From: a virus
IMG/VR virus record: IMGVR_UViG_3300027754_000420
Coordinates: 1 to 24,663 of that record
DNA length: 24,663 nt
Reading direction: 5' to 3' (one strand)
Made by a program: the position numbers and the translations under genes. Shown here piece after piece: positions 1 through 24,663 of this stretch. The notes under the pieces were generated by a model. That model saw nothing but the letters and a program-made list of their open reading frames with translations. It had not been told where the DNA came from and made no database searches. Within the stretch, counting starts at the first letter, position 1. Each line of letters begins with the position of its first letter.

Positions 1-5
1 CGAAA

Positions 6-314
6 ATGAAAAACCCGACCGTAAAAAAGACCGCGCACACCCCCGGACCTTGGCACCAGTGCGGCGAGGGCATCCGCGACAACACTGACAAGTTTCAGGG
101 CCTGATCGGGCAAGCCACCGACTTATGGGCCAACGTCAAAACTCCAATCAGCGAACGCAAGGCTAACGCTCGGCTGATGGCGGCAGCGCCGTGTCTGCTG
201 GCAGCGCTGCAGGAATGGCAGGAATTCGCTCGCAATAACTATGCGGCGGGCGACGTGTCCTTCATGGCGGCAACTGACGCGGCCATCCTCAAGGCTACCG
301 GCGGGGAGGGCTGA
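6..314 (+). CDS. Small early phage protein with HTPGPW motif
   Basis: This 102-residue protein has an N-terminal HTPGPW motif (about residues 11-16) and a C-terminal segment ANARLMAAAPCLLAAL (about 54-69). I know this pairing from many small proteins of unknown function in proteobacterial phages; the second half looks like an amphipathic helix. No catalytic motif, signal peptide or membrane segment is visible. It begins five bases into the window, so its ribosome binding site cannot be judged. It ends 2 bases before the next gene, so the two are probably co-transcribed. The family match is from memory of the motifs; function is unknown. Confidence 0.8.
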   Translation: MKNPTVKKTAHTPGPWHQCGEGIRDNTDKFQGLIGQATDLWANVKTPISERKANARLMAAAPCLLAALQEWQEFARNNYAAGDVSFMAATDAAILKATGGEG

Positions 315-316
315 AC

Positions 317-664
317 ATGTACACAATCATGATCCACGGCACGGTCCACCGCCATCAATCGGCCATCGATGCAGCTGACCTGCTGCTGTCATACGACGGC
401 TACGAACATGAGATTCGCGCCGAGCCAGACGGCGGACACTGGCTGTGGACTAGCGTTTTTAGCCGCAATTCTACGTGCGGCGGACTTCCGCTCACCCGGT
501 CGGTTATTTACTCGGTCGAGGACGACCTTGACCGCGCCTGTCTCGACATCGCGCTGAAGGTGCTTCGCTCCGGCCATTGGGAATCCGACAGCATCATGGC
601 GTGGACTGATGCAGGTTACGACGCCATGCTTGCCGAGGATGCAGCAGAAAACGAGGAGGTCTGA
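317..664 (+). CDS. Small phage protein, first copy of a tandem duplicate
   Basis: The 115-residue product is unrecognised but clearly paralogous to the next gene. Shared blocks include MYTI, AADLLLSYDG, DGGH, FSRNSTCG, LTRSVI, DIALKV and YDAMLAE followed by AAENEEV at the C-terminus. It is acidic, soluble-looking and has no membrane segment. The start follows a purine-rich GGGGAGGG stretch. Its end includes GAGGAGG, which serves as the ribosome binding site of the second copy. Conserved Cys, His and Trp residues suggest a folded domain. Function is unknown. Confidence 0.8.
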   Translation: MYTIMIHGTVHRHQSAIDAADLLLSYDGYEHEIRAEPDGGHWLWTSVFSRNSTCGGLPLTRSVIYSVEDDLDRACLDIALKVLRSGHWESDSIMAWTDAGYDAMLAEDAAENEEV

Positions 665-667
665 GCC

Positions 668-1033
668 ATGTATACGATCACAATTCAAGACAGCGTTTAT
701 CGTTATCAATCGGCCGTTGCTGCCGCCGACCTCCTGCTGTCTTACGATGGTGAGGGTTTTGCGCTTGTCTACGATTACAAAATTCGCCGCGACAAAGACG
801 GCGGACACTGCCTAATGGTGAGCCAGTTCAGTCGCAATTCCACGTGCGGCGAAGGGGGCCTCACCCGCTCGGTGATTTCGTCGCATAACGATGACCTCGC
901 CCTGGCATCCCGCGATATCGCGCTGAAGGTCATTGAATGCGGGTTCTGGGAGACCGATTACATCACGGTGTGGACCGACGCAGAGTACGACGCCATGCTT
1001 GCCGAAAACGCGGCAGAAAACGAGGAGGTGTGA
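668..1033 (+). CDS. Small phage protein, second copy of a tandem duplicate
   Basis: The 121-residue product is a diverged paralogue of the gene just upstream, more than half identical by eye. The main difference is a longer variable loop at about residues 29-41. The conserved block FSRNSTCG and the C-terminal YDAMLAE...AAENEEV are kept. The duplication also includes the intergenic start signal: both copies end in GAGGAGGT, a stop codon and GCCATG, so each carries the ribosome binding site of the following gene (here the ArdC-like gene at 1037). Function is unknown. Confidence 0.8.
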   Translation: MYTITIQDSVYRYQSAVAAADLLLSYDGEGFALVYDYKIRRDKDGGHCLMVSQFSRNSTCGEGGLTRSVISSHNDDLALASRDIALKVIECGFWETDYITVWTDAEYDAMLAENAAENEEV

Positions 1034-1036
1034 GCC

Positions 1037-1876
1037 ATGACACGCAATATCTATGACGAAGTTACCGCCAAGATCATCACCATGCTTGAGAACAACCCCG
1101 GCGTTTTCAAAACCCCATGGTCCAACGGGTCCGGCATGCCGCGCAATAAAATTACCGGCAACGCTTACCAAGGGGTCAACGTCCTTAACCTTTGGGCGAG
1201 CGGTCAACCTAGCAACACCTGGGCAACCTATCGCCAATGGTCCAGCATCGGTGCCCAAGTCATGGCCGGCGAGCGGTCAACCTCGATTTGCTATATTGGG
1301 ACCATCGCGCCAAAGGAAGGGGCGGAACCGGGGACGAAGGGTCCGGTTTTTCTGAAAACGTCTGCCGTATTTTCTGCCGCGCAGGTTTCCGGCTATGTCG
1401 AGCCAGAAGCGGCGGCGGTGTCGCTGGCTGAACGTCTTGCGAGTGTGGACGCATTCGTTGCGGCGACTGGCGCACGCATTGCACACAGTCCTGGCCGTGC
1501 GTTTTACATTCCCGGCGCTGACCGGATCAGCGTCCCGGCACTGGCGGATTTCCAGTCTGCGGAGGCGTATTACAGCGTCTTGCTGCACGAGCTAACGCAT
1601 TGGACTAGTGCGCCTAGCCGTCTGGACCGGCAACTAGGCAAGCGTTTCGGAGATCAGGCCTATGCTGCAGAGGAATTGATTGCGGAACTAGGTGCGGCGT
1701 TTCTCTGCGCAGAGCTTGGCATCTCGGCAGAACCGCGCCTGGACCATGCGCAATATCTGGCATCCTGGATTGCCGTTCTGAAAACTGACAATAAGGCCAT
1801 CTTCACCGCCGCCAGCGCGGCCAGCAAGGCGGCTAGGTATCTCGGCGAATTTCCGCGCATCGCCTTAGCGGCATAG
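1037..1876 (+). CDS. ardC: ArdC-like antirestriction protein with zincin domain
   Basis: At 279 residues it matches the two-part ArdC/DUF1738 layout. The N-terminal half (about 1-125) is the ssDNA-binding part, with the NPGVFKTPW, GNAYQGVNVL and ATYRQW motifs typical of the family. The C-terminal half is a metallopeptidase-like domain with HELTH at 184-188 (zinc ligands H184 and H188, catalytic-type E185) and an EELIAELGAAF helix (about 212-222) supplying the likely third ligand. ArdC proteins from plasmids and phages bind single-stranded DNA and are linked to protecting incoming DNA from restriction; whether this one cleaves protein is unknown. It follows the duplicated pair after a GAGGAGG site and fits an early, host-takeover role. 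Confidence 0.9.
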   Translation: MTRNIYDEVTAKIITMLENNPGVFKTPWSNGSGMPRNKITGNAYQGVNVLNLWASGQPSNTWATYRQWSSIGAQVMAGERSTSICYIGTIAPKEGAEPGTKGPVFLKTSAVFSAAQVSGYVEPEAAAVSLAERLASVDAFVAATGARIAHSPGRAFYIPGADRISVPALADFQSAEAYYSVLLHELTHWTSAPSRLDRQLGKRFGDQAYAAEELIAELGAAFLCAELGISAEPRLDHAQYLASWIAVLKTDNKAIFTAASAASKAARYLGEFPRIALAA

Positions 1877-1889
1877 GGGGGCTTATAAA

Positions 1890-2051
1890 ATGAACGATTT
1901 TGAAACCGCATGGCGGGATTTAGTGGTTTTTGCTAACACGCTGGACCTGGACGACAGGCCAAAGACTCGGCTGGACGTTGGCTATGAAATCTATCTGGCC
2001 AACACGCCCGAACCGTTCCCGAAATCTTTCGACGAATGGCTAAACTCATGA
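1890..2051 (+). CDS. Small acidic protein, 53 residues
   Basis: This short ORF starts MNDFETAWRDLVVFANTLDL and ends with FDEWLNS. It begins 13 bases after the ArdC-like gene, preceded by a G-rich GGGGGGC stretch that can act as a ribosome binding site, and its stop overlaps the next start as ATGA. The protein is acidic and probably helical, with several Trp and Phe residues. I do not recognise the family. The tight coupling on both sides is the main evidence that it is translated. Confidence 0.6.
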   Translation: MNDFETAWRDLVVFANTLDLDDRPKTRLDVGYEIYLANTPEPFPKSFDEWLNS

Positions 2052-2287
2052 CGCCCGCTGAATTGAAAGAGGCTCGCCGCCACCTCCGCCTGTCGCAGGG
2101 TGCTTTGGCAAAACAACTTGGGCTGGGGTCCAAAGCGAAACCGCTGAATGGCGCCCGCACGGTGGCGAGGTGGGAGAGCGGGGAGAGCCGGATACCGGGG
2201 GCGGCGGCGGTCCTCGTTCGCGTGCTTTTGCAGCATCTCGTAGCTTGGCCGGAGCCGGTCCCGCGCTGGCAACCGCCGGAGCCTTAA
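2048..2287 (+). CDS. XRE-like helix-turn-helix DNA-binding protein
   Basis: The 79-residue product has the signature of a compact HTH_3/XRE domain: LKEARRHLRLSQGALAKQLG at about residues 5-24, then TVARWESGESRIPGAAA (about 38-54), where the recognition helix and the WESGE motif lie. It is probably a DNA-binding regulator of early genes. I chose the ATG at 2048 because it forms an ATGA overlap with the preceding stop; an in-frame ATG at 2036 would add four residues. Its stop overlaps the convergent stop of the - strand replication operon within the bases TTAA, so no separate terminator fits between them. Confidence 0.75.
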   Translation: MTPAELKEARRHLRLSQGALAKQLGLGSKAKPLNGARTVARWESGESRIPGAAAVLVRVLLQHLVAWPEPVPRWQPPEP

Positions 2288-2790
2288 CCGCTCGGCTGGA
2301 ATCTGCCGTCGATCTGGGCCACCAGGTCGATGGCGCTTGGAACTTTCGGGCAGTCCGCCCTGCCCCTGCGTTCCCAATTGGCTTTTATCGCCCCATAAGC
2401 CAGCTTGGTTAACGACATGAGCGTATCCGCATAACCAGGATAGAAGCTTGGCAAGCCGGAAAGCTTATGCGCTTCCTGCGCCAATTCCTGCGCCTTGCGG
2501 TCCCATTGCAGCCACGGGTGGTCCGCAGCGTTTTCCTGTTTTGGGTGCAAGTCACCGGCTACCCGGTTGGCAAGCTGCGCCAGCGCCGGGATGCTCGGGA
2601 AGCCGCGAAACTCCAGCTGGCCCTGCTGGTGAACGGCTTTGAGAACGTCCAGCGGATAGGCGGCTAGCGTGATGGTGGCCTGTTTCGTCCAGTCGGCTGA
2701 CGGCTCGGCCTTGGGAAACCAGTTGATGATTGCTTGAACCAGCCTTGCGGCGGCTGTCGGCATTTGTTTTTGGGTGGTTATTTCGTTCAA
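2284..2790 (-). CDS. Replication-operon protein in helicase-loader position
   Basis: The 168-residue protein is probably mostly helical. It has a Trp-rich N-terminal part (INWFPKAEP, SADWTKQ) and a basic stretch near the C-terminus (ANWERRGRADCPK). I do not recognise it by sequence. It is the last gene of the operon and directly follows the O-like initiator; in lambda-type operons that slot holds a helicase loader (P), so a DnaB-recruiting role is a positional guess only. The start is a TTG that overlaps the upstream stop (TTGA) and has GGAG 7-8 bases before it; ATG at 2763 is the alternative and lacks a good site. Confidence 0.65.
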   Translation of the reverse strand: MNEITTQKQMPTAAARLVQAIINWFPKAEPSADWTKQATITLAAYPLDVLKAVHQQGQLEFRGFPSIPALAQLANRVAGDLHPKQENAADHPWLQWDRKAQELAQEAHKLSGLPSFYPGYADTLMSLTKLAYGAIKANWERRGRADCPKVPSAIDLVAQIDGRFQPSG

Positions 2791-3524
2791 TGAACTTCTC
2801 CGCCAATAATTTGATTAAGCACGGCCAAGCTGGCTTCCCGGTTTGACAACGGGTCCGGCTCGTCAAGCCAGCAACGGCCATTTAGCCAGGTCGCGGGATG
2901 CTTGATGAATTTAGGTTCGCTCGGCCACTTCACCCGCAACAGTCCAGCAATGATTTCCTCCGGCGCAGCGCTTTTGATGGCAGCTGTCCAAGCACGCTCG
3001 GCCTGGCCCTTGCCCTTCTTTCGCGGATAGGCCTTCCAGAAATCATTAAACAGCGCTTCATGCGCCGATATTGGTCCTTGGTCCTTGGTACTGGTACTGG
3101 TACTGGTCCTAGGTACTGGTCCTAGATCCTTGGTCCTAGGTCCTAGGTCAGGAGCGAGGCTTCGCGAATCCTCGCGAGGACTAGCGAGGATGGCCGGTTT
3201 AGGTGGTAATCTGCTACCGGTAGGGTGGTCTATTTTCTGGTGTTTGCGCCAGTTTTCAATCTCTAGGTACCAATCTCCAGCAACCTGATATCGGGTGATG
3301 CAGCCTTCTGTTTCCAATTCAAAAAGCCAGCCGCCCATCAGCGCGCCGGCATCGTCATCGTAGGGGTAGAGAAGGCTCGCGAGCATTCGCGAGTTGCCGC
3401 GAGCGCGCCCGTCGTCATCGACAATCGTCCAGAGCATGATGAAGCACAGGCGGGCTTCACGGCTCACCCGGCCCATGCTTTCCGACTGCGGCAGTTCCGG
3501 TTTTATAGTGCGGATTCGGCCCAT
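2787..3524 (-). CDS. Lambda-O-like replication initiator
   Basis: The 245-residue protein has the two-domain layout of phage replisome organisers. The N-terminal domain (1-110) begins MGRIRTIKPE, then has EARLCFIMLWTIVDDDGR and LLYPYDDD, typical of the O-like winged-helix DNA-binding domain. A low-complexity linker rich in Gly, Pro, Thr and Ser follows (about 120-150). The C-terminal domain (156-225) has FNDFWKAYPRKKGKGQAERAW and FIKHPATWLNG, seen in phage O/DnaT-like proteins that engage host helicase machinery. I use the ATG at 3524, which overlaps the upstream stop as TAATG; the frame stays open to 3770 but that part only shadows the DnaA-like gene. The linker DNA is a tandem repeat, a candidate origin. 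Confidence 0.85.
   Translation of the reverse strand: MGRIRTIKPELPQSESMGRVSREARLCFIMLWTIVDDDGRARGNSRMLASLLYPYDDDAGALMGGWLFELETEGCITRYQVAGDWYLEIENWRKHQKIDHPTGSRLPPKPAILASPREDSRSLAPDLGPRTKDLGPVPRTSTSTSTKDQGPISAHEALFNDFWKAYPRKKGKGQAERAWTAAIKSAAPEEIIAGLLRVKWPSEPKFIKHPATWLNGRCWLDEPDPLSNREASLAVLNQIIGGEVH
3071..3150 (-). repeat. Tandem 6-7 bp repeats inside the O-like gene
   Basis: On the + strand these 80 bases divide into twelve consecutive 6-7 base units: TTGGTCC twice, TTGGTAC, TGGTAC twice, TGGTCC, TAGGTAC, TGGTCC, TAGATCC, TTGGTCC, TAGGTCC, TAGGTCA. They encode the flexible linker between the two domains of the O-like initiator. In lambda the origin iterons lie at this place within gene O, so the block may be an initiator-binding array. 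It could also be a simple-sequence expansion that the linker tolerates. The repeat is directly visible; the origin role is inference. Confidence 0.8.
3161..3180. other. Paired TCGCGA palindromes beside the repeat block
   Basis: Two perfect palindromes abut: TTCGCGAA at 3161-3168 and TCCTCGCGAGGA at 3169-3180. Two more TCGCGA sites lie in the same gene at 3377-3382 (within the palindrome GCTCGCGAGC) and 3387-3392. Four copies in about 230 bases is far above one per 4 kb. They sit next to the repeat block in the O-like gene and could be protein-binding sites of the origin or regulatory sites. No function is shown by the sequence alone. Confidence 0.5.
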
Positions 3525-3790
3525 TAGTTGATCGTCCCGCTCTCCAGATGAATTACCGCCGCCAGGGCCAGCACTTCCGGCTTTACCTCGCCCTGCTGCA
3601 AGCCGTTTAGAATCGTCGTGTGGTGCTTGTTCAACACGAGGCCGATTGCTGGCAAGGATTCGCCCCGCCAGCGCAATGCGAGGGCAACGGCCCACCGGGA
3701 CCGCACCAGGCGAGGGTCGCGGCTGCGGCCCAATATGTCGGCCTCTGAAAGCCCGGTCAGATCCGCACAACGGGTGATGAGGGCGCTCAC
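3524..3790 (-). CDS. Stand-alone DnaA domain IV (DnaA-box-binding domain)
   Basis: The 88-residue protein corresponds to the C-terminal DNA-binding domain of DnaA and nothing else. It has LTGLSEADILGRSRDPRLVRSR (about 11-32; the basic loop that enters the minor groove in DnaA), followed by the helix-turn-helix signature SLPAIGLVL and HHTTILNGL (about 45-64), equivalent to the SLPEIG...RDHTTVLHA motif of bacterial DnaA. The AAA+ ATPase domain is absent. It probably binds DnaA-box-like DNA, either at the phage origin or to compete with host DnaA. I prefer GTG at 3790, which overlaps the upstream stop (GTGA); TTG at 3811 would add seven residues. It directly precedes the O-like gene. Confidence 0.85.
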   Translation of the reverse strand: MSALITRCADLTGLSEADILGRSRDPRLVRSRWAVALALRWRGESLPAIGLVLNKHHTTILNGLQQGEVKPEVLALAAVIHLESGTIN

Positions 3791-4074
3791 TTGCTCACCC
3801 GGTAAAGCCAAAGCCCGCGCTCGACGTAACGCCTGGAAACCGTGAACCCGTACCGCCGCAAGTCCCGCAATCGCGCCGATACGCTCGCCTCGGGGTCGCC
3901 CGTCAGCCCGGCAATCTGCTTCAGGCCGCGCTCTACCCCGTCAATCATTACGTCATGCACGCGCTGGCACTGCTCGTTAAGCCGTTTGCCGTCTCGGGTG
4001 GCGTTGAATGTAACACCGAAATACTTGGGCGGCTCCGGCGGACGCCATGACAGGAGGTCGATCTGTTCGCTCAT
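3787..4074 (-). CDS. Winged-helix-like DNA-binding protein
   Basis: The 95-residue protein has a small helix-turn-helix or winged-helix pattern: QCQRVHDVMIDGVERGLKQI (about 36-55), then AGLTGDPEASVSARLRDLRR (helix, turn, recognition helix) and a YGFTVSRRYVERGLWLYRV hairpin resembling a wing at the end. Proteins of this form occur in phage replication and modification operons. DNA binding is likely and the target is unknown. The ATG at 4074 overlaps the methyltransferase stop as ATGA, and its own stop overlaps the DnaA-like start, so translation is coupled through the operon. Confidence 0.7.
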   Translation of the reverse strand: MSEQIDLLSWRPPEPPKYFGVTFNATRDGKRLNEQCQRVHDVMIDGVERGLKQIAGLTGDPEASVSARLRDLRRYGFTVSRRYVERGLWLYRVSK

Positions 4075-4880
4075 GCCGCCACCTGTTGCATGATGGCGCG
4101 GCCAATCATTTCCGGGATTTGCGGGACGACGGCGTTGCCTAGGCCTTTAAGTCGGTCCACCCGAGAGGGAACCCCATAAGCCACTCGACCCACATCGGGT
4201 TCAATGCGCCATTGGCTTCCGATGCTCCCGCCGCATGAGTCAGCATGAATTGATTTTGCGAGGTCTTGCGATAGGTGGCCCGCGAATCCCCAGCTTGTGG
4301 CGTCGGCCACATCACGCGCCCCGCCAGCTTCGATTTCTTGGAGACTTTCTGCCAATCCACATTTACTCCAGAGTCCTTGTGGTCCCGACTCGTTGGGGTG
4401 GGCCACGACCCAAAGGCGGTCCCGGCGGTGAGGGGCACCAACGGCGGAAGCTGGAATGCAATGCCACTCTGCATCGTACCCGAACGAGGCCAAGTCTCCG
4501 AGTACGTCGCCAAGCCCTCGACTAAGCAATGCTGCGACGTTTTCCACGATGACGAAACGGGGTCTAATCTCGCCAATAAGACGGGCGTACTCGCGCCATA
4601 GTCCCGACCGTTCGCCAGCGAGGCCCGCGCCGAGTCCGGCGAACGATATGTCCTGGCAGGGGAATCCGCCGCAGATGACATCAACGGCAATTCCGTCTGT
4701 TGCCAATCGCTCGGCTGTGAGGGTGCGGACATCTTCATATATCGGTACCTCGGGCCAATGCTTGCGAATTACCGCACGGGGGAATGGTTCAATCTCGCAA
4801 AAGGCGACGGTCTTCATGCCCGCCCGCTCAAGGCCAAGGCTTAAACCGCCGATGCCGCTGAAGAGGTCCAGCACCCTCAT
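4071..4880 (-). CDS. DNA cytosine-5 methyltransferase
   Basis: This 269-residue enzyme transfers a methyl group from S-adenosylmethionine to carbon 5 of cytosine. The ordered motifs are clear: motif I DLFSGIGGLSLGL (5-17), motif IV GGFPCQDIS with catalytic C75 (71-79), motif VI VENV (112-115), motif VIII GAPHRRDRLW (148-157) and motifs IX-X GLGNAVVPQIPEMIGRAI (246-263). The region between VIII and IX, where the target recognition domain lies, is short (about 85 residues) and low in complexity, so the enzyme is at the small end of the family. No restriction enzyme gene is visible, so it probably protects phage DNA. ATGA overlaps couple it to both neighbours. A second frame is open across 4139-4738. 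Confidence 0.93.
   Translation of the reverse strand: MRVLDLFSGIGGLSLGLERAGMKTVAFCEIEPFPRAVIRKHWPEVPIYEDVRTLTAERLATDGIAVDVICGGFPCQDISFAGLGAGLAGERSGLWREYARLIGEIRPRFVIVENVAALLSRGLGDVLGDLASFGYDAEWHCIPASAVGAPHRRDRLWVVAHPNESGPQGLWSKCGLAESLQEIEAGGARDVADATSWGFAGHLSQDLAKSIHADSCGGSIGSQWRIEPDVGRVAYGVPSRVDRLKGLGNAVVPQIPEMIGRAIMQQVAA
4139..4738 (-). CDS. Possible overprinted protein inside the methyltransferase gene
   Basis: A 199-codon ORF lies wholly inside the cytosine methyltransferase gene, on the same strand in a different frame. Its product contains STPVLLARLDPVSSSWKTSQ, YSETWPRSGTMQSG, FGSWPTPT, VMWPTP and LNPMWVEWLMGFPLGWTDLK. I know these motifs from many phage proteins of unknown function annotated near DNA methyltransferases. 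Because they arise from conserved methyltransferase codons (for example SWPTP from the RLWVVAHP region), the family may be a true overlapping gene or a recurring alternative-frame artefact. No strong ribosome binding site stands out at the ATG at 4738. I list it as a candidate only. Confidence 0.35.
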   Translation of the reverse strand: MKMSAPSQPSDWQQTELPLMSSAADSPARTYRSPDSARASLANGRDYGASTPVLLARLDPVSSSWKTSQHCLVEGLATYSETWPRSGTMQSGIAFQLPPLVPLTAGTAFGSWPTPTSRDHKDSGVNVDWQKVSKKSKLAGRVMWPTPQAGDSRATYRKTSQNQFMLTHAAGASEANGALNPMWVEWLMGFPLGWTDLKA

Positions 4881-5068
4881 GCGGCCCGCTGCGTCTCGGC
4901 AATCGCAAGCATGATTCGCGTTAGCACGGCGCGGCGGACTTCCCTGCCCTCGCGCAGATCAAACACGATATGTGAGTCCTTAACGGCTCGCAAGCCAAAG
5001 GCTGACGGCGTTTCACCGGTTACACGCAAATGGCGCTCGATGGCGCGTAGCAGTCTTTGCTCGTTCAT
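4877..5068 (-). CDS. Small regulator-like protein at head of replication operon
   Basis: The 63-residue protein begins MNEQRLLRAIERHLRVTGET and continues PSAFGLRAVKDSHIVFDLREGREVRRAVLTRIM. It resembles small helical HTH-like proteins of proteobacteria and their phages with an FG...A..D...V.DLR.GRE pattern; DNA binding is plausible but not proven. Its stop overlaps the methyltransferase ATG (ATGA). I chose ATG 5068 because family members start at MNE; ATG 5098 would add ten residues. A TTGACT hexamer at 5104-5099 with TACGTT 17 bases downstream would start a transcript almost at this ATG. The frame is open to 5713 but shadows + strand genes there. Confidence 0.6.
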   Translation of the reverse strand: MNEQRLLRAIERHLRVTGETPSAFGLRAVKDSHIVFDLREGREVRRAVLTRIMLAIAETQRAA

Positions 5069-5188
5069 GCCGCCAAACGTAAATAGGGTGCTGGCCATAG
5101 TCAAGGGGAGATATCCCGTTGACCCCGTAAGGGTTTTGCCCCATTGTGGCTTACCCGGCGCACACCGCGCCGTTAAGGAGAAAACAAA
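5069..5188. promoter_or_regulatory. Divergent control region between two early operons
   Basis: This 120-base gap separates the - strand replication operon from the + strand recombination operon and must contain both promoters. On the - strand, TTGACT (5104-5099) and TACGTT (5081-5076) are 17 bases apart. On the + strand, TTGACC lies at 5119-5124, but only a poor -10 match (CATTGT) follows at 17 bases. A GTAAG...CTTAC inverted repeat spans 5127-5154 and could be an operator. These are weak matches to sigma-70 consensus; only the divergent layout is certain. Confidence 0.4.
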
Positions 5189-5434
5189 ATGAGCAAAGAA
5201 CTTTACAACGACCCGGTGTCGCTGTTCCGCGCTGCTGGCGTGCCGATCACGACCATCAAGCGGGTGAGCCGTTGGCAAGGCGCGGCCTGTGACAATTGCC
5301 TGTTGGCTGGTCAGCTTGCGGTGAAGTGCTACGCAGACGACGATTTCCCCCGCCCGACTCCGGACGAACAGTGGTGCGAGGATTGGTTTAATAACGGTCA
5401 GTGGAAAGACCCCGAGGGAGGAGACGACGAATAA
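5189..5434 (+). CDS. Small acidic cysteine-containing protein
   Basis: The 81-residue protein is unrecognised. It has four cysteines (CDNC at about 34-37, then KC and WC), which could bind a metal, several tryptophans and a strongly acidic C-terminus (DPEGGDDE). The start is well supported by AAGGAG 9 bases upstream, and it is the first gene of the rightward recombination operon. Its stop overlaps the ATG of the next small gene (TAATG). Function is unknown; first place in the early operon and the acidic tail would fit a host-interaction protein, but that is a guess. Confidence 0.75.
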   Translation: MSKELYNDPVSLFRAAGVPITTIKRVSRWQGAACDNCLLAGQLAVKCYADDDFPRPTPDEQWCEDWFNNGQWKDPEGGDDE

Positions 5435-5523
5435 TGATCCTCTTTCCCTTTTGGTACTTCGCCGCCTGTCTCGTCGGCATGGCCTGTGGTGTTTGGTTGA
5501 TGACAAAGGAGAATGGCAAATGA
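5434..5523 (+). CDS. 29-residue single-pass membrane microprotein
   Basis: This very short ORF encodes MILFPFWYFAACLVGMACG followed by VWLMTKENGK: one hydrophobic helix of about 22 residues and a short basic, polar C-terminal tail. Its ATG overlaps the upstream stop (TAATG), GAGGAG lies 9-14 bases upstream, and its own stop overlaps the next ATG (ATGA). The coupling at both ends and the clean membrane helix support a real gene. Function is unknown; small early phage membrane proteins often modify host membrane functions, which is only a general analogy. Confidence 0.6.
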   Translation: MILFPFWYFAACLVGMACGVWLMTKENGK

Positions 5524-5687
5524 GCGATTTGAACGAACTGCACCGCGCTGCCACGGTTGATCTCGGCCCAAACCAACTGCAGTGGCTGCGCAATAATATC
5601 CCGCAGTTTAAAAAGTGTAACGAGTCCGTTTTGGCGGTCCGCGCAATGGTTGAGGCGAACCGCCGGGAAACGGAAACCTCAAAATGA
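5520..5687 (+). CDS. Small protein upstream of the exonuclease
   Basis: The 55-residue product starts MSDLNELHRAATVDLGPNQL and ends RRETETSK. It is probably helical and soluble, with no recognised domain. The ATG at 5520 is chosen because it forms an ATGA overlap with the microprotein stop and has AAAGGAG 8 bases upstream; the frame is open further upstream but that part shadows the microprotein. Its stop overlaps the exonuclease ATG, again as ATGA. Co-translation with the exonuclease suggests a recombination or replication accessory role, without direct evidence. Confidence 0.65.
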   Translation: MSDLNELHRAATVDLGPNQLQWLRNNIPQFKKCNESVLAVRAMVEANRRETETSK

Positions 5688-6475
5688 TCAAACCAAAAAC
5701 TACCGCATGGCATGCGGCACGGCGCACTGGAATCGGTGGCTCTGACGCGAACGTCATCATGGCTGGTGACGACGAGAGGCTTGTAAAACTGTGGCGGGAA
5801 AAACGGGGCGAGGAGCCGGAAGATCTGTCAGGAATCCTGCCGGTGATCATGGGCGAGTATACCGAGGCGCTGAACCGCCACTGGTTCACGTTGCAAACCG
5901 GACGCACCGTCGAGCTGCCAGAGGTGTCGTCAGTCCACGCGACGATCCCGTACATGCGGGCCAATCTGGATGGCATCTGCGGCGATGCGGTCTGGGAAGC
6001 AAAGCACGTTAACCAATACAGCAAGATGCCGGATGTGCTGGCACGTTACATGCCGCAGCTAACACACAACATGCTCTGCGCGGGCCTTAACAAGGCCATC
6101 CTGAGCGTACTCATCGGCACGCTCAACTGGGAGTGCGTCGAAATCACGCTGGACCCGTTCTATGCCGACGCTTTGATCGAACGCGAGGCGGCATTCTGGC
6201 TGGCCGTGACGAACAACCATCCGCCTGTTGATATGCCGTCGATTGCTGTTCCGGTGGCACCCGAAAAGTGGCGCACGGTCGATATGACGACCAGCAACAG
6301 TTGGGCGATGTTTGCCGGCGAGTGGCTCAACAACAAGGCGGCAGCGAAGACGTTCAAGGATGCAGCCGAGTCCATCAAGGCGCTAGTCGAGTCTGACGTT
6401 GGCAAGGCCAGCGGACACGGCGTCATTGTGTCGAGAAGCAAAACCAACACGCTCACCATTAAGGAGGCGAAATGA
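5684..6475 (+). CDS. YqaJ-type phage recombination exonuclease
   Basis: The 263-residue protein belongs to the YqaJ/lambda-exonuclease-like PD-(D/E)XK group, which digests one strand of double-stranded DNA ends to leave a single-strand overhang for annealing. The family order is visible: WHAARRTGIGGSDA at 9-22, GEYTEAL at 57-63 (E58), ANLDGI at 93-98 (D96), WEAKH at 104-108 (E105, K107) and the later MPQLTHNM helix (123-130). E58, D96, E105 and K107 form the expected metal-binding and catalytic set. It overlaps the ERF gene start by ATGA, the classic exonuclease plus annealing-protein pair. Its 3' end carries AAGGAGG, which serves the ERF gene. Confidence 0.9.
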   Translation: MIKPKTTAWHAARRTGIGGSDANVIMAGDDERLVKLWREKRGEEPEDLSGILPVIMGEYTEALNRHWFTLQTGRTVELPEVSSVHATIPYMRANLDGICGDAVWEAKHVNQYSKMPDVLARYMPQLTHNMLCAGLNKAILSVLIGTLNWECVEITLDPFYADALIEREAAFWLAVTNNHPPVDMPSIAVPVAPEKWRTVDMTTSNSWAMFAGEWLNNKAAAKTFKDAAESIKALVESDVGKASGHGVIVSRSKTNTLTIKEAK

Positions 6476-7086
6476 TGCAATCAGAACATATCAACGAACT
6501 AGCTGCGGCCCTAGCCAAAGCACAACGCACGCTGAAAGCTGCGATAAAGGACAGCACGAATCCGCATTTTCGCAGCCGCTATGCCGATCTGGCGAGCGTG
6601 TGGTCGGCATGGCAAGAAGTTGGGCCAGCCAATGGTCTGGCCATCACGCAGACGACGGCGGTGCGCGATGGTGGCATCGTTTTGATCACGCAGATGTCAC
6701 ATAGCAGCGGCCAGTGGATGCGCGGTGAATATCCACTGAACCCCATCAAGAATGACCCTCAGGCCCTCGGGTCCGTTTTGACGTATGCCCGCCGGTATAA
6801 TTTGTCGGCCATTACTGGCGTCTGTCCTGACGAGGACGATTCCGAAAGCGCAATGGGCCGCAACCCCGTGACGATACATAAGGATGCCGACGCGCCGAAA
6901 GAAGATCCATCGTCGCTGCGGATGATTGCATGGATCAACGAATCGGTGAGCAAGCTCTCATTGCTCGACACCGCGAACCGCAAAGAATGGGCTGCTGTCA
7001 ATGCAGACAGACTCAACTGGTTGGCGCAAAATAATGGCAACCAGTACGCAAAGCTTGAACTCTTAATAGCGGAGAAAACCCCATGA
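6472..7086 (+). CDS. erf: ERF-family single-strand annealing protein
   Basis: The 204-residue protein has the ERF signature: an N-terminal helix (INELAAALAKAQRTLKAAIK), then NPHFRSRYADLASVWSA (about 29-45), NGLAITQTT and DPQALGSVLTYARRYNLSAI (about 100-119), followed by GVCPDEDDSESAMG. ERF proteins bind ssDNA and anneal complementary strands in phage recombination. The start at 6472 overlaps the exonuclease stop, with a perfect AAGGAGG at 6461-6467; ATG 6475 is an equally placed alternative start. The C-terminal part is variable, as is usual. It works with the upstream exonuclease and the small SSB-tailed protein downstream. Confidence 0.92.
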   Translation: MMQSEHINELAAALAKAQRTLKAAIKDSTNPHFRSRYADLASVWSAWQEVGPANGLAITQTTAVRDGGIVLITQMSHSSGQWMRGEYPLNPIKNDPQALGSVLTYARRYNLSAITGVCPDEDDSESAMGRNPVTIHKDADAPKEDPSSLRMIAWINESVSKLSLLDTANRKEWAAVNADRLNWLAQNNGNQYAKLELLIAEKTP

Positions 7087-7325
7087 ACATGAATCAGCGC
7101 CTTGAAGTGAAATCCCCACGCCCCGGTAAGGATGGCAAGACCTATTGGATAAAGGTCGGTACCTACTGGCCGGCAAGAAACGATTCAAGCGGCGGTCAGA
7201 TCGTGTTTGACGCCATGCCGCTGCCTGACAAGGAGGGCCGTGTCGCGGTCAGCCTGTTTGAGCCAAGAGAGTTTGGCGATGGCCCGAAAAAGCCATCAAT
7301 GCCAAATGATGATATTCCGTTTTGA
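7083..7325 (+). CDS. Small protein with SSB-type C-terminal tip
   Basis: The 80-residue protein begins MNMNQRLEVKSPRPGKDGKT, has a beta-rich, Trp- and Tyr-containing middle (YWIKVGTYWPARND) and ends in MPNDDIPF. The acidic tail closing with DDIPF is the hallmark by which single-stranded DNA-binding proteins recruit replication and repair enzymes. The rest is much shorter than a classical SSB (about 110 residues for the OB fold alone), so it may be a minimal OB-fold or a protein that mimics the SSB tail. It overlaps the ERF stop (ATGA), supporting a role in recombination. The tail is seen directly; ssDNA binding is inference. Confidence 0.75.
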   Translation: MNMNQRLEVKSPRPGKDGKTYWIKVGTYWPARNDSSGGQIVFDAMPLPDKEGRVAVSLFEPREFGDGPKKPSMPNDDIPF

Positions 7326-7332
7326 CCATTAC

Positions 7333-7400
7333 CAGGCTCGGCTCGGCAAGGCTGGGCTTGGCAGGGCGGGGCAGGGCGGGGCAAGGCAAGGCAAGGAACT
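7333..7400. repeat. Pentamer tract NNGGC x12 plus short anchor
   Basis: Twelve consecutive pentamers of form NNGGC (CAGGC, TCGGC, TCGGC, AAGGC, TGGGC, TTGGC, AGGGC, GGGGC, AGGGC, GGGGC, AAGGC, AAGGC) run from 7333 to 7392, followed by AA and the anchor start GGAACT. It fills the gap between the SSB-tailed gene and the gene at 7434. It matches the array at 8003-8506 in pentamer form, the 5n+2 length rule and the anchor start, but lacks the rest of the 24-bp anchor. Between 7401 and 7433 two further pentamer-like units (AAGGC, AACGC) lead into AGAGGA, the ribosome binding site of the next gene. Confidence 0.9.
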
Positions 7401-7433
7401 AAACAAGGCAACGCAAGCAAAGAGGAACAAATT

Positions 7434-8000
7434 ATGAAGCTAGTCTCAATCGAAATCTGTGGCGTAACGTCACTGCTGGTAAACCGGTTTTCGGAAAACT
7501 CCGAGAAGGCAAAAACAACGAGGCGGGTAGAGGTCAATGTTCGCGACCCTCGCGAAGAGGCGACCAAGGCCGCCTACATTGATCCAAACGACGGCACGTT
7601 TTACTTCTCGGCGTTCTCAATGCCAAACGCGATGAACCACAAGGCGGTCGGGACGCGCAAGACCCTCCGTTTTGTCGTGCCGTCAGCCATCCGCATGACC
7701 AGTGACCGGATCACGATCACGAACGGCGATGGCAATCCGGCAAAGAACTTTGAGGTTGATTCTCGGCCCGTCACGATCCCGGCGACCAAAGGCCGGATTA
7801 TGCGGCACCGGCCAAGGTTCGATTTGTGGGGTGCTAAATTCGATATGACCATTGACGATAACCTGTTGTCGCCGGAGATGGCTCATCAGCTTCTGAGCGA
7901 GGCGGGCCTGTCGATTGGTGTTGGTGATTTCCGGCCCGAGAAGCGTGGCCCGTTTGGCACGTTTCGGGTGGTGAAGTGGGACGAACGAGCGTTTAACTAA
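7434..8000 (+). CDS. Conserved phage protein of unknown function
   Basis: The 188-residue protein begins MKLVSIEICGVTSLLVNRFS and ends with GVGDFRPEKRGPFGTFRVVKW. In between it has YIDPNDGTFYFSAFSMPNAM and RHRPRFDLW. I recall phage proteins with this motif order (G.TSLL.NRF, a RPRF..W block, a terminal GVGDFRP..GPFG) near recombination genes; their function is unknown to me. The ferredoxin-like feel of the glycine-rich C-terminal motif recalls RAMP/Cas7-type folds, but I hold that at low confidence. The start has AGAGGA 8 bases upstream. Pentamer repeat tracts flank it on both sides, which is striking. Confidence 0.8.
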   Translation: MKLVSIEICGVTSLLVNRFSENSEKAKTTRRVEVNVRDPREEATKAAYIDPNDGTFYFSAFSMPNAMNHKAVGTRKTLRFVVPSAIRMTSDRITITNGDGNPAKNFEVDSRPVTIPATKGRIMRHRPRFDLWGAKFDMTIDDNLLSPEMAHQLLSEAGLSIGVGDFRPEKRGPFGTFRVVKWDERAFN

Positions 8001-8002
8001 CC

Positions 8003-8506
8003 CTGGCGGGGCGAGGCTAGGCGCGGCAGGGCTAGGCAGGGCTAGGCAAGGCATGGAACTACTGAGGCCAATATTCTCCAGGCGGGGCATGGCGGGGCAA
8101 GGCGAGGCGGGGCTGGGCTAGGCATGGCTTGGCAAAGCAAGGCAAGGAACTGTTGAGACCAATATTCTCGCGGCGGGGCTGGGCTGGGCATGGCTCGGCT
8201 TGGCGAGGCAAGGTAAGGCAAGGAACTACCGAGGCCAATATTCTCGTGGCATGGCAGGGCCGGTCGGGGCAGGGCTTGGCTCGGCAGGGCTTGGTAAGGC
8301 AAGGAACTACTGAGGCCAATATTCTCGCGGCGAGGCGGGGCATGGCGAGGCAAGGCGCGGTTTGGCAGGGCGAGGCACGGCGGGGCATGGCAAGGCAAGG
8401 AACTACTGAGGCCAATATTCTCGCGGCGGGGCGGGGCTTGGCGTGGCAAGGCGGGGCCAGGCAAGGCAGGGCGCGGCTTGGCATGGCAACGCAAGGCAAG
8501 GAACCA
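8003..8506. repeat. Array of NNGGC pentamer tracts and five 24-bp anchors
   Basis: About 500 bases between two genes consist almost wholly of pentamers NNGGC broken by a conserved 24-bp anchor (GGAACTACTGAGGCC then AATATTCTC). Anchors start at 8055, 8146, 8222, 8303 and 8399; a sixth truncated one (GGAAC at 8500) runs into the ribosome binding site and ATG of the DUF1064 gene. Pentamer counts before each anchor are 10, 13, 10, 11, 14 and 15, each followed by AA (AT in the first). Unit lengths are 91, 76, 81, 96 and 101, all 5n+1. A few pentamers are imperfect (AAAGC, AAGGT, CGGTC, GCGGT, TTGGT, AACGC). ORFs crossing the array on either strand are repeat artefacts. I do not recognise the element. 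Confidence 0.95.
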
Positions 8507-8824
8507 ATGAACAAATACAGAGCAAAACGAACAATCGTCGATGGCATTTCGTTCGCCAGCAAGGCAGAGGCGCGGCGGTACACTCAACTTCTGTTGCTCC
8601 AGCGAGCTGGGGCAATCGAAGGACTCGAACTGCAGCCGCGCTTGCTGCTGGTAGTGGCCAAAATAAAGATCGGCACTTATGTTGGCGATTTCCGATACCG
8701 CGACATGGTAACGGGCGACATGATCCTGGAAGATGTGAAAGGCGTGTTGACGCCGGTTTACAGGATCAAGAAGCGGCTGGTCAGAGCACTTCACGGCATC
8801 GACATTTTGGAAACGTCCGCTTAA
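8507..8824 (+). CDS. DUF1064 phage nuclease-like protein
   Basis: The 105-residue protein fits DUF1064, a PD-(D/E)XK-like phage family often found beside recombination and replication genes. Its motifs are MNKYRAKRTIVDGISFASKA (1-20), EARRY (21-25; likely metal-ligand E21), LELQPR (40-45), YVGDFRY (58-64; D61), LEDVKG (74-79; E75, D76, K78) and YRIKKRLVRALHGI (85-98). This suggests nuclease or junction-resolving activity, not demonstrated for this member. I place the start at ATG 8507, after AAGGA in the last truncated anchor of the repeat array. The frame stays open upstream to 8129, but that would add about 126 repeat-derived residues. Confidence 0.88.
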   Translation: MNKYRAKRTIVDGISFASKAEARRYTQLLLLQRAGAIEGLELQPRLLLVVAKIKIGTYVGDFRYRDMVTGDMILEDVKGVLTPVYRIKKRLVRALHGIDILETSA

Positions 8825-8843
8825 CTGAATAGAGGAGACAACA

Positions 8844-9116
8844 ATGGCAACTCTTGAAGCCCAGATTGAGAAAACACTCGATGCGCTCAAAGTGCTTTTG
8901 GACGAGGCGTATCGAGAGATCACGCGCGACGATTTTCCGGAATCCATGGACCAGACGCTGAACGACGCAGAAGAAGCATGTCAGGATGCGTCAATGCAGA
9001 TCGAGATGGGAAGCGATTTCAACGAAAGCCTTGATGTCATCATCAAAGCATTGCTGCTGATCGACAAGTGGGATCAGGACGAGGACGATAAGTTCATCAG
9101 GAAAACCGGGCTATGA
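8844..9116 (+). CDS. Acidic helical protein of unknown function
   Basis: The 90-residue protein (MATLEAQIEKTLDALKVLLD...) is strongly acidic and predicted to be nearly all helix, with heptad-like spacing of Leu and Ile that could form a coiled coil or small helical bundle. A clear AGAGGAG lies 8 bases before the ATG. Its stop overlaps the next start (ATGA). No family is recognised. The acidic, DNA-mimic-like composition is noted, but no function is proposed. Confidence 0.75.
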   Translation: MATLEAQIEKTLDALKVLLDEAYREITRDDFPESMDQTLNDAEEACQDASMQIEMGSDFNESLDVIIKALLLIDKWDQDEDDKFIRKTGL

Positions 9117-9619
9117 CTGACACGGCTTACCTGACCACGACGCTAGCCGCCATCCGCAAGCACTCACCATGCGAAAATGGCTGGGCGAAGCTGCTGAAAC
9201 ATCTTGGCAAGACCAGGGCCGACGATAAACCGTTGTCCCTCATCACAATTCTGGACAGCAACGGGTTGGAAGATGCGTTGTGGTGTCTCCGCGCCGTCAA
9301 GGATCACGAACGGGAGATGCGCTTGTACGCCGTTTGGTGCGCCCGGCAGGTCCAGCACCTGATGACCGATGCGCGGTCACTGGCGGCGCTGGATGTGGCG
9401 GAACGGTACGCCGCCGGCTTGGCTACGACCGCCGAATTGGCTGCGGCGCGGGCGGCGGCGCGGGATGCGGCGCGGGCTACGGCGTGGGCTGCTGCGGGGG
9501 CTGCGGCGTGGGATGCGGCGCGGGCTGCGGCGTGGGATGCGGCGGGGGATGCGGCGGGGGCTGCGGCGGGGGATGCATCGACCCTTGAGTTTCGCCGCCG
9601 TTTTGGATGCGCGTCGTGA
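9113..9619 (+). CDS. Alanine-repeat protein with tetrapeptide tandem repeat
   Basis: The 168-residue protein has an ordinary helical N-terminal part (about 1-108: SPCENGWAKLLKHLGKTRAD, EDALWCLRAVKDHEREMRLY, ARQVQHLMTD). From residue 110 a tetrapeptide repeat follows, [A/D]-[A/T]-A-[R/W/G], about eleven times, ending STLEFRRRFGCAS. Similar Ala-rich proteins occur in phages and in Imm5-like immunity-protein families, to which I loosely relate it. The repeat is encoded by exact 12-base units. It is translationally coupled to the preceding gene. The repeat would form a long amphipathic or coiled helix with Trp/Arg on one face; function is unknown. Confidence 0.75.
   Translation: MTDTAYLTTTLAAIRKHSPCENGWAKLLKHLGKTRADDKPLSLITILDSNGLEDALWCLRAVKDHEREMRLYAVWCARQVQHLMTDARSLAALDVAERYAAGLATTAELAAARAAARDAARATAWAAAGAAAWDAARAAAWDAAGDAAGAAAGDASTLEFRRRFGCAS
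9440..9571 (+). repeat. Eleven in-frame 12-bp tandem repeats
   Basis: Eleven units of 12 bases fit G[C/A]T GCG GCG [C/T/G]GG. Variation is almost confined to two places: the second base of the first codon (Ala or Asp) and the first base of the fourth codon (Arg, Trp or Gly). Units 2, 4 and 5 carry single extra changes. Because 12 is a multiple of 3, slippage changes copy number without shifting the frame. The tract spells the Ala-rich tail of the enclosing protein. Confidence 0.92.
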
Positions 9620-9642
9620 CCGCAACTTTAGAAGGTTCTAAG

Positions 9643-9939
9643 ATGGACGGCGCACCGCGAGAAATCCCGACCTGTTGCGTGACTGGCGCAGTCGTTGGCG
9701 ACGGCGGCGCTTGCGGCGACTGTGACCCGTGCATTATGGGTAATGCCCTGGTGCCAGCGTCCGTTAAGCGTCTCATTTCGGAAAAGAACAACCTGCTTAA
9801 TCAAGTGGGCGAATTGAGCAAAGATCGTAATAAAATTTCTGAGAAGGCTCGCGAATGGGCGGGCCATTACACACAAGGATCGGACGGCAGAAACACCTTC
9901 GTCATGTTTGCCAACTGGGTTGATGAGGGCTGCAAATGA
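9643..9939 (+). CDS. Small Cys-rich, coiled-coil protein
   Basis: The 98-residue protein has a cysteine-rich N-terminus (CC at about 10-11, then CGDCDPC around 26-32), which may bind a metal, and a charged helical stretch (VKRLISEKNNLLNQVGELSK) likely to form a coiled coil. It ends with an aromatic GHYTQG...FVMFANWVDEGCK segment. The ATG at 9643 is preferred because GAAGG lies 7 bases upstream; an in-frame ATG at 9607 would overlap the previous gene by 13 bases. The stop codon directly abuts the stop codon of the convergent late operon, so no terminator lies between them. No family recognised. Confidence 0.65.
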   Translation: MDGAPREIPTCCVTGAVVGDGGACGDCDPCIMGNALVPASVKRLISEKNNLLNQVGELSKDRNKISEKAREWAGHYTQGSDGRNTFVMFANWVDEGCK

Positions 9940-10359
9940 TCACCGCTTGAATAACCCACTGACTATGCTGCCAGTGGCGTTCCCGGTCGCCTTATCAATG
10001 GTTCTCAACCCGCCGATTCCAAGCAACGCATAGAGCAGATTGGTCATGGTGGAGTCATCCATCATGGGCAGCGGCAGGACATTGGCCCCAGAAGCCGCCA
10101 GGAGCCATGTCAGGGCCGGGGAAACCAGAAACTGCCACCCCAGTGCCAGAACACACAGCCACCCCGTGGCGGGCCTCCAGCCGGCTACAAACAGGCTTCC
10201 GCTAGCAGCCTCAACCTGGTTGATGGCCATCTGCGCCCGATCAGCAGCCATGAAATCCGCCCGCAAGGCAGCTTCCGCAGCAGCTTTGGCGGCAGGATCC
10301 GGGATAAACTTGTCCAGCACCTTGAGGCCAGCGGCAATAGCATCGTCAATCCCAAACAT
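9940..10359 (-). CDS. Phage holin of the three-TM (GTA-type) family
   Basis: The 139-residue protein has an N-terminal amphipathic, Ala-rich part (1-50), the family motif GWRPATGWLC at 60-69, a long hydrophobic stretch (64-90, enough for two closely packed membrane helices or one long one) and a last hydrophobic helix (about 105-118). This agrees with the 3TM holin family seen in gene transfer agents and phages, which opens the inner membrane so that lysozyme reaches the cell wall. It is the last gene of the late operon, one base after the lysozyme gene. The smaller hydrophobic protein at 10761-10934 may act with or against it. Confidence 0.8.
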   Translation of the reverse strand: MFGIDDAIAAGLKVLDKFIPDPAAKAAAEAALRADFMAADRAQMAINQVEAASGSLFVAGWRPATGWLCVLALGWQFLVSPALTWLLAASGANVLPLPMMDDSTMTNLLYALLGIGGLRTIDKATGNATGSIVSGLFKR

Positions 10360-10360
10360 A

Positions 10361-10771
10361 TCAGCCCTTTATGAAAGAATCGGCAATTCGGTTAGCCCGT
10401 TCGCCAACCTGAGCCGCCCATTTAGACCCCATAGCCTCGGCCCAGGCAGTCTCGAAATTCCCGTTCTCCAAGGCAAGCATCATCTTCTTGAACGTCAGAA
10501 GGCGCGGCATACCAAGATTGAACGCCATGTTGACCAGCGCGTTCTGGCGCAACTGAGACATCTCGCGCCACCAGGGCGCTACCCGGTCAAGTTCGTTCGC
10601 AACTCGAAACAAATCGTTCTGCAACAGCACCCTGGCCTCGGCGGCGGTAATGCCGTTATCAGTCAGATTCCGGCCAACCCCAATTGTCGTTTTCCCGACC
10701 GTATCAAGATAAGGCTTGAGCCGGACGCCCTCGTCCCGCTCCAGATCCGAGATGATCTGGTTAATTTGCAC
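10361..10771 (-). CDS. Phage lysozyme (glycoside hydrolase 24)
   Basis: The 136-residue protein is a T4-type lysozyme that cleaves the glycan backbone of peptidoglycan. The catalytic motif is LERDEGVRLKPYLDTVGKTT followed by IGVG: E14 is the expected acid, D23 and T29 the other active-site residues (T4 E11, D20, T26). Downstream, LRQNALVNMAFNLG and the C-terminal RANRIADSF match the helical lobe. No signal peptide or signal-anchor segment is visible, so release would depend on a holin. I start it at GTG 10771, which overlaps the small holin gene; an upstream TTG (10804) would only shadow that gene. Confidence 0.92.
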   Translation of the reverse strand: MQINQIISDLERDEGVRLKPYLDTVGKTTIGVGRNLTDNGITAAEARVLLQNDLFRVANELDRVAPWWREMSQLRQNALVNMAFNLGMPRLLTFKKMMLALENGNFETAWAEAMGSKWAAQVGERANRIADSFIKG

Positions 10772-10934
10772 GCTTGCTAAACACGATTCGCACGACACCC
10801 ACAATGCCGATTATGGCCCCGGTAGCCGCCGTAATTGCCCCGCCAATGGCCGTGATGGTATGGAGGTGATCGATCCACAGCATGGACGACATCAGCGTGC
10901 CGCCAACAGAGATCTCTGCGACCCCCTGTTTCAC
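10761..10934 (-). CDS. Small holin-like membrane protein
   Basis: This 57-residue ORF starts at GTG 10934, which overlaps the upstream stop (GTGA), and ends inside the start region of the lysozyme gene. The product begins MKQGVAEISVGGTLMSSMLW and has one clear hydrophobic segment (HTITAIGGAITAATGAIIGI, then VGVVRIVF), ending in the basic tail SKRAN. Size, single-pass hydrophobicity, basic tail and position directly before a lysozyme gene all fit a small holin or antiholin. It is missed by simple ATG-based gene calling. An internal ATG corresponds to residue 15 and could give a dual-start product as in lambda S. Confidence 0.75.
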   Translation of the reverse strand: MKQGVAEISVGGTLMSSMLWIDHLHTITAIGGAITAATGAIIGIVGVVRIVFSKRAN

Positions 10935-11470
10935 GGCAACGGTCCACCAACCGGATAGCTAGCGCCGACCGGAGCCTGGGTAATGACCTTCGTTCCGACC
11001 GGGACAGGAGTGCCGGCCAAAGTCTCGTCAGCAGGGCCATAGCAATTGGCAAGCTGCACGTTCTTTACCTTTTTGGTCAGCGTGCAGGAAAAGCTGAACA
11101 TGTTGGACAGCCCCGCGCCCGCCGCCGTCGTGAAAGTCCGGTATGGAGCTGGAGTCTTTGGATCCCAATTCGGTGCCTGTGGAATGTTCTTGCGCGGCTG
11201 GTACAGGCTCCAGACCTGACCGGTGCCAGGATTGGCGCACGAACCCTTCATGTTGCCGCCAGCCGTATCACCAACCGCAGGGCCGTGCATGACCGGGCAA
11301 ACCGCAACCATCTCAGGGTACGAAATTCCGTTGACCACAATCGTTTTGCCGGTAGGACTGGAACTGCTGGCGGCGCAAAGAGCAAACGGCTGATCACAGA
11401 CCTGGTAGGACGATGCCATGGCAGCGCCAGAAGCGAGAACAAATCCAATCGTTGCAAAAGCCTTAAACAT
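10931..11470 (-). CDS. Secreted or periplasmic Cys-containing phage protein
   Basis: The 179-residue protein has a textbook signal peptide: basic N-terminus and hydrophobic core in MFKAFATIGFVLASGAAMA, with predicted cleavage after AMA. The mature part has six cysteines (VCDQPFALC, AVCPVMHG, GSCANPG, FSCTLTK, ANCYGP) and a Pro/Gly-rich end (APVGASYPVGGPLP), suggesting disulfide-stabilised folding in the periplasm. I do not recognise the family. It sits just before the lysis genes, so it could be a lysis accessory, a receptor-blocking superinfection-exclusion protein or a virion-associated protein; none is shown by sequence. Start and stop overlap the neighbours. Confidence 0.75.
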   Translation of the reverse strand: MFKAFATIGFVLASGAAMASSYQVCDQPFALCAASSSSPTGKTIVVNGISYPEMVAVCPVMHGPAVGDTAGGNMKGSCANPGTGQVWSLYQPRKNIPQAPNWDPKTPAPYRTFTTAAGAGLSNMFSFSCTLTKKVKNVQLANCYGPADETLAGTPVPVGTKVITQAPVGASYPVGGPLP

Positions 11471-11825
11471 TATCAGTCACCCATGTTTTAATTGTTTCAT
11501 CTTCCACCACCGGGGGCGACAAGAGCGTGCGCTGGGCAGCGATTTTGTCCTCGACGTTCTGAAGCCACGACTTGCCTTCCGGCGTCAGCAGGGCCTCGCG
11601 CAGACGGCGTGGCGTCACCGTGGCCTCCAGATTGCGGATGTGATCGGCGGCGGTCGGAACGTAGGGCGTCGGGACATCGACAGGCTCGGGAAGCTCGACG
11701 GCGCCGAAGGCTTCGCGGTCAACTACGCTCATCAAGCGCAGCCAGTTGGACGGGTACTGCACGTTGCCGTAGTTGAAAGCCGTGTCGATGCGAACGATTT
11801 GACCATCGGGGAATTGAAAGCGCAT
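11463..11825 (-). CDS. Tail-fibre-associated small protein
   Basis: The 120-residue protein begins MRFQFPDGQIVRIDTAFNYG and has a Pro-rich middle (VELPEPVDVPTPYVPT) and a charged helical part (AADHIRNLEATVTPRRLREALL, then WLQNVEDKIAAQRTLL). Such helices recur in small phage proteins downstream of tail fibres; a chaperone or fibre-assembly role is a positional guess. I chose ATG 11825, which has AAGGTGA a few bases upstream; GTG 11834 overlaps the fibre stop (GTGA) and would add three residues. Confidence 0.65.
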   Translation of the reverse strand: MRFQFPDGQIVRIDTAFNYGNVQYPSNWLRLMSVVDREAFGAVELPEPVDVPTPYVPTAADHIRNLEATVTPRRLREALLTPEGKSWLQNVEDKIAAQRTLLSPPVVEDETIKTWVTDNV

Positions 11826-11830
11826 GTCTG

Positions 11831-14038
11831 TCACCTTGCTGTTGCGAATTTGAAGGGGGCTTCGGCAAATGCGGCGAAGATGTAGGTACCGCCGCTGGCG
11901 TTGTCGCTGCTGTCTGTGTTGCGCAGCTTAAAGCCGCCCGCCAGAAAGTCTATACCCGCTGCGTTGTAATCGCTTTCTGCGAGTGCCGAATTCGTGTAAA
12001 GCAACCCAGCATCGCCGTTGAACGGGATGATGCGAACGCCGTCCCAAATGTACCAATCGCCCGTCGTATCAACGCGCTTCATCATCACCCAACGTGGCTT
12101 AAACCCGCACCACACAACTGTACCGTCAGCCGACCCGTTGCCGGTGTAGGAGTCGAACAGGCTGAAGCCGGGGATGCTGGTCCAGAGGTAGGCGACGAGG
12201 TTGTTGGTGTTGCCATTCGTGCTAGACGCCGTGCCGACGCTGAACACGCTGCTGGTCGGGGTGGTGCTGTTGAAGATCGTAGCGCCCGCTGCGTAAGCCG
12301 CCGTCGTGTTGAGGAACGTCGAGCCAGCCGCAGGAGTAGCGTTTTGGTTGCGATGATAGACGGCCCAGTCAGCTACCGCGCTGCGGTTTTTGATAATCAT
12401 GAAGTGCGGCACCGCACCGAGAGCGTGGTTGATCGTGCGGTTGGTCGCGTTGCCTGTGTACGTCACAATGTCGAAACCCGGCGTGACGTCTTCCTTCCAT
12501 TGCCAAGCGACATAAGTCGAGCCGCTGTCATTTGCAGGCGTTCCAATTGAAGCATTAACAACAAATCCAGAGCTGTTCACAGAATCCAAAACTTGGAATG
12601 TACCCTCGGCGTTTGTTAAGTTAGGGTAAAGGTATTTGTCCAAACCTCTAATGGAATCAACTTCTAAATGGTTATATGCGCCGCTTCGGCTTTTAAACCA
12701 AACAAAATCTGGTTGGAAGCCAACACCATTCACGGCATTGCTGACGGGTAAAGTGGCTGCTGTACCCGTGTACAACGTAGCCGCCATGTACTGAGCACCA
12801 TTGTTGATGGTCACTGCTGTCAGGTTTTGTGTGTTCAGTGCAACGAAGCCGGTCGGGGGCGTGTAGGCGAATGGGCGCTGGCCGAAGTTCACCGAACCTG
12901 TTGCGCTAGTCGAAGTGCGGAACCAAGGGAAGTACGTGCCAGACAAACTGGAAAATGCCGTCCCTTGCGAGATATTGTTTTTGTAGAACGTTAGCGTCCC
13001 GGCATCCATATCCAGCGCAACGCCGATAATGTCAGCGCCGGTCCAAGTCGCGCCGTAGGCAGACGGGGTTGAACCCGTGTATTTGTTGCCATCAGAAAAG
13101 TACGAGAGCGCACCTGTCGTAGAAGTGATCGCTCCGCCGTGCAAAAATACACCGACAAGCTGGCCCACCGCTCCGGTGTATTCCCAATACCACTTGCCGC
13201 TAGACACGCCTTGCGTGCTGCCGATATTGTAGTTAAGGCCAAGCCCGTTAAAATTGAGGTTCGCGCCGCTGATTGCGCCCGCGCCATCCGTGTAGATAGG
13301 CGAAAGGGTGCAGAAGTTGTTGCTCGGCGTGTCCGTCATCTGGTCGAACGTGACGCCAGCCGTGACGCTGATGCCGCTCGGCGTCCAGTTGTTGCCGTTG
13401 CCAGAAGTGTCTTTGCCGATGGCAGCGGCGGTTGCGGCGGATGCGTCTTTGAACTCAAGGAAGAAGCCGTTGGTGCCGTAGGTTCCGGTATAGCTTTTCG
13501 GAACCCACTGGCCGCTGGATGTGTCGGTTTGGCCGAAGGCAGATGGCGTGAGGGCTTGGCCGTCAACGAATGTGACGTTTGACATGAGGCCGTCAAAAAA
13601 ATTGGTTGCGTTGGATGCCCCGAGAGTGTGAGCAATCGCCGTGTTAAAAATTGCTGCCGCCGTCGTACCAGACGCAACGCTTACATTGTTGACCCAACAC
13701 GTTTGAGCCGCGCCATTTTGCTGATAGACAACGTGCATCCAAGCGGTCGGATCGCGGAAAACTGCCGTCGAAGTAAAGGCCGTAGAACCGTTGAGCGAAA
13801 GCGTAAGTTGGTCGGACGAATTGAAACCGAAAAACGTCGTCGTGCTAGCGCCGAGGAGATGTCTTGCAGCGCCTAGCGAGCCGCGCTTTACCAACGTTGA
13901 AAAGGTCCAAATTGTAGAACTTGTCGGCGTGGAAAATGTGCGCGTCAAGTTCGCGCTGTTGCTCGCTCGGAAGCGCAAACTGTTGGCGACGGAGTAGCCC
14001 GCCGCGCCAGCCAAGAAGAAGTTCTTTGCGGAAAACAT
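11831..14038 (-). CDS. Multidomain tail fibre/receptor-binding protein
   Basis: The 735-residue protein combines carbohydrate-binding-type beta domains. Residues about 20-190 resemble a LamG/concanavalin-like domain (SLRFRAS, WMHVVYQQNGA, HTLGASNATNFFDGLMSNVTF with FVDGQALTPSAFG). About 260-395 is SPRY-like (SGKWYWEYTG, GVALDMDAGTLTFYKNN, FPWFRTSTSATGSVNFGQR). From about 400 to the end, repeats of the type GFQPDFVWFKSRS, VPHFMIIKNRS and FKPRWVMMKRVD recur, as in phage tail proteins with DUF7483-like modules. These are typical of host-recognition fibres. An AT-rich patch at about 12540-12720 (residues about 440-500) suggests module exchange. Its ATG overlaps the upstream stop by one base (TAATG). 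Confidence 0.85.
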   Translation of the reverse strand: MFSAKNFFLAGAAGYSVANSLRFRASNSANLTRTFSTPTSSTIWTFSTLVKRGSLGAARHLLGASTTTFFGFNSSDQLTLSLNGSTAFTSTAVFRDPTAWMHVVYQQNGAAQTCWVNNVSVASGTTAAAIFNTAIAHTLGASNATNFFDGLMSNVTFVDGQALTPSAFGQTDTSSGQWVPKSYTGTYGTNGFFLEFKDASAATAAAIGKDTSGNGNNWTPSGISVTAGVTFDQMTDTPSNNFCTLSPIYTDGAGAISGANLNFNGLGLNYNIGSTQGVSSGKWYWEYTGAVGQLVGVFLHGGAITSTTGALSYFSDGNKYTGSTPSAYGATWTGADIIGVALDMDAGTLTFYKNNISQGTAFSSLSGTYFPWFRTSTSATGSVNFGQRPFAYTPPTGFVALNTQNLTAVTINNGAQYMAATLYTGTAATLPVSNAVNGVGFQPDFVWFKSRSGAYNHLEVDSIRGLDKYLYPNLTNAEGTFQVLDSVNSSGFVVNASIGTPANDSGSTYVAWQWKEDVTPGFDIVTYTGNATNRTINHALGAVPHFMIIKNRSAVADWAVYHRNQNATPAAGSTFLNTTAAYAAGATIFNSTTPTSSVFSVGTASSTNGNTNNLVAYLWTSIPGFSLFDSYTGNGSADGTVVWCGFKPRWVMMKRVDTTGDWYIWDGVRIIPFNGDAGLLYTNSALAESDYNAAGIDFLAGGFKLRNTDSSDNASGGTYIFAAFAEAPFKFATAR

Positions 14039-15126
14039 TACGGAGTGTACCCCTGAGCGATGCTGCCGTACCAGTTGGTGCCATCAGCAATGAACGTCAG
14101 AATATCCATTTTGCCAGCGGTAGCAGTGATTGTCGGCGCTCCAGCCGTACCCCACTTTACGCTGGTAAATGCAGCCGTGCCGTTGCCCGTAGACGCCGCT
14201 TGCTTCAGCAGCAGGACAAAACTCTTGCCCGCTGTGGCAGTCGGCATCGTAAACGTGCAAGCTGTCGATGCCGTCAGGGTTGCCGTCTGCACCGTGCCGT
14301 TCGTCAAGGCAATCGTATTGGTCGTCGTAACCGTGCCGATTGCCACCACAGACTCGACGTAATTTGTCACGGTCGGGTTGGTAATGGTGGGCGTTGTCAT
14401 CGCCGCACTGGTAATGGTCGGCGTTGTCATCGCCGCACTGGTCGCCAGGACGTTGTTGCCAGTGCCGGTATTGGTAACGCTCACAAGCCCCTTGGAAGCA
14501 TCAGTAGCAACCGCAGAGGATGCCGTCAGGCTAGACAGGATCGGCTGGGCCGTCAAAGTCGCAACGCCCGTCACACTGAGCGTGCCAGACACATTCAGAT
14601 TGGTAAAGCTGTTGCCGTTCAGAACCTGGAACTGCGTGCCGTCATACACAACCAGCACAACCTCGCCAGTAACCATATCGCCCGATACCAGCGCCGTAGT
14701 GCCATCACGGGTAATTGCCTTGGCACCAAGCCCGTCAATGTTCAACGTCACCGCACCAGTGTTGCTGCCGGCCACAACAAAGGTAAAAGCATTGCCGGCA
14801 GTGTATGCCGTCAGCGCAGGAGTCGCCGATCCAATAATCGTGTTGGTGCCAGTAACAGCCAACAGCTTCTCGGTGCCAGCCTGGATCTGGGAAAACCGCA
14901 CCGCATCAGTGCCAGCCGTAGCAGCACCAAGGTTGGTGATCTTGTACGTCCCCATCGTAATGTTCGCGGTTGGCGTACTCTGGCCATCCTTGGTCAGGGC
15001 AGTCGTCAACCCGGTCGCAAGATCAGAGGTCAACGTGTTGAACACCGTTGAACTGATGGTCGTGCCGGCAACAACAGGCTGGCCCGCCGAGTTGATGTTG
15101 AATGTACCAGAACCGTTATATGACAC
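14038..15126 (-). CDS. Tail fibre or tail needle-like structural protein
   Basis: The 362-residue protein begins MSYNGSGTFNINSAGQPVVA and is rich in Thr, Ala, Gly and Ser. It has short beta-type repeats (SAAMTTPTIT twice, LNVSGTLSVTG), a region GAATAGTDAVRFSQIQAG typical of phage fibre shafts, and a C-terminal beta domain ending in FIADGTNWYGSIAQGY. Such composition fits a trimeric fibre or the part that joins a receptor-binding protein to the tail. It starts at GTG 15126 with TAGGAG upstream, and its stop overlaps the ATG of the larger fibre. An exact-phase 30-bp repeat at 14381-14440 produces the duplicated decapeptide. Confidence 0.8.
   Translation of the reverse strand: MSYNGSGTFNINSAGQPVVAGTTISSTVFNTLTSDLATGLTTALTKDGQSTPTANITMGTYKITNLGAATAGTDAVRFSQIQAGTEKLLAVTGTNTIIGSATPALTAYTAGNAFTFVVAGSNTGAVTLNIDGLGAKAITRDGTTALVSGDMVTGEVVLVVYDGTQFQVLNGNSFTNLNVSGTLSVTGVATLTAQPILSSLTASSAVATDASKGLVSVTNTGTGNNVLATSAAMTTPTITSAAMTTPTITNPTVTNYVESVVAIGTVTTTNTIALTNGTVQTATLTASTACTFTMPTATAGKSFVLLLKQAASTGNGTAAFTSVKWGTAGAPTITATAGKMDILTFIADGTNWYGSIAQGYTP
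14381..14440 (-). repeat. Two 30-bp direct repeats in the fibre gene
   Basis: Two adjacent 30-base units (14381-14410 and 14411-14440) differ at one position only. They encode the duplicated SAAMTTPTIT motif in frame. This is a recent duplication within the fibre shaft. Confidence 0.9.
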
Positions 15127-15135
15127 TTTTTGCTC

Positions 15136-17313
15136 CTATCGAGCGCCCTGACGGGGCGGGTTCGTCACGCTATCCGCAGCAACACGTCCTGCTTGTTGTG
15201 CAGCAAGTATTTTTCCCAAACTGATAGCCAGACTTTCTGCCTGGTCTAATCTTGGAACTTCCGCACGAACGGCGGTTTGTACGGCGCGTTGGTTTAGTAT
15301 TGGCTGCACCACCCCGGCAAGCAATTTTAGTTTATCGGAGCCTGGGATGATTCCGCCATAATTGGCAATCATTGAAGCGGGGTTGGAATTTGATGTGCTA
15401 ACAGCAGCCCGACCTGGAATTGATGTCGCGTATCCTCCAACTCTGGCAAGGCGAGTTAATTGATCTGCTGTTTCAGATCCAAACCATGCTTCGAGTTTTT
15501 GAGGACCAAGATTACGAAGAACAGCAGCCAACGCCGCTGGCTTTAAAGCCGCATCTGAAGCAGGGTCTTCGCCAAAAGCAGCTCTTTTAATAATTGCTCC
15601 AAGCTCAGACTGCGCCGCAGTAAACGATTCTGGCGATTCTTGTTTCAATAAATTAGCAAGTCGAACACTGTCACCCGTTGGAGCACCGAAAACATACTTT
15701 TGGATAAATTTATCGGGGTTTAACTCACCCGAAGCAGCGGCTTCAAGAGCCGGAACTTGCGACTGCAATTGAAACCGCGCCCTAGCAGCATCGCGGGCTG
15801 GCGCAAAAACGTCAGGAACGTCCGCATCCATCATGGCGCGTTTGACGGAATCGCGCAGTTGCCCCAAAGCTAAGTTCGTTGTTTTATCCATCCCAACAAA
15901 CTGATTAATGACTTTGATAAGTTTGTCGGCTTCCTCAAAATCAAAAACCCTAGTTTGTTTGGTATCAAGCATCCCAAAAGATTTTATCTTGGCAACAATT
16001 GCTGATGGCACCTTATCGCCAAAATTATCTATTATTTGTGCAACGTCATAAGCTAACCCGCCAAGCGGAACGCTATAAGATTTTCCAGAACTATCACGGG
16101 CTGCTGCATATTCAGCAGTTACTTTTTTCCGTGCGACTTCATCAAAATCAGTTAAAACCTTTGCAATATTTTGTCCAGATTTAACGGCATCAATACCGCC
16201 ACCTTTTGCAATGTCAGCTATATCGGTCTGTGCCTTGCGGGTTTGAGCATTGAGGACATCCATAATTGGCTCGCCAATACCGGCAACGCCGCGAAGGTTC
16301 TGCTCTTTTGCATATTGCGATGGATCGCGGGTGATTTGACCCAAAGTTGCGGGCATTCCCGCTGCTTCAAAATCAGCCTTTCTAAGCAACGCTGCCGGAT
16401 TAAGGTTTTTCCCAGACGCAAGGGATTTAGAAACTAGATCTTTCAAGATTGCGTATTGCGCCGCTGGAATGTCGCTAATGTCTTGGCCTATCTCCCGCAT
16501 CGCTGATGCGATTACATCACCGGCCTTTTGAGTTGCTTGAACAATTCTTTCCGCGCCCTTGCCCGTTATGGTGTCAAGAGCAGCAGCCGCATATGGTTGA
16601 ATTGCGGTAGCAAGAGCTGTTATCCCTTGAATTGATTTACCGACTACTGGACCCAAAACGAGACCACCCGCCGCACCCATTCCCGTCTGTGCTGTCTTGT
16701 TGAGGAAAAAATCTTGTTGGTCTTTTTCATTTGTTATAGGAGTTAAAGCACCGCTTAATGCGCCGCCAAGCAAACCGGCACCGGCAAGCCCCAAAAGCGA
16801 ATTTCCTGCTGTTGTTGCTCGCGAAACTAGGGCAAGCGGAAGCGTTCCAACTACTTCGCCAACACCAGCAGCAACATCCCAATCTTCTGGCTTTGCGCCC
16901 GTCGCAGATCGCGCTTTTTGATAATAATCTGCTCGTTCGCGAATTGTTTTATCAATAGCCTCTGTCCCGATATCCATACCGAGAAATTTTGTATCACCGC
17001 TAAGATATTCAGCGGCTTTGTCCAATCCAACAGTGCTTGCTGCTTTCGATAAAACTTGCGGGACGATTTGACCAAAAGCATCAAGTGGGTTACGAACGCC
17101 TTGGGCAAAACGGTAAGGAACGCTAGCTGTCAACCGTTGGTCAAGCGATGGTTGCCTAGCTACGGCGGGATCCTTGGCAAGGGGTTTCCATTCCGCCCCG
17201 TCAAGCGCAAGCTTTTCCCCGGTCTGCGGGTTGACCGCTACCTTGGCCGGCACCCACTGTTCCCCTTCAAGGGTCAGGGCTTCGCCAGTTGATGGATTAA
17301 CCGCGATAGTCAT
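15136..17313 (-). CDS. Large internal virion/ejection-like protein
   Basis: The 725-residue protein opens with two tandem units of about 22 residues (AVNPSTGEALTLEGEQWVPA and VAVNPQTGEKLALDGAEWKP). It then has two Gly/Ala-rich hydrophobic segments (LLGLAGAGLLGGALSGALTP and TGMGAAGGLVLGPVVG, roughly residues 175-235) that could insert into a membrane, and long helical stretches to the end (LARVGGYATSIPGRAAVS..., AAQQAGRVAADSV). Size, membrane-active segments and a place between fibre and connector genes fit a podovirus internal protein ejected with DNA. No transglycosylase motif is seen. Coding DNA is visibly AT-richer than its neighbours except at the 5' end. ATGA overlaps the upstream stop. 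Confidence 0.65.
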   Translation of the reverse strand: MTIAVNPSTGEALTLEGEQWVPAKVAVNPQTGEKLALDGAEWKPLAKDPAVARQPSLDQRLTASVPYRFAQGVRNPLDAFGQIVPQVLSKAASTVGLDKAAEYLSGDTKFLGMDIGTEAIDKTIRERADYYQKARSATGAKPEDWDVAAGVGEVVGTLPLALVSRATTAGNSLLGLAGAGLLGGALSGALTPITNEKDQQDFFLNKTAQTGMGAAGGLVLGPVVGKSIQGITALATAIQPYAAAALDTITGKGAERIVQATQKAGDVIASAMREIGQDISDIPAAQYAILKDLVSKSLASGKNLNPAALLRKADFEAAGMPATLGQITRDPSQYAKEQNLRGVAGIGEPIMDVLNAQTRKAQTDIADIAKGGGIDAVKSGQNIAKVLTDFDEVARKKVTAEYAAARDSSGKSYSVPLGGLAYDVAQIIDNFGDKVPSAIVAKIKSFGMLDTKQTRVFDFEEADKLIKVINQFVGMDKTTNLALGQLRDSVKRAMMDADVPDVFAPARDAARARFQLQSQVPALEAAASGELNPDKFIQKYVFGAPTGDSVRLANLLKQESPESFTAAQSELGAIIKRAAFGEDPASDAALKPAALAAVLRNLGPQKLEAWFGSETADQLTRLARVGGYATSIPGRAAVSTSNSNPASMIANYGGIIPGSDKLKLLAGVVQPILNQRAVQTAVRAEVPRLDQAESLAISLGKILAAQQAGRVAADSVTNPPRQGAR

Positions 17314-18632
17314 GGCTGGACCTCAAAACCGGGAGGCAACGGGGGCTGGCCGGGTGCGGGAGATCCACTTTTTGGTTTATTTAATTTTGCTATTGCAGCC
17401 CTCATTTCGGGCGTCAAAATAGAACGAGAATTTATCTCCCTAAGTTTAATTCTTGCAGTTTTTGCGTCAATTTCTTCATTCTGATATGAGACAACAATAC
17501 CTGCACGTTCAATATCCAGCGCAGCCTTTTGTTTCATTATTTGCACAATGGCTTCGTTAGATCCTGGTTGTAGCCTCAATTGCGGCAAACTTTGCAAAAA
17601 CCCTTCATAATCAATGTCGGAAGTTGAACCAGAACCAGGTGCGCGTAATGTTGGGGCAATGCGCTTAACAATTGATTGGAAAACATCTCCTGCGGTTGAA
17701 AAGCCGGGAAAAGCGGTAGCAAGCCTTCCTGTAATTGCACTTTGTGGGGCCAATTTCATTACTTCATCAAGGCCTTCCAAATCTCGGCTCATATTGCCGG
17801 CTATTTTTCCAGCGTCTAACAATTCTAGCCAACTTTTTCCTTCTGCTTCCGATAATTTGGTGCGCGTTACACTGTCGGGTTTGCTTTCCCCCCCAACAGT
17901 AACATTGGTCGCACCGGCTTTCCTTAGACCAGTTGCAAAATCAATGAAAGAACCTGTGAATCCTTGCTTCTTAGCAAATTCATATTCTTGCAATATGCTT
18001 GGAATTGCTGGCGGCGCACGATCTCCCGGCGCTGCCTTCAAGGCTAGTGCATCCACCCTCGCCTTTTCAGCGTCTTCACGTTTGCCAGCCAATGCTTCAG
18101 CCGCTCTGGCTTTTGCTTCATCGCTGGCATACAGGACAGGCGCTAAACTGCGAATGTTAGGAACCTCAGAAGTCATGCCGGCTAAAAGCCTTGCAGTTCT
18201 GTCCGCTTGACTAAGCGGAGTAACCCCGGCTGGGATTCCTGGGACAGTCATAGTGTTGTTGGCGTTAAAGGTAGCACCCCGATCAAATGGCAATGCACCA
18301 GTGGCTTCTGGGTCTTCGATTGTAGGTTGGGTTGCTGCGCGTGGAGTTCCCTGCAATCCAGCAACAAATTCTTTTGTTTCAGTCTGAGCATCTTCGCCCA
18401 GCTTCTTCTGTTCTTCGATAGCCTTGTTCTGCAAGTAACCGCCGCCAATGCCGGCAAGGGCCTTGGACAAGCCAGAAAACGCCGACACAGGAACGGGGAT
18501 GCCGTTATAGCTGGGAGCAGCAGTGTCTGGCGCGAACGCTTGCGCCTGGAGCATCTCGGCCATCTTCTGCCGACGAGCAATTTCGTTGTACTGCTGCTGG
18601 TATGGACCGGGAAGTGAGAAAGCGTCAGCCAT
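17310..18632 (-). CDS. Internal virion/ejection-like protein
   Basis: The 440-residue protein begins MADAFSLPGPYQQQYNEIAR and is mainly helical, Gln- and Ala-rich at the N-terminus (RRQKMAEMLQAQAFAPDT, SKALAGIGGGYLQNKAIEEQ). Its middle part has LARSLAPVLY-like and ELLDAGKIAGNMSRDLEG helices, and it ends in the Pro-rich SPAPGQPPLPPGFEVQP. The N-terminal style (a short Pro-containing motif followed by Gln-rich helices) recurs in podovirus proteins between tail and fibre genes. An ejection-protein role is inferred from order and composition. The middle and 3' parts are AT-richer than the 5' part. Confidence 0.65.
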   Translation of the reverse strand: MADAFSLPGPYQQQYNEIARRQKMAEMLQAQAFAPDTAAPSYNGIPVPVSAFSGLSKALAGIGGGYLQNKAIEEQKKLGEDAQTETKEFVAGLQGTPRAATQPTIEDPEATGALPFDRGATFNANNTMTVPGIPAGVTPLSQADRTARLLAGMTSEVPNIRSLAPVLYASDEAKARAAEALAGKREDAEKARVDALALKAAPGDRAPPAIPSILQEYEFAKKQGFTGSFIDFATGLRKAGATNVTVGGESKPDSVTRTKLSEAEGKSWLELLDAGKIAGNMSRDLEGLDEVMKLAPQSAITGRLATAFPGFSTAGDVFQSIVKRIAPTLRAPGSGSTSDIDYEGFLQSLPQLRLQPGSNEAIVQIMKQKAALDIERAGIVVSYQNEEIDAKTARIKLREINSRSILTPEMRAAIAKLNKPKSGSPAPGQPPLPPGFEVQP

Positions 18633-18648
18633 TTTGATTACTCACTAT

Positions 18649-19668
18649 TCAACGTGTCTTGAGGCCAGGAAAGTTCGCGCCGGCATACAAACCACCAGCA
18701 GTTCCAAGAAGCTGTCCAACACCCTGCGTTGTCGCATTAAGACCGCCCTGCTCAATACCGTAGTTCTGCATGGCATTCTGGGCTTGCGCCTGTGTGGCAT
18801 TGAACACTGGAGCCGCCGCAATCTGCTGGCCCTGATAATTCTGAAACTGCGGCAACTGAAGCTGCGAACCAGACATCAGCGCACCGATCTCGTTCAATGG
18901 CTGGCCACGCAAAGCCAATTGCCGCTGAAGTTCTTGCATCTGCGCGGCATTGCCAAACTGAGCCTGTTGCTGCTGCTGGTTAAGCCCCTGTGCAGTCGCA
19001 GTGTTAAACAGGTTAGCGCCGGCTTGCTGCTCGCCAAAGCCTTGCGCCCGCGCCGCAGTGTCAAGGTTGATCCCCTGCAAAGCGGCCTGACTCAAGAGAT
19101 CATTACGGGCCTGTCCCTCGTCCGTCATGGCGTTGCGGTATGCCTCGCCGCCGGCAACCAGCCCCTGATTGGCCAGATTTTGGCGCAAGCTGGCATCGCG
19201 TCGAGCCAACGTAGGCTCCAGACGCCGCATAATCGCCTCCTGGCCCGTAGTGCCAGCATCAACCGGCATTCTGGCAAGGCCAGACAGGTCGTAAGCCGTC
19301 CGAGGCGTTGCTGCCGGACCAATGCTGGTCTGAAGTCCGCCAGCCGCCCCTCCAGTGGGCGTGTAGGGGTTCGCCAGCGCGGTTTCGGCGGTGGTGACAC
19401 CCTGCTGCCCCAACAGCGCAAGCCTCCTCTGGGTCTCCTGCTGAGCGCCCAGCGTAGCCTGTGCGGCAGGGTTCAGGGTTTGCGTAACGGTCGGGATGTC
19501 AGCATTGCCACCCTCGCCGTAACTGACGGTCTGGGTGCCATAAGGGCCAATAATATTTGGGTTGCTTAGCTTGGCAGACGCCCGCGCAGCCTCAACATTG
19601 GCCGCGCCCTGAGCGGTGGCAGCTCCCGCAAAATCAGGAGCCGGCGGTGCTGAAGCAGTCTTTCCCAT
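18649..19668 (-). CDS. Gln/Ala-rich internal virion protein
   Basis: The 339-residue protein begins MGKTASAPPAPDFAGAATAQ and then has the common phage motif SNPNIIGPYGTQTVSYGEGG followed by PTVTQTLNPAAQATL. A long Gln-rich helical zone includes GLNQQQQQAQFGNAAQMQEL, and the C-terminus is Gly-rich (GQLLGTAGGLYAGANFPG). The N-terminal NP...GPYGTQTV block is typical of podovirus proteins thought to enter the host with DNA. The ATG at 19668 is supported by TAGGAG 7 bases upstream. Its start overlaps the end of the acetyltransferase gene. Confidence 0.75.
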   Translation of the reverse strand: MGKTASAPPAPDFAGAATAQGAANVEAARASAKLSNPNIIGPYGTQTVSYGEGGNADIPTVTQTLNPAAQATLGAQQETQRRLALLGQQGVTTAETALANPYTPTGGAAGGLQTSIGPAATPRTAYDLSGLARMPVDAGTTGQEAIMRRLEPTLARRDASLRQNLANQGLVAGGEAYRNAMTDEGQARNDLLSQAALQGINLDTAARAQGFGEQQAGANLFNTATAQGLNQQQQQAQFGNAAQMQELQRQLALRGQPLNEIGALMSGSQLQLPQFQNYQGQQIAAAPVFNATQAQAQNAMQNYGIEQGGLNATTQGVGQLLGTAGGLYAGANFPGLKTR

Positions 19669-20074
19669 AACGATCTCCTAAAAACCGACAATCGGCTTGT
19701 CGCATCGTCCAAATGACCAAATCCCCATCTGGATGCGCGTTAGCAATCCGACCCTCTTCCGTAAAACCCATGTGCTTGACCAGCTTTGTGCTTTTCAAGT
19801 TTCCGCTAGCCACCGAAACAATGATCTTCTGAACCTTTAACTGCCGAAACGGGTAATCGAAAATAACCCCTACAAACCGCCGTGTTATTCTCGACGAAAT
19901 GGCAATGTGACATACGACACTCACACCATTCCAGCCTTCGTAGATCACGCCAGCAACTATCTTTCCGCCTTTCTCCAGTCCAATCGCAGTGGACCGTTCT
20001 TCGTAGTATCCACCCGCGACCTGTTCAGCAACCCAATGCCCAACAGGATGTCCAATCGTTAGATTCCCGCCCAT
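19634..20074 (-). CDS. GNAT-type N-acetyltransferase-like protein
   Basis: The 146-residue protein fits a small GNAT fold: a central beta-strand KGGKIVAGVIYEGWNG and VVCHIAISSR, a helix-strand FDYPFRQLKVQKIIVSVAS, then NLKSTKLVKHMGFTEEGRIA, the typical NxxS...GF..EG signature for the acetyl-CoA side. GNAT enzymes transfer acetyl from acetyl-CoA to amines; the substrate here is unknown. Phage GNAT genes are often embedded in podovirus structural operons as here, so it may modify a virion or host protein. I chose ATG 20074, which overlaps the upstream stop by 16 bases; ATG 20107 would add 11 residues. It overlaps the next gene by 35 bases. Confidence 0.75.
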   Translation of the reverse strand: MGGNLTIGHPVGHWVAEQVAGGYYEERSTAIGLEKGGKIVAGVIYEGWNGVSVVCHIAISSRITRRFVGVIFDYPFRQLKVQKIIVSVASGNLKSTKLVKHMGFTEEGRIANAHPDGDLVIWTMRQADCRFLGDRYGKDCFSTAGS

Positions 20075-21618
20075 CCGCTCTGATACACAACGTCCGTTGA
20101 TGCCCATTCAATCTGGACACCAGAGGACGAACTTTTAAGGTTGATGGCACCGCAATAACCAATCCCGGTAATGCCTTGCCAGTTGTTGGTGATCGACAAA
20201 TCCGACCCCCACAAGCCAGTATCCCACAGCGAAACACCCCAGACACCCGAAGATGTAGGACTGAACGACAAGGCAGCAGTTGTGTCCGCAGTGTTAAAAT
20301 CCGTGTTCATGCCAACAAAGATTGACGGCGTTCCATTGGTGAAAATGGACGGGCGACCACGGGTAAAATACTTTTGTACACCGCGCTGCTCAAAGTAGTT
20401 AAAGGCTTGCAGGGTGTTTGTCTGGATGTCGTTGACGTTATCAATGTAGCTGTCCTGCCAAGCCACGCAGACAACACCATTGCCGCCAAAATACGGAGAA
20501 TCCTTGAATATCTCCCAGCAATTAGATGCCCAGCCAGTGAACTGACACCAAGATTTGGTCATCGTGTTCATCACGTACTGTTCTTGCGCTCCGACACTTA
20601 CCGGAACATTAACAATCACTGCATTATTTCTAGACGAGATACAAAGCTGCCAGCCAAAACTGGAGCCATACGATTGTATAGCCGCCGCAAAAGCGCCGCT
20701 GATCTTGTCAGACAAAGCCACACGGGGATCTAGCCGGCTGCTCTGTAGCGCCGCTGCCAACGGGACCAATCCCTGCAAGGTTAGAACCAGCAAATCGCCG
20801 CCGTACTTGATCATGCAGCGTTTGCCAACTGGCGCACCGATGTAATAGACGCCAATCAACGCCCAGGTTGATGCGCTGGCAGGGTCCGTTCCACGGTAGA
20901 CAATTGCCTCGCCCTGACTTGTCAGGAAAACCAGATTGTCATCCAAGCCGTATCCGGCATCAATCGTCCACGTTCCAAGGGCAACAAGATAACCGCCAAG
21001 AAGGGCTACGGAACTCAAGTCCAATGCTTCAGCGGCACCGCCAACAGAACTGGTCGGCAAATACCATGCCTTGAGCGTGTTCTTTTGCAGGAACCAAACG
21101 CGATTCTTGAACAGCGTAATATTGGTCAGATCAGTGGTCGTAACACCAGTTATAGCCGGCGTGCTGATCGAGGTAATGCTTACCCATGTCGTGCCGTTAT
21201 ATAGCAACGGAGTATCGACACCATTTACAGCATAGATATAGCCGCCGGCAGCAGTAGTGACGTTAGTGTATTCCCACCGAGCATTGGTTAAGCCGGTAAC
21301 AACCGCAGCGCCCACAGCCCCGGCAGTGGTTGCGTCATAAATTGAGGTTGTGGCAATTGCAAAAAGCTTCTGCGTTGCCCCGCTGCTATAGGCCATCAAG
21401 GTTTCAACCTGGCCAGAAATGCCAGTTACATGATTTTCATAACCACCTCGCAATGTAACATTGCTGATAGTTGGGAACATGTTAACCAGGGTAACGGCAT
21501 CAGTCGGCACCATGTTGGCAAGACTGTCGCGAGCGTTCCAGCCACCAACAGGCGCAGGAATTGACGCTACGCGAGCGGCAGTTCCCTGGACCAGATTAAG
21601 TTTACGTGCTTGGGCCAT
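20059..21618 (-). CDS. Tail hub/stabilisation protein (P22 gp10-like, tentative)
   Basis: The 519-residue protein begins MAQARKLNLVQGTAARVASI and contains PAPVGGWNARDSLANM followed by TLVNMFPTISNVTLRGGYE. This N-terminal opening is common in podovirus proteins with a beta-propeller-like body that form the tail nozzle or stabilise packaged DNA. Further motifs are VWFLQKNTLKAWYLP, GDLLVLTLQGLVPLA, SLWDTGLWGSDLS. It is beta-rich throughout with no membrane segment. The gene lies directly after the head-tail adaptor candidate, as expected for a tail-machine operon. Structural type is inferred from composition and position. Confidence 0.72.
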   Translation of the reverse strand: MAQARKLNLVQGTAARVASIPAPVGGWNARDSLANMVPTDAVTLVNMFPTISNVTLRGGYENHVTGISGQVETLMAYSSGATQKLFAIATTSIYDATTAGAVGAAVVTGLTNARWEYTNVTTAAGGYIYAVNGVDTPLLYNGTTWVSITSISTPAITGVTTTDLTNITLFKNRVWFLQKNTLKAWYLPTSSVGGAAEALDLSSVALLGGYLVALGTWTIDAGYGLDDNLVFLTSQGEAIVYRGTDPASASTWALIGVYYIGAPVGKRCMIKYGGDLLVLTLQGLVPLAAALQSSRLDPRVALSDKISGAFAAAIQSYGSSFGWQLCISSRNNAVIVNVPVSVGAQEQYVMNTMTKSWCQFTGWASNCWEIFKDSPYFGGNGVVCVAWQDSYIDNVNDIQTNTLQAFNYFEQRGVQKYFTRGRPSIFTNGTPSIFVGMNTDFNTADTTAALSFSPTSSGVWGVSLWDTGLWGSDLSITNNWQGITGIGYCGAINLKSSSSGVQIEWASTDVVYQSGWAGI

Positions 21619-22510
21619 AACCGCTGTCCGGTATGTTGTCGTAGCCGATCAGCACAGTGCCAGGGCGAGGCGCAAACGAAAGATTGGCAGAACTCATGTC
21701 CTGCGCCATAGCCGCCTCAAGTTCAAAAAGATAATCCCGGTAGATGGCAGTTGTATCAAAGCCCTTGGCCTGGAAATACTTCAACTTGGTGGACAACACC
21801 ATTAACCGGTCGGGATACATGCAAGTATCCGTATCAACCGTGAAACTGGTCTTTACCGCACCTGCAGCACTTTCTGCCCAGCCGTTGCTGCGATACTCAA
21901 AGCCAAGATATTCCTCCGTTGTCGTAGGTGGCCAGATCTGGAAATAAGCGCCGTACAAACGCCAGCGAATGCGGGGGCCAGTGCTGATATAACCAGAAAG
22001 CAGCCATTCCCACTGCTGGGCATCTTCCGGTCCCAACATCTCCCAATGCTTTGATTTGTCCCACATCGTGCGCGGAACAATCGACTCATAATCACTGGGA
22101 AGATCGTATTTCACCTTGGCAAACGTCACACTTGCCGCAGTACCAGCAGATGAAAAAGTCTGGTTCATCGTCAGGGCAGTGCCGCTGTCAATCGTGCTAA
22201 TAAAAGCATCCTGATTGATGCCCGTGCCAATTGCCATGTAGGTGTCATCAAGGCCGGTCGTGGACGGAATGGAACTAATGGTCAGCGCCGCAGTAGACCA
22301 CGTTCCAGTCGTCGTCAGGTACTCGGTATAAAACCGATACGGCTTGGTCAGCGCCCGCCATTTGTGCCGAGTCAGCAATTCATAGCCGGTAGCGTTCATC
22401 AGGGCCAAAAGCTGGATAACATCCTGATTGGTATTGCCGGCTACGGACACAGGCGTAGCGATGCCCAACTCATTGGTCGCCTGTTGAATGAGCTGGAGCA
22501 TCGTTGTCAT
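21602..22510 (-). CDS. Head-tail adaptor-like protein (P22 gp4-like, tentative)
   Basis: The 302-residue protein begins MTTMLQLIQQATNELGIATP and shows helix, beta and helix zones: a first helical part (QDVIQLLALMNATGYELLTR, HKWRALTKPY), a beta-rich insert (about 70-130), then YDLPSDYESIVPRTMWDKSK followed by WEMLGPEDAQQWEWL. A C-terminal helical part reads KLKYFQAKGFDTTAIYRDYL. The KYDLPSDY...RTMWD...GP..AQ.WE motif is common in podovirus head-tail connector proteins between capsid and tail genes. It would form the ring joining portal and tail. It overlaps the following tail gene by 17 bases. Confidence 0.75.
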   Translation of the reverse strand: MTTMLQLIQQATNELGIATPVSVAGNTNQDVIQLLALMNATGYELLTRHKWRALTKPYRFYTEYLTTTGTWSTAALTISSIPSTTGLDDTYMAIGTGINQDAFISTIDSGTALTMNQTFSSAGTAASVTFAKVKYDLPSDYESIVPRTMWDKSKHWEMLGPEDAQQWEWLLSGYISTGPRIRWRLYGAYFQIWPPTTTEEYLGFEYRSNGWAESAAGAVKTSFTVDTDTCMYPDRLMVLSTKLKYFQAKGFDTTAIYRDYLFELEAAMAQDMSSANLSFAPRPGTVLIGYDNIPDSGYGPST

Positions 22511-22513
22511 GGA

Positions 22514-23038
22514 CTAGGCTTCCTTGCGAGGACGACCTGGGCCGCGAGACTGGCTGCTGATAATCGCAGACATCTGCTGCTGCAATTCAGCCAATTGCTT
22601 TTTGGTATCAGCCAGATCCTTGGCGCTGTCACTCATGTTCTTGTTTTGCAAATAAGCACGGGCGTTTTTCTGCAATCCAACACCAGCAGGACCAACACGC
22701 TGCAACTGGCTGTCAGATGCCGTTGCAACTTGCTCTACCGTGCGAAACTTTAGAATCTGTAGTTCCGCAACCTGGTACTCGTTGATCGCGGCTGGTTCAT
22801 CCTTATGCCACTGCATAAGGTCAGTTCCCGGCAATACTCCACCCTCCGACTGCATCTGAAAATGCAGCCACTGGCGAATAAACCGTTCCTTGTGATCCTC
22901 ACGAACCGGCTGGTCAATAATGTTAAGCTGATCGCCGGGAGTCATAATCCTGACAAACGGTTTTTTCATCGTTTCATTATTGTAAAACTCAACTTGCAGA
23001 AACGAATCCGCATTTTTAGTGTCTGAGTCCAAAGCCAT
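22514..23038 (-). CDS. Structural-operon protein with coiled coil and basic tail
   Basis: The 174-residue protein begins MALDSDTKNADSFLQVEFYN and continues PFVRIMTPGDQLNIIDQPVR then DHKERFIRQWLHFQ. The C-terminal part is a coiled-coil-like helix (SAKDLADTKKQLAELQQQMS) followed by SRGPGRPRKEA, which resembles an AT-hook-type GRPRK tail and suggests nucleic-acid contact. I recall proteins with the PGD..N.ID.P....HKERF..QWL block in podovirus head modules. A minor capsid or DNA-associated role is inference. Stop and neighbouring starts are within a few bases. Confidence 0.72.
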   Translation of the reverse strand: MALDSDTKNADSFLQVEFYNNETMKKPFVRIMTPGDQLNIIDQPVREDHKERFIRQWLHFQMQSEGGVLPGTDLMQWHKDEPAAINEYQVAELQILKFRTVEQVATASDSQLQRVGPAGVGLQKNARAYLQNKNMSDSAKDLADTKKQLAELQQQMSAIISSQSRGPGRPRKEA

Positions 23039-23039
23039 G

Positions 23040-23399
23040 TTAAGCGCCCGTCAGCGAAGCCCAGGTTGTTGCCGAAGTGGCAAACAACATAATGGACTTT
23101 GCAGTGGCAACAGTAACGCTGGCAGCAGCGGCATTGATGGTCGAACCAGTTGCCGGGTAAACGGTAATCGTCTGGCCGCTGTTATTGAAAATGCTGACAA
23201 CCGCGCCAGCTTCAGTCGGAGGCAGCTTCACACCCGTCGAGGCGCTTGACGTTGCAATGGTGTTATAAACCGCCGAAAGCTGCAAAGCATCAGCAGCAGT
23301 GGTGCCAAGCGCAACAAGGCCCGTAGCACCGTCGCCGCAGATCGAGGTAGTTGCAAGACCGGAATTGCCAGAAGACAGAACACGGGAGGGAATAGCCAT
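23040..23399 (-). CDS. Small beta-rich virion protein, possible decoration protein
   Basis: The 119-residue protein begins MAIPSRVLSSGNSGLATTSI and contains VKLPPTEAGAVVSIFNNSGQ followed by TITVYPATGSTINAAAASVT. The LPP...G....I.N..GQTITVYPATG pattern is a beta-sandwich-like motif seen repeatedly in small phage surface and fibre proteins. No membrane segment or enzyme motif is seen. Position in the head module suggests a decoration or head-fibre protein. AGAAAGG lies 6-12 bases upstream of the ATG. Its upstream gap contains the parS-like palindrome. Confidence 0.72.
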   Translation of the reverse strand: MAIPSRVLSSGNSGLATTSICGDGATGLVALGTTAADALQLSAVYNTIATSSASTGVKLPPTEAGAVVSIFNNSGQTITVYPATGSTINAAAASVTVATAKSIMLFATSATTWASLTGA

Positions 23400-23420
23400 G
23401 ATTAACCTTTCTGTTAATTA

Positions 23421-23436
23421 TGTTTCACGTGAAACA
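23421..23436. other. parS-like palindrome TGTTTCACGTGAAACA
   Basis: The 16 bases TGTTTCACGTGAAACA form a perfect palindrome identical to the consensus of bacterial chromosomal parS sites, the loading sites of the ParB CTPase clamp. It starts immediately after the stop codon of the DUF115 gene and lies in the only non-coding gap of the head-module operon (23400-23436). No parA or parB gene is in the window, so host ParB would be the natural partner. It lacks a U-run for a terminator. Exact identity is seen; ParB binding is strong inference. Confidence 0.8.
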
Positions 23437-24300
23437 TCAGTTGAGCAAGCGTGAGTGATCGTATTTGTATTCTGCCCAGATTTTCCGATACATTTCAGTT
23501 TCCGGCAAAATGTCGTCACCCGCAACCCGGCACATGGCCTTGGCTATTTCGGGCAGCAGTCCGTTTCCATGGACAGTCACAATAGCATCGCCATCAGCAA
23601 ACTGCCTGGCAGCGGTTTGAAACTCCATAGCCTGACGAGCCATCCACGGTGCAGCCATAAACACACGGCCATGAAGGAAATAAGCCTCTGGCACATCGCC
23701 ATCATTCATCGGCTGGGCAAAAGCATGACCAAAACCATCGGCATATGAACTGTCAAAACCGTACAGATCAATTGATCGGTACCCAATGGCATACATGATG
23801 GAGATCGACTGAAGGCCAACCGTGCTGCCGCCGCCAATCAAGGCGCACTCGCGGTCTTTGATAACCGACTCAATGCCGGGAAAATGAGTGTGCCAAAGCG
23901 TCATTGGCTTGCCGGCAACCTTGGCAAAAGCACTGGCATGGCACTGCGAAGCAATCAGGTAATGACGCGCTTCGCCAAAATCCAGAAACTTGACGCTTTC
24001 CAATCGAGCATCAAGCAACACAAAATAATCGGCAGTAACGCCAATTTCAGCCAGCATTTTCATGCTGCCGTTGATGGCAACTACAATGGCGCCAGCTTCC
24101 TGACGAGCCTTGATTGTTGGCAGAAAAGCCCGAACAGAAGGGCCACTACCAACAATCAAAACATCGCCTGGAATAGGGTCCAACACTTGCAGCCACGAAA
24201 GCGGCAAGGTACTGGCAAACTTGATATTCGCCAGTATCTCGCCGCCATCCGTATTGCAACGATTGGGCATAGTCTCGCCCATGTTGGATGGCAGAATCAT
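23437..24300 (-). CDS. DUF115/MptE-like Rossmann protein
   Basis: The 287-residue protein has the DUF115 (MptE-like) core: GDVLIVGSGPSVRAFLPTIK (glycine-rich nucleotide-binding loop), then IVVAINGSMKMLAEIGVTAD followed by YFVLLDARLESVKF, LIASQCHASAF and CALIGGGSTVGLQSISIMYA with GYRSIDLYGFDSSY. Cellular members are 6-hydroxymethylpterin pyrophosphokinases or Maf-like transferases linked to surface glycosylation; many phages encode related proteins with unknown activity. The ATG at 24300 overlaps the upstream stop (TAATG); ATG 24282 is a possible later start. It sits between virion genes, which suggests modification of a particle component rather than cofactor synthesis (inference). Confidence 0.8.
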   Translation of the reverse strand: MILPSNMGETMPNRCNTDGGEILANIKFASTLPLSWLQVLDPIPGDVLIVGSGPSVRAFLPTIKARQEAGAIVVAINGSMKMLAEIGVTADYFVLLDARLESVKFLDFGEARHYLIASQCHASAFAKVAGKPMTLWHTHFPGIESVIKDRECALIGGGSTVGLQSISIMYAIGYRSIDLYGFDSSYADGFGHAFAQPMNDGDVPEAYFLHGRVFMAAPWMARQAMEFQTAARQFADGDAIVTVHGNGLLPEIAKAMCRVAGDDILPETEMYRKIWAEYKYDHSRLLN

Positions 24301-24663
24301 TAGGTGATAATGCCCTGCTTGTGCGGACGATTGATCGACACAATAACAGTCGAAGTGGTCGAAGTAACAGAAGCCAGGTTTGCAGACTTTGCGCCCAGAA
24401 TCTGTTTGCCAGACGCCGAGGTAGCCATAATCCGACCGGCAGTAGCCGACTGGAAAATGGAAACCTGGGGACCGGTAGCAACAGCAGTCTTCTTGATGAC
24501 CGCGAGGCCACCAATCTGATACCAACCGAAAAGACCGGCAGTATTAGCCGACATCGCAACCGCCACCGGGCCGGCATAGTTGGCCGTATTGGCCGACAAT
24601 GTGGTCTGGTAGGTAGTCGCGTTGTAAGTGACCATTGAACCAATCACCGTGCTGGCAACACCC
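24300..24663 (-). CDS. Partial virion protein at right edge
   Basis: About 121 C-terminal residues are visible; the frame stays open to the window edge, so the start lies outside. The visible part reads GVASTVIGSMVTYNATTYQT followed by TLSANTANYAGPVAVAMSAN, then GLFGWYQIGGLAVIKKT, and ends SINRPHKQGIIT. It is Thr-, Ala- and Ser-rich and beta-type, with no membrane or enzyme motif. Position at the head side of the operon suggests a capsid-associated or decoration protein. A GTG at 24647 could start a 115-residue version, but the open upstream frame makes a longer product more likely. Confidence 0.65.
   Translation of the reverse strand, partial: GVASTVIGSMVTYNATTYQTTLSANTANYAGPVAVAMSANTAGLFGWYQIGGLAVIKKTAVATGPQVSIFQSATAGRIMATSASGKQILGAKSANLASVTSTTSTVIVSINRPHKQGIIT

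Follow-up and report, generated by a model that had tools for sequence, protein, structure and literature searches.

Does a long open frame that lies entirely inside a phage methyltransferase gene, on the same strand, encode a second protein, or is it only an accident of the first? Among bacteria and phages, long overlaps between genes on the same strand are regarded as rare, and proof of them is difficult to obtain. The question is raised by a viral DNA of 24,663 nucleotides (IMG/VR record IMGVR_UViG_3300027754_000420, positions 1 to 24,663; referred to here in its full length as the window). Its minus strand carries, at 4071-4880, a C5-cytosine methyltransferase frame of 269 aa (frame 0, here alpha). 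Entirely within this ORF, in the +1 frame of alpha, lies an ORF of 199 aa running from ATG to TAG (4139-4738, minus strand, here beta). A preliminary description of the DNA had pointed to a same-strand frame open for 199 codons and had offered two explanations, i.e. widespread overprinting, or an annotated family that is merely an alternative-frame shadow of the enzyme. The frame is present as claimed and contains all four of the motifs named there. These had been linked there to phage proteins near DNA methyltransferases, and the family is indeed real and annotated, as phrog_1008 (E=1.5e-25).

Two reading frames at one locus

The features of the locus, with the evidence for each in brackets, are:

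4071-4880, minus strand: alpha, C5-cytosine DNA methyltransferase chain (PF00145, E=1e-40; phrog_363, E=5e-85; M.HhaI nearest to the AlphaFold model)
4386-4880, minus strand: alpha motifs I-VIII, the AdoMet and catalytic part, with FSGIGG, GGFPCQD, ENV and HRRDR (pLDDT; invariant alignment residues)
4149-4385, minus strand: alpha linker from motif VIII to motif X, without a canonical motif IX (low pLDDT; beta frame better conserved)
4074-4148, minus strand: alpha motif X, KGLGNAVVPQ... (pLDDT 94 in the last blocks; synonymous constraint near background)
4747-4751, minus strand: Shine-Dalgarno-like GAGGT within alpha, 8 nt 5' of the beta ATG at 4736-4738 (sequence and SD scans)
4139-4738, minus strand: beta, overlapping ORF of the phrog_1008 family (stop avoidance; synonymous constraint; phrog_1008, E=1.5e-25)
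4532-4552, minus strand: beta motif SSWKTSQ (alpha columns 102-119, synonymous identity up to 0.93 versus 0.26 expected)
4478-4501, minus strand: beta motif SETWPRSG (alpha columns 127-147, synonymous identity up to 0.95 versus 0.25 expected)
4394-4405, minus strand: beta motif WPTP, copy 1 (alpha columns 159-163 constrained; beta amino acids better conserved than alpha's)
4298-4309, minus strand: beta motif WPTP, copy 2 (alpha columns 192-194, synonymous identity 0.73-0.81)
4148-4204, minus strand: motif-IX-like tail of beta, LNPMWVEWLMGFPLGWTDL (alpha columns 226-242, most with a synonymous identity of 0.8-1.0)

The neighbours of the alpha/beta pair are phage DNA-metabolism genes, encoding replication initiation, a RecE-like exonuclease and an Erf-like annealing protein. 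Elsewhere in the window, two minus-strand ORFs of 301 and 725 aa (8042-8947 and 15136-17313) had no PHROG match at E 0.001.

Alpha matches phrog_363 along its length and PF00145 over profile positions 1-166 of 324 only. Residues P74, C75, E113 and N114 are invariant in the alignment of relatives, and the catalytic PC and ENV are both present. A canonical motif IX in frame 0 was found in none of 246 alphas, whereas two monomeric phage methyltransferases used as controls have one. In the AlphaFold model, pLDDT is about 83-98 over most of residues 1-160, motif X is placed with confidence (94 in the last blocks), and residues 188-241 have values below 50; this fits the earlier comment on the low complexity of the methyltransferase frame in its target-recognition part. 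The best structural match of the model is M.HhaI (Z 26), and alpha reaches both the N-terminal and the C-terminal ends of that enzyme. From its profile matches and conserved residues, alpha is predicted to be a C5 methyltransferase, though not one complete single chain, and its linker reads as a passenger of the beta frame.

The match of beta to phrog_1008 (named 'DNA methyltransferase', 329 positions) is partly inflated by the overlap with the conserved frame 0. Beta had no Pfam match, and its profile had no match among solved structures in the PDB. It consists of a variable region with WPTP repeats followed by LNPxWVEWLMGFPxGWT, which is the right place and order for the part that alpha is missing. 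The strict LNPxWVEWLMG-type pattern is present in 192 of the 246 relatives, with near-variants in most of the misses shown, and the tail of beta is the sole candidate for a motif-IX-like sequence at the locus. When the window-type tail was compared with canonical motif IX by hhalign, the similarity was not significant (a match of only 6 columns, in the wrong place); the Actinobacteria-type profile aligned in register over motifs IX-X, but with P=0.12.

Each of the 241 loci examined, on viral as well as bacterial contigs, overlaps a methyltransferase, always with the same offset between the frames. Nearly all beta matches in genomes that had not been selected for a methyltransferase also overlap one, the exceptions being fragments, which answers the question put earlier of whether homologues occur away from the enzyme. 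Three candidates for a beta without a methyltransferase (L351, L352 and L353) proved to be tails behind other reading frames and are probable recombination remnants. These tails are motif-IX-like in one frame, with motif X (GNAIVPQ or GNGVVP) in another frame in L351 and L353; the L353 tail sits behind a frame resembling an adenine methyltransferase (DPPY).

Selection on the second frame

Relatives were collected by beta (80 viral loci and 80 genome loci, plus viral loci found by profile), and a second set of 80 rows was gathered by methyltransferase N-terminal peptides only, to avoid selecting for the +1 frame. In this second set, +1 stops were plentiful in codons 0-60 and past the end of beta, and sparse in between. 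Expected numbers of stops were obtained from synonymous-codon draws in which the methyltransferase protein and the codon usage of each locus were held fixed. For 45 non-redundant methyltransferases chosen without regard to the +1 frame, there were 31 +1 stops in alpha columns 66-244 versus 303±14 expected, and most of the 31 fell in a few members with a later-starting open zone. The controls were near the null (133 versus 135 in columns 1-55; 451 versus 485 in the +2 frame), and in columns 246-262 stops were above expectation (69 versus 54). For the window alone, with the protein fixed, 6.0-6.4 stops were expected in the beta span and the probability of finding none was 3e-4.

Synonymous sites were analysed by taking pairs of relatives that share an alpha amino acid and determining how often the codon is also shared (246 non-redundant relatives). 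Codon sharing was near expectation in alpha codons 1-60, 148-156 and 245-264, and was mostly 0.7-1.0 versus 0.25-0.5 expected at many sites in alpha columns 102-119, 127-147, 157-164, 191-195 and 226-244. These constrained columns are the places of the beta sequences SSWKTSQ, SETWPRSG, WPTP, the second WPTP and LNPMWVEWLMGFPxGWTD. Over columns 157-164, 188-196 and 224-244, i.e. the WPTP and LNPMW segments, the amino acids of beta are better conserved than those of alpha; at alpha column 235, for example, pair identity is 0.28 in alpha versus 0.92 (M) in beta.

The position at which the constraint begins differs between subtypes. In 64 relatives alpha starts like MNELALFAGAGGG, and 52 of these have a +1 ATG 4 nt downstream (the ATGAATGAG double start); here beta overlaps almost all of alpha and synonymous constraint is present from the first codons on. 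In the window subtype, with a beta start near nt 142, the constraint over codons 1-60 stays close to background. Since the onset of the constraint shifts with the beta start, a DNA element is not the expected cause. A DNA-level element in place of a protein is likewise disfavoured because the constraint tracks the beta motifs and begins at the beta start in each subtype, and because beta is the better conserved of the two over the WPTP and LNPMW segments. At locus L031 and related loci (e.g. L031:2206-3018) 4 nt separate the two starts, and neither frame meets a stop for ~250-330 codons, which amounts to nearly complete dual coding.

Judged by these comparisons of codons and amino acids, both frames are shown to be under purifying selection at the protein level, and beta is very probably a real protein and not an accident of the methyltransferase frame. 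The preliminary description had held that free synonymous variation and frequent stops in close relatives would speak against its proposal; what we found was strong constraint at the beta motifs and avoidance of +1 stops. Of the two explanations that it offered, widespread overprinting is upheld, and the family as a mere shadow is contradicted by the stop counts and the synonymous sites.

A plausible start for beta can be read in the window, where GAGGT stands 8 nt before the ATG at 4738. Among the relatives listed, those of the Streptococcus type have the ATG at nt 151 and most of the Faecalimonas type at nt 154-160, and in the majority a 6-base SD match accompanies it. In the window family, 200 relatives have an upstream +1 stop; an ATG falls at nt 142-151 in 90 of them, with an SD match of at least 4 in 51 of the 90. 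The predicted start site is therefore not uniform. An ATG with an SD, and constraint that reaches upstream of motif VIII, are better explained by internal initiation than by a frameshift at that motif, and we infer that translation of beta is initiated internally.

The overlap in other lineages

The open +1 zone extends to other methyltransferase groups. Over codons 50-190, Streptococcus-type genes had 3 +1 stops versus about 188 expected (29 non-redundant genes), with synonymous constraint, and Faecalimonas-type genes had 1 versus about 186 expected (33 non-redundant genes). In both types frame 0 appears complete, with motif IX present. The +1 zone of Streptococcus/Faecalimonas-type loci (L366-L445 and L452-L531 on viral contigs; L323; L336) ends in ..SLSDILEENVPEKYFLS.. 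or ..SLSQILEAEVDEKYYLS.., ends that resemble the stretch with which, in other C5 methyltransferases, the target-recognition region opens. No open +1 zone was found in the Dcm family (87 stops versus about 110 expected in codons 100-160 of 30 genes), and these 30 genes rule out a universal property of C5 methyltransferases. As the open zone is present in some lineages and absent in Dcm, the overlap is a property of certain lineages. The N-terminal module of beta appears to be shared more widely than the motif IX tail, although the +1 similarity scores are partly shadows of frame 0. Because a +1 ORF occurs in methyltransferases that already have motif IX, this module must do more than supply motif IX, and it may form part of the interface.

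In further relatives the same pieces are arranged differently. In the mycobacteriophages Wizard007, NiebruSaylor and Dorothy, frame 0 ends just past motif VIII. Their +1 ORF, which annotators named either a second methylase or a hypothetical protein, contains an LPTP-type repeat region, a motif IX (for instance LNAAFSEWMMGW) and a motif X with GNGV. The methyltransferase of Gordonia phage Bibwit has LLPTP repeats, motif IX and motif X in frame 0 of a single chain, and this chain matches both phrog_363 and phrog_1008. In Streptomyces phage Samy one ORF follows the other, and the downstream one matches PF00145 positions 270-322 weakly (E=0.2). Within the Bibwit methyltransferase (L335:1438-3147) there is also a +1 ORF (L335:1823-2278) annotated as an HNH endonuclease, in a frame with GLIDGEG, which may be compared with the ShiLan insertion (PMC11855218). 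At L068:2818-3567, methyltransferase motif I is in the beta frame and the remainder in frame 0, the result of an indel, a sequencing error or a natural frame swap.

A predicted two-chain enzyme

An alpha without motif IX, a beta with the right elements in the right order and relatives with the same pieces rearranged together lead to the reading that beta is the missing part of the same enzyme. We consider it likely, from the sequences, that one stretch of DNA encodes both chains of a two-chain C5-cytosine DNA methyltransferase, with beta made by an internal start. Alpha would form the large domain, with motifs I-VIII, a floppy linker and a motif X that folds back onto the cofactor domain. Beta would start at its own ribosome-binding site within alpha (GAGGT-8-ATG at 4738) and supply the small domain, i.e. 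a variable target-recognition region with the WPTP repeats and a motif-IX-like end, and the two chains would then associate into the active enzyme. On this proposal beta would bind alpha and set its specificity, and the enzyme would probably protect phage DNA from restriction. The 'two protein families' of the preliminary description are thus retained in so far as the second product is real, but it seems not to be an unrelated protein: it apparently provides the C-terminal (target-recognition) part that the enzyme would otherwise lack.

It is also conceivable, though unlikely, that beta, although genuinely overprinted, serves a purpose apart from methylation (e.g. as a regulator or a counter-defence protein) and merely shares the locus. 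Such a role would suit the +1 open zone of the Streptococcus- and Faecalimonas-type methyltransferases, which already have motifs I-X in frame 0, and the lack of a Pfam family or solved-structure match for the window beta and its profile. It is harder to reconcile with a window-family frame 0 that has neither motif IX nor an ordered small domain, with homologues of beta that carry motifs IX and X where frame 0 ends early, and with a beta that is essentially never found apart from a methyltransferase.

A programmed +1 frameshift near motif VIII, fusing motifs I-VIII to the target-recognition region and motif IX of beta, would give the canonical order (I-VIII, target recognition, IX), and CCC-A is present at the junction in the window. 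We nevertheless regard a frameshift as quite improbable. The constraint is not confined to the region downstream of the shift site: it is found over codons 102-147, well before motif VIII, and one subtype shows it from the first codons, all of them positions that a shift at motif VIII would leave untranslated in the beta frame. Moreover, an ATG with an SD is at the right place, each part has an ORF of its own in the mycobacteriophages and in phage Samy, and a fusion of the window type would be without motif X. That the +1 ORF is untranslated, and is open and conserved only through the methyltransferase protein and its codon usage, can be given almost no credence: SSWKTSQ and SETWPRSG do coincide with conserved methyltransferase motifs, the phrog and HMM scores there must, given the overlap, partly reflect frame-0 conservation, and the +2 frame likewise shows some conservation, but the null with protein and codon usage fixed gives roughly ten times the observed stops, synonymous sites are frozen only at the beta motifs, beta is better conserved than alpha over codons 224-244, and the Dcm-family methyltransferases are without such an open zone.

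The proposed arrangement has a counterpart in M.EcoHK31I, a bacterial restriction-modification enzyme (E. coli, YGGCCR) whose small chain was reportedly found by Lee, Kam and Shaw in 1995 to be read in a different frame from within the gene of the large one; in the window, beta likewise overlaps alpha in an alternate frame. Of the two polypeptides of this characterised C5 methyltransferase, the larger has motifs I-VIII and X and the smaller has motif IX, and the predicted target-recognition domain was placed in the large chain (PMC3404938). The alpha of the window similarly has motifs I-VIII and X in one chain. Where the small chain of M.EcoHK31I has motif IX, beta has LNPxWVEWLMGFPxGWT in place, with a similarity to canonical motif IX that is not significant. 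Unlike M.EcoHK31I, the window gene is phage-borne, in a replication/recombination region, and our proposal puts target recognition in the variable WPTP region of beta and not in the large chain. By its layout, the window pair may be grouped with M.EcoHK31I-type enzymes. In M.AquI (CYCGRG) the catalytic motifs are in one chain, and motif IX and part of the target-recognition region are in the other (PMC3404938). That small chain includes motif X, which in the window is in alpha; Wizard007, NiebruSaylor and Dorothy are nearer to the M.AquI layout than the window is. Alternate-frame coding within a phage methylase is also seen in the ShiLan insertion, in which an HNH endonuclease is hidden (PMC11855218), but that is a mobile insertion with a homing endonuclease, whereas the window has a conserved overlap of the enzyme's own domains.

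The families to which the two frames are assigned reflect only part of this arrangement. Alpha matches both phrog_363 and PF00145, but the latter match stops at position 166 of 324 and motif IX lies outside frame 0. Beta is a member of phrog_1008 by profile, and the PHROG name is silent on its members being +1-frame ORFs without catalytic motifs. Individual annotators have already recorded both frames in some phages. In the literature library searched, no paper was found that treats the overlap as common to a whole family of phage methyltransferases, which does not establish that there is none.

The alpha/beta overlap has strong statistical support in several lineages, internal controls included. 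It explains the widely annotated and misleadingly named phrog_1008 ('DNA methyltransferase', also 'hypothetical protein' or 'Mte8-like protein'), and annotation often retains one frame and discards the other. There is a practical warning in this, as cloning such a methyltransferase from the annotated ORF with recoded codons would destroy the second chain; synonymous recoding should abolish or alter activity. On balance, the sequences favour a wider proposal, namely that a +1 second chain, started at an internal ribosome-binding site, is ancient and widespread in several large groups of phage C5 methyltransferases, supposedly complete single-chain ones among them, and is absent from chromosomal Dcm. 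If this is true, many phage genes filed as a single methyltransferase make two interlocking proteins, and in one subtype, with starts 4 nt apart, two-protein coding spans nearly the whole gene.

Follow-up and report, generated by a model that had tools for sequence, protein, structure and literature searches.

VIPR, described in a preprint of April–June 2026 (PMC13142463; bioRxiv 2026.04.26.720920), consists of the RAMP protein Vipr and vrRNA guides, each carrying 9–16 YNNGG (GGY/NN) pentamers and an invariable 3′ tail; the NN pairs read double-stranded DNA with one base skipped, and transcription of competing phages and prophages is repressed (PMC13142463). The preprint ascribes GGY/NN 'or a related consensus' to every VIPR type (fig. 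S17; PMC13142463). The locus analysed here also shares a predicted RAMP fold and a programmable-guide array beside the RAMP gene with class 1 CRISPR-Cas (type III Csm3/Cas7), and a phage-borne tandem guide array plus small protein with TIGR-Tas, whose protein is described as belonging to another family (PMC12045711). The literature on known pentanucleotide repeats in phages yielded nothing relevant.

The window, i.e. the whole 24.7-kb viral record of IMG/VR, contains seven phase-locked (NNGGC)n tracts of 10–15 units each, located in the intergenic regions either side of orf 7434 (vipr; 7434–8000, + strand) and on the same strand. One tract lies upstream (T0, 7333–7394; 12 units, TC TC AA TG TT AG GG AG GG AA AA AA) and six downstream (8003–8499), with 10 (T1, 8003–8054), 13 (T2, 8079–8145), 10 (T3, 8170–8221), 11 (T4, 8246–8302), 14 (T5, 8327–8398) and 15 (T6, 8423–8499) in-phase GGC-NN units. 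The downstream tracts are separated by five copies, with few changes, of a 24-nt element, GGAACTACTGAGGCCAATATTCTC (8055–8078, 8146–8169, 8222–8245, 8303–8326 and 8399–8422, all + strand), a putative vrRNA 3′ tail; none follows T0 or T6, the latter leading directly into GGAACCAATG, with which the next gene begins. GGC is perfect in 79 of the 85 units of all seven tracts and three of the six deviant cores are GGT (GGY in 82/85), with zero phase slips inside the tracts. The positions of the unit have entropies of 0.18/0.09/0.22 bits (G-G-C) and 1.64/1.84 bits (N-N), with C disfavoured at the first NN position (2/85), and (GGCNN)4GGC occurs 40 times in the window versus 0 in each of 100 dinucleotide-preserving shuffles. 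All tracts close with AA-type units, mostly AAGGCAAGGAAC, so that the last two or three NN are almost invariant. The array of NNGGC pentamers with variable NN and preserved GGC and phase, first proposed in a first-pass annotation of this DNA, is thus real, and its five anchors are also confirmed, but the range contains six tracts and the seventh, T0, had been missed. Folding of the 24-nt element (model without pseudoknots) was no better than that of shuffled sequence, a permissive Rfam search gave meaningless matches only, and neither the region nor the complete window had a BLAST match among phage records.

orf 7434 encodes a 188-aa RAMP protein matching PHROG 4652 (function unknown), as do all homologues in our set except one. 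A profile of 87 homologues searched against the PDB gave one strong match, 36pp chain D, annotated as 'SUSP1 Vipr protein' (E=6.9e-38), which the window protein alone also matches (single-sequence phmmer, 6e-6); orf 7434 is a homologue of Vipr of Escherichia phage SUSP1. The AlphaFold model (pLDDT 92) has a predicted Csm3/Cas7-like (RAMP) fold, the predicted structure being matched best, at Z 12.8 over 164 residues, by the Csm3/Cas7 subunits found in type III CRISPR complexes, and a G-x-G..RP..G-x-F loop is kept across homologues. The window Vipr alone found no match in GTDB genomes and a subclade profile identified nine loci, all in uncultured bacterial genomes, which gives no host for the window phage.

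Like VIPR of SUSP1 (PDB 36pp), the window locus is phage-encoded and combines a Vipr-family RAMP protein with GGY/NN pentamer tracts (9–16 units) and a constant element beside the tracts; SUSP1's own locus, fetched for comparison, likewise has one tract upstream of vipr and several downstream. The two differ in that the core is mostly GGT in SUSP1 and nearly all GGC in the window, the 24-nt element is unrelated in sequence to the SUSP1 constant element, no adjacent conserved vap was found at the window locus, and the Vipr proteins are distant (35% identity over the C-terminal half). The window carries the protein (RAMP homologue, G-loop, single RRM core), the GGY/NN tracts and the flanking layout that characterize VIPR. 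We regard it as very probable that this is a VIPR locus, whose tracts are guide RNAs for the neighbouring Vipr and would silence chosen DNA in rival phages. The array is of a known, described kind on protein, repeat and layout grounds; its earlier designation as an 'unrecognised' system was overtaken by the 2026 preprint (PMC13142463), while the strong interest it attracted is justified by the sequence, and the product of orf 7434 had correctly been pointed at as a partner. It is a real VIPR locus in an uncultured phage, ordinary for its kind, and that kind was described very recently; with it, this RNA-guided system gains an uncultured phage lineage whose sequence is far from that of SUSP1.

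The earlier comparison to a CRISPR-like layout, with the informative letters inside a degenerate unit, was right in spirit, the array lying beside a gene whose product should use it. Class 1 CRISPR-Cas arrays have identical repeats around unique spacers, whereas the window has none and its spacers are themselves built of one degenerate unit, two letters of each pentamer carrying the information. No cas families were found in the ten window ORFs scanned, and PADLOC on the Vipr set gave at most single marginal Csm3 matches. CRISPR-Cas membership was rejected, as near-identical repeats with unique spacers, and cas genes among the ORFs scanned, are both lacking.

By analogy with the phages of the VIPR paper (PMC13142463), from which RNA expression, RNP formation, the one-base skip and repression are carried over, the (NNGGC)n tracts would be transcribed as vrRNA guides and coated by Vipr (orf 7434), with the GGC triplets held and the NN pairs presented. 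Each NN would pair with two bases of the DNA target and one target base would be skipped (NNxNNx...), such that a tract of 10–15 units would specify a target of ~30–45 bp, and binding of Vipr and guide would repress transcription in a competing phage or prophage. A constant vrRNA tail or processing element would be supplied by the 24-nt element. That the locus of the window phage acts as VIPR of other phages does, and against what, is inferred.

Array and protein are linked in both directions. A pentamer pattern search, as the first-pass annotation had proposed, identified at least 120 stretches in IMG/VR with the DNA pattern (GGCNN)9 alone, and in 86 of the 120 contigs fetched there is a gene for an orf 7434 homologue, usually directly adjacent to the array and sharing its strand. 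The pattern (GCGNN)9, intended as a negative control, also gave 120 loci, of which 85 encode a homologue and have CGC-NN as the unit on the coding strand; simple pentamer microsatellites in this set, for instance the five at L140, L164, L169, L197 and L198, have no vipr homologue. In reverse, 75 of 86 loci fetched by protein similarity only (the window's subclade) carry GGC/GGT-NN arrays (≥8 coding-strand units no more than 1.5 kb away), the remaining 11 comprising ten weak or empty loci and one with an array on the other strand; many protein-fetched loci are near copies and these linkage figures are counts rather than independent events. Degenerate array and Vipr protein thus travel together in hundreds of contigs. 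In other relatives the constant element between tracts tends to be locus-specific and the final tract leads straight into the gene that follows, so that from DNA alone the 24-nt element may be a 3′ tail or a 5′ leader. Constant elements between tracts at L373:6590–7162 contain hairpins whose stems vary between copies yet look pairable by eye, a possible compensatory change.

The nearest relative, L129, has genes ~87% identical to those of the window at the DNA level over 3.9 kb and shares the 24-nt element. Alignment of these related phages for N variation, another check suggested earlier, showed that all six downstream guides of L129 differ from those of the window, two of the six being recent copies, while the upstream guide, T0, is mostly kept. 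At L129:11109–11386, tracts are duplicated as two-tract blocks together with 24-nt elements, which we read as sequence evidence of array growth by recombination. This turnover is what guides would be expected to do under changing selection, and supports rapid reprogramming in phage–phage conflict.

Among IMG/VR loci L130–L249 (e.g. L177, L150 and L136) is a second large class of Vipr loci with CGC/NN arrays, which end in CGCAACGCAACG at the 3′ end of the coding strand. The core triplet can be placed on a tree of 87 proteins with 8 changes, versus 25 for shuffled labels; one clade with full support is CGC in 22 of its 23 members, CGC/NN is also found in several separate lineages inside GGC groups, and the starred branches force at least four triplet switches. 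Residue 17 differs most between the classes (H/N/D in GGC, mostly S/C in CGC), with exceptions in L011 and L082; in an independent-pairs test 2–3 of four pairs are concordant and hardly any discordant, numbers too small to reach significance. This class may partly be known already, given the mention of 'a related consensus' in the preprint (PMC13142463).

Guides were decoded with the one-base skip and exact eight-pair cores of T5, T6 and T2 were searched in IMG/VR, giving 23, 6 and 16 matches, respectively, with extension at chance level and thus no credible target; neither the window nor L129 showed a self-target. When 1000 guides were compared with 3.4 Mb of fetched loci under the skip rule, one strong match was obtained overall and the rest were at the level of shuffles. 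In this match the CGC-class guide L177:2224–2303 agrees with sister phage L150 (3663–3704) in 27 of 28 letters, spanning 14 pairs and with skip 1 only. The L150 site lies just beside an L150 array, in the VIPR locus of the sister phage, and the copy of the site in L177 itself has six mismatches to the guide among the 28 letters. This single case agrees with VIPR-against-VIPR conflict and points to the same one-base-skip code in CGC arrays. It is likely that the guide code is not tied to GGY, CGC/NN being read by the same one-base skip and triplet and protein having changed in concert on at least four occasions, with residue 17 a candidate determinant. With a CGC/NN class that co-segregates with the protein, recognition of the fixed triplet by Vipr becomes testable.

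An iteron-like or recombination-site DNA, in which a phage protein (ERF, replication protein or the 7434 product) binds the GGC lattice and NN are merely free, would suit the five-base period, about half a helical turn, and the YqaJ, ERF and DUF1064 genes beside the array. This is very improbable, as the array follows the Vipr gene rather than recombination genes (of 87 relative loci, 2 have YqaJ, 7 have ERF and none has DUF1064), keeps to one strand relative to vipr in 171/174 cases, and has a core triplet that tracks the Vipr tree; free letters would also be expected to drift, whereas wholesale replacement is seen between neighbours still ~87% identical. The iteron-like reading and the tie to recombination genes in the first-pass annotation consequently find no support, relatives keeping the array with the Vipr gene. 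A replication initiator-like gene lies ~3.5 kb from the array on the other strand. The gene adjoining the array (8507–8824, + strand; DUF1064/phrog_190, nuclease-like) is at most a candidate accessory gene (vap); none of the 87 relative loci carries a DUF1064 gene beside vipr, which speaks against it as vap, and no conserved accessory gene was found beside vipr in these loci.

The GGC tracts and terminal AAGGCAAGGAAC could instead form a leader or ribosome-binding sequence for flanking genes (a translation or RNA-stability element), and the last tract does end in AAGGCAAGGAACCAATG, which could plausibly act as Shine-Dalgarno sequence of the 8507 gene. What comes after five of the tracts is another tract and not a gene, arrays of the CGC class end in CGCAACGCAACG, which is no Shine-Dalgarno sequence, and NN turnover is left unexplained; as the function of the array this is equally hard to credit, although the last tract may serve in this way secondarily. 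Slippage-born repeat junk or an assembly artefact has a negligible probability: the whole-tract duplications in L129 indicate that the locus does expand by recombination, but GGC is fixed while NN are nearly free, true microsatellites from the same kind of scan have no vipr gene, and the two-way linkage, with the array beside one protein family in hundreds of contigs, refutes it.

Outside the VIPR locus, the window has a short TGGTCC/TGGTAC tandem repeat (3071–3149) within the replication initiator-like ORF (minus strand), and a 12-bp tandem repeat (GGCTGCGGCGCG-like, ~11 copies; 9439–9576) inside the alanine-rich open frame orf 9113 (phrog_18326). An ArdC-type anti-restriction protein and a C5 cytosine methyltransferase (1037–1876 and 4071–4880) are further conflict genes of the window phage.
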